Positions 1-64,000 of a DNA stretch of 64,000 nucleotides are shown piece after piece. Location: assembly GCF_003933745.1 (NCBI RefSeq), contig NZ_RSEB01000001.1:1051415-1115414 (forward strand). Direction: 5' to 3'. A model generated the notes under the pieces. The model saw nothing but the letters and a program-made list of their open reading frames with translations, ran no database searches and was not told the DNA's origin. Origin of the DNA: Glycomyces terrestris (GTDB taxonomy: Bacteria; Actinomycetota; Actinomycetes; Mycobacteriales; Micromonosporaceae). The stretch's first letter is position 1; each line of letters starts with the position of its first letter. The translations under genes and the position numbers were made by a program.

Positions 1-217
1 GGCAGGACGCGCAGATCGCCAGCGCCTCGTCGATGGGCTCGCGGGGCTCGGGGTACATGACGTCCGGCTCGGCCTCGGCGCAGTTGCCGCGGCGCAGCCA
101 GTCGTCGCCGCTCATCCGGTACGCGCCGCCGATCGCCTCGCTGCGGTACTCGGCGGCGTCCAGCAGCCGGGGGTCCTTGCGGGCGCGGGCTACTTCCTCG
201 GGGCGGATTCGCCGCAT
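1..217 (-). CDS. WhiB-family Fe-S transcription factor, C-terminus cut by window edge
   Basis: The reverse strand reads from ATG at 217 to the window edge, giving 72 residues of a WhiB protein. These are small actinobacterial regulators that bind a 4Fe-4S cluster through four cysteines and act with sigma factor region 4. I see the first cysteine in GNCAEAEPDVMYPE and the CxxC pair in AICASC at the very edge. The fourth Cys and the GVWGG-type turn lie outside the window. A strong GGAGG lies 6 bases before the ATG. The roughly 40-residue N-terminal extension does not resemble the short WhiB1 N-terminus, so I do not assign a subclass. A perfect CRP-type site lies about 140 bases upstream. Confidence 0.85.
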   Translation of the reverse strand, partial: MRRIRPEEVARARKDPRLLDAAEYRSEAIGGAYRMSGDDWLRRGNCAEAEPDVMYPEPREPIDEALAICASC

Positions 218-352
218 TGCTGCCTCCCTATTTCACTGCCGCCGCAGCCCCTCCGAGCGTCTTCGCCTCGACTCCCGGAAGCGTTCCCTTCAGCCGGCGA
301 CGGCTTGTACACGAAAGACCGACGAGTTGTGGTACAGATACCGATGCGGTAG

Positions 353-368
353 TGTGATTGACTTCACA
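353..368. promoter_or_regulatory. Perfect CRP/FNR-family palindrome upstream of whiB
   Basis: TGTGA-TTGACT-TCACA matches the CRP consensus TGTGAN6TCACA in all ten fixed positions. It overlaps the stop codon of the YedK gene and lies upstream of whiB on the minus strand. Mycobacterial Crp is known to control whiB1, so whiB is the likely target. The whiB promoter itself is not clear, so activation versus repression cannot be decided. Confidence 0.6.
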
Positions 369-1074
369 ATCCAGGGATGGTCGCGGGTCCGGGATCGCCG
401 TCCGCGGGCTCGATGAGTTCGGGTCCGTCGTTGGTCGCGCGGCCGACGCCGCGGCCGACCTTGCGGATCTCGAGATCGTCGAGGAGCGACGGGACGGGGC
501 CGGCGAGCAGTTCGCCCTCGGCCGCGTCCTCCTCCCCCAGCCAGGCGGCGTAGCGCTCGGGCGGGAGGACGTAGGGCATGCGGTCGTGGATGGTCTCCAT
601 CGCCTCGCCCAGGGCCGGGCAGGTGAGCACCGTGAACGTCAGGAGCGTCAGGTCGCCGCCCTGCTTCCAGGTGTCCCACAGGCCCGCGAAGACGACGCCG
701 CCGGGGCGGGTGAAGAAGTACGGCTGCTTGCCGCCGCCGGGGAGCTTGCGCCACTCGTACCAGCCGTCGGCGGGGACGAGGGCGCGCCGGGACGCGAAGG
801 GCCGCTTGTACGCGCGGGACGAGGACACGGTCTCGATGCGGGCGTTGAACATCCGCGACCCGACCGCCGGGTCGGAGGCCCACGGCGGGACCAGCCCCCA
901 GCGGGCGAGCTCGACCACCCGCTCCTCGCGGGACCTCGAGCGGCGGACCAGCGGCGCCTGCACCGTGGGCGCGATGTTGTAGCTGGGAGTCCACGCCCCC
1001 GCGATCAAGTCCTCCGCGTCGAAGAGCGCCGCCATCGACGGGCTCGACTTGCTGTTCGCGTACCTTCCGCACAT
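364..1074 (-). CDS. SOS response-associated peptidase / HMCES (YedK) abasic-site protein
   Basis: This 236-residue protein belongs to the HMCES/YedK (SRAP) family, which forms a thiazolidine crosslink with abasic sites in single-stranded DNA through the mature N-terminal cysteine. The start was set at 1074 because translation from there begins MCGRYAN, placing the essential Cys at position 2. A longer frame upstream would bury it. The conserved NARIET asparagine, the WYEW glutamate and the HDRMPY histidine are all present, so the active site looks complete. Length is normal for the family. It is divergent from aroA. Confidence 0.92.
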   Translation of the reverse strand: MCGRYANSKSSPSMAALFDAEDLIAGAWTPSYNIAPTVQAPLVRRSRSREERVVELARWGLVPPWASDPAVGSRMFNARIETVSSSRAYKRPFASRRALVPADGWYEWRKLPGGGKQPYFFTRPGGVVFAGLWDTWKQGGDLTLLTFTVLTCPALGEAMETIHDRMPYVLPPERYAAWLGEEDAAEGELLAGPVPSLLDDLEIRKVGRGVGRATNDGPELIEPADGDPGPATIPGL

Positions 1075-1183
1075 GCCCACACGGTAACCCCGGCCACCGA
1101 CACTCCGGCTCCTCCATTTCCGCCGCGGCCGCCGCACGCCACCCCGGCCCCGGCGACCACCCGGTTCCCGCCCACCGGACCAC

Positions 1184-1189
1184 TAGACT
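1184..1189 (+). promoter_or_regulatory. -10 box of aroA (leaderless)
   Basis: TAGACT ends 7 bases before the GTG of aroA at 1197 and there is no Shine-Dalgarno sequence. This spacing implies that transcription starts at the start codon. Confidence 0.55.
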
Positions 1190-1196
1190 GGCGGGC

Positions 1197-2498
1197 GTGA
1201 ACGCAACCGCCGCCCCCGAGAAGCGCCGCTGGGAGGCCCCGTACGCGGAGGCCGAGCTCGACGCGGTCGTCCGCGTGCCCGGCTCGAAGTCGATGACGGC
1301 CCGCGCCCTCATCCTCGCCGCGCTCGCCTCCGGCCCCAGCACGATCAAGCGCCCGCTCATCGCCCGCGACACCCTCCTCATGGTCGAGGGCCTGCGGGCG
1401 ATCGGCGTCGGGGTCGACACGGGCGACGACGACGCCTGGACCGTCGCGCCCGGCGCGTTCCGGGGCGGGACCTCCGTGGACTGCGGCCTCGCCGGGACCG
1501 TCATGCGGTTCCTGCCGCCGGTCGCGGCCCTCGCCGACGGGCCGGTGGCCTTCGACGGCGACCCGCACGCGCGCAAGCGTCCCAACGACGGCGTCATCAA
1601 GGCCCTCCGCGGCCTCGGCGTCGACATCGAGGACGGCGGCCGCCTCGCGCTCCCGTTCACCGTCGACGCCTCCGGCCGCGTCAAGGGCGGCGCGCTCGAG
1701 GTCGACGCGTCCAAGACCTCGCAGCTGGTCAGCGCCCTGCTCATGGCCGCGCCCCGGTTCGAGGACGGCCTCGACCTGCGCCACACCGGCGACCGGCCCG
1801 TGCCCAGCCGCCCCTACCTCGACATGGTCGTCCAGATGCTCCGCCAGGCCGGGGCCGAGGTCGACGACAGCGAGCCGAACCGGTGGCGCGTCGCCCCCGG
1901 CGAGCTCCAGGGCCGCGAGTGGGTCATCGAGCCCGACCTCCAGAACGCCGCCCCGTTCCTCATCGCCGCCCTCGCCGCCGGCGGGCGCGTCACCGTCGAG
2001 GGCTGGCCCACCGAGACCACGCAGGCCGGCGACGCCGTCCGCGACCTCCTCGTCCAGCTCGGCGCCCGCGTCGAGTGGACCCGCGGCGGCCTCACCGCCT
2101 ACGGCTCGGCCGAGCCGATCCCGTGCGAGCTCGACCTCGCCGACGCCGCCGAGCTCACCCCCGCCCTCGCGGCCCTCTTCGGGATCAGTAAGGGCCCCTT
2201 CGTGATCCGCGGTGTGTCCCACATCCGGGGCCACGAGACGGACCGCGTCTCGGCCCTGGTCACCGAGCTGCGCAAGATCGGCGCGGACGTCGACGAGTAC
2301 GAGGACGGCTTCCGCATCAGCGCGGGCGGGCGCGAGCCCGGCACCTGGGCCACCTACGCCGACCACCGCATGGCCCACGCCGGGGCCGTCGCGGGCCTCG
2401 CGATCCCCGGGCTCGTCCTCGACGACGTCGCCTGCACCTCCAAGACCTGGCCGGACTTCGCCGAGGTCTGGGAGCGGGCCGTGCGGGGGAAGGAGTAG
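1197..2498 (+). CDS. aroA: 3-phosphoshikimate 1-carboxyvinyltransferase (EPSP synthase)
   Basis: AroA joins shikimate-3-phosphate and phosphoenolpyruvate in the sixth step of the shikimate pathway in the cytoplasm. The 433-residue length matches the family. The N-terminal VPGSKSMTARAL phosphate-binding motif, the GLAGTVMRFLPP loop (family GNAGTxxR) and the basic HARKRPNDG segment are present. Six-fold repeated beta-alpha-beta units fill the rest. The GTG start is supported by the -10 box seven bases upstream (leaderless). It is followed after 3 bases by rsgA, and rsgA is followed by hisN, an arrangement I regard as usual for actinobacteria. Confidence 0.96.
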   Translation: MNATAAPEKRRWEAPYAEAELDAVVRVPGSKSMTARALILAALASGPSTIKRPLIARDTLLMVEGLRAIGVGVDTGDDDAWTVAPGAFRGGTSVDCGLAGTVMRFLPPVAALADGPVAFDGDPHARKRPNDGVIKALRGLGVDIEDGGRLALPFTVDASGRVKGGALEVDASKTSQLVSALLMAAPRFEDGLDLRHTGDRPVPSRPYLDMVVQMLRQAGAEVDDSEPNRWRVAPGELQGREWVIEPDLQNAAPFLIAALAAGGRVTVEGWPTETTQAGDAVRDLLVQLGARVEWTRGGLTAYGSAEPIPCELDLADAAELTPALAALFGISKGPFVIRGVSHIRGHETDRVSALVTELRKIGADVDEYEDGFRISAGGREPGTWATYADHRMAHAGAVAGLAIPGLVLDDVACTSKTWPDFAEVWERAVRGKE

Positions 2499-2501
2499 CC
2501 G

Positions 2502-3524
2502 TTGCCGAGGCCGGATTGGGACGTCGCCGACGACGATGACGAGGAGTGGGACGAGGACGACGTGCGGGTGCGCGCCACCCGCCGCTCCCGCCCCCGCACC
2601 AAGATCCGGCCCAAGCACGCGAACGCCGAGGAGGGCTTCGTGACCGCCGTCGACCGCGGCCGCTACACCTGCCGCGTCGGCGACGTCACCGTCACCGCCA
2701 TGAAGGCCCGCGAGCTCGGCAAGCAGTCCATCGTGGTCGGCGACCGCGCCGGCCTCGTCGGCGACCTCTCCGGCAGCCCCGGCACGCTCGCGCGCATCGT
2801 GCGGATCGCCGAGCGCCACGGCGAGCTGCGCCGCTCGGCCGACGACGAGAACGCCACCGAGCGCGTCGTGGTCGCCAACGTCGACCGGCTCGTCGTGGTC
2901 GCCTCCACCGTGGACCCGCCGCTGCGGTACGGGTTCGTGGACCGGTGCCTGGTGGCCGCCTACGACGCCGGGGTCGCCCCGATCCTGTGCCTCACCAAGA
3001 ACGACCTCGCCCCCGGCATGGTCGACGAGGTGCGCGCCTACTACTCCCAGCTCGACCTCACGATCGTCGCCACCGAGCCCGACAGCCCCCTCGACGAGCT
3101 CGTGGACCTCCTGCGCGACAAGGAGAACGTGTTCTTCGGGCACTCCGGCGTCGGCAAGTCCACGCTCGTCAACCGCCTCGTGCCCGGCGCGGGCCGCGCC
3201 GTCAGCGAGGTCCGCGCGATCGGCAAGGGCTCGCACACCTCCACCAGCACCGTCTCCTTCGAATTGCCCGGCGGCGGCTGGGTCATCGACACCCCCGGCG
3301 TCCGCTCCTTCGGGCTCGCGCACGTCACCGCCGACTCGATCCTCAAGGCGTTCCCCGAACTCGCCGAGGTCGCCGAGGACTGCCCGCGCGGGTGCACCCA
3401 CACCCCCGAGATCGGGGACTGCGCCCTCGACGCCGCGATCGGGCCCGACGACCCGCGCGCCGGCCGCCTCGCCTCCTTCCGCCGCGTCCTCGCCTCGCTG
3501 CACGAAGCGGACACGAAGAACTGA
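2502..3524 (+). CDS. rsgA: Ribosome small subunit-dependent GTPase A
   Basis: RsgA is a circularly permuted GTPase that helps late maturation of the 30S subunit. The order of motifs is the permuted one: an OB-fold (residues about 50-100), then TKND (G4), then the P-loop GHSGVGKST, then DTPG (G3). The C-terminal zinc-binding motif, CPRGCTHTPEIGDC, is intact. The first 40 residues form a very acidic then basic tail that is longer than in E. coli. The TTG start follows AAGGAG at good spacing, and the gene is co-transcribed with aroA three bases upstream. Confidence 0.95.
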   Translation: MPRPDWDVADDDDEEWDEDDVRVRATRRSRPRTKIRPKHANAEEGFVTAVDRGRYTCRVGDVTVTAMKARELGKQSIVVGDRAGLVGDLSGSPGTLARIVRIAERHGELRRSADDENATERVVVANVDRLVVVASTVDPPLRYGFVDRCLVAAYDAGVAPILCLTKNDLAPGMVDEVRAYYSQLDLTIVATEPDSPLDELVDLLRDKENVFFGHSGVGKSTLVNRLVPGAGRAVSEVRAIGKGSHTSTSTVSFELPGGGWVIDTPGVRSFGLAHVTADSILKAFPELAEVAEDCPRGCTHTPEIGDCALDAAIGPDDPRAGRLASFRRVLASLHEADTKN

Positions 3525-3542
3525 CCGCGTGAGGCGGGTCAG

Positions 3543-3548
3543 TAGGAT
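3543..3548 (+). promoter_or_regulatory. -10 box of hisN (leaderless)
   Basis: TAGGAT ends 6 bases before the ATG at 3555, with no ribosome binding site. hisN may therefore be transcribed on its own in addition to read-through from rsgA. Confidence 0.5.
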
Positions 3549-3554
3549 GAGCCC

Positions 3555-4355
3555 ATGCCCTCTTCCAGCTACAACGACGATCTCGGACTCGCGCACCTGC
3601 TCGCCGACTCCGCGGCCCAGATCGGGACGAGCCGGTTCCGGTCCTCCGACCTCCGGGTCTCGTCGAAACCGGACATGACCGAGGTCTCCGACGCCGACAC
3701 CACCATCGAAGAGGTGCTGCGGTCCACGCTCTCGCGCGCGAGGCCCCGCGACGGCATCTTCGGCGAGGAGTACGGGGACAACCCCGGCGCCTCCGGCCGC
3801 AAATGGGTCATCGACCCGATCGACGCCACCCGCAACTACGTGCGCGGCGTTCCGATCTGGGCCACCCTCATCGCCCTGTTCGACCGCGGCGAGCCCGTCG
3901 TCGGCGTCGTCAGCGCCCCCGCCCTCGGCCGCCGCTGGTGGGCCATGAAGGGCGCCGGGGCCTTCGCCGGGCGCGACCAGCGCGCCGGGAAGCGCATCCA
4001 GGTCTCCAAGGTCGGGAAGCTCCAGGACGCGTCGGTGAGCATCTCCTCGATCACCGGCTGGGCCAAGCTCGACCGGCAGGGCGCCATGCTCGGGATGCTC
4101 CACGAGGCGTGGCGCGAGCGCGGCTTCGGCGACTTCTACTCGTACTGCCTGCTCGCCGAGGGGGCCGTGGACATCGCGGCCGAACCCGAAGTGGCCCTGT
4201 GGGACTTGGCGCCGCTGGCGCTCATCGTCGAGGAGGCCGGCGGCAGGTTCACCGACCTGCGCGGCCGCCCGGGACCGGACGGCGGGTCGGCGCTGGCGAC
4301 GAACGGGCTCCTCCACGAGGAGGCGCTGGAGCGGTTGAAGATCCGCGAGCTGTAG
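3555..4355 (+). CDS. hisN: Histidinol-phosphatase, inositol monophosphatase family
   Basis: This 266-residue member of the Mg-dependent inositol-phosphatase superfamily most likely dephosphorylates histidinol phosphate, as HisN does in actinobacteria. The metal ligands are visible in GEE (about residue 74), in [17 protein letters not shown] (DPIDATRN is the variant of the DPIDGT motif) and in the late WDLAPL. The arrangement aroA-rsgA-hisN supports HisN over a generic inositol phosphatase. The ATG at 3555 has a -10 box directly upstream. A strong hairpin follows the stop codon. Confidence 0.85.
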
Positions 4356-4360
4356 ACGCG

Positions 4361-4394
4361 GAACGGGGCGGGACCGGCAGGTCCCGCCCCGTTC
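4361..4394. terminator. Bidirectional hairpin between hisN and the esterase
   Basis: A perfect 14-base-pair stem (4361-4374 with 4381-4394) and a 6-base loop lie between the convergent stops of hisN and the CE7 esterase. It can serve both strands. Confidence 0.85.
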
Positions 4395-4401
4395 TCGTTC
4401 G

Positions 4402-5367
4402 CTAGAGCTCGGCGATGAACTTGAGTTGTTCGCCGCGCTGGTGGATGCCGCCGCCTTCGTGGCGGTTCCAGGGCCACACGGTGATCCGCTTCTCGCCCTG
4501 CCAGCGGTTGTAGGCCGCGAACACGGTGGAGGGCGGGCAGACGTCGTCCATCAGGCCCACCGAGTAGAGGGCGGGCGCGGTGCCGCGGGCGGCGAAGTGG
4601 AGGCCGTCGAAGTAGTTCAGGGTCGCGAAGACGCGGTCCTCGCGGAGGCGCTGGCCGGAGAGGAACTCGACGATCTCCTGGTAGGGGAAGGCGTCGGTGA
4701 TGACGACGGCGCGCTGGAAGTGCGTCAGGAACGGCACGTCGATCATGGCGCCGGCGAGGTCGTCGCGGAGGCCGCCGACGGCCTGGGTGATCCCGCCGCC
4801 CTGGCTGCCGCCGGCGACGACGATGCGGTCGGGGTCGATGCCCTCGATGCCCTTGGCGACGTCGACCGCGCGGTAGGCGTCGGTGAAGACGCGGCGGTAG
4901 TAGTAGTGCTCGGGGGCTTCGAGGCCCTGGGTCATCCAGCCCTTGTTGGTGGGGCCGGTGGTGCCGTAGGGGTCGGCGGTGTCGCCGGGCTGCCAGTTGC
5001 CGAAGCCCTGGCCGCGGGTGTCCATGACGAAGTGGGCCCAGCCGGCGGCGGGGTAGGTGGTGTGGGCCCAGGGGTAGGAGCGGCCGCCGGAGTAGCCGAT
5101 GTACTCGACGACGCACGGGAGGGGGCCCTCGACGCCCTTGGGCTTGACGAGCCAGGCCTTGATGGGGTGGCCGCCCCAGCCGGCGAAGACGACGTCGAAG
5201 ACGTCCACGGTCACCAGGCCGGCGTCGTACGGCTCCAGTCGCACGTCGAGGCCGTGGGCGCCGGCCTCGCTGAGGGTGGTCTTCCAGAAGTCGTCGAAGT
5301 CGGCCGGTTCGGGGACGTCGGGCCGGTACTCGCGGAGCTGTTCCAGGGGGAGGTCGAAAAGAGCCAT
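4402..5367 (-). CDS. Acetyl-xylan esterase / cephalosporin-C deacetylase, CE7 family
   Basis: This 321-residue alpha/beta-hydrolase belongs to carbohydrate esterase family 7, which removes acetyl groups from xylo-oligosaccharides. The three family signatures are present: RGQ in MDTRGQGFG, the nucleophile motif GGSQGGG, and the HE pair in NRHEGGG. The acid of the triad is probably in VGLMDDVCPPS. There is no signal peptide, so it acts on imported oligosaccharides. I chose the start MALFDLPLEQL at 5367, the usual CE7 N-terminus, over a longer reading. It is divergent from the pectate lyase and shares its upstream region, which holds several palindromes. Confidence 0.9.
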   Translation of the reverse strand: MALFDLPLEQLREYRPDVPEPADFDDFWKTTLSEAGAHGLDVRLEPYDAGLVTVDVFDVVFAGWGGHPIKAWLVKPKGVEGPLPCVVEYIGYSGGRSYPWAHTTYPAAGWAHFVMDTRGQGFGNWQPGDTADPYGTTGPTNKGWMTQGLEAPEHYYYRRVFTDAYRAVDVAKGIEGIDPDRIVVAGGSQGGGITQAVGGLRDDLAGAMIDVPFLTHFQRAVVITDAFPYQEIVEFLSGQRLREDRVFATLNYFDGLHFAARGTAPALYSVGLMDDVCPPSTVFAAYNRWQGEKRITVWPWNRHEGGGIHQRGEQLKFIAEL

Positions 5368-5404
5368 GGGGAGTTTGTAGCACGACCAAACAAAGAAGTC
5401 CACC

Positions 5405-5416
5405 GCAACCGGTTGC
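5405..5416. promoter_or_regulatory. Candidate LacI-family operator
   Basis: The 12-base palindrome GCAACCGGTTGC lies 38 bases upstream of the esterase start and between it and the pectate lyase. A CG-centred palindrome of this type is typical of LacI-family sites. A copy with one difference (GCAACCGATTGC) lies at 11921-11932 inside the uronate operon. Confidence 0.5.
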
Positions 5417-5515
5417 CACATCCGGCACTCGGGACATCAGCGCTCGTCAGACGCCCGCCGGGCGCGCCGGCTCCTCGCGGGCCCCGTTGCTTTCTATTTC
5501 CGGCCGAACCCTTGC

Positions 5516-5525
5516 AAACGCTGTC
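5516..5525 (+). promoter_or_regulatory. AAACGCTGTC motif shared with the uronate operon
   Basis: This decamer differs by one base from AAACGCTATC at 13235-13244 in front of the uronate operon. It lies 76 bases upstream of the pectate lyase start and may be a second site for the same regulator. Confidence 0.35.
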
Positions 5526-5548
5526 CGAAGGGGTTTACGGTCACTAGC

Positions 5549-5568
5549 ACGAACGTATCGATGTTCGT
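5549..5568. promoter_or_regulatory. Inverted repeat before pectate lyase
   Basis: ACGAAC and GTTCGT flank an 8-base centre (GTATCGAT) just upstream of the lyase ribosome binding site. The spacing is 8, not the 4 of an actinobacterial LexA box. It fits a dimeric repressor overlapping the promoter or the early transcribed region. Confidence 0.45.
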
Positions 5569-5601
5569 AAATACCACCCTCACAGAGAGAGGACCACGGG
5601 C

Positions 5602-6561
5602 ATGGAACATGTCTTCGGCAACCGGCACTCTCGCCGCACGCTCTTCACCGCCGCGGGGGCCGTCGCCCTCGGCGCGGCCGCCGCGCCGCTCGCCGGCCCC
5701 GGGAGCGCCCTCGCGCAGACGGGCAGCCCCGTCGGCTGGGCCACCCAGAACGGCGGCACCACCGGCGGATCGGGCGGCGGCACGACCACCGTCACCTCGG
5801 CCTCGGCCCTCGCCTCGGCCGTCAGCGGCGACGCGCGGAAGATCGTCCGCGTCAGCGGCACCATCCAGATCTCGGGGATGGTCCGCGTCGGATCGAACAC
5901 GACCATCGTCGGCAACTCCGGCGCCGTCCTCACCGGCGGCGGCCTCACGCTCCGGACCGTCAGCAACGTGATCATCCAGAACCTGCGGTTCCGCGGGTAC
6001 GCCGACGACGGCATCAACGTCGAGGAGCGCTCGCGGAACATCTGGATCGACCACAACACCTTCGAACCCGGCACCGACGGTGCGTGCGACATCAAGCGCG
6101 AGTCCGACTTCATCACGGTCTCGTGGAACCGGTTCGACGGGACCGACAAGACCTGCCTGCTCGGCCACAGCGACGGCCACACCGCCGACCGCGGCAAGCT
6201 CCGGGTCTCCTACCACCACAACTACTTCAACGGCACGACGCAGCGCACCCCGCGGGTCCGCTTCGCCGAGCCCGTCCACGTCTACAACAACTACTACGCG
6301 AACGTGCGCTCGTACTGCATCGCGACCACCATGGACGCCGGCGTCATCAACGAGGGCAACTACTTCGAGAACTGCAACCGCACCGTCGACATCGGCCAGG
6401 GCGACTCCGGCCCCGGCCGGATCGTCTCGCGCAACAACCACGTCGTCAACTCCCCCGCCCCCGTCAGCCGCGGCTCGGTCGCGGGCGTGCCCTACGGCTT
6501 CCAGCTGGACACGCCGTCGCAGGTCAAGTCGATCGTGAGCGGCGGAGCGGGCGCGCGCTGA
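5602..6561 (+). CDS. Secreted pectate lyase, polysaccharide lyase family 1
   Basis: This 319-residue enzyme cleaves de-esterified pectin (polygalacturonate) by calcium-dependent beta-elimination outside the cell. The N-terminus has a Tat-type signal (SRRTLF followed by an Ala-rich stretch), with likely cleavage after ALA near residue 38. The right-handed beta-helix carries family marks: NIWIDHNTF, TDGACDIKRESDFITVSWN with calcium-binding acids, the lysine of DKTCLLG and the arginine of QRTPRVRF, the likely catalytic base. The ATG follows GAGAGAGGA. It is convergent with the uronate operon, which would process the sugars released. Confidence 0.92.
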   Translation: MEHVFGNRHSRRTLFTAAGAVALGAAAAPLAGPGSALAQTGSPVGWATQNGGTTGGSGGGTTTVTSASALASAVSGDARKIVRVSGTIQISGMVRVGSNTTIVGNSGAVLTGGGLTLRTVSNVIIQNLRFRGYADDGINVEERSRNIWIDHNTFEPGTDGACDIKRESDFITVSWNRFDGTDKTCLLGHSDGHTADRGKLRVSYHHNYFNGTTQRTPRVRFAEPVHVYNNYYANVRSYCIATTMDAGVINEGNYFENCNRTVDIGQGDSGPGRIVSRNNHVVNSPAPVSRGSVAGVPYGFQLDTPSQVKSIVSGGAGAR

Positions 6562-6586
6562 CCGCGCACCTCCCCCGATAGAGCGA

Positions 6587-6616
6587 CGCGGCCCCGGCCA
6601 TCGGACCGGGGCCGCG
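6587..6616. terminator. Bidirectional hairpin, lyase / uronate operon
   Basis: A perfect 11-base-pair G/C stem (6587-6597 with 6606-6616) with an 8-base loop separates the convergent stops of the pectate lyase and the last gene of the uronate operon. Confidence 0.8.
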
Positions 6617-6627
6617 CCTCGCGCGTC

Positions 6628-7746
6628 TCAGGCCCAGGGCAGGCCGAGCTCGCTGTAGAGCCTCCCCTGGACGGCGGCGTCGACCACGGCCCGGTCGACG
6701 CCCTTGAGGATGGTCACCGGGTCGTCGCCGACGCGTTCGAGGTGCTTCTCGTCGACCAGGCGCGGCACGGGCGAGGTGAGGACCTGCTCGAGGACGCCGG
6801 TGAACGGCTTGGAGCGGCGCAGGCCGGAGATGAGGCCGACGCCGCGCTGCCGGTGGGCGAAGAGGTTGTCGAGGAGGTTGGTGGTGCCGTACCGCTTGGC
6901 CTCGGTCTCGCCGGGCAGGCGCAGGAGGTCCTCGCGGAAGCCGTACCAGGCCTCGCCTTCGGTGCCCTTGATGTAGATGTCGCCTTCGACCTTCTGCTCG
7001 CCGCAGAGGGTGACCGCGACGGTGATGCGCACGCCGTTCTTGTTGACGGCGCGCCAGACCGCGGTGTCGTCCACTTCGATCGAGGCGCGGGTGCGCAGCC
7101 GCTCGAGTTCGACCGGGCCCTGGAGGGGCCAGTCGCCGGCGAGGGCGATGGCCTGCTGGGAGGCGTGCGCCCAGGGGTTGGCGAGGGCGCCGTCGGCGAC
7201 GAGGACGCCGCCCAGCTCGCGCTTGCCGGCCCAGGCGGAGCGGCGGTAGTAGGAGTCGGGGCGCTGCCAGGAGCCGGCGACGCCGATCGACTCGATCTCG
7301 CCGAAGCGGCCGGCCTCGATCGCGTCGCGCACGGCGTTGAAGGCGTGGGAGCCGAGGGCCTGGAAGCCCACCTGGACGTTGCGGCCCGTCTCGGTCATGA
7401 CGTCGTACAGCTGCGCGTACTCGGCGAGGTTGGTGACCGGGGGCTTCTCCAGGTAGACGTCGGCGCCGTGGCGCATCGCGGCGCTCGCGATCGGCAGGTG
7501 GCTCGGCGGCGGGGTCGCGATGACCACCACGTCGGGGTCGGTGGCGTCGAGCATGGCCCGGTAGTCGTCGAAGACGGGCGTGTCGCCGATCGGCGCCTCG
7601 GGGAGCTCGGTGATCTCGGCCGTGTCGCACATGCCGACGAACGCGAGCTCGCCGCGGGCCCGGCGCGGTTCCAGGTTGTGCTGGCGGTGGTGGAGGCCGA
7701 AGCCGTTGGCGCCCACGAGGGCGACGCGGGGGATGCTCGTTGTCAC
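6628..7746 (-). CDS. Gfo/Idh/MocA-family NAD(P)-dependent oxidoreductase
   Basis: This 372-residue protein has an N-terminal Rossmann fold (VALVGANGFGLHH), the LEKPPVTNLAEYAQL segment with the catalytic-type EKP lysine, and a C-terminal substrate domain. Members act on sugars, sugar acids or inositols, and the substrate here is unknown. It is the last gene of the uronate operon. Its GTG overlaps the TGA of the upstream reductase gene in the sequence GTGA, so translation is probably coupled. Longer upstream reading in the same frame is only the shadow of that neighbour. Confidence 0.85.
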   Translation of the reverse strand: MTTSIPRVALVGANGFGLHHRQHNLEPRRARGELAFVGMCDTAEITELPEAPIGDTPVFDDYRAMLDATDPDVVVIATPPPSHLPIASAAMRHGADVYLEKPPVTNLAEYAQLYDVMTETGRNVQVGFQALGSHAFNAVRDAIEAGRFGEIESIGVAGSWQRPDSYYRRSAWAGKRELGGVLVADGALANPWAHASQQAIALAGDWPLQGPVELERLRTRASIEVDDTAVWRAVNKNGVRITVAVTLCGEQKVEGDIYIKGTEGEAWYGFREDLLRLPGETEAKRYGTTNLLDNLFAHRQRGVGLISGLRRSKPFTGVLEQVLTSPVPRLVDEKHLERVGDDPVTILKGVDRAVVDAAVQGRLYSELGLPWA

Positions 7747-9101
7747 AGGTGCTCCAGGGTGGTGGCGACGCCGTGCCGGTCGAGTTCGCGCAGCCATTTG
7801 GCGGCGGCCCGGCGCAGCTGGTGGTGGTCGGCGAGGGGTTCGGGGACGACCTGTCTGAGGCCGAGGATCGCGTCGACGCGCGCGGCGGGGGCGGGGCCGG
7901 CGGCGGTGAGGCTCTGGCGGATGACGTCCTTGAGCGGGTCGTCGAGCGGCAGGTCGGCCCCGCCGTCGGACTTCCCGGCGCAGAAGCGGGTCCACGCCGC
8001 GAGCGGGAGCGCGATGAGGTCGAGGTCGACGCCGGCGTCCGCGAGGTCGGTCATGGTGGCGAAGAGGCGCTGCGGGAGCTTCTGGGAGCCGTCCATGGCG
8101 ATCTGGATGCACCGGTGCCGGATGCCGGGGTTCGCGAACCGCTCGAGGACGCCCTCGCCGTACGCGACGGTGTCCTGCCCGTCGGGCGGGGTGAAGCTCG
8201 GCGCGATCTGCTCGGCGACGAGCCAGCGCGCGAAGTCGGCGGCGCCGGGGAGGGCGAGGGTCTCGCTGACGGTCTCGGCGTCGGCGAGGGCGCCGAGGTA
8301 GGCGAGCGTGGAGTGGACGCCGTTGAGGGTGCGCAGCTTCAGGCGCTCCCAGCCGGCGACGTCGGCGGTGTAGGTGGCGTCCCAGCCGGGGCGGGGGCCC
8401 GCGAAGTCGTCCTCGATGACCCACTGGGTGAACGGCTCGGCTTCGACGGCGGCGGCGTCGGTGACGCCGAGTTCGGCGAGGGCGCGCTCGTAGGTGGCCT
8501 GCGTGGAGGCGGGGACGATGCGGTCGACCATGCTGGAGGGGAAGGTGACGTGCTCCTCGGCCCAGGCGCGGGTGGTGTCGTCGAGGAGGGGTTCGACGGC
8601 GGCGCGGGTGGCCTTGCCGTTGTCGGGGAGGTTGTCGCAGCACAGGATGGTGAGCGGCGGGCCGCCTTGGGCGGCGCGGCGGCGGAGGCCGTCGGCGAGG
8701 AGGCCGGGGACGCCGTGCGGGTCGCGGTAGGCCTTCTCGGTGACGGTGAGGGTGACGACGTGCGTGGCGGGCGAGGCGACGAGGTCGAGGGCCCGGTCGC
8801 GTTCGGTCGCGAGGTGGAGGGTGTCCACGACGGACCCGACGACGCGCAGGGAGGCGCCGTCGGGGCCGAGGGTGGCGACGGAGTAGAGGCCGTCCTGGGC
8901 GGCGAGGGCGTCGATGACGTCTCGCGAGCGCGGGGCGGCGACGGTGATGCCCCAGTCGGTGTCGTCGGTGTAGACGGCCTGGTGGGCGCGGTGGAACGCG
9001 CCGGCGCCGAGGTGGAGGACGCCGGCGCGGTCGGGGCGGTCCCCGGGGACGGCGACGTCCCCGGGGAGCCGCTTGAGGACCTCGTTGCTCAGGCGGTCCA
9101 C
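7743..9101 (-). CDS. Mannitol dehydrogenase-family uronate reductase (fructuronate/tagaturonate type)
   Basis: This 452-residue polyol dehydrogenase probably reduces the ketouronate made by the isomerase encoded upstream (D-fructuronate to D-mannonate, or D-tagaturonate to D-altronate). The N-terminal VLHLGAGAFHRAHQAVYTDD is the family's nucleotide-binding start, and RTLNGVHSTLAYLG with following KSDGG and late helices form the C-terminal domain. It is about 30-40 residues shorter than E. coli UxuB. The GTG at 9101 lies 13 bases inside the end of the dehydratase gene, which indicates tight coupling. Sequence alone does not separate UxuB from UxaB. Confidence 0.85.
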   Translation of the reverse strand: MDRLSNEVLKRLPGDVAVPGDRPDRAGVLHLGAGAFHRAHQAVYTDDTDWGITVAAPRSRDVIDALAAQDGLYSVATLGPDGASLRVVGSVVDTLHLATERDRALDLVASPATHVVTLTVTEKAYRDPHGVPGLLADGLRRRAAQGGPPLTILCCDNLPDNGKATRAAVEPLLDDTTRAWAEEHVTFPSSMVDRIVPASTQATYERALAELGVTDAAAVEAEPFTQWVIEDDFAGPRPGWDATYTADVAGWERLKLRTLNGVHSTLAYLGALADAETVSETLALPGAADFARWLVAEQIAPSFTPPDGQDTVAYGEGVLERFANPGIRHRCIQIAMDGSQKLPQRLFATMTDLADAGVDLDLIALPLAAWTRFCAGKSDGGADLPLDDPLKDVIRQSLTAAGPAPAARVDAILGLRQVVPEPLADHHQLRRAAAKWLRELDRHGVATTLEHL

Positions 9102-10396
9102 GCCGGGCCGTTCGGGAAGGAGAACTCGGCGACGGACTCAGGTCTGAGGGTGACCGAGTAGCCGGGCTGGGTGGGCAGCCGGTAGCGGCCGTCCACGACG
9201 GTGACGGGGTCGGTGTAGTGCTCGTGCAGGTGGTCGACGTATTCGATCATGCGGCCCTCCAGGGTCTTTCCGATCCGAAGGTATTCGAACATGCCGAGGT
9301 GCTGCACGTATTCGCAGAGTCCCACTCCGCCGGAGTGCGGGCAGACGTCGACGCCGTGCTTGGCGGCCATGAGGAGGGTGGCGAGGACTTCGGGGACGCC
9401 GCCGACGCGGCAGGCGTCGATCTGGCAGACCTGGATGGCCTGGGCTTGGAGGAGCTGCTTGAAGATGACGCGGTTGGCGGCGACCTCGCCGGTGGCGACG
9501 CGGATGGGGTCGACGGCCTTGGCGATCCGGGCGTGGCCGAGGATGTCGTCGGGGTGGGTGGGCTCCTCGATCCAGTAGGGGTCGAAGGCGGCGAGTTCGC
9601 GCATGTTGGCGATGGCCTCGGGGACGGACCAGATCTGGTTGGCGTCCATCATGAGGAGGCGGTCGGGGCCGAGGACGTCGCGGATGATGCGGGCGCGGCG
9701 CACGTCGTCGGCGACGTCGGGCGAGCCGACCTTCATCTTGGCGGCGGTCCAGCCGTCGGCGACGGCCTGCTCGGTGAGGGCGCGGACCTTGTCGTCGGAG
9801 TAGCCGAGCCAGCCGACGGAGGTGGTGTAGGCGGGGAAGCCGTCGTGCTCGAGGACTTTGAGGCGGTCCTCGTAGCCGATGCGGCCCTCGTCGAGGATGG
9901 CGACGGCCTCGTCGTAGGTGAGCTCGTCCTCGATGTGGCGGTAGTCGACCTGGGCGGCGAGTTCGGCGGAGTCCATCTCGGCGAGGAGGCGCCACATGGG
10001 CTTGCCCTCGAGTTTGGCGCGGAGGTCCCAGACGGCGTTGACGATCGCGCCGACGGCCATGTGGGTGGCGCCCTTCTCGGGGCCGAGCCAGCGGATCTGG
10101 GGCTCCTGGACGATGGAGCGGGTGAACTCGACGGGGTTCGCGAAGATCTCCTCGACGGTCCTGCCGACGACGAGGTGCGCGTACGCCTTGACGGCCTGGA
10201 CGCAGATCTCGGTGCCGCGGCCGCCGGTGAAGGTGAAGCCGGTGCCGGTGGGGCCGCCGTCGGTGAACAGCTCGACGTAGCAGGCCGAGTAGTCGGCGCG
10301 GTTGATCGAGTCCGAGCCGTCGCCGGCGGTCGCGGTCGGGAACCGCACGTCGTGGACCTCGAGGCGTTCGATCTTGGTCGACACGGAAGAAGGCAT
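9089..10396 (-). CDS. Enolase-superfamily sugar-acid dehydratase, L-fuconate dehydratase type
   Basis: This 435-residue protein is in the mandelate-racemase subgroup of the enolase superfamily. The base motif KxK is in AAKMKVG, the metal ligands are in LLMMDANQIW and YWIEEPT with a later glutamate in ATGEV, and the His of CPHSGGVGL is the likely second acid/base. The overall sequence is closest in my memory to L-fuconate dehydratase (FucD, human ENOSF1). In this operon it more likely dehydrates the altronate or mannonate made by the neighbouring reductase, giving 2-keto-3-deoxygluconate. That role is inferred from context. The start at 10396 has CCGGAG upstream. Confidence 0.82.
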   Translation of the reverse strand: MPSSVSTKIERLEVHDVRFPTATAGDGSDSINRADYSACYVELFTDGGPTGTGFTFTGGRGTEICVQAVKAYAHLVVGRTVEEIFANPVEFTRSIVQEPQIRWLGPEKGATHMAVGAIVNAVWDLRAKLEGKPMWRLLAEMDSAELAAQVDYRHIEDELTYDEAVAILDEGRIGYEDRLKVLEHDGFPAYTTSVGWLGYSDDKVRALTEQAVADGWTAAKMKVGSPDVADDVRRARIIRDVLGPDRLLMMDANQIWSVPEAIANMRELAAFDPYWIEEPTHPDDILGHARIAKAVDPIRVATGEVAANRVIFKQLLQAQAIQVCQIDACRVGGVPEVLATLLMAAKHGVDVCPHSGGVGLCEYVQHLGMFEYLRIGKTLEGRMIEYVDHLHEHYTDPVTVVDGRYRLPTQPGYSVTLRPESVAEFSFPNGPAWTA

Positions 10397-10401
10397 GGCG
10401 T

Positions 10402-11889
10402 TTACTCCGGTTTGGGGGAAGTCGAGCGAAGCGGGACGGTCGGGCGGGGCGACGGGTGCGGGTCCAGTCCGTAGATCTTGCGGGGCAGGTTGTAGGCGAG
10501 GTCGACCGCGACTTCGGCGGCTTCGCCGTCGGTCATGCGGTGCTCGGCGACGAGGCGCGCGAGGTAGGCGGCGTCGATGCGCCGCGCGACGTCGTGCCGC
10601 GCGGGGATGGAGCAGAACGCGCGGGTGTCGTCCACGAATCCGGCCGTGTTGTGGAACCCGGCGGTCTCGTGGATCGCCTCCCGGAAGCGGCGCATGCCCT
10701 CCGGAGAGTCGAGGAACCACCAGGGCGCGCCGGCGAACACGGAGGCGTAGCCGCCGGCGAGGGGCGCGATCTCGCGGCTGAAGACCGTCTCATCGAGCGT
10801 GTACAGCACGATGCGGAACCGGGGGTGGTTGCCGAACGCGTCGAGCAGGGGCTTGAGGGCGCGCGTGTACTCGGTGGCGCCCGGGATGTCGCCGCCGACG
10901 TCGCGGCCCCAGCCCTCGTAGAGCCACTGGTTGTGGTTGCGGTTCGCGCCGGGGTGGAGCTGCATGACGAGGCCGTCGTCGGCGCTCATGCGCGCGAACT
11001 CGACGAGCATGAGCGCGGGGAAGCGCAGGATCTCGGCCTCGGTGGCCTCGCCGTCGAGGGCGCGGGCGTAGATCTCGGCCGCGGCCTTCGGGTCGTCTTC
11101 CGTTGCGGCCGTGAGGTTCCCGTGGTCGGTGCAGGTGGCGCCGGCGGCGATGAAGTCCTGGCGGCGCCGGCGGAGCGCGGTGAGGAAGCCGTCGAACGTG
11201 GCCGTGTCCTGGCCGGTGATCTCGGCGAGGGCGTCGACGCGCTCGCGCCAGCCGGGCCAGCCGGGCTCGACGAGGTTGTCGGGCCGGAACGTGGTGACGA
11301 CCTTGCCGCCCCGGCCGCCCCACTTGCGGCCGCCGGTTGCCGGGAGCGCTTCGAGTGCCGCGTGGGGTTCGAGCGAGTCCACCGGGGACTCGGTGGTGGC
11401 GAGGACCTCGATGTTGAACCGGTCGAACAGGGCGCGGGGCCGGTAGGCCGGTTCGGCGAGGCGGGCCGCGAGGTGGTCGTAGAACTCGTCGGCGGTGTCG
11501 GCGCTCAGCTCCTGGTCGATCCCGAACACCTCCGCGAAGGTGTGGTCGAGCCACAGCTTCGAGGGGGTGCCGCGGAAGAGGAAGTAGTGCTCGGCGAAGC
11601 GCCGCCAGATCGCGCGCCCGTCCGCTTCGGAGGGCCCGCCGGCGGCGGAGGGGACGCCGAGCTCGTCGGGGCGCACGCCCTGGGAGTACAGCATCCGGGT
11701 CAGGTAGTGGTCGGGGACGACGAACAGGCGCGCCGGGTCGGGGAACGGCCGGTTCTCCGCGAGCAGGCGCGGGTCGACGTGCCCGTGGGGGCTCACCAGC
11801 GGCAGGTCGGCGGTGCTCCGGTGGAGCTCGCGGGCGATCGCGCGGGTGCGCTCGTCGGCCGGGAAGAGGCGGTCGGGATGCAGCGGCAC
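10402..11889 (-). CDS. uxaC: Uronate (glucuronate/galacturonate) isomerase
   Basis: UxaC interconverts D-glucuronate with D-fructuronate and D-galacturonate with D-tagaturonate, the entry step of uronate catabolism. The 495-residue protein is an amidohydrolase-superfamily barrel. The metal-binding SPHGHVDPRLLAEN motif is at about residues 33-46, the DHYLTRML segment follows, and GGYASVFAGAPWWFLDSP lies in the C-terminal third. The GTG start directly abuts the TAA of the upstream Gfo/Idh gene, and the gene ends 5 bases before the dehydratase start. Confidence 0.93.
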   Translation of the reverse strand: MPLHPDRLFPADERTRAIARELHRSTADLPLVSPHGHVDPRLLAENRPFPDPARLFVVPDHYLTRMLYSQGVRPDELGVPSAAGGPSEADGRAIWRRFAEHYFLFRGTPSKLWLDHTFAEVFGIDQELSADTADEFYDHLAARLAEPAYRPRALFDRFNIEVLATTESPVDSLEPHAALEALPATGGRKWGGRGGKVVTTFRPDNLVEPGWPGWRERVDALAEITGQDTATFDGFLTALRRRRQDFIAAGATCTDHGNLTAATEDDPKAAAEIYARALDGEATEAEILRFPALMLVEFARMSADDGLVMQLHPGANRNHNQWLYEGWGRDVGGDIPGATEYTRALKPLLDAFGNHPRFRIVLYTLDETVFSREIAPLAGGYASVFAGAPWWFLDSPEGMRRFREAIHETAGFHNTAGFVDDTRAFCSIPARHDVARRIDAAYLARLVAEHRMTDGEAAEVAVDLAYNLPRKIYGLDPHPSPRPTVPLRSTSPKPE

Positions 11890-13206
11890 TTATTTCTCCA
11901 GGTTGAACAGGTCCGAGACGGCAACCGATTGCCCAGTGCGGATCGAGGCGTTGGACGCCAGGCCCGCGGCCAGCGCGTTCACGCCGTCCCGGGCGCTCGC
12001 GGAGCGGTCGTGGGGGTCGGTGTCGCCGTCGAGGAGGACGCCGAGCATGCGGGCGTCGCCGCCGCCGTGGCCGGCGCGGTGGTACTCGCCGAGGTCGATG
12101 CGGGTGGGCTTGGTCCAGAAGGGGTGGAGGGTGAGCTCGTAGCGGCCCTCCTCGGCCGCGGCGTGGGTGCCGTGGACGCTGGCGCCGTTGGGGCCCTTGA
12201 GGGCGGGGTTGACGTGGTCGTTCTCGACGACGAGGAGTTCGAGGCGGCCCTGGGTGCCGTTGAAGTGCACCCGGTAGCCCTCCCAGGGCGAGTAGGCGGT
12301 GAGCCGGTAGGAGAGCGTGACGCCGGAGTCGTAGTCCACGAGGGCCATCATGTCGTCGTAGATGGTGACGCCGGGGGCGAACACGCTCTGGTCGCGGACG
12401 TAGCCGTCGGCGTCCTCGGCGTCGAGGTAGAGGGCCTTGAGGGTCGGGTTCTCCTCCAGGTGGAGCGCGAACGGGTCGTCGGAGGCGAGGGAGGAGCCGT
12501 GGACGCGCTCGTAGCCGCGGTCGTGGCCGTTGGCCTTGCCGTTCTCGCCGTAGAAGGCGAGCTTCCCTTTCGCGAAGGCGCGCACGGGGGCGGCGTCGAG
12601 CCACCAGTTGACGAGGTCGAAGTGGTGGCCGGACTTGTGGACGAGGAGTCCGCCGGAGTTGGCCTCCTCGCGGTGCCAGCGGCGGAAGTAGTCGGCGCCG
12701 TGGCGGGTGTCGAGGAGCCAGTCGAAGCCCACGGAGGTGATCTCGCCGACGGCGCCGTCGCGGAGGAGTTCGGCGACCTTCTCGTGGAGGGGGTTGTACC
12801 GGTAGTTGAAGGTGACGGTGACCTTGCCGGCGGACTCGCGCTCGGCGGCGAGGATCGCGGCGGCGTGCTCGGCGGTGGTCGTCAGGGGCTTCTCCGAGAT
12901 GACGTCCTTGCCGGCGGCGAGCGCGGCGAGGATGTACTCGTGGTGGGTGGCGTCGACCGAGGTGACGATGACGGTGTCGGGGTCGGTCTCGGTCAGGAGG
13001 CGCTCGAAGGCGGCGGCGTCGTACGCGGCCGGGGAGGGGAGCCCGGCGGCCTGGACGGCGGCGGCGTGGTGGGCGATCCGCTTGGGGTTGGGGTCGGCCA
13101 GCGCGACGAGCGCGGCCCGGTCACCCCGCTCGGTGATCGCGTCGACGTACATCGTGGCGCGCGATCCGGTCCCGACGATGGCATAGCGATGGGGCGTGCC
13201 TGACAT
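11890..13206 (-). CDS. Gfo/Idh/MocA-family oxidoreductase, first gene of uronate operon
   Basis: This 438-residue dehydrogenase-like protein has the Rossmann motif AIVGTGSRATMY, the ISEKPLTTTAEHAA segment and a long C-terminal domain with HKSGHHFDLVNWW. It is longer than the other Gfo/Idh protein of the operon and probably a different subfamily. These longer forms often act on oligosaccharides or glycosides, so it might release uronic acids oxidatively. This is inference. The ATG at 13206 follows GGAG. A perfect inverted repeat carrying a candidate operator lies 16 bases upstream. Confidence 0.85.
   Translation of the reverse strand: MSGTPHRYAIVGTGSRATMYVDAITERGDRAALVALADPNPKRIAHHAAAVQAAGLPSPAAYDAAAFERLLTETDPDTVIVTSVDATHHEYILAALAAGKDVISEKPLTTTAEHAAAILAAERESAGKVTVTFNYRYNPLHEKVAELLRDGAVGEITSVGFDWLLDTRHGADYFRRWHREEANSGGLLVHKSGHHFDLVNWWLDAAPVRAFAKGKLAFYGENGKANGHDRGYERVHGSSLASDDPFALHLEENPTLKALYLDAEDADGYVRDQSVFAPGVTIYDDMMALVDYDSGVTLSYRLTAYSPWEGYRVHFNGTQGRLELLVVENDHVNPALKGPNGASVHGTHAAAEEGRYELTLHPFWTKPTRIDLGEYHRAGHGGGDARMLGVLLDGDTDPHDRSASARDGVNALAAGLASNASIRTGQSVAVSDLFNLEK
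11921..11932. promoter_or_regulatory. Near-copy of the LacI-like palindrome inside the operon
   Basis: GCAACCGATTGC matches 11 of 12 bases of the palindrome at 5405-5416. It lies inside the 3' end of the first Gfo/Idh gene, about 30 bases before uxaC. It could mark an internal regulated promoter or a roadblock, or be chance within coding sequence. Confidence 0.3.
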
Positions 13207-13221
13207 GTGACTCCTTCGTCT

Positions 13222-13256
13222 GCGAGGTTCTGGTAAACGCTATCTGAGAACCTCGC
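13222..13256. promoter_or_regulatory. Perfect 10-bp inverted repeat enclosing AAACGCTATC, upstream of uronate operon
   Basis: GCGAGGTTCT (13222-13231) and AGAACCTCGC (13247-13256) are exact reverse complements around a 15-base centre that holds the AAACGCTATC motif. It begins 16 bases before the start codon of the operon. It may be an operator, or a hairpin in the 5' leader. Confidence 0.5.
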
Positions 13257-13265
13257 GGCAGGCAA

Positions 13266-13302
13266 GGCCAGGGCGCGCCGGCGCCGCGGGCGCGCCCTGG
13301 CC
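13266..13302 (-). terminator. Hairpin after gcvT
   Basis: A perfect 14-base-pair stem (13266-13279 with 13289-13302) begins three bases past the gcvT stop codon and separates it from the uronate operon promoter. Confidence 0.8.
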
Positions 13303-13304
13303 CG

Positions 13305-14390
13305 CTACTTCGGCGTCGCTGTCGTGAAGGGCGGCTTGACGACCCGCACGGGGAGGCGCCTGCCGCGCACGTCGAGTTCGAGCTCGGCGCCGGGCTTGTA
13401 GGCGGCGTCGAGGAGGGCGAGCGCGACGCCCTTCTTCAGGGTCGGCGCGTGGGTGCCGGAGGTGGTCTCGCCGACTTCGCGCTCGCCGTCGAGGACGGTC
13501 ATGTGGGCGCGCGGGACGCCCTTGCCGGTGGCCTCCAGGCCCCACAGGCGGCGCCTGGGCCCGGCGGCCTTCTCGGCGTCGAGGGCGGCCTTGCCCCAGT
13601 ATTCGGGCTTGTCCCAGCCGATCGCCCAGTTCAGGCGGGCCTGCACGGGGGTGATGTCGAGGCTGAGGTCCTGGCCGTGGAGCGGGTAGCCCATCTCGAG
13701 GCGGAGGGTGTCGCGGGCGCCGAGCCCGCACGGGGCGGCGCCGGCCACGAGCATCGCGTCCCACAGGTCCCCCGCGGCCTCGTTCGGGATGACGAGCTCG
13801 TAACCGGTCTCGCCGGTGTAGCCGGAGCGGCAGACGATGACGTCGGCGTGGTCGACGAGGTGCTCGCGGAAGCTCATGTAGTCGTGCTCGTGCGGCAGGC
13901 CCAGGTACTCGAGGATGCGCGGCGACTCGGGGCCCTGGACGGCGATCACGGCGAAGGAGTGGTGGACGTCGCGGACCTCGACGCCGTCCGGGGCGGCGGC
14001 GGTGAGGCGGCGGGCGACCTCGGCGGTGTTGGCGGCGTTCGGGATCAGGAAGACCTGGTCGTCGCCGAAGCGGTAGGCGATGAGGTCGTCGACGACGCCG
14101 CCGGACTCGTCGAGGCACAGCGTGTACTGGGCGCCGCCGGGCCCGATCCGGTCGAGGTCGTTGGCGAGGCAGCGGTTGACGAACGCGGCCGCGCCCTCGC
14201 CGGTGACCCAGACCTTGCCGAGGTGGGAGACGTCGAAGACGCCGACGCGGGTGCGCACCGCCTGGTGCTCGGCGAGCACGCCGCTCGAGTACTGGAGCGG
14301 CATATCCCAGCCGGCGAACTCGGCGAACTTGGCGCCGTGGGCGATGTGGCGGGAGTGCAGCGGTGAGGTGAGCAGCGACGGTTCGGACAT
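13305..14390 (-). CDS. gcvT: Glycine cleavage system aminomethyltransferase (T-protein)
   Basis: GcvT transfers the methylene group from the lipoylated H-protein to tetrahydrofolate and releases ammonia. The 361-residue length is normal. Family signatures include [21 protein letters not shown] at the N-terminus, [12 protein letters not shown], the folate-site DDLIAYR and [11 protein letters not shown], and [17 protein letters not shown]. The ATG at 14390 has a TAGGCT box 7 bases upstream, so the transcript is probably leaderless. gcvH and gcvP are not adjacent. It is divergent from pepA. Confidence 0.95.
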
Positions 14391-14397
14391 GGGACAG

Positions 14398-14428
14398 AGC
14401 CTATCGTGCGCGTCCCAGTGGCTAGGAT
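14398..14428. promoter_or_regulatory. Divergent gcvT and pepA promoters
   Basis: On the minus strand TAGGCT (14398-14403) sits 7 bases before the gcvT ATG. On the plus strand TAGGAT (14423-14428) precedes pepA. The two -10 boxes are only 19 bases apart, so the promoters overlap and may compete. Confidence 0.45.
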
Positions 14429-14465
14429 CGGAGCATTTGGTCCCCGAAACAGCTAAGGAACGATC

Positions 14466-15923
14466 GTGACTGATCTGCTGAGCGCCTCCGGCGACGCCGC
14501 GGCCGCGGACGTCGAGGTCCTCGTCGTCGGCGTCTTCTCCGGGGAGGACGCGCCCGTGCTCCCCGAGAGCCTCGCGGGCGTCGACGCCGGGTTCGGCGGG
14601 CGGCTCGCCACGCAGCTGGCAGCCCTCGGCAACACCGGCGGCGCCTCCTCCCTCACCCGCCTGCCCGCGCCCGACGGCGTCGCCGCCTCCCTCGTGTACG
14701 CCGTCGGCCTCGGCGACGCGGACGACCTCGACGACGAGACCCTGCGCCGCGCGGCCGGGACCGCGGTGCGCGCCGCGTTCGGCAAGGCTACGGTCGCGAT
14801 CGCGTTCGAGGGCGACCCGGAGGCGACCGCGACCGGCGCGATCCTCGGGGCGTACAAGTTCGAGGGCTTCAAGACCGAGGGCGGCGGCGACGCGGCCCCC
14901 GGGTCGATCGCGGTCTACGGCGCCTCCGAGGACGCGATCGTGCGCGCCCTGGTCGTCGGCGAGAGCGTCGCCCTCGTCAAGGACTGGGTGTCGGCGCCCG
15001 CGAACCTGCTGCGCCCGCCGACGTTCGCGATCGAGATCGAGCAGGCGGCCGCCGCGGCGGGCCTGGAGGTCGAGATCCTCGACGCCGAGGCGCTCTCGGC
15101 CGGCGGCTACGGCGGCGTCCTCGCCGTCGGCGGCGGCTCCTCCGCCGAGCCGCGCCTGGTGCGGCTCTCCTACCGGCCCGAGGGCGCGCGCAAGCACATC
15201 GCGCTCGTCGGCAAGGGCATCACGTTCGATTCCGGCGGCTACTCGATCAAGCCCGCCGCGGGCATGTGGGAGATGAAGTTCGACATGGCCGGGGCCGCGG
15301 CCGTCGTCGGCGCGACCATCGCCGCCGCGAAGCTCGGCCTGGCCGTGAACGTCACCTGCACGGTGGCGCTGGCCGAGAACCTCGTGTCGGGCACCGCCTA
15401 CCGGCCCTCCGACGTGCTCACCATCCGCAACGGCATGACCGTCGAGATCCTCAACACCGACGCCGAGGGCCGCCTGGTGCTCGCCGACGCGCTCTCGCGC
15501 GCTGTCGAGGACGAGCCCGACGCGGTCTACGACGTCGCGACCCTCACCGGCGGGCAGCTCATCGCGCTCGGCCGGCGCACCATGGGCCTCATGGGCACCG
15601 ACTCCGAGACCGAGCGGCTCCGCCGCATCGGCGAGGAGACCGGCGAGCACGGCTGGCCGATGCCGTTCCCCGAGGACCTCGTCAAGCTCATGGAGTCCTC
15701 GATCGCGGACGTGTCGCAGTGCGCGGCCGGCCTCAAGCGCGACGGCCACATGATCCAGGGCGGGATCTTCCTGTCGAAGTTCGTGCCCGAGGAGATCCCG
15801 TGGGCGCACCTCGACATCGCGGGACCCGCGGACTCGGACTCGGCGCACGGCTACACCGCGAAGGGCGCGACGGCGGTGCCGGTGCGCACCCTCCTGGCGC
15901 TCCTGGAGGAGCACGCCGGCTAG
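14466..15923 (+). CDS. pepA: Leucyl aminopeptidase (M17)
   Basis: This is a cytosolic two-metal aminopeptidase of 485 residues that recycles peptides. The C-terminal catalytic domain shows [26 protein letters not shown], the family signature [14 protein letters not shown] and the late HLDIAGPA. The N-terminal 170 residues form the less conserved hexamer-contact domain. The GTG at 14466 follows AAGGA with good spacing. It is convergent with the small gene at 16125-16460. Confidence 0.95.
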
Positions 15924-16018
15924 GAGGCGGCGCGCTCACCGCCAGGTGGCGGGACGGTGCGCGGAAATTTACAGTGCACTGACATGAACAGTGCGCATGA
16001 ATGCGCGGCTGATGCGCA

Positions 16019-16050
16019 CGAGCGGCCGGTCCGGGAGGGCCGGCCGCTCG
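16019..16050. terminator. Hairpin between pepA and the convergent small gene
   Basis: An 11-base-pair stem (16019-16029 with 16040-16050) lies between the two convergent stop codons, about 95 bases after pepA. No U-tract is visible on either side. Confidence 0.5.
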
Positions 16051-16124
16051 CGTCACCGGCGGCGCCGCCGCTCGAGCCCTTCCCGGGACGCTGCGCCCTG
16101 CGGCACCGCGTGCCGGTGCGCGCG

Positions 16125-16460
16125 TCACTGGCGGCGCTGCCGCTCCAGCTTCTTGCGGGCGTCGAAGTCGCGCTTGCGCTGGGGGTAGCCGACCTTCGCG
16201 ACCTCGTATACGGGGATGTTGTGCTTGCGCCCCAAGGCGAAGGCGCCGGCGGGGCCGTCGACGCGGCGGCGCGTCCACTCGCCGTCGAAGGCGATGAGCA
16301 TGACCGTGGTCTCGGTGACGGTGGTCTTGGGCTCGACGTACGCCTCGACGCCGGTGCGCGTGTTGATGAACTCGACCAGGTGGCGCAGGTCGCCGTTGTC
16401 GGAGGCGCGGTCCAGCGTCCCGTCGCCCTGCTTCTTCTTCCGCCGTCCGAACCAGCCCAC
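16125..16460 (-). CDS. Conserved hypothetical small basic protein
   Basis: This 111-residue protein starts with GTG behind GAGGAG. It begins GWFGRRKKKQG, has a mixed alpha/beta core (LVEFINTRTGVEAYVEPKT, TTVMLIAFDGEWTRRRV, NIPVYEVAKVGYP) and ends in a strongly basic helix rich in Arg and Lys. It has no signal peptide or membrane segment. The spacing of strands and the basic tail suggest nucleic-acid or ribosome contact, but I do not know the function. It is divergent from lpd. Third-position GC bias supports it as a real gene. Confidence 0.75.
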   Translation of the reverse strand: MGWFGRRKKKQGDGTLDRASDNGDLRHLVEFINTRTGVEAYVEPKTTVTETTVMLIAFDGEWTRRRVDGPAGAFALGRKHNIPVYEVAKVGYPQRKRDFDARKKLERQRRQ

Positions 16461-16681
16461 AGCCGCTCCTCACGCACCCGCACGATGTCGACTTTCAAGC
16501 GTACACACGCGCTATGACGCCTGTGTCCAGCCGCACACGAACATGACTTTCCGAAGCACCCAGCAAGCGGTTGAATGGTGTTGCACACTCCAAGCACCGG
16601 GTCTGGGCGACCACGAGATGCGCCCGGTGGAAGGATGGGCAGCGAACCTAAGCATCCGTTAAGTGGCAAGTGGGGAGAGCA

Positions 16682-18070
16682 ATGAGCGACCCGAACGCAG
16701 GATACGACGTAGTAATCCTGGGCGGCGGCAGCGGCGGCTACGCGGCGGCCTTCCGCTCGGCTGAGCTGGGGCTGAAAGTCGCCCTCATCGAGAAGGACAA
16801 GGTCGGCGGCACCTGCCTGCACCGCGGCTGCATCCCCACCAAGGCCCTCCTCCACGCCGGCGAGGTCGCCGACACCGCCCGCGAGTCCGAGCAGTTCGGC
16901 ATCCTGGCCGAGTTCAAGGGCGTCGACATGCCGGCGGTCAAGAAGTACAAGGACGACGTCGTCTCCAAGCTGTACAAGGGCCTCCAGGGCCTGGTCAAGG
17001 CCCACAAGGTCGACTTCATCCAGGGCACCGGCAAGCTCGTCGGCCCGAACGCCGTGCAGGTCGACGACGGCCAGACCGTCACCGGCAAGCACGTCGTCCT
17101 CGCCACCGGCTCGTACTCCAAGACCCTCCCGGGCCTGGACATCGACGGCGAGAAGGTCATCACCTCCGAGCACGCCCTCGAGCTGACCGAGCTGCCGAAC
17201 AAGGCCATCGTCATCGGCGGCGGCGTCATCGGCGTCGAGTTCGCCTCCGCCTGGAAGTCCCTGGGCGTCGAGGTCGAGATCATCGAGGGCCTCCCCCGCC
17301 TCATCGCCGCCGAGGACGCCGACTCCTCCAAGCAGCTCGAGCGCGCGTTCCGCAAGCGCGGCATCAAGTTCCACACCGGCAAGTTCTTCGAGAAGGTGGA
17401 GAAGACCGCCTCCGGCGTCCAGGTCACGATCCAGGGCGGCACCGTCGTCGAGGGCGACCTCGTGCTCGTGGCCGTCGGCCGCGGCCCGGTCACCGCGAAC
17501 CTCGGCTACGAGGAGCAGGGCATCACCCTCGACCGCGGCTTCGTCCCGGTGAACGAGCACCTCCAGACCAGCGTCCCCGGCGTCTACGCCGTCGGCGACA
17601 TCGTCCCCGGCATCCAGCTCGCGCACCGCGGCTTCCTCCAGGGCATCTTCGTCGCCGAGCACATCGCGGGCCTGAACCCGGCCCCGATCGACGAGACCGG
17701 CATCCCGCGCGTCACCTTCACCGAGCCCGAGGTGGCCTCCATGGGCCTCAACGAGGACAAGGCGAAGGAGAAGTACGGGGCCGACAAGATCAAGTCGGTC
17801 AACTACAACCTTGCGGGCAACGGCAAGTCGAACATCCTCAAGACCCAGGGCTTCGTCAAGCTCGTGGCGGTCGAGGACGGCCCGATCGTCGGCGTCCACA
17901 TGGTCGGCGCGCGCATCTCCGAGCAGATCGGCGAAGCGGAGCTGATCTACAACTGGGAGGCGTACGCGAACGACGTCGCCCAGCTGATCCACATGCACCC
18001 CACCCAGAACGAGGCGATCGGCGAAGCGGCGATGCTGCTGGCCGGCAAGCCGCTGCACGCGCACGACTAA
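16682..18070 (+). CDS. lpdA: Dihydrolipoyl dehydrogenase (E3)
   Basis: E3 reoxidises the dihydrolipoyl groups of 2-oxoacid dehydrogenase complexes and passes electrons to NAD. The 462-residue flavoprotein shows the FAD motif VVILGGGSGGYAAA, the redox disulfide GGTCLHRGCIPTKALL, the NAD motif IVIGGGVIGVEFAS, YAVGDIVPG and the C-terminal HMHPTQNEAIGEA with the catalytic His-Glu pair. I chose ATG 16682 because GGGGAGA precedes it. A GTG four codons earlier has no such site. The E2 gene follows 27 bases downstream. Confidence 0.96.
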   Translation: MSDPNAGYDVVILGGGSGGYAAAFRSAELGLKVALIEKDKVGGTCLHRGCIPTKALLHAGEVADTARESEQFGILAEFKGVDMPAVKKYKDDVVSKLYKGLQGLVKAHKVDFIQGTGKLVGPNAVQVDDGQTVTGKHVVLATGSYSKTLPGLDIDGEKVITSEHALELTELPNKAIVIGGGVIGVEFASAWKSLGVEVEIIEGLPRLIAAEDADSSKQLERAFRKRGIKFHTGKFFEKVEKTASGVQVTIQGGTVVEGDLVLVAVGRGPVTANLGYEEQGITLDRGFVPVNEHLQTSVPGVYAVGDIVPGIQLAHRGFLQGIFVAEHIAGLNPAPIDETGIPRVTFTEPEVASMGLNEDKAKEKYGADKIKSVNYNLAGNGKSNILKTQGFVKLVAVEDGPIVGVHMVGARISEQIGEAELIYNWEAYANDVAQLIHMHPTQNEAIGEAAMLLAGKPLHAHD

Positions 18071-18097
18071 TCCACAACCGCAGGAGTTGAACGAACG

Positions 18098-19843
18098 ATG
18101 CCGACATCGGTAACGATGCCCGCTCTCGGTGAGTCGGTCACCGAGGGCACTGTCACCCAGTGGCTCAAGAAGGAAGGCGACACCGTCGAGGTCGACGAGC
18201 CGCTCCTGGAGGTCTCGACCGACAAGGTCGACACCGAGGTTCCTTCGCCGGTTGCCGGTGTGCTGCTCAAGATCGTGGTCCCCGAGGACACTGACGTCGA
18301 GGTCGGCGGCGAGCTCGCGATCATCGGCGACCCGTCCGAGGCCACCGGGGACGCCCCGGCCGCGCCGGCCCCCGCGCCCGCGCAGGAGCCGCTGCCCGAG
18401 CCCGAGGCCCCCAAGGCCGAGGCCGCTCCGGCTCCGGCCCCCGCCGCCGAGGCCCCCGCGGCCCCGGCCGCCGGCGCCGCGTCCGGCACCGAGGTGCTGC
18501 TGCCCGAGCTGGGCGAGTCCGTCACCGAGGGCACCGTGACCACTTGGCTCAAGGCCGTCGGCGACACCGTCGAGGTCGACGAGCCGCTGCTGGAGATCTC
18601 CACCGACAAGGTCGACACCGAGATCCCGTCCCCGGCCGCCGGCACCCTGCTGGAGATCCGCGTCGCCGAGGACGAGACCACCGAGGTCGGCTCGGTGCTG
18701 GCGATCATCGGCACCGGCGACGCCGCCCCGGCCCCCGCGGCCCCGGCTCCCGAGCCGACGCCCGCGGTGCAGTCCGAGCCGGAGCCCGCTCCGGCCCCGG
18801 CGCAGGCCGAGTCCACGCCGACCGCGCCGGCCCCGGCCGCCCCCGAGGTCGCCGAGGCCCCGGTCACGGCTCCGGCCCAGTCGGCACCCGCCGCGGCCCC
18901 GGCCGCGTCGAAGCCGTCCGGCTCCTATGTGACGCCGCTGGTGCGCAAGCTCGCCGCCGACAACGGGGTCGACCTCTCGTCGGTCTCCGGCTCCGGGGTG
19001 GGCGGGCGCATCCGCAAGGAGGACGTCCAGGCCGTCATCGACGCCAAGAAGTCCGAGGCCCCGGCTCCGGCCGCCGCTCCCGCGGCCCCGGCCGCCCCGG
19101 CCAAGGTCGAGGTCAGCCCGCTGCGCGGCCGCACCGAGAAGATGTCGCGCCTGCGCCAGTCCGCGGCCAAGGCCCTGCTCTCCTCGATGCAGACCACGGC
19201 CCAGCTCACCACGGTGCGCGAAGTGGACGTCACCAAGGTGGCGAAGCTCCGCGCGGCCAAGAAGGACGAGTTCCTCGCCCGCCACGGCGTCAAGCTCTCG
19301 TTCCTGCCGTTCTTCTCGATCGCCGCGATCGAGGCGCTCAAGCAGTACCCGGTCATCAACGCCTCCATGAACATGGAGGAGAAGACGATCACGTACCCGG
19401 ACACCGAGAACGTCGGCTTCGCGGTGGACACGCCGAAGGGCCTCATCGTCCCGGTCGTCAAGGACGCCGGCGACCTCAACATCCCTGGCTTGGCCAAGCG
19501 GATCGCCGAGATCGCCAAGAAGGCCCGCGACGGCGGCCTCGCGCCCGACGACCTGTTCGGCGCCACCTTCACCATCACCAACACCGGCTCGGTCGGCGCG
19601 CTGTTCGACACGCCGATCGTCCCGCTCGGACAGTCGGCGATCCTCGGCACCGCCGCGATCGTCAAGCGCCCCCGCGTGATCAACGACCCCGAGCTGGGCG
19701 AGGTCATCGCGGTGCGCTCGGTCATGCACCTGACGCTGAGCTACGACCACCGCCTCATCGACGGCGCCGACGCGGCCCGCTACCTCGAAGCGGTCACCAC
19801 GCGCATCGAAGAGGGCAACTTCGAGCACCAGCTCGGCCTGTAA
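18098..19843 (+). CDS. sucB: 2-oxoacid dehydrogenase E2 component (dihydrolipoamide succinyltransferase type)
   Basis: This 581-residue acyltransferase forms the core of a 2-oxoacid dehydrogenase complex. Two lipoyl domains are visible, with lipoyl lysines in the two STDKVDTE motifs (about residues 43 and 176). Each is followed by a long Ala/Pro linker. Next come the E3/E1-binding domain ([16 protein letters not shown], about residues 276-312) and the catalytic domain with [14 protein letters not shown], the active-site His being about residue 551. Actinobacterial proteins annotated SucB with this layout often serve the pyruvate complex, so the acyl specificity is open. It follows lpdA. Confidence 0.93.
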
Positions 19844-19858
19844 CGGGCGAGTCTCCGA

Positions 19859-19894
19859 AAGGGGCGCGGCGGGACCACTCCCGCCGCGCCCCTT
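19859..19894 (+). terminator. Terminator of lpdA-sucB
   Basis: A perfect 16-base-pair stem (19859-19874 with 19879-19894) with a 4-base loop starts 16 bases after the E2 stop codon. Confidence 0.85.
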
Positions 19895-20033
19895 CGCGTT
19901 GCGCCGGACGCCGCTGCGTGCATACACAGGTTTCCTCCACAAGTCGCGGCGCCTACCCGTAACCCCGAACTCGTGTCTTCGTTGTTCCTACAACCCACCT
20001 TTTGTGACCCCACGCGGAAGTTAGGAAGCTCGA

Positions 20034-20465
20034 ATGTCGATCGAGTACAACGAACTCCTCGCCATGCTGATGGAGACCCGCCCCGAATTCGCCACAGAGC
20101 TCTACAACTTCACCGACGGCCCCGACCTCCCCGAGTACGACAGCATCACCGTCAGCCGCAGGACCCTCACCCTGCCCGAGCAGCCCGGCCGCCTCCGCGT
20201 CTGCGTCGCGGCGGCCTACGCCAAGGGCGGCGAGCGCGTCATCGCCCTCCTCTTCGACGCGGTCCTCGCCCCCGACCCCGTCCAGGCGCAGTCCTGGCTC
20301 CAGTTCATGACCGACGCGCAGCGGACCCTCAGCTGCATGGTGGCCTTCGTGGTCCTGTGCCGCGACGCCAAGACCGCCCGCTGGGCCCTCACCTACAGCG
20401 AAGTCGGCGACATCGGCTGCTATGTGCTCCCCGTGGTCATTCCATCCTTGCTCGCGAGCGCCTAG
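20034..20465 (+). CDS. Orphan protein resembling the N-terminal half of a Streptomyces-type Rpn/PD-(D/E)XK-like family
   Basis: This 143-residue protein has ETRPEFATELY, PDLPEYDSITV, a central strand pair ending GERVIALLFDAVL and SCMVAFVVLCRDAKTARWA. From memory this resembles a multi-copy Streptomyces family of about 280 residues related to nuclease-fold proteins, in which the position of FDAVL reads VEVQ. If so, this copy lacks the second half and its would-be catalytic Glu is Asp with the following Gln lost. That makes it a shortened, perhaps inactive, relative. A terminator hairpin follows directly, so the short form looks stable and is not a sequencing break. Confidence 0.6.
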   Translation: MSIEYNELLAMLMETRPEFATELYNFTDGPDLPEYDSITVSRRTLTLPEQPGRLRVCVAAAYAKGGERVIALLFDAVLAPDPVQAQSWLQFMTDAQRTLSCMVAFVVLCRDAKTARWALTYSEVGDIGCYVLPVVIPSLLASA

Positions 20466-20473
20466 AATAGACC

Positions 20474-20512
20474 CGGCCCTCGCTGCCGCCCCCACCACGG
20501 CTGCGAGGGCCG
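20474..20512 (+). terminator. Hairpin after the orphan gene
   Basis: CGGCCCTCGC (20474-20483) pairs with GCGAGGGCCG (20503-20512), followed by a short CTTCTT tract. It starts 9 bases after the stop codon. Confidence 0.65.
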
Positions 20513-20756
20513 CTTCTTGCCCAGAGGCCCGCTGACCCCTTGGGCCCCTGGGAACTCGGCTCCGTGGCGGCCTGAACGCCTCGCGTCTCCGAGCCGTGTC
20601 GACTCCGGAGCCTCGTCGATTGCTCGGGGTCCTGTCGGTCGTCCGGGGCACACTGGGAATCGGGGGCGGCTCCGACTGTCCGATTTGCCGGGAACCGCCG
20701 TTCACATTCGTCGTAAACGGCTTGCACCCCCGCCCCCGCTCGCCGACACTCTCCTC

Positions 20757-21728
20757 ATGTCCCGATTCGGCGAGACCGTCCCCTACGACGCCACCGCGAT
20801 CCGCACCGGCTGGGATTCCCTGCCGGAGCCGGTGCGCGCCACCATCATCAAGGAGCTCGGCGGCGCGCCCGCCGAGATCCGCATGGCCGGCGGCGGTTTC
20901 AGCGGCGGCTTCGCCGCCCGCGTCCGCTCCGAATCGGGCGCCGAACTCTTCGTCAAGGCGGCGGGCGCGGACCGCTCGTGGGCCCTTGCGGCCTACCGCC
21001 AGGAGGCCCGCGTCAACCGCGCCCTGCCCGCCGGCGTCCCGGCGCCCCGCCTCGAGTTCGCGGCCGACTTCGACGACTGGACGGTCCTCGGCTTCGAAGC
21101 CCTCCCCGGCCGCGCCCCGACCCTCCCGATGTCCCCGCGCGACCTCGACCTCATGCTCGACGCCTGGGCCCAGGCCGCCGCCGCGCTCACCCCCGCGCCG
21201 CAGGCGCTGCTCGACCTCGGCGTCGAGGCCCGCCCGATCGACGACAACCTGCGCCAGTTCACCGGTGTCGCGACGGGACGCAAGGAGCCGTTCTTCGTCC
21301 CCGCGGCGCTGGAAGGCCGGCTCGAGGAGCTCGCGGCGCTGGAGGCCGGCATCGACGCGGCGATGGAGTCCGACGCGGTGATGCACTTCGACCTGCGCCC
21401 GGACAACATGGTCCTCGGCGCGGACCGGGCGTGGGTGTGCGACTGGAACTGGGTCCAGGTGCACTCCCCCTGGTTCGACACCGCGTGCTTCCTGATCGCG
21501 GCGCACGGCGACGGGCACGATGCGGACGCGCTCTTCTGGAAGCACCCCACCGCGGCCGGCGTGACCCCCGACGAGCTCGACACCGCGCTCGCGTCGATCA
21601 CCGGCTACTACCTCGGCGAGTCCGCGGGCGACCTCATCCCCGACGTCTCGCCGTACATCCGCAAGCACCAGCGCTGGAGCGGCCTGGCCGCCGCCGACTG
21701 GCTCGCGCGACGCCGCGGCTGGTCATGA
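20757..21728 (+). CDS. Aminoglycoside phosphotransferase-like kinase, copy 1
   Basis: This 323-residue protein has an APH/choline-kinase fold. The catalytic loop reads MHFDLRPDN (HxDxxxxN complete) and the metal-binding Asp is in VCDWNWV. The N-lobe has a glycine-rich AGGGFSGGFAARV loop and the lysine of ELFVKAAG. Substrates of such proteins range from antibiotics to small metabolites, and nothing here identifies one. The ATG at 20757 gives an N-terminus (MSRFGETVPYDATAIR) that matches its tandem partner. Its TGA overlaps the partner's ATG. The 290 bases upstream hold only the preceding terminator and no other gene. Confidence 0.85.
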   Translation: MSRFGETVPYDATAIRTGWDSLPEPVRATIIKELGGAPAEIRMAGGGFSGGFAARVRSESGAELFVKAAGADRSWALAAYRQEARVNRALPAGVPAPRLEFAADFDDWTVLGFEALPGRAPTLPMSPRDLDLMLDAWAQAAAALTPAPQALLDLGVEARPIDDNLRQFTGVATGRKEPFFVPAALEGRLEELAALEAGIDAAMESDAVMHFDLRPDNMVLGADRAWVCDWNWVQVHSPWFDTACFLIAAHGDGHDADALFWKHPTAAGVTPDELDTALASITGYYLGESAGDLIPDVSPYIRKHQRWSGLAAADWLARRRGWS

Positions 21729-22690
21729 CCCGGTTCGGCACGCCGCCGCCGCTCGACGCCACCGCGGTCCGACCGGACTACGCGGACCTGCCGGACCCGG
21801 TGCGGCGGCTCATCGCCCGCGAGCTGGGCGGCGAGCCCGACGCGGTGCGGATCGCGGGCGGCGGCTACACGCGCGGCTTCGCCGCCCGCCTCCGATCCGG
21901 TTCGGGCCCTGAGCGGTTCGTCAAGGCCGCGGGACCGGAGACGCCCCTGGTCCGGGACATGTACCGCCAGGAGGCGCGGATCGCGGCGGCCCTGCCTCCG
22001 GAGCTTCCGGCGCCGCGGCTGCTGTTCGCCGACGAGGCGGCCGGCTGGTCGGTGGCCGGATTCGAAGCGGTGCAAGGCAACCCGGTGACACTTCCGATAC
22101 GTCCAACCACCGTGACCACATTGCTGACCACCTGGGCGGAGGCCGCCGAGGCGCTCGATCCCCCACCTGAAGCCCTGGTCGCGGCGGGCATCCGGTCGCA
22201 GCCGCCCGGGGGCATGAAGGAGTTCACGGCGGTCGCCGCGGGCGAGGAGCCGCCGTTCGCGCTGCCGCCGCGGCTGCACGGGCGGATCGACGAGCTCGCC
22301 GCGCTCGAAGCGCCGATCGACGCCGTGCTCAGGACCGACCGCGTCTCGCACGCCGACCTTCGCGTCGACAACTTCGTCTGCGGCGCGGACCGGGCCTGGA
22401 TCTGCGACTGGGCCGAGCCCGCGTACCTGCCGCCCTGGATCGACACGGTCGTCCTCCTCCTGGCCGCCCACGCCGACGGGCACGACGCCGACGCGCTCTT
22501 CTGGGGCCACCCCACGGCTGCGGGAGTCTCGGGCGAGGAGCTCGACACCGCGCTGACCGCCGTGACCGGCGGCCTGCTCCGCGGGTGGGACGAGCGGCCC
22601 GAAAACCTCATCTCCGCCGCGATCGACGACCTGATGCGCTGGTCGGGCCTGGCCGCCGCCGACTGGCTGGCCGACCGGCGGCACTGGTGA
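21725..22690 (+). CDS. Aminoglycoside phosphotransferase-like kinase, copy 2
   Basis: This 321-residue paralogue of the preceding gene starts MTRFGTPPPLDATAVR, and the two align along their whole length, so they come from a tandem duplication. Its catalytic loop reads SHADLRVDN and the metal Asp is in ICDWAEP. The N-lobe AGGGYTRGFAARL loop and RFVKAAG lysine are kept. Both copies therefore look catalytically competent but differ around the substrate side of the loop. The start overlaps the stop of copy 1 in ATGA, so the two are translated together. Confidence 0.85.
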   Translation: MTRFGTPPPLDATAVRPDYADLPDPVRRLIARELGGEPDAVRIAGGGYTRGFAARLRSGSGPERFVKAAGPETPLVRDMYRQEARIAAALPPELPAPRLLFADEAAGWSVAGFEAVQGNPVTLPIRPTTVTTLLTTWAEAAEALDPPPEALVAAGIRSQPPGGMKEFTAVAAGEEPPFALPPRLHGRIDELAALEAPIDAVLRTDRVSHADLRVDNFVCGADRAWICDWAEPAYLPPWIDTVVLLLAAHADGHDADALFWGHPTAAGVSGEELDTALTAVTGGLLRGWDERPENLISAAIDDLMRWSGLAAADWLADRRHW

Positions 22691-22733
22691 CCGGATATTG
22701 GAATCCTCCTCCCACTTATTGGTATCGAGCGGC

Positions 22734-22739
22734 TAGTCT
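22734..22739 (+). promoter_or_regulatory. -10 box of methyltransferase gene (leaderless)
   Basis: TAGTCT ends 7 bases before the ATG at 22747, and no ribosome binding site is present. This favours that ATG over the GTG at 22741. Confidence 0.5.
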
Positions 22740-22746
22740 CGTGGCC

Positions 22747-23562
22747 ATGGCACAAGAGACGGCGAAGTACATCCACGGCCACCACGAATCGGTCCTGCGC
22801 TCGCACAGCTGGCGGACCGCCGAGAACTCGGCGGCGTACCTGCTCCCGTACCTCAAGACCGACCACGCGATCCTCGACATCGGCTGCGGCCCCGGCACCA
22901 TCACCGCCGACTTCGCCGAGATCGCCCACGACGGGCAGGTGACCGGAGTGGACTTCGCCGCCGGCGTCCTGACCCAGGCGGAGGCCGCGGCCGCCGAGCG
23001 CGGCCTGCACAACACCGCCTTCGAGCAGGCCGACGTCCACCGGCTCCGCTTCGAGGACGACTCCTTCGACATCGTCCACGCCCATCAGGTGCTCCAGCAC
23101 GTGGGCGACCCGGTCCAGGCGCTGCGCGAGATGCGCCGCGTCGCCAAGCCCGGCGGCCTGATCGCGGTGCGCGACAGCGACTACGCGGCCTTCACCTGGT
23201 TCCCCGAGACCAAGGGCCTGACCGACTGGCTCAACCTCTACGAGCGCGTCGCCCGCGCCGGCGGCGGCGAACCCGACGCCGGCCGCCGCCTCAAGTCCTG
23301 GGCCCTCCAGGCCGGCTTCCCCGAGCCCGCCATCGAGGCGACCTCCTCCACCTGGACCTTCTCCGACGAGGCCGACCGCACCTGGTGGGGCGACCTGTGG
23401 GCCGACCGCAGCCTCCACTCCGACTTCGCCACCCAGGCCCTCGCCGGCGACCACGCCACTCCTGAACAGCTCCAAGCGATCTCAGCGGCCTGGAAGTCCT
23501 GGGGCCAGGACGCGGCCTCCTGGCTGATGATCCCCCACGGCGAAATCCTCTGCCGAGCCTGA
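22747..23562 (+). CDS. SAM-dependent methyltransferase, class I (UbiE/COQ5-like)
   Basis: This 271-residue protein carries a class I methyltransferase fold: motif I ILDIGCGPGTITADFAE (about residues 39-55), the acidic end of strand 2 in VTGVDFAAGVL, ADVHRLRFEDDSFD, and the post-motif LREMRRVAKPGGLIAVRD. The C-terminal 100 residues with many tryptophans probably bind the acceptor. The substrate is unknown. A terminator follows. It is separated from the kinase pair by its own promoter. Confidence 0.88.
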   Translation: MAQETAKYIHGHHESVLRSHSWRTAENSAAYLLPYLKTDHAILDIGCGPGTITADFAEIAHDGQVTGVDFAAGVLTQAEAAAAERGLHNTAFEQADVHRLRFEDDSFDIVHAHQVLQHVGDPVQALREMRRVAKPGGLIAVRDSDYAAFTWFPETKGLTDWLNLYERVARAGGGEPDAGRRLKSWALQAGFPEPAIEATSSTWTFSDEADRTWWGDLWADRSLHSDFATQALAGDHATPEQLQAISAAWKSWGQDAASWLMIPHGEILCRA

Positions 23563-23570
23563 CCAAGGCG

Positions 23571-23602
23571 CGGGGCCGACGAGCGAAAGCCCGTCGGCCC
23601 CG
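23571..23602 (+). terminator. Terminator after the methyltransferase
   Basis: An 11-base-pair stem (23571-23581 with 23592-23602) starts 9 bases after the stop codon. Confidence 0.7.
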
Positions 23603-23698
23603 ATATGACTCAGCTCACTCCCACCGAGAAACTGTCGGTGGCGACCTATAACCTCAGAGTCACAACAGCATCCGACAACAGCACACTAGGAGGCACCA

Positions 23699-24016
23699 AT
23701 GCCACTTCCCGAACTTGAGGACCTCGCCGACGCCATCACGGCCCTCGCCGGAGCCCGCAACCGCGTCCCGCTCCCCACCCTCCTCCGCGAGACCGCCCTC
23801 AACGTCCTCATCCTCTCCCGCATCGCCTCCAACCGCCTCCCCGACGACCTCCGCAAGGACGACATCGAATCCGCGGCCGACCACCTCGTCACCCAACTCC
23901 GCCACGCCGCCTGGGAACTCCCACCCCCCGCCACCCCTCGAATCCCCCTCCCCCCCAGACCCCGCCCCACCCCCGCCCGGCCCCTCTGCCGGCGCCACCT
24001 GATCAAGCCCACTTGA
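23699..24016 (+). CDS. Small orphan protein
   Basis: This 105-residue protein follows an excellent AGGAGG at 8 bases. Residues 1-75 look like two or three amphipathic helices (LEDLADAITALAGARN, LLRETALNVLILSRIA, DIESAADHLVTQLRHAAWEL), followed by a proline- and arginine-rich tail. It has no signal peptide and no known motif. Strong G/C third-position bias up to about 23930 supports coding. The tail is repetitive C-rich sequence and the true end could differ. I do not recognise a family. It stands alone between a terminator and the convergent DUF262 gene. Confidence 0.6.
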   Translation: MPLPELEDLADAITALAGARNRVPLPTLLRETALNVLILSRIASNRLPDDLRKDDIESAADHLVTQLRHAAWELPPPATPRIPLPPRPRPTPARPLCRRHLIKPT

Positions 24017-24035
24017 CCGCCCGACCTCAAGAAAA

Positions 24036-24068
24036 TGGCGCGGGATGACAACCAGTCATCCCGCGCCA
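24036..24068 (-). terminator. Terminator of the DUF262 gene
   Basis: A perfect 13-base-pair stem (24036-24048 with 24056-24068) is followed on the minus strand by TTTTCTT, a true intrinsic terminator. It lies about 90 bases past the DUF262 stop. Confidence 0.8.
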
Positions 24069-24154
24069 ACGACTCCGCAAGCCGCGCAAGGAGTTCAGCC
24101 GCTTCGACCGCCGCTCTTGCGAGGTTCGACGAGCAGGACCCTCAAGGACGGGGC

Positions 24155-25894
24155 CTAGGCGCTGGGCACCGGGCGAGCGATATCCCGCTTGGTAACCTTG
24201 GCGACAAGTTCGAGAAGGATGGCCAGTCGCTCGTCCAAGAACTTCTCGTAGTCGTCGTTGAAGATGCCGCTGTCCGTCCCGGCGTGAATCGCATGAGATT
24301 CGAGAATCGATTCCATGCGATCCCGCCCGAGGTTCTCCGAAATCTCTCCGAGATAGACGCTGGGTGCCTTGTTGCTGATGATGCGATTGGTCTTGCCGTC
24401 GATGAGCGTCCGATTGAGGATCAGCTCCGAGCTTTCCTTCGACCCGACTTTGGCGAGATAAGCCTTCGGGAAAATGTGGTGTGATTCCACCTCTGTTGCG
24501 GAGATTCGGAATTGGGTCAGGGGGTTGCCCTTGTGGAAATCCTCGGCCCGGCTTTGGACGAGCAAGCACATGACTCCCGCGTGCAGGGCCTTCCGGCGAA
24601 TCCCAGCGGATCGCAGCGTCTCAGCCATCAGCGGCAGCTTGTCAACGGCTTCCGGCGCGTCGCCGACGCCGGAGATGACCCATGATTTGAGCAGCGAGTA
24701 GTCCGCGCCGATCTGGCTGTTCGCACCTTGATCGTAGTTGGTGGTGAACACACTGCACCAGAAGAACTGCTGGAGCCGCTCTCTCGCTTCCGCCTGGTCG
24801 AACGCGTCGAGCTTCTCGATTTCCGGCCACACGGCCGCCATGGGGATGATCAACGTGCCGTAAGGCAACAGCCTCGGGGATATCAGGCCACAGTCGGACT
24901 GCAGCATGTCGATGACGTGTTGGATTCCGCTGACGACCTCATCCCAGTGTCCGCGAATGTCGTCGGCGGTGAGCTTGTTGAGCACGTCGGCCCGCTGCGC
25001 GGAGCCGTGCACTCGCACGCAGACCGCCTGCAGGATGTTGTACGGATCGATCTTGAAATCAGAGAGATTCGGGCACCGTTCCTGCGCGTCGATCCAGTAT
25101 TCTCGCAGGTTGACGTGGTGCGGAAAGTACTTCGCGGTGAGAAGCTCGAAGGGGCCCAGGGGTTTCCCCGTGCGGTTCAGCGTTTCGAAGATAGTGCAGA
25201 CGGCCTCCATGGGGGTGCTGTCCGGAAGCGTCAAGACCGGAAGCCCGTACGACCGCAGGGGGACGATGTACTTGTCCCGCATCCTGCGGTACAGGGACTT
25301 CAGGTACTTGTGACTGACGAACCCCGGCTCTTCTCGTTGGCTTTCCACGTACTCGTCGAGCCAGTCGTCGAAGGCATCGACATCGGCGATGTGGAAGTGC
25401 GACGACTCAAGCTGGACCGTGCTCCTCTTCTGCTTTCGCGTGCTGCTGTTCGGCGCGGGCACCGAGATGATCGCCGTGTCGAAGTCGACCTTGTGGAACT
25501 CCAGGACCTCGTTCTCCTGGATGTCGACGAAAGCGTCGATCTTGAGGTAGAAGTGCTCATCGCCCGTGCCGGTCAGCGCTTGATACAGGGCGGTCAGTCT
25601 CTGCTGGCCGTCGAGGACCAGTTCAGCCGGGATGTTTCCCTGGAGGGGAGGCGCCCCGCCGAAGTTCCTGCTGGCGATGCGCTCGACCCCGCCCTGCTTC
25701 CAGAACAGCAGGGTGCCGACGGGGAACTTCGAGATGATGGACCGAATCAGCTCCTCCGTCCGCGCGGCGTCCCAGACGAAGTCCCTCTGGAAATCGGGGA
25801 GCGCGATCTCTCCACTGCGAATTCGGGTGACCAGGTTCGAAAGCTGCCGCGGCACAGTCTCGAAGATCGGATCCGATTCGTACGCACTTACCAT
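24155..25894 (-). CDS. DUF262/DUF1524 (GmrSD-like) protein, probable nucleotide-dependent restriction or anti-phage enzyme
   Basis: This 579-residue protein joins an N-terminal DUF262 domain (IALPDFQRDFVWDAARTEEL and the ParB-like VLDGQQRLTALYQAL) with a C-terminal DUF1524 His-Me nuclease (ESHHIFPKAYL, then LILNRTLIDGKTNRIISNKA). GmrSD type IV enzymes that cut modified phage DNA and SspE have this layout, the DUF262 half sensing or hydrolysing NTP. All named motifs are intact. The gene is plainly lower in GC than its neighbours and uses A/T third positions freely, which points to recent acquisition. I prefer MVSAYES at 25894, since the reading upstream of it is not family-like. No methylase or partner gene is adjacent. 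Confidence 0.85.
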   Translation of the reverse strand: MVSAYESDPIFETVPRQLSNLVTRIRSGEIALPDFQRDFVWDAARTEELIRSIISKFPVGTLLFWKQGGVERIASRNFGGAPPLQGNIPAELVLDGQQRLTALYQALTGTGDEHFYLKIDAFVDIQENEVLEFHKVDFDTAIISVPAPNSSTRKQKRSTVQLESSHFHIADVDAFDDWLDEYVESQREEPGFVSHKYLKSLYRRMRDKYIVPLRSYGLPVLTLPDSTPMEAVCTIFETLNRTGKPLGPFELLTAKYFPHHVNLREYWIDAQERCPNLSDFKIDPYNILQAVCVRVHGSAQRADVLNKLTADDIRGHWDEVVSGIQHVIDMLQSDCGLISPRLLPYGTLIIPMAAVWPEIEKLDAFDQAEARERLQQFFWCSVFTTNYDQGANSQIGADYSLLKSWVISGVGDAPEAVDKLPLMAETLRSAGIRRKALHAGVMCLLVQSRAEDFHKGNPLTQFRISATEVESHHIFPKAYLAKVGSKESSELILNRTLIDGKTNRIISNKAPSVYLGEISENLGRDRMESILESHAIHAGTDSGIFNDDYEKFLDERLAILLELVAKVTKRDIARPVPSA

Positions 25895-26085
25895 GGTTCG
25901 CGGGCTCGTCTCTCGTCGAAGGGATGAGGAAGCTTGCGGCGCTTGAAGATGAAAAATCCTATCGTATTTGTGATGCTCGATGGGTCTGCCGACGTCAGGA
26001 GGCGAACGCACTTCGTTGACTGCCGGTTCCATGCCTGGTATATCTGCGCTACGCGTCAGTAGCGTTCCAGGAGGGTGGTCGGGCG

Positions 26086-27726
26086 ATGGGGAGTGATGTC
26101 GTTGTCGTCGGGGGTGGGTTGGCTGGGTTGGTGGCCGCCTCTGAGTTGGTGCGGTTGGGGAAGACGGTCACCGTCGTCGATCAGGAGGGGTCGCAGTCGC
26201 TTGGGGGGCAGGCGTTCTGGTCGTTCGGGGGGTTGTTCCTGGTGGACTCGCCGGAGCAGCGGTTCATGGGGATCAAGGACTCGCGCGAGCTGGCGTGGCA
26301 GGACTGGCTCGGGACGGCGGCGTTCGACCGGCCCGAGGACGCGTGGCCCCGGAAGTGGGCGGAGGCGTACGTCGACTTCGCGGCCGGTGAGAAGCGGGCC
26401 TGGCTGCACGCGATGGGGGTGCGGTTCTTCCCGGTGGTCGGGTGGGCCGAGCGGGGCGGGTACACCGCCCAGGGGCATGGGAACTCGGTGCCGCGCTTCC
26501 ACATCACGTGGGGGACGGGGCCCGGGGTCATCGCCCCGTTCGTGGAGCGCGTCCGCCAGGCGGTGAAGGACGGGCGGGTTCAGCTCAAGTTCCGGCACCG
26601 GGTGGACCGGCTGGTCGTCACGGACGGCGCCGTGACCGGGGTTTCGGGGACGCTGCTCGCGCCCGACGAGTCCGCGCGCGGCGCCTCCACCACGAGGGAG
26701 GCGCTCGGGGAGTTCGAGCTCGAGGCCGGTGCGGTCGTGGTCGCGTCGGGTGGGATCGGGGGGAACTTCGACCTGGTGCGGCAGCACTGGCCGAAGCGGC
26801 TCGGGGCGGCCCCGAAGCGGCTCATCTCGGGGGTGCCGGCGCACGTGGACGGGCGGATGCTCGGGATCGCGGAGGAGGCCGGGGCGGAGCTGATCAACCG
26901 GGACCGCATGTGGCACTACACCGAGGGCATCGAGAACTGGGACCCGATCTGGCCGCACCACGGCATCCGGATCCTGCCCGGGCCGTCGTCGCTGTGGCTG
27001 GACGCCACCGGGAGGCGGCTGCCCGCGCCCTACTTCCCCGGGTTCGACACGCTCGGGACGCTGGAGCACATCGCGACCACCGGGTACGAGTACACCTGGT
27101 TCGTCCTGACGCAGAAGATCCTCGAGAAGGAGTTCGCGCTCTCGGGCTCGGAGCAGAACCCGGACCTGACGGGGAAGAACGTCAAGCTGCTGCTCAAGCG
27201 GGTCCTGCCGGGCGCGCCGGGGCCGGTGGAGGCGTTCAAGAAGCACGGGGCGGACTTCGCGGTGGCCGCGACGCTCCCCGAGCTGGTGGCGAAGATGAAC
27301 TCGATCAGCGGGGACAACCTGCTGGAGTACGAGACGGTGCGGGCCGCCGTCGAGGCGCGGGACGCCGAGATGGGAAACAAGTTCACCAAGGACCTCCAGG
27401 TGACGGCCCTGCGCGGGGCGCGGAACTACCGGGGCGACAAGCTCATCCGGGTCGCGTCGCCGCACCGCATCCTCGATCCGAAGGCCGGGCCGCTCATCGG
27501 GGTGCGGCTGAACATCCTGACGCGCAAGACCCTCGGCGGGCTGCACACCGACCTCGACGGGCGGGTGCTCAAGGCCGACGGGGAGCCGCTGCCGGGGCTG
27601 TTCGCCGCGGGCGAGGCCGCCGGGTTCGGCGGGGGCGGGATGCACGGGTACCGCTCCCTCGAAGGGACGTTCCTGGGCGGATGCCTGTTCTCGGGACGCC
27701 AGGCCGCAAGGGGCGTGGTGAAATAG
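26086..27726 (+). CDS. FAD-binding dehydrogenase (fumarate reductase flavoprotein / KstD-like)
   Basis: This 546-residue flavoprotein has the ADP-binding motif VVVVGGGLAGLVAASELV at residues 4-21, a variable middle domain and the C-terminal FAD segment GLFAAGEAAGFGGGGMHGYRSLEGTFLGGCLFSG. This layout is shared by fumarate reductase flavoproteins, 3-ketosteroid dehydrogenases and a broad class of uncharacterised actinobacterial dehydrogenases, to which I assign it. No signal peptide or heme domain is present. The substrate is unknown. AGGAGG lies 11 bases before the ATG. It is divergent from the DUF262 gene. The 289 bases after it carry the promoter of the PBP gene (TAACAT at 27899-27904) and nothing else I recognise. 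Confidence 0.8.
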   Translation: MGSDVVVVGGGLAGLVAASELVRLGKTVTVVDQEGSQSLGGQAFWSFGGLFLVDSPEQRFMGIKDSRELAWQDWLGTAAFDRPEDAWPRKWAEAYVDFAAGEKRAWLHAMGVRFFPVVGWAERGGYTAQGHGNSVPRFHITWGTGPGVIAPFVERVRQAVKDGRVQLKFRHRVDRLVVTDGAVTGVSGTLLAPDESARGASTTREALGEFELEAGAVVVASGGIGGNFDLVRQHWPKRLGAAPKRLISGVPAHVDGRMLGIAEEAGAELINRDRMWHYTEGIENWDPIWPHHGIRILPGPSSLWLDATGRRLPAPYFPGFDTLGTLEHIATTGYEYTWFVLTQKILEKEFALSGSEQNPDLTGKNVKLLLKRVLPGAPGPVEAFKKHGADFAVAATLPELVAKMNSISGDNLLEYETVRAAVEARDAEMGNKFTKDLQVTALRGARNYRGDKLIRVASPHRILDPKAGPLIGVRLNILTRKTLGGLHTDLDGRVLKADGEPLPGLFAAGEAAGFGGGGMHGYRSLEGTFLGGCLFSGRQAARGVVK

Positions 27727-28015
27727 GTCACGGCTGGTCGGAGTCGTGGTCGGCGGTGCTGTCCGGAATGTCGCGGCATAGGGCGGTACCAGGCGCACTT
27801 GAACGGATGCGGGGTCGCATGGGCGGTCTAAGGTGGGCGATAAGCGGCGTTCCTCACCCGCGAAACCGAGCACTCCTCGCCTACCGGGCGTGGTCCGCTA
27901 ACATCCAAGGTTCTGCGGGTGCCGGCCGGACCCACCACCCTTCGGCAGCGCTCGCCGAAGCCGACTCGGGCCGTGCGCCGAGGACCGGCACCTCACAACT
28001 CGTGGATGGTTGAGC

Positions 28016-30898
28016 ATGAGCGACGTTTACCGCCCCTCCTCGGGCCACTCGGCCGGACCTCCCGGATCTCCTCCAGGGCCTCCGGCGGGACCGCGGCCCG
28101 GCTTCCAGGCGAGCCCTCCGGGCGCGCCCCGCGGGCTCCCGCCGGGACCGCCTCCCGGCCGCGTCCCGCCGCCCCCGATGGGCCCGCCCGCCGGACCGCC
28201 GCCGCCTCCCGCGGGACCGCCGGCGCCGCCGGCCGGAGCGCCCGCCGGGCCGCCGCCGGGCGCCGCGACCGGCCGCGCCGGCGTCGGGCGCGCCTCCGTC
28301 GTGAGCGCGACCAGGCCCAAGCGCGGCCCGGGCACGCCGCCGCCGGGGGCCAAGAAGCGGAAGAAGAAGATCTCCGTGCGCCGCCGCCGCGTCTACGCGG
28401 CGCTCATCATGGTGTGCCTCATGCTCCTCGGCGCGGTCACCGTGGCCGGCTCCTGGTTCTTCGACAACGTGCCCGCCCCCAAGGACCTCAGATTCGGCGA
28501 GTCCACCTCGATCGCCTACTCCGACGGCACCGTGATCGCCGGGTACGGCGAGTACACGCGCAAGCTCGTCGACACCTACGACGAGCTGCCCGACCAGGTC
28601 GTCTGGTCCCTGCTCGCCCTCGAGGACAAGGACTTCTTCGAGCACGACGGCGTCGACTACAAGGGCACCATGCGCGCCCTGATCAACAACGTCACCGGCG
28701 GCGACACGCAGGGCGCGTCCACGATCAGCCAGCAGTACGCGGGCATGGTCATGGAGATCCGCGACGACATGTCGTACGGCCGCAAGGCCCGCGAGGCCGT
28801 CATGGCCATGAAGCTGGAGCAGCAGTACTCCAAGCAGGAGATCCTCCTCCACTACCTGAACCTCAACTTCTACGGCCGCGGCACCTACGGCATCGCCGCC
28901 GCGGCCCAGATCTGGTTCGGCGTCCCCGTCGAGGAGCTCACCTGGGGCCAGGCGATGACGCTCGTCATGCAGGTCAAGGCCGGCGACGGCTCCTTCGACC
29001 CGCGCCTGGTCGAGGAGGGCGACACCGCGCCCGCCGACCGGTGGACGCACGGCATGGAGTCCCTGCTGACGATGACCGAGGACCTCAGCGAGGACCAGCT
29101 CGCCCAGGTCCAGGCCGAACTCGACGCCGGGATGCCCGAGACCCTGGAGGCCCTCCAGAACCCGGGCACCTGGGGCCACGACACCCCCACGGGCTTCATC
29201 ACCAACCCGACCGACGGCTACATCTGGGAGGAGCTCGAGAGCCGCTGGGGCCTGACGCAGAACGACTTCTACGGCCACGACGCCGGCACCGGCGGCTACA
29301 CCGTCGAGCTCACCCTCGACCCGACCATCCAGCAGCTCGCGTGGGAGACCGCCAGCCGCGGCGACCTCGAGCGGATGACGAACGACGCGGGCGAGTTCAT
29401 CGACGCCGAGGGCAACCCGGTCGCCGAGGAGTGGATGGCCGACGAGTACGTCAACGACGACGGCTTCTTCGAGTTCCAGAACACGAACGACAAGGCCGCC
29501 CTCGCCGACCAGAACCTGTCGATGGCCGACGCGGTGGTCGCCGTCGAGCCGGGCACCGGCCGGGTCCTCGGCTACTACGGCGGTGAGAACGGCCTCGGCG
29601 TCGACAAGGCCGGCATCGAGAACCCGCACCCGCCCTCGTCGACGTTCAAGATGATCACCGCCGCCACGGCGATCGAGAACGGCGCGTCGGTGGACTCGTG
29701 GTGGAACTCGGACTCGCCGCGCGAGTTCGAGACCATGGAGGGCATCGGCGACGGCACCGTCTCGAACGCCGGCCGCACCGAGAACACGGACCGGACGCTC
29801 ACCGACTCGGTGCGCGACTCGCGCAACACGCCGATGTACGCGATCGCCGAGGAGTGGGGCGCCACCGCGATCCTCGAGAACGCCATCCAGATGGGTCTGC
29901 GGACCATGACCCAGAACGAGGACGGCGTCGCCGTCACGTACCGGTTCTACATCGAGGACGACGGCACCATCACCTACTCGCGGCACGGCGTGCGCGAGAA
30001 CGCGGACGGCACCTTCGCCACGGACAGGGCCGGGAACGTCGACCCGCTGGCCCCGCTCGACGAGGTCAACGAGGACGGCTCGCCCGTGCGCACCCCGCTC
30101 GACCTGGAGTCGCCGAACTCGCCGTTCTACTACCACATCTCGTTCGGCCAGTACCCGACCTCGGTGAAGGACATGGCGACCGTGTACGCGACCATCGCGA
30201 ACGACGGCGTCTACAACGAGACCCACTTCGTGGAGCGGGTCCTCGACCGCGACGGCGAGCCGGTCCCCGAGATCCGCCCGCTCGAGCAGACCGAGGCCCT
30301 GGACGCGAGCATCGCCCGCAACCTCCAGTGGGTCGGCTCCGAGATCGACGGCGACGGCGGCGCGATCAGCCACCCCTACACCGGCAAGACCGGCACCTGG
30401 GAGGCGACCGCCGAGGGCTACGAGGACGCCAACGCCCACACCTGGTACGTCGGCGCCATCAAGCAGCTGAGCATCGCCACCTGGGTGGGCAACGCGACCG
30501 CCGAGTCGGCGCCCCTGCTCAACAAGAACGGCGGCACCGACAACGTCTTCGGTGGCACCCTGAGCTACCCGGTGTGGAAGCAGTTCATGGAAGGGGTCAT
30601 CGAGGCCAAGGAGTACGAGCAGGTGCCCTGGACCGAGGCCGAGCACATCGGCTCCGCCATCGTCGACGACATCGTCAACGAGGACGGCACCATCGACGCC
30701 GACAGCCCGTACTGCGCCACCCCGACCGGCGCGGCCGACTCCCGCTGCGGCCAGCCGCAGGGCGGCGGCGGAGGCGGCGGGAACGAGCATTGCACGCCGC
30801 TCATGGAGGCCCTCGGCCTGTGCACCCCGACCGGCGGCGGTGGCGGCGGCGGAGGGGGCGGCGGTGGCGGCGGCGGTGGCGGCGGCGGCCGCGACTGA
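28016..30898 (+). CDS. Class A penicillin-binding protein (transglycosylase/transpeptidase)
   Basis: This 960-residue bifunctional enzyme builds and crosslinks peptidoglycan. A cytoplasmic Pro/Gly-rich tail (about 1-105) leads into a basic stretch and one membrane helix (VYAALIMVCLMLLGAVTVAG). The GT51 domain has EDKDFFEHDGVDYKG, GASTISQQYAG and EILLHYLNLNFYG. The transpeptidase has SxxK as STFK, SxN as SRN and KTGT as GKTGTWE. The C-terminus has a GGGGGGGNEHCTPL segment and ends in an uninterrupted run of about 20 glycines. I took ATG 28016, because a TTG two codons earlier is less likely. It is monocistronic. Confidence 0.93.
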   Translation: MSDVYRPSSGHSAGPPGSPPGPPAGPRPGFQASPPGAPRGLPPGPPPGRVPPPPMGPPAGPPPPPAGPPAPPAGAPAGPPPGAATGRAGVGRASVVSATRPKRGPGTPPPGAKKRKKKISVRRRRVYAALIMVCLMLLGAVTVAGSWFFDNVPAPKDLRFGESTSIAYSDGTVIAGYGEYTRKLVDTYDELPDQVVWSLLALEDKDFFEHDGVDYKGTMRALINNVTGGDTQGASTISQQYAGMVMEIRDDMSYGRKAREAVMAMKLEQQYSKQEILLHYLNLNFYGRGTYGIAAAAQIWFGVPVEELTWGQAMTLVMQVKAGDGSFDPRLVEEGDTAPADRWTHGMESLLTMTEDLSEDQLAQVQAELDAGMPETLEALQNPGTWGHDTPTGFITNPTDGYIWEELESRWGLTQNDFYGHDAGTGGYTVELTLDPTIQQLAWETASRGDLERMTNDAGEFIDAEGNPVAEEWMADEYVNDDGFFEFQNTNDKAALADQNLSMADAVVAVEPGTGRVLGYYGGENGLGVDKAGIENPHPPSSTFKMITAATAIENGASVDSWWNSDSPREFETMEGIGDGTVSNAGRTENTDRTLTDSVRDSRNTPMYAIAEEWGATAILENAIQMGLRTMTQNEDGVAVTYRFYIEDDGTITYSRHGVRENADGTFATDRAGNVDPLAPLDEVNEDGSPVRTPLDLESPNSPFYYHISFGQYPTSVKDMATVYATIANDGVYNETHFVERVLDRDGEPVPEIRPLEQTEALDASIARNLQWVGSEIDGDGGAISHPYTGKTGTWEATAEGYEDANAHTWYVGAIKQLSIATWVGNATAESAPLLNKNGGTDNVFGGTLSYPVWKQFMEGVIEAKEYEQVPWTEAEHIGSAIVDDIVNEDGTIDADSPYCATPTGAADSRCGQPQGGGGGGGNEHCTPLMEALGLCTPTGGGGGGGGGGGGGGGGGGGRD

Positions 30899-30900
30899 CA

Positions 30901-30945
30901 CGCCTCGACACGACGCGCCTCGCCACGACATGCCTCGACACAACA
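30901..30945 (+). repeat. Three imperfect 15-bp tandem repeats after the PBP stop
   Basis: Units 30901-30915, 30916-30930 and 30931-30945 share the core GCCTCG(A/C)CAC(G/A)A and begin two bases after the stop codon, just before the terminator. The unit is a whole number of codons (5). Confidence 0.7.
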
Positions 30946-30949
30946 TGGC

Positions 30950-30983
30950 ACGGGCCCGGCGGGATCACTCCCGCCGGGCCCGT
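30950..30983. terminator. Bidirectional hairpin, PBP / PLP enzyme
   Basis: A perfect 15-base-pair stem (30950-30964 with 30969-30983) and a TCAC loop lie between convergent genes. Confidence 0.85.
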
Positions 30984-31004
30984 TCCCGTTGCGCCGCTTG
31001 AGGG

Positions 31005-32246
31005 TCAGACGAAGGCGCGGCCCTCGCCGCGGTAGGTCGGGACCTCGTCGACGACCTCGCCGCGCTGCACGAGGTGGAGGGTGTTGACGCGCTCGGCCAG
31101 CTCGCCGGCCTTGGCGTGGCGCATCCAGACCCGGTCGCCGACGGCGAGGCCGTCGGCGGCGCGCCCGCGCAGCGGCGTCTGGACCTCGCCGGCGCCCTCG
31201 GTCGCGACGTAGCGCAGCCCGAGCGGGAACGTCGGCTTGGGGAGCCGGTCGCGGCCGGGCGCGCCCGAGGCGATCCAGCCGCCGCCGAGCGCGGTCACCA
31301 TGCCGCGCTTGGGGCGCCGCACCACCGGCAGCGCGAAGAACGCGGCCGGGAGCGGCCGGATCGACCGGTAGCCGTCGAACAGCGCGGGCGAGTAGAGGCC
31401 GGAGCCGGCGGCGATCTCGGTGACGGAGGGGTCGGTGGCGGTGGAGACGACCGAGCCGGTGCCGCCGCCGTTGACGAACTCGAGGTCGGTGACGCGGCGG
31501 ACGGCGGCGACGGCCTCGGCGCGGCGCTCGGCGAGCTCGGCCTTCGAGACGGTCTGCATGAGCCGCACGATCGGCGACTTCAGGGCCGCGGCGCTGTAGG
31601 CGTCCTGGACGCCCGCGATCTGGCCCTCGTAGCCCATGATCCCCACCAGGCGCACCCCCGGCCGCTTGTCGATCTCGTGGGCCATGTCGAGGGCCTGGTC
31701 GGGCGTGCGGACCGGGGACCTGAAGGCGCCCAGGTGGACGCGGCCGCCGAGGAGCTCCAGGGAGACGTCCAGTTCGAGGCACAGCCGCAGCGGCCGGGAG
31801 GGGTTCGGCTCGACGTGCCGGCTGAGGAAGTCGAGGTGCTCGACGGAGTCGACCATGAGGGTGATGCGGCGGGCGAGCTCGTCGTCGGCCGCCAGCGCGC
31901 GGAGCGCGTCGGTGTCGGCGGTCGGGTAGGCGACGACGACGTCGTCGAACTCCTCGGCGAGCCAGAGCGCCTCGGGGAGGGTGAACCCGAGGACGCCCTT
32001 GAAGCCGGGCTGGGCGAGGGCGCGGCGCATGAGGGCGCGGCAGCGCAGGGACTTGCTGGCGAGCCGGAGCGGTTTGCCGATCGCGTTGCGGCGCAGGATG
32101 GCCGCGTTGGTGTCGAAGGCGTCGAGGTCGACGGCGGCGAACGGCGGCTGGAGGCCGGCCGTGGCGCGGTCGAGGGCGCCGAAGCGCTGGTCCGCGCCCG
32201 CGGGCGCGGCGCTCCTCGGCGCACCCGTTACTCGCTGGATACCCAT
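31005..32246 (-). CDS. Fold-type III PLP enzyme (alanine racemase-like amino acid aldolase/deaminase)
   Basis: This 413-residue protein has an N-terminal alanine-racemase-type barrel with the PLP lysine in LRLASKSLRCRALM (about residue 65), LCLELDVSLELLGGRVHLG, and the phosphate-binding FVNGGGTGSVV. The C-terminal domain (PTFPLGLRYVATEGAGEVQ to the end) is that of D-threonine aldolase or D-serine dehydratase relatives. Actinobacterial copies are usually named amino acid deaminase/aldolase, and the substrate is not known. GGAAGGGAAG precedes the ATG. It is divergent from the lactone oxidase with only 93 bases between, so the two may be co-regulated. Confidence 0.8.
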   Translation of the reverse strand: MGIQRVTGAPRSAAPAGADQRFGALDRATAGLQPPFAAVDLDAFDTNAAILRRNAIGKPLRLASKSLRCRALMRRALAQPGFKGVLGFTLPEALWLAEEFDDVVVAYPTADTDALRALAADDELARRITLMVDSVEHLDFLSRHVEPNPSRPLRLCLELDVSLELLGGRVHLGAFRSPVRTPDQALDMAHEIDKRPGVRLVGIMGYEGQIAGVQDAYSAAALKSPIVRLMQTVSKAELAERRAEAVAAVRRVTDLEFVNGGGTGSVVSTATDPSVTEIAAGSGLYSPALFDGYRSIRPLPAAFFALPVVRRPKRGMVTALGGGWIASGAPGRDRLPKPTFPLGLRYVATEGAGEVQTPLRGRAADGLAVGDRVWMRHAKAGELAERVNTLHLVQRGEVVDEVPTYRGEGRAFV

Positions 32247-32339
32247 CCGACTTCCCTTCCGCAGCTCATCTGGGGTTAGATGAAAGCTACCGTGAAGTAC
32301 GTCTCGTGTTCAACAGAGCCGTTGGAAGGAAACGTCCCC

Positions 32340-33659
32340 ATGAGCACCCCTGTGGAGCATCCGGTCTGGCAGAACTGGTCGGGCACCGAGTCGGCCGAGC
32401 CGGTGCGGACCGTGCGGCCGGCGACCTGCGAGGAGCTGTCGGCGGCGGTGGCGGCGGCGGCCGGGGACGGGCTGCGGGTGAAGGCGGTGGGCGCGGGGCA
32501 CTCGTTCAGCGGGATCGCGGTGCCGGACGGGGTGCGGGTCGACATGGGGGGCCTGGACCAGGTGGTGGCGGTGGACCCGAAGTCGGGGCTGGTGACCGTG
32601 GAGGCGGGGATGCCGCTGTGGCGGTTGAACCAGGTGCTGGACGCGCACGGGCTGGCGCTGGAGAACATGGGCGACATCGACCGGCAGACGATCTCGGGGG
32701 CGATCTCGACGGGGACGCACGGCACGGGCGACCGGTACCGGGGGTTCGCGTGGCAGGTCAAGGGCCTGAAGCTGGTGCTGGCGAGCGGTGAGGCCGTGCA
32801 GTGCACGGAGTTCGAGCGGCCGGAGCTGTTCGCGGCGGCGCGCCTGGGGCTGGGGGCGGTGGGGGTGATCGCGGAGGTCACGCTCCAGTGCGTGCCGGCG
32901 TTCCGGCTGCACGCGGTGGAGCGGCCGGAGCGGCTCGACGGCGTGCTGGAGGGCCTGGACGAGCTGGTGGCCGAGAACGACCACTTCGAGTTCTACTGGT
33001 TCCCGCACACGGACCGGACGTTGACGAAGCGGAACAACCGGCAGGCGATGTCGGAGCCGAGCCGGGCGCCGAGCCGCCTGTCGTACTGGTGGAACGAGGG
33101 GTTCACGGAGAACACGCTGTTCTCGGCGAGCAACCGGGTCGGGGTGCGGTTCCCGGGGCTGGTGCCGCGGTTGAACCGGATCGCGGGCCGGGTGTGGAGC
33201 GCGCGGGAGTACACGGACGTGTCGCACCGGATCTTCACGTCGCCGCGAACGGTGGTGTTCCGGGAGATGGAGTACGCGCTGCCGCGGGAGGCGCTGCCGG
33301 CGGTGCTGCGGGAGCTGCGCGCGATGGTGGAGCGGGAGGGGCACACGGTGTCGTTCCCGGTGGAGGTGCGGTTCGCGGCGGCGGACGACATCTGGCTGTC
33401 GACGGCGCAGGGGCGGCGGACGGCGTACGTGGCGGTGCACCAGTTCCACCGGCACGACCACGTGCCGTACTTCCGGGACTGCGAGGCGGTGTTCGACGCG
33501 GCGGAGGGGCGGCCGCACTGGGGGAAGATGCATTCGCTGGGCGCGGAGCAGCTGTCGCGCCGGTACAAGCACTTCGAGGACTTCCGGCGGGTGCGCGAGG
33601 AGTACGACCCGGAGCGGCGCTTCGCGAACCCGTACCTGGAGCGGGTGCTGGGGGCGTAG
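32340..33659 (+). CDS. FAD-linked D-arabinono-1,4-lactone / L-gulonolactone oxidase family protein
   Basis: This 439-residue flavoenzyme belongs to the VAO fold. WQNWSGTE at the N-terminus, GAGHSFSGIAV with the His that binds FAD covalently in this family, and TISGAISTGTHGTG are the FAD-domain motifs. The C-terminal ALO domain ends GRPHWGKMHSL...FANPYLERVLG, with the HWxK signature complete. It oxidises aldonolactones using oxygen or another acceptor. I chose ATG 32340 because GGAAGGA lies 9 bases upstream and the family starts close to WQNW. An in-frame ATG at 32280 would add 20 non-homologous residues. Confidence 0.88.
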   Translation: MSTPVEHPVWQNWSGTESAEPVRTVRPATCEELSAAVAAAAGDGLRVKAVGAGHSFSGIAVPDGVRVDMGGLDQVVAVDPKSGLVTVEAGMPLWRLNQVLDAHGLALENMGDIDRQTISGAISTGTHGTGDRYRGFAWQVKGLKLVLASGEAVQCTEFERPELFAAARLGLGAVGVIAEVTLQCVPAFRLHAVERPERLDGVLEGLDELVAENDHFEFYWFPHTDRTLTKRNNRQAMSEPSRAPSRLSYWWNEGFTENTLFSASNRVGVRFPGLVPRLNRIAGRVWSAREYTDVSHRIFTSPRTVVFREMEYALPREALPAVLRELRAMVEREGHTVSFPVEVRFAAADDIWLSTAQGRRTAYVAVHQFHRHDHVPYFRDCEAVFDAAEGRPHWGKMHSLGAEQLSRRYKHFEDFRRVREEYDPERRFANPYLERVLGA

Positions 33660-33705
33660 CGCGGGCGTGCGACGGGCTGTCGGTGGAGTGGGCTAGGTTG
33701 TGGCC

Positions 33706-34449
33706 GTGGCTGAGGTGCTCTACCGAAAACTCGATGAACTGACCGACGACGAGGTCTATGCGGCGTACGCGCCGCCGGAGCCGGACTGGCTGCGGGTGAA
33801 CTTCGTGTCCAGTGCCGACGGCGCGGCGACGCTGGGGGGCGTCTCGGGCTCGCTGTCGGGTGACGCGGACAAGCGGGTGTTCAAGGTGCTGCGCGCGCGG
33901 TGCGACGTGCTGCTGACCGGGGCCGAGACGGTCCGCACCGAGCACTACGGGCCGCTGGTGCTCTCCGAGGAGCGGAAGGCGTGGCGGCGGGCGCAGGGCC
34001 TGCCGGAGGTGCCGGTCATGGCGATCGTGACGCGCACGGCGCGGCTCGATCCCGGGGCGGGAATCTTCACCGAGGCACCGCGGCGGCCGATCGTGGTCTG
34101 CCCGGGGGGTCTGCCGGAGGTGCAGCTGGCGCCGTTCCGCGAGGTGGCCGACGTCATCGGCGTCGGCACCGGCGGGGTGGACTTCGCGGCGGCGGTGGCG
34201 GCGCTGCGCGAGCGGGGCCTGCGGCAGATCCTGTGCGAGGGCGGGCCGCACGTGTTCGGCAGCCTGATCGCGGCGGACCTGGTGGACGAGCTGGACCTGA
34301 CGGTGTCGGCGATGCTGGTCGGCGGCGGTCCGTACCGGATCGCGGAGGGCTTCGAGTCCGAGCATGCGAGGCGGCTTCGCCTGCGACACGTCCTCCAAGC
34401 CGGGGACGACCTGATCCTGCGCTACGTGCGAGGATCGAGCGATGAGTGA
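33706..34449 (+). CDS. RibD C-terminal/dihydrofolate reductase-fold pyrimidine reductase family protein
   Basis: This protein of about 247 residues has the RibD_C fold: VNFVSSADGAATLGGVSG (substrate loop), DVLLTGAETVRTEHYGPL (NADPH region) and ILCEGGPHVFGSLIAADLVDEL. It lacks a deaminase domain, so it may be a stand-alone reductase of riboflavin synthesis or a paralogue with another substrate. TAGGTT at 33694-33699 lies 6 bases before the GTG at 33706, so I prefer this leaderless start over GTG 33700. Its stop overlaps the start of the HerA-like gene by 8 bases, so it heads that operon. Confidence 0.78.
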   Translation: MAEVLYRKLDELTDDEVYAAYAPPEPDWLRVNFVSSADGAATLGGVSGSLSGDADKRVFKVLRARCDVLLTGAETVRTEHYGPLVLSEERKAWRRAQGLPEVPVMAIVTRTARLDPGAGIFTEAPRRPIVVCPGGLPEVQLAPFREVADVIGVGTGGVDFAAAVAALRERGLRQILCEGGPHVFGSLIAADLVDELDLTVSAMLVGGGPYRIAEGFESEHARRLRLRHVLQAGDDLILRYVRGSSDE

Positions 34450-36166
34450 TTCGGTGGGCCGCGTGCTGGGCACGGAGGACGCGACGCCCCTGTCGTTCTG
34501 GGTCGGCGTCGGCCCGGAGGCGTATGCGCAGCTCGACGACGTGCTCACCACGGAGCGGCAGGTCCCCGGGGTGGGCACGGTCCGCATCTCCGGGGTGGTC
34601 ACCTCAGTGCGCAGCCGCCACGAGGGCGCCCAGTTCGACTCGGACGTGTTCGACATCGCCGGGGGCCTGCTCCCGGCGCAGGTGCAGGAGGCCGCCGAGG
34701 TCACGGTGACGCGGGTGGAGCCGGAGGTGTTCGTGCCGCCGCGCCCGGGCGCCGAGGTGCAGCGGGCCGCGGGCGAGGACCGCGACCGGGCCCTGTACTT
34801 CGACGGTATGACCCGTCAAGTGCCCCTTGGGTTCTCGCGTGACGGGCAGCCGGTGTTCCTGAACCCGGACTTCCTCGACGGCACGCGGGGCGCGCACGTG
34901 TCGATCTCGGGCATCTCGGGTGTGGCGACGAAGACGTCGTTCGCGACGTGGATGCTGTACTCCCTGCTGCACTCGGGCGCGCTCGGCGCGGAGGCCGCGA
35001 ACACGAAGGCGCTCATCTTCAACGTCAAGGGCGAGGACCTGCTGCTCCTGGACCACGACAACACGAAGATCGACGAGTCGGTGCGCGACTCGTACCGGCG
35101 CCTGGGCATGGAGCCGGGCGCGTTCAAGTCGGTGGAGGTGCTCGCGCCGCCGCGCGAGGGGGACGCGAACGGGATTCCGGACGTCGCGTGCCGGTCCACG
35201 GGCGTCGACGCGTTCTACTGGACGCTCGCGGAGTTCTGCCAGCTGAACCTGCTGCCGTTCGTGTTCGCGGACGGCGACGACGACCGGCAGCAGTACACGA
35301 TGGTGGTCCACCAGGTCGCGGCCCGGCTGCGCAAGGAGGCCCGCCCCAAGGACAACGGTGCGATCAGCGTCGACGGCCGGCTGCTCACGAGCTACCGGGA
35401 CCTGGTCGACCTCATCTGCGAGCGGCTCGCCGACGACGAGACGCGCACCGAGTGGGCGGGGTCGGCGATCGGCCTGGGCACGGTGAACGCGTTCATCCGG
35501 CGGCTCATCGCCTCCGGGCGCGACATCGGCCGCCTCATCCGCGGCGACCTGCCCCCGCGCGGGGCGGCGCTGTCCTCCGACGCGCAGGTCACCGTCGTCG
35601 ACCTGCACAACCTGCCCGACCGGGCGCAGCGGTTCGTCGTCGGCGTGGTGCTGCGCAGCGAGTTCGAGCGCAAGGAGAAGGCCGGCACGGCCCGGCCGCT
35701 CCAGTTCGTGGTGCTCGACGAGCTGAACAAGTACGCGCCGCGCGAGGGCACCAGCCCGATCAAGGACATCCTGCTCGACATCGCCGAGCGCGGCAGGTCG
35801 CTGGGCGTCATCCTCATCGGCGCCCAGCAGACGGCGTCCGAAGTGGAGCGCCGGATCGCGTCGAACTCGGCGATCCGCGTCGTCGGCCGCCTCGACGCGG
35901 CCGAGGCCACCCGGCCCGAGTACGGGTTCCTCACCCAGGCTCAGCGCATGCGCGTGCTCATGGCGAAGCCGGGCACCATGTTCGTGGCCCAGCCCGAGCT
36001 CCCGGTGCCGCTGGTGGTGAACTTCCCGTTCCCCGCCTGGGCCACCCGCCCCGCCGAGGCCGGCGCCGCCCCCGCGACCGCGAGGCCGGGCCGGTCGGTC
36101 TCGGCCACCGCCAGGGTCGACCCCTTCGACCTCGCCGGAGACGACGAAGACGACATTCCGTTCTAG
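34442..36166 (+). CDS. HerA-type hexameric DNA translocase/ATPase (DUF87)
   Basis: This 574-residue protein has the HerA layout: an N-terminal beta-barrel (about 1-110), then a RecA-like FtsK/HerA ATPase. Walker A reads SGISGVATKTS, in which the usual final glycine before the lysine is threonine. Walker B is LQFVVLDELNKYAP, followed by ILIGAQQTASEVERRI with the arginine-finger region and GRLDAAEATRPEYGFL. HerA works with NurA nuclease and Mre11-Rad50 in DNA end resection in archaea. Here sbcD and sbcC (Mre11 and Rad50 homologues) follow in the same operon and a NurA-like gene lies nearby at 41187, which supports the same role. Confidence 0.85.
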   Translation: MSDSVGRVLGTEDATPLSFWVGVGPEAYAQLDDVLTTERQVPGVGTVRISGVVTSVRSRHEGAQFDSDVFDIAGGLLPAQVQEAAEVTVTRVEPEVFVPPRPGAEVQRAAGEDRDRALYFDGMTRQVPLGFSRDGQPVFLNPDFLDGTRGAHVSISGISGVATKTSFATWMLYSLLHSGALGAEAANTKALIFNVKGEDLLLLDHDNTKIDESVRDSYRRLGMEPGAFKSVEVLAPPREGDANGIPDVACRSTGVDAFYWTLAEFCQLNLLPFVFADGDDDRQQYTMVVHQVAARLRKEARPKDNGAISVDGRLLTSYRDLVDLICERLADDETRTEWAGSAIGLGTVNAFIRRLIASGRDIGRLIRGDLPPRGAALSSDAQVTVVDLHNLPDRAQRFVVGVVLRSEFERKEKAGTARPLQFVVLDELNKYAPREGTSPIKDILLDIAERGRSLGVILIGAQQTASEVERRIASNSAIRVVGRLDAAEATRPEYGFLTQAQRMRVLMAKPGTMFVAQPELPVPLVVNFPFPAWATRPAEAGAAPATARPGRSVSATARVDPFDLAGDDEDDIPF

Positions 36167-36198
36167 CTCGGCGGTGCGCCGCCGAGAAGGGGTACACA

Positions 36199-37353
36199 TT
36201 GCGCATCCTCCACACTTCCGACTGGCACGTGGGCGTCACCCTCAAGGGGCGCCCGCGCCTCGACGAGCAGCGCGCGGTCTTCAAGCAGATCGTCGACGTC
36301 GCCAAGGCCGAAGCCGTGGACCTCGTGATCGTCGCCGGGGACCTGTTCGACACCGCCTCGCCGTCGAGCGAGGCGCAGAAGCTGCTCACCGCCGCGCTGT
36401 CGGCGCTGCGCCGCACCGGCGCCGAGGTCGTCGTCATCGCGGGCAACCACGACAACGGCAAGGCCCTCGACGCCCTGCGCGAATGGGCCCACGCCGCCGG
36501 GATCCACCTGCGCGGCAGCCTCGGCAAGGCCGCCGACCACCTGATCACCGGCGAGACCGCCGGCGGGGAGCGGTGGAAGTGCGCGGCCCTGCCGTTCATC
36601 GCGCAGCGCCACGCCGTGCGCGCCGCCGAGCTGTTCGAGCTCGGCGCGGCCGGCGCCGAGGCGAACTACGCCGACCACCTGCGCCGCCTCGTCGCCGCGC
36701 TCACCCAGGACTTCGGGGCCGACACCGTCAACCTGTTCACCGGGCACCTGACCGTGGTCGGCGGCAGGGTCGGCGGCGGCGAGCGCGAGGTCCACACCGT
36801 GGCCGACTACGCCGTGCCGGCCGCGATCTTCCCGCCCACCACTTCGTATGTGGCCCTTGGGCACCTGCACAAGGGCCAGGCGATCACCGGGCCCTGCCCG
36901 ATCCGCTACTCGGGGGCGCCGCTCGCGGTGGACTTCGGCGAGGAGGACCACACGCCCGGCGTCGCGATCGTCGAGGTCAGCCCGGGCATCCCGGCGAAGG
37001 TCCGGACGGTGCCGCTGACGGAGGCGGTGCCGCTCCAGACCGTGCGCGGCAGCCTCGAACAGCTCGCGAAGGCCGAGCCGGACGAGCGAGCCTGGCTGCG
37101 CGTGTTCGTCACCGAGCCCGCCCGCGCGGGCCTGCGGGCCGAGGTCGCCGACCTGTTCCCGCGCGCCGTCCAGATCCACATCGACCCGGTCATGCGCGTC
37201 GACCGCACCGAGCCGCGCGAGCGGCGCTCGGGGCGCAGCCCCGGGGAGCTGTTCGGCGCGTACCTGAGCGAGAACGGCCACGACGACCCGGCCGTCGCGA
37301 AGCTGTTCTCGCAGCTGTACGAAGACACCCAGACCGTGGCCGAGGAGGCCTGA
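36199..37353 (+). CDS. sbcD: Exonuclease SbcCD subunit D (Mre11-type nuclease)
   Basis: SbcD is the metal-dependent phosphoesterase of the SbcCD complex, which opens hairpins and trims DNA ends. The 384-residue protein shows the full set of motifs: ILHTSDWHVG, VIVAGDLFDTA, VVIAGNHDN, LFTGHLTVVG and YVALGHLHKGQ. The TTG start is fixed by homology, because the His of DWH must be near residue 10, and by AGAAGGGG 7 bases upstream. Its stop and the start of sbcC share one base (TGATG). Confidence 0.95.
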   Translation: MRILHTSDWHVGVTLKGRPRLDEQRAVFKQIVDVAKAEAVDLVIVAGDLFDTASPSSEAQKLLTAALSALRRTGAEVVVIAGNHDNGKALDALREWAHAAGIHLRGSLGKAADHLITGETAGGERWKCAALPFIAQRHAVRAAELFELGAAGAEANYADHLRRLVAALTQDFGADTVNLFTGHLTVVGGRVGGGEREVHTVADYAVPAAIFPPTTSYVALGHLHKGQAITGPCPIRYSGAPLAVDFGEEDHTPGVAIVEVSPGIPAKVRTVPLTEAVPLQTVRGSLEQLAKAEPDERAWLRVFVTEPARAGLRAEVADLFPRAVQIHIDPVMRVDRTEPRERRSGRSPGELFGAYLSENGHDDPAVAKLFSQLYEDTQTVAEEA

Positions 37354-39785
37354 TGCGTCCGATCCGGCTGGACCTCAACGGGTTCGCGTCCTACACGGGC
37401 ACCGAGACGTTCGACTTCACCGACGTCGACTTCTTCGCGCTCACCGGGCCCACCGGGGCCGGGAAGTCGACCGTGCTCGACGCGATGTGCTTCGCGCTGT
37501 ACGGGCGCACGCCGCGGTGGCGGGTGAACACCACGCAGAACGCCATCGCGCCGTCCGCGGTGGAGGGACGGGTGCGGCTGGTGTTCGCCGCGGCCGGCAC
37601 CCACTACGTGGCCACGCGCATCCTGCGCCGCGACCGGAACGGCAAGGTCAAGACGACCACGGCCGCGCTGGAGCAGCTGCCGGACGGCGTGGACCCGGCC
37701 GACGACGAGGCGCTGGTGGAGGGCCTGGGCCGGGCGCTCGCGGGCAGTCCGAGCGAGGTCTCGGCCGCGGCCGAGCGGGTCATCGGGCTGCCGTTCGAGC
37801 AGTTCACCAAGTGCGTGCTCCTCCCCCAGGGCGAGTTCGCGGAGTTCCTCCACGCCTCCCCCGCCGACCGGCGCAAGATCCTGGAGAACCTGCTGGGGCA
37901 CAGCGTCTACCGGCGCGTGCAGCAGCTCGCGGGCGCGAAGCGGGACGCGGCGACGACGGCGATGAAGACCCTGGAGGCGCAGCTCGCGCGGGTCCCGGCC
38001 GTCACGGACGCCGAGATCGCGGGCGCCGCCGAGCGCGTCGAGCAGCTGGAGAAGCTCACCGAGCCGGTGCGCGACAAGGCGAACGCCCTCGACGGGCTGG
38101 CCGCGGCCGTCGACTCGGCCCGCCGCCGCCTGGCCGAGGCCGAGGCGAACCTGGCCTCGCTCACGTACATCAAGCGGCCCGACGGGGTCGCGGACATCGC
38201 CGCGCAGGTCGCGGACGCGGCCGCCGCGGTGGCGTCCAAGGCCGCCGAGGTCGAGGCGACCGAGGCCGAGGACGAGCGGCTGCGCGCCGAGCTCGACGGC
38301 CTCGACCTGGGGCTCATCGAGCGCCAGCTCAAGGCGTGGGCCGAGCTCGCCGAGACGCAATCGAAGCTGAAGACCGGCGAGGAGCTCACCGAGGAGCTGC
38401 GCGACCAGTTCGCGGAGGCGAAGGAGCTGGAGGAGGCCGCCGGCGAGGAGGTCGAGATCCAGCACGCGTCCCTCCACAAGGTCCGGATGGCCGAGCTGGC
38501 CGGGACGCTCCGGGCCGGGCTCGCCGTGGGCGACGAGTGCCCCGTCTGCGACCGGCCGGTGGAGACCGTGCCCTCGCACGACCTCTCGGAGACCATGCAG
38601 CAGGCCGAAGAGGCCTCCCGCACGGCGACGGTGGAGTTCCGGGACGCACAGGCCGCCGTGGTCGCGCTCCAGACGAAGCTGGAGAACTACGAGGAGCGGC
38701 TCACCGAGCTGCGCCTGGCCGAGGGGCGCTTGAAGAAGCGCCTCGAAGGGGTGGACGAGCCCGCCGCGCTCCAGGCGCGGCGCTCGTCCTCCGAGGAGGC
38801 GCGCCAGCAGCTCGCGGGCACCAGCGCCGCGCTCAAGGCCGCGCGGCGGGCGCTGCGCGAGGCCGAGAAGCGCCGCCAGACCGCCGACGAGCGCCAGCAG
38901 CGGGCCTGGAAGGAGTTCCAGCACGCCCGCGACCAGGTGGCCGCCCTCGCGCCGCCGCCGGCCGGAGACGACCTGGCCGCGAGCTGGGAGGCGCTCGTGG
39001 ACTGGGCGAAGTCCTCGCTCGAACGGGCCGCGAGCGAGCGCGAGGCCGCCCGCACCGAGCTGACCGGGCTCGACGGCCGCGCCGGCACGCTCCGCGGCGA
39101 ACTGCGGATGGCCTTGGGCGAGTTCGACATCGACGTGCCCCGCACCGGCACCGGCGGCGACTACGTCGCGAGGCACGCGGCCGCGGTGGAGACCGCGAAG
39201 GCCGCCGCCGCGCGGCTGGCCGAGGCGCGCCGCCATCGCGTGGAGCTGGAGGCGGAGACGCGGAAGTTCGCGCACGAGGCCGAGGTCGCGAAAGCCCTCG
39301 CCTCGCATCTGGAGGCGCGGCGGTTCATGGAGTGGCTGCTGTCGGAGGCGCTCGACGAGCTCGTCGAGGGCGCGACGGTGATGCTCAACCGGATCACGGG
39401 CGGCCAGTACGACCTGATCTACCGCGACCAGGACTTCTGGGTGGTGGACCACCACGACGCCGACATGGCGCGCCCGGCGCGGAGCCTGTCGGGCGGCGAG
39501 ACGTTCGCGGCCTCGCTGTCGCTGGCGCTCGCGCTGAGCGACCAGCTGGCGAGCCTGGCGCGGCACGGGGCGAGCCTGGAGTCGATCATCCTGGACGAGG
39601 GCTTCGGCACGCTCGACCCGGAGACGCTCGACGCCGTGGCGACGACCCTGGAGGCGCTGACGCTCTCGGCCGGGCGCACCGTGGGCCTGGTGACGCACGT
39701 GGCGGAGCTGGCCGAGCGGGTGCCGGTGCGGTTCCGGATCACGAAGGACGCCAAGGGTTCCCACGTGGAGAAGACCTGGTCCTGA
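37353..39785 (+). CDS. sbcC: Exonuclease SbcCD subunit C (Rad50-type ATPase)
   Basis: SbcC is the SMC-like ATPase partner of SbcD. The 810-residue protein has Walker A in LTGPTGAGKSTVLDAMCFAL, long coiled coils, a zinc hook DECPVCDRPVE near the middle (about residue 393), the ABC signature SLSGGETFAASLSL and Walker B SIILDEGFGTLD. It is clearly shorter than E. coli SbcC (about 1048), because the coiled-coil arms are reduced, as in other actinobacteria. It is the last gene of the operon ribD-like/herA/sbcD/sbcC. Confidence 0.95.
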   Translation: MRPIRLDLNGFASYTGTETFDFTDVDFFALTGPTGAGKSTVLDAMCFALYGRTPRWRVNTTQNAIAPSAVEGRVRLVFAAAGTHYVATRILRRDRNGKVKTTTAALEQLPDGVDPADDEALVEGLGRALAGSPSEVSAAAERVIGLPFEQFTKCVLLPQGEFAEFLHASPADRRKILENLLGHSVYRRVQQLAGAKRDAATTAMKTLEAQLARVPAVTDAEIAGAAERVEQLEKLTEPVRDKANALDGLAAAVDSARRRLAEAEANLASLTYIKRPDGVADIAAQVADAAAAVASKAAEVEATEAEDERLRAELDGLDLGLIERQLKAWAELAETQSKLKTGEELTEELRDQFAEAKELEEAAGEEVEIQHASLHKVRMAELAGTLRAGLAVGDECPVCDRPVETVPSHDLSETMQQAEEASRTATVEFRDAQAAVVALQTKLENYEERLTELRLAEGRLKKRLEGVDEPAALQARRSSSEEARQQLAGTSAALKAARRALREAEKRRQTADERQQRAWKEFQHARDQVAALAPPPAGDDLAASWEALVDWAKSSLERAASEREAARTELTGLDGRAGTLRGELRMALGEFDIDVPRTGTGGDYVARHAAAVETAKAAAARLAEARRHRVELEAETRKFAHEAEVAKALASHLEARRFMEWLLSEALDELVEGATVMLNRITGGQYDLIYRDQDFWVVDHHDADMARPARSLSGGETFAASLSLALALSDQLASLARHGASLESIILDEGFGTLDPETLDAVATTLEALTLSAGRTVGLVTHVAELAERVPVRFRITKDAKGSHVEKTWS

Positions 39786-39789
39786 CCGG

Positions 39790-39960
39790 TCGGCCTTCGC
39801 TCGGGGTGACCACGTAGTCGACCGAGCAGGACTCGGCGATCTCCTCGCCGGTGCCCGGCCCCTGGCCCATGAAGTCGTGGGAGCGGGAAGCCGACGACGG
39901 TGAAGCCGCGACCAGGGGCCTGTGGCGTCCCGTCTTCCGGTACGCCGGGGTGTCGCTGAT
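39790..39960 (-). pseudogene. Glutathione peroxidase fragment, frameshifted and truncated
   Basis: Read on the minus strand, one frame gives GRGFTVVGFP and the next frame gives HDFMGQGPGTGEEIAESCSV then DYVVT. Together they match the glutathione peroxidase core, GFxVxGFPxNDFMGQEPGTxEEIAEFCS. The two pieces are joined by 7 bases where 6 are expected, so there is a +1 frameshift exactly at the conserved Pro-Cys/Ser-Asn. The upstream part (SDTPAY) is a weak trace of the earlier TPQY motif. The C-terminal half, with the WNFxKF motif, is gone, and the remnant ends at the sbcC stop codon. No start codon or ribosome site fits. Confidence 0.65.
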
Positions 39961-40256
39961 CGGGCCGGCGTCGCGCCCCGCCGTGCACCCGGTCCGTCCG
40001 ATTTGCACCATACGCACCGCCCCCTACGGGCGGCTCGCGAAGTTGACGCGCCTGCCTGTGAGGACGATCGCAGTGACCCCTCGCGATCCGGCCCCGAACT
40101 GGCCTTCTTCCCGCCCACGCGGAGGAGTAAGTTCGATCCGTTGGCTTCGTTACGGCGCAACGGACGTCATCCGCTCGCGCAATACTGACGCGCGCCTATC
40201 GGTGAATTGTCCCGTTATGTCGCATCCCACATGAGCTCGGTTCACTTGCGGTCAAC

Positions 40257-40270
40257 CTTGAATGTTCAAG
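40257..40270. promoter_or_regulatory. Palindrome before the carbonic anhydrase gene
   Basis: CTTGAA-TG-TTCAAG is a perfect 6-base inverted repeat ending 13 bases before the ATG at 40284. It is a candidate operator or a small leader hairpin. Confidence 0.4.
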
Positions 40271-40283
40271 TACCTCTGAGAAC

Positions 40284-41045
40284 ATGAGCACTTTGCACAT
40301 TCGCGGCGATCGCCGCACGCTGATCACCGGGGCCGGCACCATCGGCCTCGGCGCCACCGCCGCCCTCACCCTCGGCGCCACCCCCGCCGCAGCCGCCCCC
40401 GCGACCGCGCAGACGGCCTCCCTCAACCTCCACGACGCCGACACCGGCGAGGAGGTCTGGGAAGCCCTCCTGGACGGCAACGAGCGCTGGGCCTGCGGCA
40501 GGGCCACCCGCCCCCACACCAGCGTCCGGTGGCGCAAGACCCTCGTCGCGGGCCAGCAGCCCCGCGCCGCGGTGTTCGGCTGCGTCGACTCCCGCGTCTC
40601 CCCCGAACTCGTCTTCGACACCGGCGTCGGCGACATCATGGTCACCCGCACCGCCGGCAACGTCCTCAACCCCCTTGTCGCCGAGTCCGTCTCGTACGGC
40701 CCGGCCGCCCTGGCGTCCCCCCTGCTGGTCGTCCTCGGCCACCAGAAGTGCGGCGCGGTCACCGCCGCCCACGCGGCGCTCTCCGCGGCCGACGAAGGCC
40801 ACGAGCCCGAGGAGCACGAGTACGCGCTCCCCGAGACCGTGGAAGCGCTCCGCGCCGCCTACGAGGCGAGCAAGGGCGCGCCCGGGGACCCGATCGCGGC
40901 GATGACCGAGGCGAACGTCCGCCTCGCCATGGCCGCCCTCGCCGAGCACCCGAACCTCGCCACCCTCGTCGCCGACGGCGAACTGACGATCGTCGGCGCC
41001 GTCTACTCGCTCGAGACCGGTCTCGTCACCGAGATCCAGGAGTAG
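40284..41045 (+). CDS. Exported beta-class carbonic anhydrase
   Basis: This 253-residue enzyme hydrates carbon dioxide. The zinc ligands are in FGCVDSRVSPEL (CxDxR, about residues 99-101) and GHQKCGAV (HxxC). The N-terminus carries a twin-arginine signal (GDRRTLITGAG, then a hydrophobic Ala/Leu stretch ending PAAAAPATA), so the folded zinc enzyme is exported. Beta-class enzymes are usually cytoplasmic, so this is one of the Tat-exported actinobacterial types. The ribosome site is weak (GAGAAC). A hairpin follows the stop codon. It lies between sbcC and the NurA-like gene but has its own control region. Confidence 0.9.
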   Translation: MSTLHIRGDRRTLITGAGTIGLGATAALTLGATPAAAAPATAQTASLNLHDADTGEEVWEALLDGNERWACGRATRPHTSVRWRKTLVAGQQPRAAVFGCVDSRVSPELVFDTGVGDIMVTRTAGNVLNPLVAESVSYGPAALASPLLVVLGHQKCGAVTAAHAALSAADEGHEPEEHEYALPETVEALRAAYEASKGAPGDPIAAMTEANVRLAMAALAEHPNLATLVADGELTIVGAVYSLETGLVTEIQE

Positions 41046-41053
41046 AGCGCACT

Positions 41054-41077
41054 CGGGCCCGTCTCGGGACGGGCCCG
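41054..41077 (+). terminator. Terminator after the carbonic anhydrase
   Basis: A perfect 10-base-pair stem (41054-41063 with 41068-41077) starts 8 bases after the stop codon. Confidence 0.75.
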
Positions 41078-41186
41078 GGGCCCGGGCCGGTCGCCGGGGG
41101 GCGGCCGGCCCGGGCCTCCATGGGCCGCATGCACCTCGACGGCGGGAAGTAGGCTGGGCCGCAATCGACCTGAAAGCAGGTGCGCC

Positions 41187-42104
41187 TTGCAGATCACCGT
41201 CGACGCGTGGGACCCGTCCTTCGCCGACAACCCCGAGTCGCCCTCGCGCGGCAACACGGCGATCGTGGAGCCCGGCGTGGAGCTCGAACCGGCCGACTGG
41301 CGGCCCGTGGACGCGCCCGCGAGCGGGCCGCGCCGCATCGTCGTGGTCGACGGGGTGCGCCGCGTCGACGCGCGGGTGGAGCTGCTGGAGGACGGCGAGC
41401 GCTGGCCGGGCGTGTGCGTCTCCTGGGCCGCCGGCGCGGTCGCCTGCGACCTCGACGGGCACGTGTCCGCGGTCGCCGAGGCGGCCGTGGAGCGGGGCCT
41501 GTTCGCCGCGGTCGACCCCGGCGCCGACTTCGGGCGCTACCCGTTCCGCAAGGTCGAGTCCGCCGACGCGGGCGAGCTCATCGGCGCCGCCCAGGCGGCC
41601 ATGGCCGAGCTGGAGGCGAAGGTGGCGTCCACGGTCGCCATGGACGCGGAGCTGTCGGTCCTCGACGGGCCGCTGCGCGGGCGCGACCGGCTCTCGAACG
41701 CGGTGGGCTACATCAAGAGCCACCAGCGCGCGTATCTGCCGAAGACGCTGAACGCGGTCGTGGAGCAGCTGCGGCCCGGGCAGCGGACCCCGGTGTTCCA
41801 CCTGACGTCGGGCTGGCCGCGCTACACGTGGTACCTGCGCCTGCCGGGCACGTCCTCGCGCGGCTGGGCCGGGATCGCCCGCATCGAGGCCGCGAACGAC
41901 CTGAGCGAGGAGGCCGCGATCGGCCTCGCCGACGCCACGGCCGCGGCCCTGCCGCCGCTGGGCTCGGCCGCGCACAAGGACGCCCGCGCCCCGCAGAACC
42001 TCACCCCGATCGCCGGCCTCGAGCGGCGCCTGAAGCGGATGCTCGGCGACCCGCGGCTGCTGCTGCGCTCGGTCCGCGCCGCCTCGATGGAGACCGGCGC
42101 CTGA
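41187..42104 (+). CDS. NurA-like nuclease, HerA partner
   Basis: This 305-residue protein matches the actinobacterial NurA-domain family. The first active-site motif is RRIVVVDGVRRVDARVEL (about residues 50-67), the second conserved aspartate is in ELSVLDGPLRGR, and VGYIKSHQRAYLP with VFHLTSG and TWYLRLPG complete the RNase H-like fold. NurA is the 5'-3' nuclease that HerA drives in archaeal end resection. A HerA homologue and SbcCD lie 2-7 kb upstream on the same strand. The TTG start is set by homology, with AAAGCAGG as ribosome site and TAGGCT (41150-41155) as -10 box. Confidence 0.78.
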   Translation: MQITVDAWDPSFADNPESPSRGNTAIVEPGVELEPADWRPVDAPASGPRRIVVVDGVRRVDARVELLEDGERWPGVCVSWAAGAVACDLDGHVSAVAEAAVERGLFAAVDPGADFGRYPFRKVESADAGELIGAAQAAMAELEAKVASTVAMDAELSVLDGPLRGRDRLSNAVGYIKSHQRAYLPKTLNAVVEQLRPGQRTPVFHLTSGWPRYTWYLRLPGTSSRGWAGIARIEAANDLSEEAAIGLADATAAALPPLGSAAHKDARAPQNLTPIAGLERRLKRMLGDPRLLLRSVRAASMETGA

Positions 42105-42110
42105 GACGAC

Positions 42111-42144
42111 GGGAGGCCCCGGCGCGAGCGCGCCGGGGCCTCCC
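42111..42144. terminator. Bidirectional hairpin after the NurA-like gene
   Basis: A perfect 14-base-pair stem (42111-42124 with 42131-42144) lies between the convergent NurA-like gene and the secreted lytic protein. Confidence 0.85.
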
Positions 42145-42191
42145 AGGGTCAGCGAACTCCGGGTTCGCACTGGATTCAGATTAGGCGGCCG

Positions 42192-42896
42192 TCAGTACCA
42201 GCCGTTGGACTCGCTGTGCGACCAGGCGCCGCACGGGCTGCCGTAGCGGCCCTCGATGTAGTCCAGGCCCCAGGCGATCTGGGTGGCCGGGTTGGTCTCC
42301 CAGTCGTCGCCGTGCGAGGCCATCTTGTCGCCGGGGAGCGACTGCGGGATGCCGTACGCGCCCGAGCCCTCGTTGTAGGCGGTCTCGTTCCAGCCGGACT
42401 CGCGGTTCCACAGGTCCACCAGGCACTGGAACTCGCCCATGTCCCAGCCGGCGTCGAGGGTCATGGTGCAGCCGATGGCCTGGTTGCCGGAGTAGTCCGA
42501 GCACTCGGCCGAGATGTCGACGCTCGGTCCGGAGGACGCCTCGGAGGTCTCCTCCTCGACCGGTTCCTCCTCGGCGGGGACCTCGGCCGGGTCGGACTGC
42601 GCGGTCTCGGGAGCGGCCTCCGCCTTCTCGGGGAGGATGCTCTCCATCCGGTCCACGTCGTCCCACTGCCGGTCGGTCGAGCCGGCGTCGGCGACGATGT
42701 CCTGGGCGAGCTGCTCCTGGGGCGTGGGGTCGTCGGTCGCGATGATCGCGGCGCTCGCGCTGCTCGCCGAGCCGACTGCAAGCAGTACGGCCGCCGAGGA
42801 CACGAACACGCGAGTGCGCACGGCGCGGCGCAGGCCGCCGGGGCGGCGCTCGTCGGCGCGGTGCTTGGCGCGGGTCGTCTTCATGCGGGTAAACAT
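42192..42896 (-). CDS. Secreted lytic-transglycosylase-like protein (aggregation-promoting factor C-terminal type)
   Basis: This protein of about 234 residues has an N-terminal basic region and a membrane/signal segment (VFVSSAAVLLAVGSASSASA). An acidic Glu/Pro linker (about 85-135) leads to a C-terminal lysozyme-like domain: CLVDLWNRESGWNETAYN, SGAYGIPQSLPGDKMASHG, NPATQIAWGLDYIEGRYG, GAWSHSESNGWY. The Glu of NRESGW is the likely catalytic acid. It probably cuts or remodels peptidoglycan outside the cell. I chose ATG 42896, because TAGGGT (42905-42910) stands 8 bases before it and there is no Shine-Dalgarno site. ATG 42884 is possible. The 295 bases upstream hold only its promoter and the next gene's terminator. 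I looked for a c-di-AMP riboswitch there and found none. Confidence 0.82.
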   Translation of the reverse strand: MFTRMKTTRAKHRADERRPGGLRRAVRTRVFVSSAAVLLAVGSASSASAAIIATDDPTPQEQLAQDIVADAGSTDRQWDDVDRMESILPEKAEAAPETAQSDPAEVPAEEEPVEEETSEASSGPSVDISAECSDYSGNQAIGCTMTLDAGWDMGEFQCLVDLWNRESGWNETAYNEGSGAYGIPQSLPGDKMASHGDDWETNPATQIAWGLDYIEGRYGSPCGAWSHSESNGWY

Positions 42897-43150
42897 CGGG
42901 GGTAACCCTAGAAGTGCGAAACGCCGCGGCCGTACCACTGAGTAACGGCGACAATACGGCACATCGACGCCTGTACCGGATGGGCTTGTGTGCCCGTCTC
43001 GCCCGATAGCGGCGGTATCGCGAGCGCCGGGCCTTACGCCGGAGACCGCGGCGCGTCCGCTCCTCCGAACGGCCCATTGACACCGGACGGGCCGCTCGAC
43101 CTTCTTCCCCGTAGGTCCACAGAGAGCAATGTCACAGGAGGCAACAGGAC

Positions 43151-43176
43151 GGCCCCGTCCTGGTGCGGACGGGGCC
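43151..43176 (-). terminator. Terminator after the HAAS membrane protein
   Basis: A perfect 10-base-pair stem (43151-43160 with 43167-43176) lies 15 bases past the stop codon of the minus-strand gene. Confidence 0.7.
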
Positions 43177-43191
43177 GGTGTGACGCATGGG

Positions 43192-44238
43192 TCAGCCGGT
43201 CGGGGAGGGCGAGGGCGACTCGGTGGGCGACGCGGACTCCTCGGACGGCGACTCGCTCGGCGACTCGGACTCGGACGCCGACTCGGTCGGCTCCTCCGCC
43301 GACGTCGGGGCCTCCTCGGTCTCCGACTCCCCGGGCGTGGGGCCCTCGGCGGGCGGCGCGCAGATCGGGTAGCGGTAGCCGTAGTCCCAGTCGGTGGGGG
43401 CGTCGCCGTACGGGTCGTCGGCGTTGTCCGGGAGGTCGTACATGTCGTCGGTGAGCACCGAGCACTGGGACGGGTCGCCGAGGTACAGCGGGTTGCCGTT
43501 CTGGTCGAGGAGGTACACGCCGGTCAGCAGCTCGCCGTCCGCGGTGTACGGGTAGACGTCGTTCACCGCGGCATACGGGGAGTACCCGGAGCCGTCGTAG
43601 AAGGAGAACTGCTCGCCGAAGATGACGTCTGCGGCGCGCACGGCGGTGAAACCGACGAGCGCGATCCCCGCGAGGGCGACGGCGGTGCGTCCGCTCTGAC
43701 GCCAGCCTTCGGACCGGTTCCCAAGGCGCACTGAGTACCAGGCGAGCGGCAGCGCCAGCGCGAGGATCGCGGCGATGGTCAGGAGCGGCCGTTCCAGTGC
43801 GGCCCAAGCGAAGTTCTGCTCCAGGCGCAGCACGATCCAGGCGATGAGCCCGGCGGCCGCGATCCCGCGCACGATCCACCAGGCGGGCTTGAGCGACTGC
43901 CGGAGCTCGGCGAAGGTGCCCGCGCCGGCGCTGCCGGTGATCCGGTCGAGTCCGCGCGTGACGGCGGCGCCGAGGGCCTGGAGCCGGGCGGGGCGCGTCG
44001 GCTCGCCGGGCGAGCCTTCGACGTAGACCGTGTCGCGCAGCTCGGCGGCGTACGCCTCTGGCGAGCCGAGGCGGCCCGCGAGGGTGGCGCCGGGTTCGAG
44101 GTCGGCGGCGACCTCGTTGAGGTGGGCCTCCAGATCGGCGAGGAGTTCGTCGCGGACGCCGGTCGGCAGGTCGGCGAGGTGGCGGCGGACCTCGGCCAGG
44201 TAGGCCGCCGCCTCGGACTCGCGGGGGTGGTCGGTCAT
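43192..44238 (-). CDS. HAAS-domain membrane protein
   Basis: This 348-residue protein starts with a helical HAAS-type domain (AAAYLAEVRRHLADLPTGVRDELLADLEAHL), which is often paired with PadR regulators. Membrane helices follow near residues 125-145 (WWIVRGIAAAGLIAWIVL), 155-175 and 190-210. Beyond that is an extracellular part containing a Tyr/Asp-rich region and a long Ser/Glu/Pro tail of SES/SPS units. It has no catalytic motif. The ATG lies 2 bases after the PadR stop, so it is very likely the regulator's target or partner. Confidence 0.8.
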   Translation of the reverse strand: MTDHPRESEAAAYLAEVRRHLADLPTGVRDELLADLEAHLNEVAADLEPGATLAGRLGSPEAYAAELRDTVYVEGSPGEPTRPARLQALGAAVTRGLDRITGSAGAGTFAELRQSLKPAWWIVRGIAAAGLIAWIVLRLEQNFAWAALERPLLTIAAILALALPLAWYSVRLGNRSEGWRQSGRTAVALAGIALVGFTAVRAADVIFGEQFSFYDGSGYSPYAAVNDVYPYTADGELLTGVYLLDQNGNPLYLGDPSQCSVLTDDMYDLPDNADDPYGDAPTDWDYGYRYPICAPPAEGPTPGESETEEAPTSAEEPTESASESESPSESPSEESASPTESPSPSPTG

Positions 44239-44240
44239 CG

Positions 44241-44570
44241 TCAGCCTTTCTCTGGTGGGTCGAGGAGCGCGCGCATCTTGGCGCTGACGTCCTCCCATGC
44301 TTCGCGCATCTGGAGCAGGCGGGCCCGGCCGGACTCGGTGAGCGCGTAGTACTTCCGGTGCGGCCCGGCGTCGCTGGGCATCACGTACGTGGAGAGGTGG
44401 CCTGCCTTGTAGAGGCGCCGGAGGGTGCCGTACACGGTGGCGTCCCCGAGCTCCTCGAAGCCGGCCCTGCGGAGGCGGTGGAGGATCTCGTACCCGTAGG
44501 CGTCCTCGTCGGCCAGGACCCGCATGACGATGATGTCGAGCAGGCCCTTGAGCAGTTGCGATCGGTCCAC
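44241..44570 (-). CDS. PadR-family transcriptional regulator
   Basis: This 109-residue winged-helix repressor has the PadR pattern: LLKGLLDIIVMRVLADEDAYGYEILHRL, DATVYGTLRRLYKAGHLS (recognition helix and wing) and RKYYALTESGRARL, plus a C-terminal dimer helix. The GTG at 44570 lies 7 bases after TACTGT on the minus strand, so it is probably leaderless. Two direct copies of ACAGTA (44578-44583 and 44595-44600) span its promoter and may be the autoregulatory site. It forms an operon with the HAAS protein. Confidence 0.88.
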   Translation of the reverse strand: MDRSQLLKGLLDIIVMRVLADEDAYGYEILHRLRRAGFEELGDATVYGTLRRLYKAGHLSTYVMPSDAGPHRKYYALTESGRARLLQMREAWEDVSAKMRALLDPPEKG

Positions 44571-44920
44571 GCGTTACACAGTACCATGCAATGCACAGTA
44601 GCTCCGGCGCGCGAGCGCGCCGGCCGCGCTTCGCCTACCAGAACCTGAAGCCAGGCTGAAGATTTACCACTCGATTGAGTGATGACGGCTCCTGATGCGG
44701 ATGGGACACTCGATGTACGCACAGGGATACGAAATTGGTACTGGCGGCAACAACTCCATAGTGGAACTGGAGTGCTCGCACCCGCCGATACCCTCAAGGA
44801 AAGGCCCCCAATCGTTGACGGTCATTCCTTATGGCACAAGAGATTGCGGCGCGTGACGCTCCGCGAGACAAACCGATTCATGCGACCCTGAATCTCCCAC
44901 CAAGTACGTTGGAGGTATCC
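44571..44920. other. Intergenic region, 350 bases, between PadR and XRE genes
   Basis: This is the divergent promoter region of the PadR operon (left) and the XRE-DUF397 pair (right). It is lower in GC than the surroundings. It contains the ACAGTA direct repeats, a G/C hairpin at 44606-44625 and CACTC-GATT-GAGTG near 44670. A frame open from ATG 44831 joins the XRE gene, but the strong GGAGG before 44921 makes that later start more likely. No other gene is seen. Confidence 0.55.
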
Positions 44921-45748
44921 ATGCCGGCTCCCTCGTCCCTGACCGAATGGAATGCGAGCGTTCGATTCCGCGATGCCCGCTTGCGGAGGAAGTGGAGCCA
45001 GGCCGAGCTGGCCAGGGAGCTCAACCTCTCCCCCGCGACCATCGCCAACTGGGAGCACAGGCGGTCCCAGCCTCACTCCTCCCAGATCGAGAAGATCTGC
45101 GATGTGCTGGGGATCAAAGGGGAGATCAAGGCCTTCTTGTACCGCCTCGCCCTTGCCGACAGCTCGCACAACATCGAGCTGACGCCCCGCGAGAACGCGC
45201 TGTGCCTGGCGCTCGCCGAGCTGCATTACGGGTCGATCTGGAAGTGGGAGCCCTTGATCCTGCCGGGCATCACACAGGTCCGCGCCTATCAGGAACAGAT
45301 CCTCAAAGTGGTCGAAGAGCTCACCGAGCAGCTCTCGCGGTTCGGTTGGACCTTCAAGAAGGAGCGGCAGTCCGAGCTCAAGCAACGGCGCACGAAGTAC
45401 CGCATGAGCATCTTGATCGGCTCCAGCGTCTTCTTCCACCTCAAGGACATGGAGCTCGCAGACCGCCGTGAGCAGGTCGAATACCTTCGCGAGTGCAACG
45501 CCCGCGAAGGGTGGGAGATTCGGGTCATGCACTCGGCATCTACCCTGCCCGGTCCGTTCGAGGTCTATGTGCCCGGCGACAGTCCCACTGCTGGGCCCCC
45601 GTTCGTCTACACCGAAATCCATGACCTCAGCTGGTGCATCGAGGAGCGTGACCGGGTTCAGGCGTACCATGAGCTCATCAAGAAGAACTGGAAGCATGCA
45701 ACACCACTAAAGGAGTTCCTTGATGCAGAACGTGACCGCTTGGCGTAA
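44921..45748 (+). CDS. XRE-family regulator with DUF5753 domain
   Basis: This 275-residue protein has an N-terminal helix-turn-helix (WSQAELARELNLSPATIANWEHRR, about 24-47) and a DUF5753-type ligand domain in the rest (WEPLILPGITQVRAYQEQIL is the usual start of that domain). Such proteins are numerous in actinomycetes and are almost always next to a DUF397 gene. They act in development control or in antitoxin-like pairs. GGAGG lies 7 bases before ATG 44921. Its last 26 bases overlap the DUF397 gene. Its GC content is lower than the core genes around it. Confidence 0.88.
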   Translation: MPAPSSLTEWNASVRFRDARLRRKWSQAELARELNLSPATIANWEHRRSQPHSSQIEKICDVLGIKGEIKAFLYRLALADSSHNIELTPRENALCLALAELHYGSIWKWEPLILPGITQVRAYQEQILKVVEELTEQLSRFGWTFKKERQSELKQRRTKYRMSILIGSSVFFHLKDMELADRREQVEYLRECNAREGWEIRVMHSASTLPGPFEVYVPGDSPTAGPPFVYTEIHDLSWCIEERDRVQAYHELIKKNWKHATPLKEFLDAERDRLA

Positions 45749-46034
45749 GAGCACTCGTAGCAACGGCAGCGGCACCAGCAGCTGTGTCGAACTCCGCCGC
45801 TCGTGGCGCAAGAGCAGCCACAGCGGCGGCGACGGCAACTCCGACTGCGTCGAGCTTCGGCGGAACTGGCGCAAGAGCGCTCGCAGCAACGGCTCCGGCA
45901 CCTCCGAATGCGTCGAACTGTGCGCGTGCACCGACGACGGCTTCCACATCCGAGACTCCAAGCTCGGTGACGACTCCCCCGTCTTCGGCCTCGCCAGCGC
46001 CGACCTCACTGCGCTGCTCAGTGCCGCAAGCTAA
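45723..46034 (+). CDS. DUF397 protein with a triplicated 21-residue unit
   Basis: This 103-residue protein has three copies of a unit WRKSxxSxGxGxSxCVELRR, starting at W7, W28 and W49, each exactly 21 residues apart, with cysteines at 21, 42 and 63. Only the third copy continues into the normal DUF397 end (CTDDGFHIRDSKL, then GLASADLTALL). Usual DUF397 proteins are about 60-70 residues with one WRKSS unit, so units 1 and 2 are internal duplications of the N-terminal half. The ATG at 45723 follows AAGGAG and lies inside the end of the XRE gene. Confidence 0.88.
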   Translation: MQNVTAWRKSTRSNGSGTSSCVELRRSWRKSSHSGGDGNSDCVELRRNWRKSARSNGSGTSECVELCACTDDGFHIRDSKLGDDSPVFGLASADLTALLSAAS

Positions 46035-46048
46035 CCCGAGACAAACGG

Positions 46049-46080
46049 AACCGGCCCCGCGCTGACGCGCGGGGCCGGTT
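46049..46080. terminator. Bidirectional hairpin, DUF397 / gltX
   Basis: A perfect 14-base-pair stem (46049-46062 with 46067-46080) with loop TGAC lies between the convergent genes, with a short TT tract. Confidence 0.85.
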
Positions 46081-46093
46081 TCGTATGTGTCGC

Positions 46094-47560
46094 TTAGAGC
46101 GTCGCCCGGGCGGCGCGCAGGCGCGCCAGGCTCACCTCGGCGCCCAAGAGCTCCATCGACTCGTACAGGGGCGGGGAGACGGTCTTGCCGCTGATCGCGA
46201 CGCGGACCGGGCCGAACGCCTTGCGCGGCTTGAGGCCCATGCCGTCGACCAGGGCGGCCTTGAGGGCCTCCTCGATGTTCGCGGTGGTCCACTCGATGCC
46301 CTCAAGGGCCGCGATCGAAGCGTCGAGGACCTGCGCGGCGTCGTCCTTGAAGGTCTTCTTCGCGCTGTCCTCGTCGATCGCGACCTCGGTGCCGCAGAAC
46401 AGGAACCGCAGCATCTCCACGGCCTGCGAGAGGGTCGTGCAGCGCTCCTGGACCAGCGGCACCGCCACGTCGAGGATGTGCGCCTCGGTCGAGGTCGGGG
46501 CGTCGCCGATCAGGCCCGCCTCGCGCAGGCGCGGCAGCAGCAGGCGGGTGAGCTCGGCGGTGTCGGTCATGCGGAAGTGGTCGGCGCAGATCGCGTCGAA
46601 CTTCTTCTCGTCGAACCGCGCCGGGTTCGACTTGACGTCGTGCAGGTCGAAGGCCGACAGGAACTCGGCCACCGTGAACGTGTCGCGGTCGCCCGAGATC
46701 GACCAGCCGAGCGTCGCCACGTAGTTGAGCACGCCCTCGGGCAGGTACCCGGCCTCCTTGTACTGCAAGAGGTTCGAGCGCGGGTCGCGCTTCGACATCT
46801 TCTTGCCGCGCTCGTCCACGATGAGCGGCAGGTGCGCGTACTCCGGCACCTCGTCGGCCAGGCCCAGCTCGACCAGCGCGCGCCACATGACGATCTGGCG
46901 CGGCGTCGAGGGCATCAGGTCCTCGCCGCGGGTGACCATGTTGACCTTCATGAGCGCGTCGTCGACCGGGTTGGTCAGCGTGTACAGCGGCGAGCCGTCG
47001 CCGCGGGCGATCACGTAGTCGGGGACGGTGCCGGCCGGGGTGCGGACCTCGCCGCGGACCGCGTCCTGGAACACGATGTCCTCGTTCGGCATCCGCATGC
47101 GGTACACCGGCTTGCGGCCCTCGGCGCGGTAGGCGGCCTTCTGATCCTCGGTGAGGTCGCGGTCGAAGTTGTCGTAGCCGAGCTTCGGGTCGCGGCCGGC
47201 GGCCCGGTGGCGGGCCTCGACCTCCTCGTTCGTGGAGAACGCCTCGTAGGCGTAGCCGCCCTCCAGGAGGCGCTTGATCACGTCGGCGTAGACGTCGAGG
47301 CGCTGCGACTGGCGGTAGGGGGCGTAAGGGCCGCCGATGTCGGGGCCCTCGTCCCAGGTCATGCCGAGCCACGAGAGGGCCTCGAGGAGCTGCTCGTACG
47401 ACTCCTCGGAGTCGCGGGCGGCGTCGGTGTCCTCGATGCGGAACACGAACTCGCCGCCCTTCGCGCGGGCGTAGCCCCACGAGAACAGGCAGGTGCGCAC
47501 CAGGCCCACGTGCGGGGTGCCGGTGGGGCTGGGGCAGAAGCGGGTGCGGACCTTACTCAC
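46094..47560 (-). CDS. gltX: Glutamyl-tRNA synthetase
   Basis: This 488-residue class I synthetase charges tRNA-Glu, and in this lineage probably also tRNA-Gln for later amidation. The HIGH motif appears as PSPTGTPHVGLVRT and the KMSKS motif as RGKKMSKRDPRS. FRIEDTDAARDSEESYEQLL and YVIARGDGSPLYTLTNPVDD are typical of the catalytic domain. The C-terminal anticodon-binding helical domain is complete. It is preceded by an FAH-family gene, whose end overlaps the gltX start by 8 bases. Confidence 0.95.
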   Translation of the reverse strand: MSKVRTRFCPSPTGTPHVGLVRTCLFSWGYARAKGGEFVFRIEDTDAARDSEESYEQLLEALSWLGMTWDEGPDIGGPYAPYRQSQRLDVYADVIKRLLEGGYAYEAFSTNEEVEARHRAAGRDPKLGYDNFDRDLTEDQKAAYRAEGRKPVYRMRMPNEDIVFQDAVRGEVRTPAGTVPDYVIARGDGSPLYTLTNPVDDALMKVNMVTRGEDLMPSTPRQIVMWRALVELGLADEVPEYAHLPLIVDERGKKMSKRDPRSNLLQYKEAGYLPEGVLNYVATLGWSISGDRDTFTVAEFLSAFDLHDVKSNPARFDEKKFDAICADHFRMTDTAELTRLLLPRLREAGLIGDAPTSTEAHILDVAVPLVQERCTTLSQAVEMLRFLFCGTEVAIDEDSAKKTFKDDAAQVLDASIAALEGIEWTTANIEEALKAALVDGMGLKPRKAFGPVRVAISGKTVSPPLYESMELLGAEVSLARLRAARATL

Positions 47561-48329
47561 TGGCGATCACCTTGTTGGACAGCGTGCCGATGCCGGCGAC
47601 GGAAACGGAGACGGTCTCGCCCGCCTGGATCGGGCCCACGCCGGCGGGGGTGCCGGTGAGCACCACGTCGCCGGGGATCAGCGTCATGATCTGCGAGACG
47701 TACGCGACGAGGGCCGCGGGGTCGAACACCATGTCCTTGGTGCTGCCGAGCTGGCGGACCTCGCCGTTCACCTCGCAGCGGACCTCGGCGTCGGAAACGT
47801 CGGCGTCGGTCTCGATCCAGGGGCCGAGCGGGCAGAAGGAGTCGAAGCCCTTGGCGCGGGTGAACTGCACGTCCTGTCGCTGGAGGTCGCGGGCGGTGAC
47901 GTCGTTCGCGCAGGTGTAGCCGTAGATCGCGCCCTTGGCGGCCTCGCGGTCGAGGTTGCGGGCGCCGTGCAGGCCGATGACGACGGCGAGTTCGGCCTCG
48001 TGCTCGACCTGGTCGGACACGGCCGGGAGGCGGATCGCCTCGCTCGGGCCGATGACCGAGGTCGAGGGCTTGAGGAAGATCAAGGGCTCCTTGGGGACCT
48101 CGTTGCCGAGCTCGGCGGCGTGCTCGGCGTAGTTGCGGCCCACGCACACGACCTTGGACGGCAGGATCGGGGCGAGCAGCCGCACGTCGTCGAGCGCCCA
48201 GCGCTGGCCGGTGAGCTTGATCTGCGCGAACGGGTGCCCCTCGATCTCCGCGGCGGTGGCCCCGGGCCCCTCCCCTTCGAGGACAGCGAACGACATGCCG
48301 GTGGGGTGAGCGATCCGCGCGATCCGCAC
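47553..48329 (-). CDS. Fumarylacetoacetate hydrolase (FAH) family protein
   Basis: This 258-residue protein has the FAH fold: KVVCVGRNYAEHAAELGNEVP, the metal-binding VEHEAELAVVIG, YGYTCANDVTARDLQ and LIPGDVVLTGTPAGVGPIQAG. Members hydrolyse or decarboxylate beta-diketo acids (for example oxaloacetate decarboxylase, acylpyruvase, 2-hydroxyhepta-diene-dioate isomerase), and the conserved pairing with gltX in actinobacteria does not reveal the substrate. The GTG at 48329 follows GAGAGGGG. Confidence 0.88.
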   Translation of the reverse strand: MRIARIAHPTGMSFAVLEGEGPGATAAEIEGHPFAQIKLTGQRWALDDVRLLAPILPSKVVCVGRNYAEHAAELGNEVPKEPLIFLKPSTSVIGPSEAIRLPAVSDQVEHEAELAVVIGLHGARNLDREAAKGAIYGYTCANDVTARDLQRQDVQFTRAKGFDSFCPLGPWIETDADVSDAEVRCEVNGEVRQLGSTKDMVFDPAALVAYVSQIMTLIPGDVVLTGTPAGVGPIQAGETVSVSVAGIGTLSNKVIASE

Positions 48330-48432
48330 AGTCGGCCCCTCTCTAAGACTGGATCGGAAGCTTGCGGCCTCAGCTTAGTTCGCGGGGCGGGACGGGGCAC
48401 GGCGCTCCCGCGCGGCCGGTGCGGCGGTCACG

Positions 48433-48774
48433 CTAGCGCAGGAGCAGGAACAGGCCCGCGAGGATCACGGTGCCGACGAGCGCGCCCACGACGATGCCCA
48501 TGCCGAGGCGGCGCACGCGGCCGAACATGCCGACGAGGAAGCCGAGCGTGCACGTGAGCGGGGTCGCGACCAGGAGCGACACGGCCGTCACGCCGAGGCG
48601 GACCCGCAGGGTCACGCCGAAGCCCGAGTCGAGCACGAAGCCGAGGGAGAACGCGAGGATCACCAGGATCACCAGGCCGAGGAAGAACCCGGCGCCGAAC
48701 CGGCGGCGTCCGTACACGGCCGAGTCCGCGGCGAGGGCCGCCGCGCGGGCGCGATCGGTCTTGTAGGAAGTCAC
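48433..48774 (-). CDS. Small membrane protein of unknown function
   Basis: This 113-residue protein has three likely membrane helices: GAGFFLGLVILVILAFSLGF, VTAVSLLVATPLTCTLGFLV and GMGIVVGALVGTVILAGLFL. Basic residues lie at the N-terminus and between helices 2 and 3. GTG 48774 lies 6 bases after TAGAGT (minus strand, 48781-48786), consistent with a leaderless mRNA. I do not recognise the family. It stands alone between the FAH gene and the secreted repeat protein. Confidence 0.7.
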   Translation of the reverse strand: MTSYKTDRARAAALAADSAVYGRRRFGAGFFLGLVILVILAFSLGFVLDSGFGVTLRVRLGVTAVSLLVATPLTCTLGFLVGMFGRVRRLGMGIVVGALVGTVILAGLFLLLR

Positions 48775-48839
48775 ACTGCAACTCTAGTACGGCGCGGCAA
48801 CGGACCCGGTGACCGCATTCGCCCGCGCCGGGGTGAAGC

Positions 48840-48905
48840 GGCCGCGCGGTCCGGTCCGGTGCGGTGCGGTCCGTGCGGCGCGGTCCGGTGCGGGGCGGTC
48901 TCGTG
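48840..48905. repeat. Low-complexity GGTCCGGTGCGG tract
   Basis: About 65 bases made of irregular copies of GGTGCGGT/GGTCCGGT lie upstream of the secreted repeat protein. They contain no gene. Confidence 0.6.
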
Positions 48906-49002
48906 CGGAGGTCACCCGCCGGCGGGACCTGTGCGCCCGGTCATGACTGACGCGCCGCCGCGAATACCGGGAGCGGCCGCGCGTGCGTGCAACACTGCCC
49001 GG

Positions 49003-50145
49003 ATGCGCCGTCTGATCGCACTCTCCGCCCTGTTCGCGGCCCTCCTGTTCATCCAGGTCCCCGCGGGGGCCATCGACTCCAGCCTCCCGCAGGCGACCGC
49101 CTCCTTCAACAACCAGGTCATCAAGGTCGCCTACCACGGCGACACCGTGTACTCCGGCGGCCTCTTCACCCGGGCCCGGCAGACCGACGGGACCTTCGCC
49201 GGCCGCACCTACCTGGCGGCGGTGAACTCCCGCACCGGCGCGCTGCTGCCGTTCGCGCCGGTCCTGAACGGCTCGGTCCACGAGGTCAAGACCGGCGGCG
49301 GCTACCTGTACATCGCCGGGAAGTTCACCGAGGTCGACGGGGTCGCCATGGCCCGGGTCGCCCGCTTCAACCTGAGCACCGGCGAGCTCGACGCTGCCTG
49401 GAAGCCCAAGCCGAGCGCCACCGTGTACTCGGTCGAGCCCGCCGGCGCCACGGTCTACCTCGGCGGGACGTTCACGTCCGTCGGCGGGCACGTGCAGCCG
49501 CGCCTCGCGGCCGTCACCGCCGCCACCGGCGCGCCCGTCACCGCGTTCGCGCCCAACGTGTCCGAGGGCGCGGTGCGCGACCTCCAGACCGGGCACGGGC
49601 GCCTGTACGTCGCCGGGGTGTTCTCGATGATCGGGAACGACAAGAAGTACGGCAAGCTCGGCGCGGTCAACCCCGCCTCGGGTGCCGTCGACACCGGGTT
49701 CGTCGCGAAGGTGTACGTCCTCACTCGCGAGGTCGTCGTCGCCGGTGACCGCGTCTACGCGGCGCTCGACGGGCGCGGCGGCGAGATCCGGGCGTTCACG
49801 ACCACCGGCGAGACCCTCTGGTACCAGGCCGTGGACGGCGGGATGCAGACCGTCGAGGTGTGGGGCAACGCCGTCATCGGCGGCGGCCACTTCGACAAGG
49901 CGTGCGTCACGAACCACGCCGGGCCGCTCGGCGAGTGCGTCGACGGGGTCAAGGCCGAGCGCGGGAAGCTCCTCGCGGTCGACCTGAGCGGGAACCTGCT
50001 GCCGTGGAACCCGGGCGCGAACGGCGTCGTGGGCGCCTGGGACGCGACCGCGCACCCGTCGGGCGCGAACCTGAGCGTCGGCGGCTCGTTCACGACCTTC
50101 GGCGGCGGCACGATGGAGCAGAAGCGCCTCGCGGTCTTCGACTGA
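49003..50145 (+). CDS. Secreted delta-60 repeat (DUF5122-type) beta-propeller protein
   Basis: This 380-residue protein has a clear signal peptide (RRLIALSALFAALLFIQVPAGA). The mature part consists of repeats of the form VYxGGxFT...AAVNxxTGALxPFAPxxNGSVxxV, visible at least five times (for example VYSGGLFTRA, LYIAGKFTEV, VYLGGTFTSV, LYVAGVFSMI, LSVGGSFTTF). This is the delta-60/DUF5122 propeller pattern. Two cysteines flank CVTNHAGPLGEC. It is an extracellular protein of unknown function, perhaps binding. No clear ribosome site is present. A strong terminator follows. Confidence 0.8.
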   Translation: MRRLIALSALFAALLFIQVPAGAIDSSLPQATASFNNQVIKVAYHGDTVYSGGLFTRARQTDGTFAGRTYLAAVNSRTGALLPFAPVLNGSVHEVKTGGGYLYIAGKFTEVDGVAMARVARFNLSTGELDAAWKPKPSATVYSVEPAGATVYLGGTFTSVGGHVQPRLAAVTAATGAPVTAFAPNVSEGAVRDLQTGHGRLYVAGVFSMIGNDKKYGKLGAVNPASGAVDTGFVAKVYVLTREVVVAGDRVYAALDGRGGEIRAFTTTGETLWYQAVDGGMQTVEVWGNAVIGGGHFDKACVTNHAGPLGECVDGVKAERGKLLAVDLSGNLLPWNPGANGVVGAWDATAHPSGANLSVGGSFTTFGGGTMEQKRLAVFD

Positions 50146-50159
50146 CGCCAGGCGCGCGC

Positions 50160-50189
50160 AAGGGGTCCGATCGGCTGATCGGACCCCTT
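50160..50189 (+). terminator. Terminator of the secreted repeat protein
   Basis: AAGGGGTCCGATC pairs perfectly with GATCGGACCCCTT (13 base pairs), starting 15 bases after the stop codon and followed by TTG. Confidence 0.85.
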
Positions 50190-50291
50190 TGTCGCGTCCC
50201 TCCCGCACGGTCGGCGCGGGCCGGGCGAGGGGCCGGTCTCGTGGACGGCCCCCGGGTCTGTTCCGCTTGTGGCGGTAGTGGAATCGACTGC

Positions 50292-51917
50292 CTAACGGCG
50301 GTTGAGGCCGTACGCGAGGCCGTCGGCCAGCGCGTTCCAGGAGGCTTCGATGAGGTTGGGGGCCACGCCGACCGTGGTCCACTCGGCCTCGCCGTCGCTC
50401 ATGGAGATGAGGACGCGCGTGACCGCGTCGGTGCCCTTGGAGCCGGCGAGGATGCGGACCTTGAAGTCGGAGAGGGTGAGCTCGGCCAGGCGCGGGTGGC
50501 GGGCCGCGAGCGCCGAGCGCAGGGCGGCGTCGAGGGCGTTGACCGGGCCGTTGCCCTGCGCGGTGGAGATCCTGTGCTCGTCGGCTTCGCCGTGCTCGCC
50601 GTGGATGTCGACGCGGACGGTGGCCTCGGCGACCGTGGCGCCGTTGGGGTCGTGGTCGACGATGACGCGGTAGGTGTCGAGGGTGAAGGGCCGCGGCAGG
50701 CCGCCTTCGACCTCGTCGCGTACGAGCAGCTCGAAGGAGGCGTCGGCGGCTTCGAAGGACCAGCCGCGGGACTCGAGTTCCTTGACGCGCTTGGTAATCC
50801 GGTCGAGGGCGTCCTTGTCGCCGGAGAGGTCGATGCCGATCTCGCGGCCCTTGAGCTCGACGGAGGCGCGGCCGGCCATCTCGGTGACGAGGATGCGCAT
50901 GTCGTTGCCGACGACGACGGGGTCGACGTGGTTGTACAGGGCCGGGTCGGCCTTGATGGCGGAGGCGTGGATGCCGGCCTTGTGGGCGAACGCGGCGTGC
51001 CCGGTGTAGGGGGCGTGCTCGTCGGGGGCCATGTTCGCGATCTCGGCGATGGCGTGGGAGACGCGGGTGAGCTTCTCGAGGCCGCCCTCGGGGAGGACCT
51101 TGCGGCCGAGCTTCGTCTCGAGGATCGCGATGACGGTGAACAGGTTCGCGTTGCCGGGGCGCTCGCCGTAGCCGTTGGCGGTGCCCTGGACGTGCATGGC
51201 GCCGGCCTCGACGGCGGCGATGGTGTTCGCGACGGCGCAGCCGGTGTCGTTCTGGGCGTGCATGCCGAGGCGGATGCGCTCGGGCGGGAGGTCGGCGGCG
51301 AGGCGGCGGCGCAGGTCGGTGACGGCCGCGGTGATGTCGGAGGGGATCGAGCCGCCGTTGGTGTCGCACAGGACGACCGCTTCGGCACCGGCGTCGAGGG
51401 CGGTCTTGACGACGAGGGTGGCGTACGCCGGGTCGTTGCGGAAGCCGTCGAAGAAGTGCTCGCAGTCGATGAAGACCTGGCGGTCGTGCTCGCGCCCGGT
51501 GCGGACGGAGTCGGCGATCATCGCGAGGTTCTCTTCGGGGGTGGTGCGCAGGGCCTGCTCGACGTGGCGCATGTCGGACTTGGCGACGAGGCACAGCACG
51601 GGGGCGCGGGAGTCGAGGAGGGCCTGGAAGCCGGGGTCGTCGGCTGCGGTGGAGGCGGCCCGCCGGGTCATGCCGAAGGCGACGAGCTTGGCGTGCTTGA
51701 AGTTCAGCTCGTCCGCGGCGCGGGCGAAGAACTCGGTGTCCGAGGGGATCGCACCGGGCCAGCCGCCCTCGATGTAGTCGACGCCGAGCTCGTCGAGGAG
51801 CTCGGCCACCGCGAGCTTGTCGGCGACGGAGTAGCGGAGGCCCTCCATCTGCGCGCCGTCGCGGAGCGTGGTGTCGAAGACGTGGAAGTCGCCTTGTGCG
51901 GAGTCTGCTTGCGTCAC
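50292..51917 (-). CDS. cimA: (R)-citramalate synthase
   Basis: CimA condenses pyruvate and acetyl-CoA to citramalate, giving a threonine-independent route to 2-ketobutyrate and isoleucine. The 541-residue protein belongs to the LeuA family. The signature FHVFDTTLRDGAQMEG lies at the N-terminus, metal ligands are in LGMHAQNDTGCAVAN, and the C-terminal regulatory LeuA dimer domain covers about 410-535. The GTG at 51917 is preceded by GGAG at 6 bases. A TTG four codons earlier overlaps that site and is less likely. A terminator-type hairpin lies in the leader. Confidence 0.9.
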   Translation of the reverse strand: MTQADSAQGDFHVFDTTLRDGAQMEGLRYSVADKLAVAELLDELGVDYIEGGWPGAIPSDTEFFARAADELNFKHAKLVAFGMTRRAASTAADDPGFQALLDSRAPVLCLVAKSDMRHVEQALRTTPEENLAMIADSVRTGREHDRQVFIDCEHFFDGFRNDPAYATLVVKTALDAGAEAVVLCDTNGGSIPSDITAAVTDLRRRLAADLPPERIRLGMHAQNDTGCAVANTIAAVEAGAMHVQGTANGYGERPGNANLFTVIAILETKLGRKVLPEGGLEKLTRVSHAIAEIANMAPDEHAPYTGHAAFAHKAGIHASAIKADPALYNHVDPVVVGNDMRILVTEMAGRASVELKGREIGIDLSGDKDALDRITKRVKELESRGWSFEAADASFELLVRDEVEGGLPRPFTLDTYRVIVDHDPNGATVAEATVRVDIHGEHGEADEHRISTAQGNGPVNALDAALRSALAARHPRLAELTLSDFKVRILAGSKGTDAVTRVLISMSDGEAEWTTVGVAPNLIEASWNALADGLAYGLNRR

Positions 51918-51991
51918 TTGGTGCTCCAAGTTCTCTCTTGCGATGGGTCCTGTACTGCGCGCCGGACCTGAACGTTCGTTTGCCCTGAACG

Positions 51992-52059
51992 AAAAAGACC
52001 CCCTGCGGGCGCAGGAGGTCTGGCGTTCGGCGATGGCATCTACGGCCTCGCGGAACGCC
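51992..52059 (-). promoter_or_regulatory. Candidate transcription attenuator in the cimA leader
   Basis: On the minus strand, a stem with arms at 52022-52028 and 52053-52059 (GGCGTTC/GAACGCC) is followed by a terminator: an 11-base-pair stem (51996-52006 with 52011-52021, one G-U pair) and five U residues. CTGCGGGCG, the 5' flank of the first stem, can also pair with CGCCCGCAG inside the terminator. That would give mutually exclusive structures about 75 bases before the cimA start. A 10-codon reading frame (MISCGRSARP) overlaps the 5' part, but it is not rich in branched-chain codons. It may simply be the terminator of the upstream gene. Confidence 0.5.
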
Positions 52060-52149
52060 CGCAGCTAATCATGAGCTGGACAGTCACGAGTCGAAGTATG
52101 CCACCGGCCGCAGGACCGAACCAGCATTTCCCGCATCGTGGGATTCAGT

Positions 52150-52182
52150 GTGTCGTGGAAGGCAGAGTGTCGTGGAAGGCAG
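52150..52182. repeat. 16-bp direct repeat, two copies
   Basis: GTGTCGTGGAAGGCAG occurs at 52150-52165 and 52167-52182, between cimA and the surface protein gene. A third partial copy (GTGTCG) follows. Confidence 0.7.
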
Positions 52183-52220
52183 GTGTCGCGCAGGTGGCGC
52201 GGCGGGCCGCCGCGCCGGGT

Positions 52221-52952
52221 CTACCAGTGGTGGCGCAGGGCGCGGCGTCGCTGCCACCACAGCACGGCCGCGCTGCCGCCCGCGAGGGCGACCGCGCCGC
52301 CGCCCACGGCCACGCCGAGGCCCGCGCCGGTGGTCGGCAGCTGCGGCGCCGCGGGCGGGGTCGTCGGTTCGGACGACGCCTCCGGCGGCGGGGTCGTCAC
52401 CGGCGGAGTCGTCGGCGCGGGCTCGCTCGGGGACGGGCTCGGCTGCGGCGGCTCGGAGAACCGCCACTCCTGCGAGTGGTGCGACTGGCCCGACTCGGGG
52501 TCGACGGCGACGACGAGCGCGCCCGGGGCCGGGTCGACGTCGTCGGGCAGGCCCAGGAAGTAGTCGTCGTCGGTGATGAACCGCAGATCGTCCTGGGAGG
52601 ACAGGTCGTTGTGCACCACCCGCCAGACGGCGGCGTCCGCGCAGTCGGCGAGGACCACCGGGACGACCTCCTCGCCGCCGGAGGTGTCGGCGGTGAGGCA
52701 CTGCCCGGTGTCGTCGTGGACGATGTGGTGGCCGCCGAGGTCCTGGAGGGCCTCGACCGGGCGCAGGGTCCACAGGTCCGGCTCGGCGGCGAGGACGGCG
52801 CGGCCGTCCTCGACGGCGAGCGGGAGCTCACGGTGTTCCTTGAGGAAGAGGGTCGCGGCGCCCTCGGGAAGCGGGGCGGCGGAGACCGGTGCGGCCCAAG
52901 CGGTCAGGGCGAGAACGGCGACCGCGGGGACTCGGAGTACAAGGGCTTTCAC
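52221..52952 (-). CDS. Sortase-anchored surface protein with a ricin-type lectin-like domain
   Basis: This 243-residue protein has a signal peptide (VPAVAVLALTAWAAPVSA). Residues about 27-165 carry ricin-B-like features (HIVHDDTGQCLTADTSG, VPVVLADCADAAVWRVV). A Pro/Thr/Ser wall-spanning stretch follows. The sorting signal LPTTG at 205-209 is followed by a hydrophobic helix and the charged tail WWQRRRALRHHW. It would be anchored to peptidoglycan by sortase and might bind carbohydrate. No sortase gene lies in the window. It is transcribed toward cimA. Confidence 0.82.
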   Translation of the reverse strand: MKALVLRVPAVAVLALTAWAAPVSAAPLPEGAATLFLKEHRELPLAVEDGRAVLAAEPDLWTLRPVEALQDLGGHHIVHDDTGQCLTADTSGGEEVVPVVLADCADAAVWRVVHNDLSSQDDLRFITDDDYFLGLPDDVDPAPGALVVAVDPESGQSHHSQEWRFSEPPQPSPSPSEPAPTTPPVTTPPPEASSEPTTPPAAPQLPTTGAGLGVAVGGGAVALAGGSAAVLWWQRRRALRHHW

Positions 52953-52988
52953 CCTCGAATTACACCAAATTAGACATATTCACGTTCG

Positions 52989-53789
52989 TCAGCCGGTCGC
53001 ACCGCGCTGCGGGCCGAGGCGGCCGCGGATCTCACTCGCCGCGTCACCGGCCGCACGCAGGCGGTCCGCCGCGTCGGTGAGCATGTCGAGCGTCTCGTCC
53101 GCGCGGTGCGCGGTCAGCTCGTGCTGGAGCCCGATCGAACCGGCCAGGCACTCCCCCGCCGCGCTCACCATGTCCTCGTACGCGGCCACGCCCGCCTCCA
53201 GGCGCTCGACCATCCGGTCGAGGCCGTCCTGGAGCCCCGAGCGCTTCATCGCCGGGGACACCGCCATCGCCTGCTCGACGTCCTTGACGCTCAACGCGAG
53301 CTGGTACAGCTCCCGCCCGGCCTTCCCGGCCCCGGCCAGGATCGCGAGTGCCTCGTCGTTCCCCTTGAGCCGCTCGGCCATCCGCTCGGCCGCGACCGAC
53401 GCCTGCTCCAGGCGGTCGTAGGGCGCGAGCGCCCGGCTGTGCTTGAACTGGCCGCGGATGCGCCCGCGCCGGATCGCCTGGGCCGCGTCGCCGACCAGGC
53501 CCTGCGCCTCCCGCGTCAGCTTCGCGGGGCCGTGGATCTCCAGCGAGGCCCGCTCCTCGGACGGCAGCGCCCGCGCCAGGCGCCGGTAGTCGAGCCAGCG
53601 GACCACCGCCATCGCGGTCGAGAACCCCGCCACCGTGGCCCACACGCCGTCGGGCGCGCCCAGGCCCGCGTACGGGATGAAGAACGCACTGCCGGCGACA
53701 GCGCCGCCGGCAGTGGTGGTCCAGCCCTTGGCGGAGGCCAGGCGGGACCGCAGGCGCTTGAAGGCGCGCTTGCGCTCCTTGGCGTCCAC
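52989..53789 (-). CDS. PspM-like membrane protein of the phage-shock operon
   Basis: This 266-residue protein follows pspA by 12 bases. The basic N-terminus is followed by two membrane helices (GWTTTAGGAVAGSAFFIPYAG and GVWATVAGFSTAMAVVRWL) and a long cytoplasmic helical region. This matches the place and layout of PspM (Rv2743c) of the mycobacterial clgR-pspA-pspM operon, where it binds PspA at the membrane. Sequence similarity in this family is low, so the call rests on context and topology. GTG 53789 follows AGGAG. Confidence 0.75.
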   Translation of the reverse strand: MDAKERKRAFKRLRSRLASAKGWTTTAGGAVAGSAFFIPYAGLGAPDGVWATVAGFSTAMAVVRWLDYRRLARALPSEERASLEIHGPAKLTREAQGLVGDAAQAIRRGRIRGQFKHSRALAPYDRLEQASVAAERMAERLKGNDEALAILAGAGKAGRELYQLALSVKDVEQAMAVSPAMKRSGLQDGLDRMVERLEAGVAAYEDMVSAAGECLAGSIGLQHELTAHRADETLDMLTDAADRLRAAGDAASEIRGRLGPQRGATG

Positions 53790-53801
53790 CGGGGGGTGCT
53801 C

Positions 53802-54653
53802 CTAGCTCTTGGTCGTGTCCGCTTCCGCGGTGCCCTCTTCACCGAGGGACGCGCGGATGTCGGCGAGGCGGGCGTTCGTGACCGCCTCCTTCGACTCGAT
53901 CTGCGCCTTCTCCTTGCCGCCCGAGAGCTGGTCGCCCTCGAGGGAGGCGCGGATCTGCTCCAGGCGCGAGGCGCCGGCCATGTCGCGGGTGGCCCGGTTG
54001 ACCTCCAGGAGGCGGCCCTCGACCGAGTTCGAGGCGAGCTCGGCGCGGCCCATCGCGGACGCGTAGCGGCCCTCGATCTTGTCGCGAATCTCGTCGAAGT
54101 TCGGCACGTTGCCCGGGGCGGCGGTCTGCGACATCGACTCCAGGGACGAGGCGATCGTCTCCTGCATCTTCGCCTGCTCCAGCTGGCCGAGGAGCTTCGT
54201 GCGCTCCTGGAGCTTCTGCTGGAGGATCATCTGGTTGTTCTCGACGGCCTTCTTGGCCTGGTCGGCGGCGGTGAGCGCCTGGTCGTGCATCACCTTCATG
54301 TCCTCGAGGGACTGTTCAGTGGAGACCAGCTGGCCGGCCAGGATCTCGGCCGTCGACTCGAACTGCTGCGCCTTCTGCTCGTCGCCCTCGGCGCGCGCCT
54401 TGTCCGCCAGCACCAGCGCCTGGCGCGCCTGCGCCTGGAGACGCTCCACTTCGGCCATCGAGCGGTTGAGCTTCATCTCGAGCTGGCGCTGGTTCCCGAT
54501 CACCGAGGCGGCCTGGCCCACCAGCGCCTGGTGCTGCTTCTGCGCTTCCTCGATCGCCTGCTGGATCTGGATCTTGGGGTCGGCGTACTCGTCGATCTTC
54601 GCACCGAAGAGCGCCATCATGTATTTCCAGCCCTTGACGAACGGATTGGCCAT
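53802..54653 (-). CDS. pspA: Phage shock protein A (PspA/IM30 family)
   Basis: PspA binds damaged membranes and forms ESCRT-III-like scaffolds under envelope stress. The 283-residue protein is nearly all helical coiled coil (about residues 25-210), with the amphipathic N-terminal helix [19 protein letters not shown]. Actinobacterial PspA has an extra C-terminal tail, and here it contains two similar units, [15 protein letters not shown] and [18 protein letters not shown] 54653 follows GGAAGGA. An earlier ATG in frame lacks a ribosome site. It lies between clgR and pspM. Confidence 0.92.
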
Positions 54654-54688
54654 TATCGGGGTCCTTCCGGTGATCACAACGCCGACTG

Positions 54689-54744
54689 ACTCTAGTGTCG
54701 GACATCGGCGCCACTCGTGCGGGACAGGGGCGACGCCTCAATCG
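54689..54744 (-). promoter_or_regulatory. pspA promoter with candidate ClgR site
   Basis: TAGAGT (54689-54694, minus strand) is the likely -10 box. CGATTGAGGCG (54734-54744) fits the ClgR consensus CGCYNANRGCG at seven of nine defined bases and would be centred near -57, a position suited to an activator. ClgR is the known activator of pspA. Confidence 0.4.
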
Positions 54745-54767
54745 CAAAACTACATCATCGGGTGCGA

Positions 54768-55193
54768 TCAGGCAGCCGCGCGGACCACCGAATCGGTCAC
54801 GTCGCCACGGCGGTGACGAGACCGGACCTGCGCGATCGTGGGGGACGGCGGCGGCGCGTGGCGGCGCCGGCGCGACTCCTCGGCCGCGGCCTGCTCGCGC
54901 GGCAGCGGCAGCACTGCCACCTGGCGGCCCTGCGCGTCGGGCGCCTGGCCCTCGCCGCGCTCGTGCTGGGCGACCTCCCGCGAGACCTCCGCCAGGACCT
55001 CCGACAGGCGCACCTGGAGGGCCCCGCACACCGAGGCCAGCAGCTCGCTCGACGGCTCCTTGTGGCCCCGCTCGATCTCCGAGAGGTAACCGAGGCTCAC
55101 GTTGGCCTGCTTCGAGACGTCCCGCAGCGTGCGCTTCTGCGCGCGGCGGCGGCGCCGCAGGGTCTCGCCCAGCAGTTCCCTCAACAACACCAT
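54768..55193 (-). CDS. clgR: ClgR-type transcriptional activator
   Basis: This 141-residue protein has a Cro/C1-type helix-turn-helix (LRDVSKQANVSLGYLSEIERG, about 23-43), as in ClgR, the activator of clp protease and psp genes in actinobacteria. The C-terminus is low in complexity and ends VVRAAA, and an Ala-Ala end is the known signal for ClpP-dependent turnover of ClgR. The ATG at 55193 follows GGAGGAGAA. pspA and pspM follow. The usual upstream neighbour cinA is absent, and pgsA lies directly upstream. Confidence 0.88.
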   Translation of the reverse strand: MVLLRELLGETLRRRRRAQKRTLRDVSKQANVSLGYLSEIERGHKEPSSELLASVCGALQVRLSEVLAEVSREVAQHERGEGQAPDAQGRQVAVLPLPREQAAAEESRRRRHAPPPSPTIAQVRSRHRRGDVTDSVVRAAA

Positions 55194-55249
55194 AGGGTTC
55201 TCCTCCACGCCGCCGATCGCTCATGTGAGCCTAAACCGGTTCTGCAAGC

Positions 55250-55828
55250 CTAGCTCGTCCGGTTCGGCTCGCTCTCCTTCAATTTGAATGCTTTCCAGAG
55301 GTAATCCATTCCCGTCAGCACCGTGAGCACGAGCGCGGCGTACATCAGCCACGACCCCACCGCGTCCAGCGGCGCCGGCCACGGGAACAGCAGCCACGAC
55401 ACGGCCGTGATCTGCAAGACGGTCTTCAGCTTCCCGCCCCGGTCGGCGGCGTGCACCGTGCGGGTGCGGATCGCCATGCGCCAGGCCGTGATCCCCAACT
55501 CGCGCACCAGGATGACCACCGTCACCCACCACGCGACGTCGCCGTAGAAGCTCAGCAGCACCAGCGCGGTGCCGATGAGCGCCTTGTCCGCGATCGGATC
55601 CGCGAGCTTGCCGAAATCGGTCACCAGGCCGCGCGAGCGCGCGAGCCAGCCGTCCACGAAGTCCGTCGCCGAGATGAAGATGAACAGCAGGCACGCGGCG
55701 ACCCGCCAGCCCGTGTGCTCCATCTCCGAGAGGACCACGAACACCGCGAACACCGGCACCAGGAAGATCCGCGCCACGGTCACCACGTTCGCGATGTTCC
55801 ACGGCGAGACCGGCTGGTCGGTCGTCAC
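55250..55828 (-). CDS. pgsA: CDP-diacylglycerol-glycerol-3-phosphate 3-phosphatidyltransferase
   Basis: PgsA makes phosphatidylglycerol phosphate at the membrane. The 192-residue protein has the CDP-alcohol phosphotransferase motif in [12 protein letters not shown] followed by [12 protein letters not shown], with all Asp and Gly ligands kept. Membrane helices include [44 protein letters not shown] and [15 protein letters not shown]. Its GTG overlaps the TGA of rimO in GTGA, so the two are coupled. Confidence 0.92.
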
Positions 55829-57300
55829 CAGACCTCCTCGACGATCTCCGCGACCAGGTCGACGCCGTGGGAGTCGACGACCTTCGCGGTGACGAAGTCG
55901 CCGACCTGGAGGCCCTCGACCTCGCCGACGAGCGCGACCGTGCCGTCGACCTCCGGGGCCTGGTGGGCGCCGCGGCCGTCCACGCCGTCATCCTCGACGG
56001 ACTCGACCAGGACGGTCATGGTCTCGCCCACGCGCTCGGCGGCGCGCTGGCTCACCAGCTCGTCGACGAGCATCGCGACGCGGGTGTGGCGCTCCTGGAC
56101 CTCGTCCTCGGGGACGTGGCCGTCGAGGTGCACGGCCTCGGTGCCGTCCTCGTCGGAGTACGCGAACACGCCCGTGGAGTCGAGGCGGGCGGCCTCGAGG
56201 AAGCCCATGAGCTCCTCGACGTCCTCCTCGGTCTCGCCGGGGAAGCCGACGATGACGTTGGTGCGGGCCCCGGCCAGGGGCGCGCGCTCGCGGATCTGGT
56301 CGAGGAGCGCGAGGAAGTTCTCGGTGGAGCCGAAGCGGCGCATGCGGCGCAGGACCTTCGCCGAGGAGTGCTGGAAGGACAGGTCGAAGTACGGGACGAC
56401 CTTGTCGGTGCGGAGCATCGCCTCGATGAGGCTCGGGCGCAGCTCGGCGGGCTGGAGGTACGACAGGCGGATCCACTCGATGCCGTCGATCGCGGCCATG
56501 CCCTCCAGGAGGTGCTCCAGGGCCTGGTTGTCGGGCAGGTCCTTGCCGTAGGAGGTGGTGTTCTCCGAGACGAGGTTGAGCTCCTTGACGCCTTCGGAGG
56601 CGAGCCACGCGGCCTCGGCGAGGATCTCCTCGGGCGTGCGGGAGACGAACGAGCCGCGGAAGGACGGGATCGCGCAGAACGTGCAGCGGCGGTCGCACCC
56701 GGAGGCGAGCTTGAGGTTGGCGACGGGGCCGTCGGTGAGGCGCTTGCGGAGCACGGTGAGGTGCTGCGGGGCGCCGGCCTCCAGGGCGGTGCCGTCGGCC
56801 TGGGCGGTGCGCGAGTGGCCGGGCACGACCGCGGCGGCGCTCTGGCGCGCGGCCGGGGCCAGCGGCAGGAGCTTGCGGCGGTCGGACGGCTGGTGGGACT
56901 CGACGGCGCGGCCGGCGAGGATGTCGTCGAGGCGGGCGGCCATGTCCGGGTAGTGGTCGAAGCCGAGGACGGCGTCGGCCTCCGGGAGGCTCTCGGCGAG
57001 CTCGCGGCCGTAGCGCTCGGCCATGCAGCCGGTCGCGACGACCTTGGCGCCGGTGCCCGACGCCTCGAGGAGGACGTCGATGGACTCGGTCTTGGCCTGC
57101 TCGATGAAGCCGCAGGTGTTGACCATGACGACGTCGGCGTTCTCGCCGTCGTCGCTGATCCGCCAGCCGCCGGCGGCCAGGCGGGCGGCCAGCTCCTCGG
57201 AGTCGGTCTCGTTGCGGGCGCAGCCGAGCGTCAGGAGCGCGACGCTCTTGGAGCCGCGCACGCCCGAGTCCTCGGATCGGGTCGAATGAGCTGATGACAC
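55825..57300 (-). CDS. rimO: Ribosomal protein S12 methylthiotransferase
   Basis: RimO is a radical-SAM enzyme that methylthiolates an Asp of ribosomal protein S12. The 491-residue protein has the N-terminal three cysteines of the auxiliary cluster ([32 protein letters not shown]), the radical-[14 protein letters not shown] (CxxxCxxC) and a C-terminal TRAM domain. An insertion of about 40 residues between the two domains is Ala/Pro rich. GTG 57300 lies 6 bases after TACGCT (57307-57312, minus strand), which suggests a leaderless start. Confidence 0.95.
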
Positions 57301-57498
57301 CCGGAAAGCGTACCCAGCGGCAGCGGGTCGACGCCCGGGGCGGCGGGCAGGGTCACGGTCTTCCGGGCGGTAGAGTGGCGCACCTTACGCCGGAGCCGCC
57401 CCGGACCGGCCGCGCGCGCCGCGGCGGGACCTTTCGGGGCGTTCCCTTCCCTTCTGCGCTGGGGCAACATCGGTTCACCGGCCGTTGCGACCGTGCCC

Positions 57499-57504
57499 TA
57501 GGCT
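57499..57504 (+). promoter_or_regulatory. -10 box of lipoprotein gene (leaderless)
   Basis: TAGGCT ends 6 bases before ATG 57511 and no ribosome site is present. Confidence 0.5.
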
Positions 57505-57510
57505 TGTTCC

Positions 57511-58605
57511 ATGTCCCCCAAAGGCATCGCCCCAGCCCTCCCGAACCCCAGGAACCAGGTCCGCCGCGTCGCGTCCGCGGCCCTCGCGGCGGCCGCCGCG
57601 CTCACCGCCGCCGCGTGCGGCGAAGTGCCGACCGGAACGGTGAACACCCCCGCGGGATACACCGTTTCGAGTGACGACGTGCCCGTGTCGATCTGCCCCT
57701 CCGAGGGCGAGCACCGCTTCGAGGGCGACGAGGGGCTGCTGCGCGGCGCGCACTTCGCGCTCCGGGTCGAGTGCCTGGCCTCGTTCGAGGAGGTCCCCGA
57801 GGGGTTCCAGCTGGAGTACCTGCTCCGGGAGGGGTACCGGCTGCTGCCGCCGCCGCAGGGGTACGAGTTCACGATCGTGCAGTTCGCGCCCGAACCGGGC
57901 GTCGAGGCGCCGTACGCGATCGACGACCTCACCGAGCTGTCCGGGACGCTCTCCATCGGCGACGACGTGTGGGAGTTCGCCGGGGAGGCGCCCCAGCCCG
58001 GCTCGGTGTACTTCGCGGTGGCCGAGAAGGGCGCGCCGGTGACCCTGGAGATCACCGACGTCGAGCGCACGCAAACGCTCGACCTGCGCGAACGCACCCG
58101 CACGGGCTTGATCGAGGCGCTGTACAACGGGTCCACGGACACCGTCACGACCGAGGTCGTGGAGAACTCCGTCGACGGCTACACCAGCACCGGCTCGTAC
58201 GAGTACTGGTTCGACGACTGGCAGTACTCCACCGACTTCACGCTCTCGCGCGAGGTGTACCAGCCCGGCAAGGGCTGGATCGCCGAGCCGGACGCGGCCG
58301 TGCTCCACGTCAGCTTCGGGTGGCTCCAGTCCGGTTCGGGCCTGGAGTGGAACATCGACCCGAAGGAGGCCCTGAAGGTCAGCGACCCGAACGGGGAGCT
58401 GGCGGCGGCCTCGGTCGAGCACGTCGACGAGGAGTGGGGCGACGGGATCTGGCGCACGTACACGCTGACGTACAGCGTGCCGGCCGACAGCCTGGTGTTC
58501 ACGCTGAAGTTCCACCCGGACGGGCCGGTCGAGTGGCCCGCCGAGGACGTGTCGATGCCGATCACCGGCGACGAGACGCACGAGCTGACGGCCAGCTTCG
58601 AGTAG
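57511..58605 (+). CDS. Putative lipoprotein of unknown function
   Basis: This 364-residue protein has a basic N-terminus, a hydrophobic Ala-rich helix and a possible lipobox ending TAAACGE (Cys about residue 36). The rest is acidic and rich in beta strands, with many Trp, Tyr and Glu, and contains no motif I recognise. It would be an exported lipid-anchored protein. The lipobox lacks the usual Leu at -3, so plain secretion is possible. The 210 bases upstream hold the divergent rimO promoter. It is convergent with ftsK. Confidence 0.7.
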   Translation: MSPKGIAPALPNPRNQVRRVASAALAAAAALTAAACGEVPTGTVNTPAGYTVSSDDVPVSICPSEGEHRFEGDEGLLRGAHFALRVECLASFEEVPEGFQLEYLLREGYRLLPPPQGYEFTIVQFAPEPGVEAPYAIDDLTELSGTLSIGDDVWEFAGEAPQPGSVYFAVAEKGAPVTLEITDVERTQTLDLRERTRTGLIEALYNGSTDTVTTEVVENSVDGYTSTGSYEYWFDDWQYSTDFTLSREVYQPGKGWIAEPDAAVLHVSFGWLQSGSGLEWNIDPKEALKVSDPNGELAAASVEHVDEEWGDGIWRTYTLTYSVPADSLVFTLKFHPDGPVEWPAEDVSMPITGDETHELTASFE

Positions 58606-58612
58606 CCGCGGG

Positions 58613-58636
58613 GGGCCGGTCCGGGCGGACCGGCCC
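58613..58636. terminator. Hairpin between lipoprotein gene and ftsK
   Basis: A perfect 10-base-pair stem (58613-58622 with 58627-58636) lies between the convergent stop codons. Confidence 0.8.
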
Positions 58637-58638
58637 GC

Positions 58639-61182
58639 TCACTCCCCCTGGATCGAGGCGATGACGCCGTCGAGCTCGTCCGGCTTGACGAGGACGTCGC
58701 GGGCCTTGGTGCCCTCGGAGGGGCCCACGACGCCGCGCGTCTCCATGAGGTCCATGAGCCGCCCGGCCTTCGCGAACCCGACGCGGAGCTTGCGCTGGAG
58801 CATCGAGGTCGACCCGAACTGGGTGGTGACGACCTGCTCGATCGCCTGGATGAGCAGTTCGAGGTCGTCGCCGATCTCCGGGTCGATCTCGCGCGTCGAG
58901 CCCGGCGCCGCCGTGACCTCCTCGATGTACTGGGCGTCCATCTGGGCCTTCGCGTGCTCCACGGCCGCCTCGATCTCCTTGTCGGAGACCCACGCGCCCT
59001 GGATCCGCTCGGGCTTGGAGGCGCCCATCGGCAGGAACAGGCCGTCGCCGCGGCCCACGAGCTTCTCGGCGCCCGGCTGGTCGAGGATGACCCGCGAGTC
59101 GGCGAGCGAGGAGGTCGAGAACGCCAGGCGGGAGGGCACGTTCGCCTTGATGAGGCCGGTGACGACGTCCACCGAGGGCCGCTGCGTGGCGAGCACCAGG
59201 TGGATGCCGGCGGCGCGCGCGAGCTGCGTGATGCGCACGACCGAGTCCTCCACGTCGCGCGCGGCGACCATCATGAGGTCGGCCAGCTCGTCCACGATGA
59301 CCAGCAGGTACGGGTGGGGCCGGAACTCGCGGCCCGAGGCCGGGTGGACCGTCACCTCGCCGGCGCGGACCTTGCGGTTGAAGTCGTCGACGTGCCGGAC
59401 CCCGGCCGCGGCCAGGTCCTCGTAGCGCATGTCCATCTCCTTGACGACCCACTGGAGGGCGTCGGACGCCTTCTTCGGGTTCGTCACGATCGGGTGGACC
59501 AGGTGCGGGATGCCCTCGTAGTTCGACAGCTCGACGCGCTTGGGGTCGATGAGGAGGATGCGGACCTGCTCGGGCGTGGCCCGCATGAGCGTCGACACCA
59601 GCAGCGAGTTGATGCAGCTCGACTTGCCCGAGCCGGTGGAGCCGGCGATGAGCAGGTGCGGGGTCTTCGTCAGGTTCGTGAGGATGTAGCCGCCCTCGAC
59701 GTCCTTGCCGAGGCCCACGATCATCGGGTGCGCGTCGGACTGGGCCAGCGGCGAGCGGAGCACGTCGCCGAGCGCCACGTCGTCGCGGTCGGTGTTCGGG
59801 ATCTCCACGCCGACCGCGGACTTGCCGGGGATCGGGTTGATGATCCGCACGTCCGCGCTCTTGACGGCGTACGCGATGTTCTTGGCGAGCTGGATGATCC
59901 GCTCGACCTTGACGGCGGGGCCGAGCTCGACCTCGTACCGCGTGACCGTGGGGCCGCGCGTGAAGCCGGTGACCGCGGCGTCCACGTTGAACTGCGCGAA
60001 CACCTCCTGGAGGGCCGCGATGACGACCTCGTTCGCCTTCGAGCGCTTCTTCGCGGCCGGGCCGGTCGGCAGGATGTCCATGGGCGGCAGCCGGTAGTCG
60101 CCGTCCGACGCGCCGTCCGAGAGGGTCGGCTGCTCGGTGCGCTTCGGCGGCGGCGAGTGCTTCGGCGGCTCGCGCACCGGTTCGGGCTCGGGGATCGGCG
60201 CGGACGGGCGGCGCGGCGGCTCGGGCTCGTCGGCCCCCAGGTCGGGGACCTCCTCGGGGGCCAGGCGCGGCAGGACCGTGGTGGGCCGGTGGACGCGGCT
60301 GGCCTCCTCCTCCTTGAGCCGCTTGGCCTCGCGGCTCTCGGCGCGCGTCATGCGCGGCTCGGCCTCCTCGTCGTCCTCATAGGTCTCGACCTTGCCGGTG
60401 GCGAGGCCCCACAGGTGCGCGAGCTTCGTCGGCACCTGGTTCAGCGGCGTCGCCGTCACGACCAGGACGCCGAACAGCAGGAGCAGCACCAGGAGCGGGA
60501 ACGCCACGTACGCGGAGACGGCCAGCGCGAGGCCGCCGCCGACGAGCCAGCCGATCTGGCCGCCCGCGGCCATGCGCTCGCCCATGTCGGCCGGCAGGCC
60601 CGACATGAGGTGCAGCAGGCCGAGGCTGGAGAGCCAGATCGCGGTCCAGCCGACGAGGGAGCGGCCGTGGGCGCCCTCGGGCGGGGTCTGGCGCATGACG
60701 CGGACGCCCCACAGCACCAGGAGGACCGGGAGCGCGCGGGTGGCGAGGCCCAGGAGCCAGTCGAGGATGAACGCGAAGCGCTCGCCCACGGGCCCGGCGA
60801 CGTCGAACCAGACGGCGCACGCGAGGACGATCGCGGTGGCGACCAGGAGCAGCCCGAGGCCGTCCCGGCGGTGGGCGGGGTCGATCTCGCGGGCCGTGGC
60901 GGCCTCCTTGCCGACGGAGCGGGCCATCCAGCCGGTGGTGCGGGCGGTGCCGATCCACAGGCCGCGCAGGCCCAAGCCGAGGGCTTCGAGCGGGCCGGGG
61001 ATCGCGTCGGCGCGTCTCCTCGGCGCGGTCTTCTTCACGGTGCGCTTGGCGGCGGTCTTCTTGGCCGCCTTCGTGGCGGCGGGCCGCTTCGGGGCGGCCT
61101 TCTTGGCGGCGGGCTGGCGGCGCGCCGCGGGCGCGGTCCGCTTCCGGGCGGTGCCGCCCTTTCCGCTCGTCCTGGCCATCAT
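58639..61182 (-). CDS. ftsK: DNA translocase FtsK/SpoIIIE
   Basis: FtsK pumps DNA through the division septum and helps resolve chromosomes. The 847-residue protein has a Lys/Ala/Pro-rich N-terminus (about 1-60) that resembles a DNA-binding tail, four or five membrane helices (about 115-250), a linker, the alpha-beta motor with Walker A LIAGSTGSGKSSCIN and Walker B LLVIVDELADLMM, and the gamma winged helix (STSMLQRKLRVGFAKAGRLMD) that reads KOPS. TAACGT (61190-61195, minus strand) lies 7 bases before ATG 61182, so I use that leaderless start. Confidence 0.95.
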   Translation of the reverse strand: MMARTSGKGGTARKRTAPAARRQPAAKKAAPKRPAATKAAKKTAAKRTVKKTAPRRRADAIPGPLEALGLGLRGLWIGTARTTGWMARSVGKEAATAREIDPAHRRDGLGLLLVATAIVLACAVWFDVAGPVGERFAFILDWLLGLATRALPVLLVLWGVRVMRQTPPEGAHGRSLVGWTAIWLSSLGLLHLMSGLPADMGERMAAGGQIGWLVGGGLALAVSAYVAFPLLVLLLLFGVLVVTATPLNQVPTKLAHLWGLATGKVETYEDDEEAEPRMTRAESREAKRLKEEEASRVHRPTTVLPRLAPEEVPDLGADEPEPPRRPSAPIPEPEPVREPPKHSPPPKRTEQPTLSDGASDGDYRLPPMDILPTGPAAKKRSKANEVVIAALQEVFAQFNVDAAVTGFTRGPTVTRYEVELGPAVKVERIIQLAKNIAYAVKSADVRIINPIPGKSAVGVEIPNTDRDDVALGDVLRSPLAQSDAHPMIVGLGKDVEGGYILTNLTKTPHLLIAGSTGSGKSSCINSLLVSTLMRATPEQVRILLIDPKRVELSNYEGIPHLVHPIVTNPKKASDALQWVVKEMDMRYEDLAAAGVRHVDDFNRKVRAGEVTVHPASGREFRPHPYLLVIVDELADLMMVAARDVEDSVVRITQLARAAGIHLVLATQRPSVDVVTGLIKANVPSRLAFSTSSLADSRVILDQPGAEKLVGRGDGLFLPMGASKPERIQGAWVSDKEIEAAVEHAKAQMDAQYIEEVTAAPGSTREIDPEIGDDLELLIQAIEQVVTTQFGSTSMLQRKLRVGFAKAGRLMDLMETRGVVGPSEGTKARDVLVKPDELDGVIASIQGE

Positions 61183-61256
61183 GGTGCATACGTTACCGCC
61201 CGCACGCCGACCGCCGTTGACGCGAAGGGCTTCACGGGAGGGGCTAATGTGACGGC

Positions 61257-61958
61257 ATGTCAAAAACGATCCTGGTCACCGGCGCCGGGCGCGGCCTCGG
61301 CCGGACCCTGGCCGAGCGGCTGAGCGAGCGCGGCGACACCGTGATCGGGCACGCCCGCAGCGCGGCCGCGCTCGACGGCGTCCCCCACGCGGCGGCGCTG
61401 ATCGCGGACCTCGCCGACCCGGCGGGCCTGGCGGACGCGGTGGCGGCGCTCGGTGTGGAGCGCCTGGACGCGCTGGTCCACAATGCCGGCGTCCTCAATG
61501 TCAACCCGGTCGCCGAGGAGACGCTGGAGTGGTGGCAGCGGACGATGGCGGTGAACGTCGTGTCCGTGGCGGAGCTGACGCGGCTGCTGCTGCCGGCGCT
61601 GCGCGCGGCGCAGGGGCACGTCTTCTTCCTGAACTCGGGCGCGGGCCTGCACGCGGCGCCGCGGCTGTCGTCGTACGCGGCGAGCAAGCACGCCCTCAAG
61701 GCGATCGCGGACGCGCTCCGCGCCGAGGAGCAGGCGAACGGGGTGCGGGTGACGAGCTTCTACCCGTCGCACTTCGACACCGACATGCAGCGCGGCCTGC
61801 GCGACCAGTACGACTCGGACTACGACCCGTCGCGCGCGATGAGCCGGGACACGGTCGCGAAGACGATCCTCGCGGTCCTCGACGCCCCGGCGGACATGGT
61901 CGTGAACGAGCTCCGCACGGAGCCCCCGAACCCGCTCCCGATCCGGCCCAGAGGCTAA
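61257..61958 (+). CDS. Short-chain dehydrogenase/reductase
   Basis: This 233-residue classical-type SDR has the NAD(P) motif TGAGRGLGRT at residues 8-17, the NAG motif in LVHNAGVLN, the catalytic Ser of FFLNSGAG and the YAASK catalytic Tyr and Lys. The basic residues near R34 and S35 suggest NADPH. The substrate is unknown. TAATGT lies 6 bases before ATG 61257 (leaderless). It is divergent from ftsK. Confidence 0.88.
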   Translation: MSKTILVTGAGRGLGRTLAERLSERGDTVIGHARSAAALDGVPHAAALIADLADPAGLADAVAALGVERLDALVHNAGVLNVNPVAEETLEWWQRTMAVNVVSVAELTRLLLPALRAAQGHVFFLNSGAGLHAAPRLSSYAASKHALKAIADALRAEEQANGVRVTSFYPSHFDTDMQRGLRDQYDSDYDPSRAMSRDTVAKTILAVLDAPADMVVNELRTEPPNPLPIRPRG

Positions 61959-62026
61959 GCGAACGGGGCTGCGCTCCAAGGGCGCGGCCCGCTCAGTCGA
62001 GCTTGGGGGGTCGTCCTCCGGAAGAA

Positions 62027-62070
62027 TATGCGGTGGGGCCGCGCCCTTGCGGGCGCGGCCCCACCGCATA
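62027..62070. terminator. 20-bp perfect bidirectional terminator, SDR / RNase J
   Basis: Arms 62027-62046 and 62051-62070 are exact reverse complements with a 4-base loop, the longest perfect stem seen in the window. It lies between the convergent SDR and RNase J genes. Confidence 0.9.
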
Positions 62071-62092
62071 CAGGAGGATTACTCAGACCTCC

Positions 62093-62156
62093 AGGCTCTG
62101 CCTCATGCGTCCTCTCATACTTCGAGGCTCTGCCTTATGCGTCCTCTCATACTTCG
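62093..62156. repeat. Tandem 32-bp repeat spanning the RNase J stop codon
   Basis: Units 62093-62124 and 62125-62156 differ at one base. Each holds, on the minus strand, CTCGAAGTATGA, that is Leu-Glu-Val-stop. Just beyond, CTGGAGGTCTGA gives the same three residues and stop a third time. The gene's 3' end has therefore been duplicated. Confidence 0.85.
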
Positions 62157-63838
62157 AGGACGTGCGGCACGATCATCGGGCGGCGGCGGTAGGTGTCGTT
62201 GACCCACTTGCCGACCGTGCGCCGCAGGATCTGCTGGAGCTGGTGCGGGTCGGTGATGCCGTCCTGGGCGGCGCGCTCCATGGCGTCGTCGATCAGGGGC
62301 AGCACGCCGTCGAACGCCTTCGGGTCCTCGGAGAAGCCGCGCGCGGAGACGGTGGGGCCGCCGACGACCTTGCCGTTCTCGGAGTCGATGACGACCGTGG
62401 CGGCGATGAAGCCGCCGTCGCCGAGGACGCGGCGCTCGTTGAGGACCGGCTCGCCCACGTCGCCCACGGAGAGGCCGTCGACGTAGATGAGGTTGTTCGG
62501 GATGTGCCCGACGAGGCGGGCGCGGCCGTCGACGAGGTCGACGACGTCGCCGTTCTCGATGACGATGACCTGGTCGGCGGGCACGCCGGACTCGATCGCG
62601 AGCCGCGCGTGCGCCTGGAGGTGGCGGGCCTCGCCGTGGACCGGGATCATGTTCGACGGCTTGACGACGTTGAGGACGTACAGCAGCTCGCCCGCGGGGG
62701 CGTGGCCGGAGACGTGGACCTTCGCGACGTCCTTGTGGATCACCGTGGCGCCGGTGCGCGCGAGGCGGTTGATCACGCCGTACACGGCGGTCTCGTTGCC
62801 CGGCACCAGCGACGAGGCGAGGATGACCGTGTCGTCGGGCTCGACGGTGATGTGCCGGTGGTCGCCGGAGGCCATGCGGCCCAAGGCGCTCATCGGCTCG
62901 CCCTGGGAGCCGGTCGACATGTACACGATCTCGTCGGCCGGCAGGCGCACCGCCTCGTCCATGCTCACGATCAGGCCCTCCTGGACGTGGAGGAGCCCGA
63001 GGTCGCGGGCGATCGCCATGTTGCGGACCATGGAGCGGCCCACGAGGGCGACCTTGCGGCCGTGCGCGTGCGAGGCGTCCATGACCTGCTGCACGCGGTG
63101 CACGTGGCTGGCGAAGGACGCGACGATGATGCGGCCCTTGACGTCCTCGAAGAGCTTGTCGAGGACGGCGCCGATCTGGCGCTCGGAGGTCACGAAGCCG
63201 GGGATCTCGGCGTTCGTGGAGTCCGAGAGGAGCAGGTCCACGCCCTGGTCGCCGAGGCGCGCGAAGCCGGCGAGGTCGGTGATGCGCCCGTCGAGCGGGA
63301 GCTGGTCCATCTTGAAGTCGCCGGTGTGGAGCACCAGGCCGGCCTCGGTGCGGATGGCGACGGCCAGCGCGTCCGGGATGGAGTGGTTGACGGCGAGGAA
63401 CTCCAGGCCGAACGGGCCGAGCTGGAGGGTCTCGTTCTCGGCGACGACGATCCCGGCGGGCTTGATGCGGCGCTCGCGGAGCTTGGCCTCGACGAGCGCG
63501 ACCGAGAAGCGGGAGCCGACGACGGGGATGTCGTTCTTGTGCTCGAGCAGGAACGGGATCGCGCCGATGTGGTCCTCGTGGCCGTGGGTGACGACGACGG
63601 CCTCGATGTCGTCGAGGCGGTCGAGGATCGGCGTGAAGTCCGGCAGGATGAGGTCGACGCCGGGCTGGTCGACGTCGGGGAAGAGGACCCCGCAGTCGAC
63701 GATGAGGAGGCGGCCCTCGTACTCGAACAGGGTCATGTTGCGGCCGATGGCGCCGAGGCCGCCGAGCGGGATGACCCGCAGGGCGCCGTCCGGGAGGGCG
63801 CCGGGCTCGCCGAGGTTCTTGGGACGGGTCAGGCCCAT
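62147..63838 (-). CDS. rnj: Ribonuclease J
   Basis: RNase J is a metallo-beta-lactamase exo/endoribonuclease for rRNA and mRNA processing. The 563-residue protein shows VVVTHGHEDHIGAIPFLL (HxHxDH), VNHSIPDALAV, LHTGDFKMDQLPLDG, VHVSGHAPAGEL and IPVHGEARHLQAHA of the beta-CASP part, plus the C-terminal domain. The order dapA-rnj matches many actinobacteria. Its ATG and the dapA TGA share one base, with GAAGGAG upstream, so they are coupled. The sequence after the stop is a tandem copy of the gene end. Confidence 0.95.
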   Translation of the reverse strand: MGLTRPKNLGEPGALPDGALRVIPLGGLGAIGRNMTLFEYEGRLLIVDCGVLFPDVDQPGVDLILPDFTPILDRLDDIEAVVVTHGHEDHIGAIPFLLEHKNDIPVVGSRFSVALVEAKLRERRIKPAGIVVAENETLQLGPFGLEFLAVNHSIPDALAVAIRTEAGLVLHTGDFKMDQLPLDGRITDLAGFARLGDQGVDLLLSDSTNAEIPGFVTSERQIGAVLDKLFEDVKGRIIVASFASHVHRVQQVMDASHAHGRKVALVGRSMVRNMAIARDLGLLHVQEGLIVSMDEAVRLPADEIVYMSTGSQGEPMSALGRMASGDHRHITVEPDDTVILASSLVPGNETAVYGVINRLARTGATVIHKDVAKVHVSGHAPAGELLYVLNVVKPSNMIPVHGEARHLQAHARLAIESGVPADQVIVIENGDVVDLVDGRARLVGHIPNNLIYVDGLSVGDVGEPVLNERRVLGDGGFIAATVVIDSENGKVVGGPTVSARGFSEDPKAFDGVLPLIDDAMERAAQDGITDPHQLQQILRRTVGKWVNDTYRRRPMIVPHVLEV

Positions 63839-64000
63839 CAGGACTCCTTCAGGTCGGCGAGTCGGGCGGCGATGAGGGCGGCGGTGTCGGCGTCGGCCGG
63901 GAGCAGCGGCAGGCGCGGCTCCCCGCCCGGCAGGCCGAGGGTGGCGAGGCCGGACTTGACGGCGGCGAGGCCGGGGATGGAGAAGACGGCGGCGGTGACG
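63838..64000 (-). CDS. dapA: 4-hydroxy-tetrahydrodipicolinate synthase, C-terminal end only
   Basis: The last 53 residues of a minus-strand gene are visible (start outside the window). IPGLAAVKSGLATLGLPGGEPRLPLLPAD matches the C-terminal helices of actinobacterial DapA, which condenses pyruvate and aspartate semialdehyde on the way to lysine and diaminopimelate. The position directly upstream of rnj supports the call. Confidence 0.8.
   Translation of the reverse strand, partial: VTAAVFSIPGLAAVKSGLATLGLPGGEPRLPLLPADADTAALIAARLADLKES

Follow-up and report, generated by a model that had tools for sequence, protein, structure and literature searches.

A clustered bacterial-type HerA, NurA and SbcCD gene set behind a damage-type promoter motif in Glycomyces terrestris

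Results

The locus described here lies on contig NZ_RSEB01000001.1 of Glycomyces terrestris, in a stretch of 64,000 nt that was analysed as a whole (the window). Its herA, sbcD, sbcC and nurA genes are clustered and co-directed on the plus strand, interrupted by one gene. The set is headed by a gene for a RibD-like reductase (RibD_C, PF01872; 33700..34449, +), whose 3' end overlaps the start of herA by 8 bp; the GTG at 33706, 6 nt past the promoter motif described below, may be its true start. herA (34442..36166, +) encodes a bacterial-type HerA dsDNA translocase of 574 aa and is followed after 32 bp by the Mre11 homologue sbcD (36199..37353, +; TTG start, 384 aa), which has one base, within TGATG, in common with the Rad50 homologue sbcC (37353..39785, +; 810 aa). 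The bacterial-type NurA nuclease gene, nurA (41187..42104, +; TTG start, 305 aa), is found 1.4 kb 3' of sbcC on the same strand, beyond a beta-carbonic anhydrase gene (40284..41045, +; PF00484). This agrees with the preliminary description, which had recognized a ribD-like gene, a HerA-type ATPase gene leading into sbcD and sbcC, a carbonic anhydrase gene and a NurA-like nuclease gene in this order, and profile or phmmer matches confirmed each of them.

No Pfam model matched the HerA protein, and the DUF87 model by which it had been expected to be recognized missed it; its identity came instead from phmmer, with 470 bits and an E-value of 1.2e-139 to Deinococcus radiodurans HerA (7f6d_B), whereas every other solved HerA gave an E-value above 0.01. 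The homology is full-length, the N-terminal half aligning with drHerA over residues 2-281, and the Walker A segment GISGVATKTS is identical in the two proteins. The Walker A/B residues K164, T165, D426 and E427 were kept in 107/107 aligned HerA rows, and the pore arginines of drHerA in 104/107 (R434) and 102/107 (R491). SbcD matched PF00149 and scored 174 bits with TIGR00619 (cut-off 77.65; ORF scanned from 36217), and its phosphoesterase motifs GNHD and GHxH were both found in 102/102 rows. For SbcC, AAA_23 and SbcC_Walker_B exceeded the Pfam cut-offs, while TIGR00618 gave 255 bits, under its cut-off of 478.5; the protein carries a zinc-hook-like CPVC motif, with CxxC present in 88/89 aligned rows. 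Because the ATPase domains are shared, an SbcC is expected to match SMC-like defence models.

The protein encoded at 41187 matched D. radiodurans NurA (7f6d_H) with an E-value of 9.1e-19 and has the RNase H-like NurA fold, the feature on which its naming had been made to depend. With Pfam, the NurA model PF09376 gave a borderline 17.8 bits (cut-off 21) and no match in the whole-genome search. The same model matched 5 of 20 aligned members at E<=0.01 and is carried by 27 of the 120 listed homologues, some of which are named NurA by NCBI or UniRef. D55 was kept in 98/99 aligned rows and E143, D160, K177 and R267 in 99/99; D55, K177 and R267 align with D53, K201 and R309 of drNurA, mutants of which are nuclease-dead. 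A W at position 8, beyond the aligned region, is also found in both the Glycomyces and the D. radiodurans protein. As a NurA nuclease, the protein would be a metal-dependent 5' nuclease that works with HerA.

Between sbcC and nurA, the fossil gene noted in the preliminary description proved to be a 106-bp glutathione peroxidase remnant (39805..39910, -) that shares 92.5% identity with the locus of the intact glutathione peroxidase gene at another site of the genome; Pfam and GSHPx models gave no match to it, and it was revealed by direct comparison with the intact locus. The suggestion of a once continuous cluster that was later split also held, because the sbcC-nurA gap measures 11 bp in 4/21 congeners and the carbonic-anhydrase label changes three times on the genus tree, for which a single gain of this gene with two later losses is the best reading. 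In G. terrestris the carbonic-anhydrase insertion secondarily separated nurA from the other genes, and nurA may have its own promoter. A -10-like TAnnnT element (41150..41155, +) sits in a block upstream of nurA that the alignment shows to be conserved in most of those Glycomyces that have a gap at this place. It is a possible separate nurA promoter, tentative since it has no sigma-70-type match; a search of 39700-42300 found neither sigma-70 promoters nor intrinsic terminators.

Among 346 sampled Actinomycetota genomes, HerA was found in 72 (about a fifth), NurA in 70 and NurA without HerA in none; of the 72 genomes with HerA, 70 also have SbcD. The count excludes six weak matches to HerA (G071, G111, G145, G167, G177 and G332; 8e-43 to 5e-31). 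In 40 of 61 near relatives, all 22 genus members among them, HerA and NurA occur together. All four genes are co-directed in 92/109 HerA loci, a gene-order call being missing for 10 of the 109, and the herA and sbcD matches are more than 400 bp apart in 17/101 loci, by up to 14 kb. A scan of genome contigs gave 567 confirmed loci; the best 80 of these, which are the ones named, belong to Micromonosporaceae (67) and Glycomycetaceae (12), with one locus unplaced. All four genes are clustered and co-directed in 68 of these best 80, and in 73 a RibD-like gene precedes herA, the distance ranging from -5 to 7788 bp. A NurA match is absent in 12 of them, in 11 of which the stretch ends at most 3.9 kb past the herA end; at locus L182, about 6 kb downstream of herA contain no sbcD, sbcC or nurA. 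The comparison of gene order proposed beforehand, which might have found relatives never to have nurA near herA-sbcDC, thus showed nurA adjoining in relatives and the four genes to be a conserved set.

Two gene orders were distinguished, A (herA-sbcD-sbcC-nurA) and B (nurA-herA-sbcD-sbcC), and a single change of the order label is seen on the trees of HerA, NurA and SbcC. The trees of the four proteins include 4 of the 21 loci from the same genus and omit short or over-long ORFs. The history of the four proteins is largely shared. On the tree, HerA-linked SbcD separated from 18 of 20 other ("solo") SbcDs, defined as those from genomes where HerA was not found or as second copies, a status checked in 20-kb stretches for two of them (L259 and L267). 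The SbcD-SbcC pairs of two genomes, L275 and L276, have high scores with the linked-type profiles and no HerA or NurA nearby. Among diverged forms (~30% HerA identity), linkage is kept in 3/4 loci examined.

A RecA-NDp/PafBC-type motif, CTGTCGGTG-N8-TAGGTT (33677..33699, +), precedes the ribD-like gene with one mismatch to the literature consensus used for scoring; the corresponding regulon in Glycomyces is putative. The motif was found upstream of ribD in 17/21 congeners (at most two mismatches; shuffle mean 0.2) and before herA, sbcD, sbcC or nurA in 0/21. It also stands 7 nt before the recA ORF (ATG) of G. terrestris. Genome-wide there are 24 sites, compared with 3 when the pattern is reversed. 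One of the 24 is that of the window, the downstream genes were scanned for all but four (L288, L289, L293 and L303), and the sites include those of recA, recO, UDG, DNA polymerase A and a proteasomal ATPase. Beyond the genus Glycomyces the motif is mostly missing, with 0/12 before ribD and 1/14 before herA at other f1 loci, 1/28 before herA at other order-A or uncalled loci, and 8/40 before nurA at order-B loci. Of seven WYL matches in the genome, two are adjacent (C10:788701 and 789650), about 10 kb from the motif heading the proteasomal ATPase gene, and are a putative PafB/PafC-like pair. LexA (SOS) boxes were also considered and set aside: the window has 65 matches at no more than two mismatches versus 56 expected, and the closest match ahead of the run (33482-33495) falls within the upstream oxidase gene.

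The preliminary description had placed the set perhaps next to RecBCD or AdnAB, and an AdnAB-like pair is indeed encoded in the same genome. AdnB-like proteins (at least 234 bits) were found in 45/72 HerA genomes and in 44/274 others; AdnAB and HerA-NurA thus tend to coexist, and we rejected the idea that HerA-NurA replaces AdnAB. The P-value of this comparison is given no weight, since the sampled genomes are not independent. Archaea are not known to have AdnAB or PafBC.

Discussion

We propose that the bacterial-type HerA-NurA-SbcD-SbcC set is probably one DNA-end processing machine, induced by damage through the PafBC/RecA-NDp-type promoter and working beside AdnAB. This proposal draws on the computed gene identities, catalytic residues, linkage, co-occurrence, largely shared history, promoter motif and AdnAB-like pair. 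The genes would be co-transcribed and damage-induced, and their products would form a complex that performs resection, giving Glycomyces a working resection route. SbcCD (Mre11-Rad50) would bind ends and trim those that are blocked, hairpin or protein-bound; the HerA hexamer would load and spend ATP to pump duplex DNA into the NurA dimer; and NurA would processively nick the 5' strand, so that RecA, helped by RecFOR (recO has the same promoter motif), is left with a 3' tail.

It is unlikely that the set serves mainly in genome defence or against plasmids, with HerA-NurA and an SMC-like SbcCD degrading the ends of invading DNA. HerA-type systems such as TdpAB are described as acting on invading DNA ends in this way. 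TdpAB (PDB 8wet, 8wfd) gave a weaker match than bacterial NurAs did and is not known to have an SbcCD partner. Against the defence reading, HerA and NurA are kept throughout the genus and in most near relatives, the set looks inherited and not patchy from the tree and from the adjacent ribD, and the promoter motif is of the DNA-repair type. HerA is also rare in mobile records, with matches (E<=1e-10) in 6/72,556 plasmid records, including that of an 11.9-Mb replicon, and in 2/50,697 phage records.

We consider it quite improbable that HerA-NurA and SbcCD are mere neighbours, SbcCD serving hairpin and end repair and HerA-NurA some minor or regulatory role, like that suggested for D. radiodurans, while AdnAB resects. 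Such a division would fit the AdnAB-like pair in the same genome, the wide herA-sbcD gaps in some loci, the decoupled nurA of G. terrestris and the deletion of nurA/herA in D. radiodurans, reported in a 2023 study to improve mitomycin C and UV tolerance (PMC9960219). On the other hand, the linkage outlasts divergence, the HerA-linked SbcDs are distinct from most others, and the D. radiodurans effects might not carry over.

A recent import of an archaeal resection operon into G. terrestris is very improbable, since, although the Sulfolobus operon has the same four genes (PMC4351679, PMC2288612), the HerA is much nearer to that of D. radiodurans than to other solved HerAs, the set occurs widely in the phylum and changed its order once, and its GC content equals that of the window. 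The label "archaeal-type" given initially was not borne out: both HerA and NurA belong to the Deinococcus/bacterial type, and with a set this widespread in Actinomycetota a recent import from archaea need not be assumed, a conclusion from similarity and distribution, the trees used being without archaea. The Sulfolobus herA-mre11-rad50-nurA operon resembles the Glycomyces set in clustering the four functions, in what we list as order A, whereas the sequences are distant; in S. islandicus all four operon genes are essential.

Returning to the reading as one damage-induced machine, a broader version is possible but more doubtful: Actinomycetota would have a second, damage-inducible resection machine beside AdnAB, with HerA-NurA-SbcCD as one complex, and the nurA-herA-sbcD-sbcC operon would be an old bacterial form, common to Cyanobacteriota and Chloroflexota plasmids and diverged lineages, in which nurA moved to the operon end once. 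The 2023 D. radiodurans study concludes that NurA-HerA is confined to a few bacteria such as Deinococcus-Thermus, with an uncertain role (PMC9960219), and a 2015 paper leaves open its tie to SbcCD (PMC4663267). In contrast to the view of few bacteria, 72/346 Actinomycetota genomes have this HerA, nearly all with NurA and SbcD and mostly clustered. As the set is mostly clustered and in Glycomyces stands behind a damage-type motif, Glycomyces, Micromonospora and Salinispora offer a culturable setting in which to test HerA-NurA-SbcCD end resection and its sharing of work with AdnAB. G. terrestris, a soil actinomycete, has behind this motif the four genes with which archaea jointly trim broken DNA ends, and with the set recurring widely in its phylum the repair machine should be readily testable in a bacterial form.

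D. radiodurans has the best-studied bacterial homologue of HerA-NurA, with which the Glycomyces proteins share the HerA homology, the NurA fold and the catalytic D, K and R of NurA; Glycomyces differs in also having an AdnAB-like pair. The accessible text of the D. radiodurans account describes neither an sbcDC link nor a damage promoter, sbcC having 0 occurrences in it (PMC9960219). As a separate observation, the deletion result from that text (PMC9960219), the herA-sbcD gaps, L275 and L276 and the rarity of the motif outside the genus count against reading the set as one machine. The hepA-sbcD-sbcC genes of Oceanithermus profundus are likewise similar, a bacterial HerA being followed by SbcD and SbcC. 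That report likens the system to the archaeal one and takes it as recruitment in that organism (PMC5448004), whereas the set described here is widespread in a phylum and occurs in two orders.

A conserved HerA–NurA–SbcCD set in Actinomycetota

Comparative analysis shows a complete and conserved HerA–NurA–SbcCD set in the window (herA 34442-36166, sbcD 36199-37353, sbcC 37353-39785 and nurA 41187-42104, all on the + strand), in a 5.24-Mb genome that also encodes an AdnAB-like pair. Judging by homology, linkage and promoter, the set most likely functions in double-strand break resection; D. radiodurans genetics (PMC9960219) caution against certainty. In the alignment of the window's NurA to D. 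radiodurans NurA, W8 falls outside the aligned region; the matches of SbcC to PADLOC defence models are not weak. The AdnAB-like pair consists of two overlapping ORFs on contig 11 (1038 and 1027 aa), both of which combine UvrD helicase with PDDEXK_1 domains, and fits AdnAB; no family model naming these ORFs as AdnAB matched.

The closest named HerA loci are in nine Glycomyces records (identity 91-98%), on which basis the source is assigned to Glycomyces, and HerA and NurA of the window type were both found in 40 of the 61 nearest genomes. In a wider, evenly drawn sample of 346 Actinomycetota genomes, with HerA counted at E 2.3e-54 or better, HerA of this type was detected in 72 and NurA in 70, every one of which also had HerA. 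In the two HerA genomes without a NurA match, a contig end interrupts the gene cluster. SbcD accompanied HerA in 70/72 genomes, and AdnB-like proteins were commoner with HerA (45/72) than without it (44/274). At E<=1e-30, HerA was absent from the ten f8 and six f18 genomes listed (family groups of this sample). In one family relative the NurA match came in two pieces (G022:C1:1864550-1865508), perhaps through a frameshift or insertion. Among the open-licence papers listed for HerA and NurA in Actinomycetota or actinobacteria, none described such a set in its title or the start of its abstract. Iyer et al. in 2004 reportedly surveyed HerA and may already mention part of these findings.

Gene order and shared history

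Genes were mapped by tblastn over 113 fetched stretches, 109 of them with HerA. We found herA-sbcD-sbcC-nurA (order A) in 55 of these HerA loci and nurA before herA (order B) in 44, all four genes being visible in 37 of the latter; order was not callable in 10. A co-directed full four-gene set was present in 92/109. Among the best 80 of 567 confirmed loci, which are the named ones (67 Micromonosporaceae, 12 Glycomycetaceae, 1 unplaced), 68 had the full order-A set.

The HerA, NurA and SbcC trees each required a single change of order label (shuffle means 26.7, about 25.7 and 23.2), and the order-separating branch had SH-aLRT values of 87, 100 and 100, respectively. In the SbcD tree, a single branch (support 96) sets order A apart, and order B needs three changes, since its rows are interspersed with two other SbcDs; HerA was not found in the 20-kb stretches surrounding these two. 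The remaining 18 of the 20 solo SbcDs cluster in a single group. Given the order-label changes and this grouping, the four proteins seem to share most of their history. Looser arrangements also occur: the herA and sbcD matches lie >400 bp apart in 17 of the 101 loci holding both, including 4/5 f30 loci and both f45 loci (two further family groups), and a third f45 genome carries HerA on one contig and sbcDC-nurA on another. One locus (L182) has HerA without NurA, SbcD or SbcC, and in two (L275, L276) neither HerA nor NurA lies close to SbcD-SbcC.

Where HerA is of about 30% identity, order-B NurA, SbcD and SbcC adjoin it in three of four loci (L271, L273, L274), and HerA alone is visible in the fourth (L272). 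HerA matched 6 of 72,556 plasmid records. Order A was seen in a 451-kb linear plasmid of Streptomyces sp. BB1-1-1 (L279) and in an 11.9-Mb record of Nonomuraea gerenzanensis, and order B in plasmids of Sphaerospermopsis (Cyanobacteriota) and Candidatus Chlorohelix (Chloroflexota); a profile found NurA in all four. Because other phyla and diverged forms show order B, we infer that it is probably the older order, the trees being unrooted. A published precedent, described in PMC5448004, is Oceanithermus profundus, with a HerA homologue followed by SbcD and SbcC. One genome (G204) holds two nurA-herA-sbcD-sbcC sets (L271, L089), one with HerA of about 30% identity. The Streptomyces plasmid set adjoins an ImmA/IrrE peptidase gene and TIGR02680/TIGR02678/DUF2397 genes; on the Chlorohelix plasmid an ImmA/IrrE gene likewise lies directly upstream.

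A damage-type promoter motif in Glycomyces

In Glycomyces the set is apparently damage-controlled, as predicted from a scan with a RecA-NDp literature consensus. The motif CTGTCGGTG-N8-TAGGTT lies at 33677-33699, directly before ribD, whose GTG (33706) is 6 nt past it; the recA ATG of the same genome is 7 nt past its own motif. At <=2 mismatches the ribD-upstream motif was found in 17/21 congeners (shuffle mean 0.2), and before herA, sbcD, sbcC or nurA in 0/21 and before the upstream oxidase gene in 0/20. Outside the genus, it preceded ribD at 0/12 other loci of family group f1, herA at 1/14 other f1 loci and 1/28 other order-A or uncalled loci, nurA at 8/40 order-B starts (three of the eight being near-copies) and sbcD at 2/38 order-B starts, both in loci with sbcD far from herA. 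Since the motif is scarce beyond the genus, the damage-promoter claim is one that rests on Glycomyces, not a general rule.

Genome-wide, 24 sites matched at <=1 mismatch, whereas the reversed pattern had only 3. When the sequence after 19 further sites was searched with Pfam, the matches were RecA, RecO, uracil-DNA glycosylase, DNA polymerase A, a DEAD helicase, an RNase_T exonuclease, an SMC/AAA_23 ATPase, an HHH protein and a proteasomal ATPase, as well as AhpC, GTP cyclohydrolase I and a pentapeptide protein; seven of the 19 had no Pfam match. Two more sites in the window, 23632-23654 (+) and 1081-1103 (-), have one mismatch each, and their scanned downstream ORFs lacked a Pfam match. Two adjoining WYL genes in the genome fit a candidate PafB/PafC pair. 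According to a review (PMC8223512), the PafBC motif is closely similar to the RecA-NDp motif, and the mycobacterial PafBC regulon takes in RecA, RecBCD and AdnAB. As a side result, the 24 sites (L283-L306) reveal much of a predicted RecA-NDp/PafBC-type regulon.

The split between sbcC and nurA

The sbcC and nurA matches are spaced by 11 bp in 4/21 congeners. In the window and 11/21 congeners, a beta-type carbonic anhydrase gene (40284-41045, +, in the window) lies between them. Its presence needs three changes on a four-protein genus tree with very long outgroup branches and a weakly supported root, on which all carriers fall within one 14-row group; this is best read as one putative gain within the genus and two losses. 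The gene remnant that the preliminary description had placed between sbcC and nurA proved real: a 106-bp stretch (39805-39910, -) shares 92.5% identity with the glutathione peroxidase locus that is intact on contig 10 of this genome, and probably arose by a recent partial duplication. Most gap-bearing Glycomyces species keep a block with a TAnnnT element ahead of nurA, tentatively proposed as a separate nurA promoter. Other ORFs occupy the gap in some Glycomyces species. Extra ORFs differ among four such loci (L133, L137, L149, L151), as if at an insertion hot spot; that of L133, judged by eye, contains a nucleotidyltransferase-like ORF and an HTH ORF.
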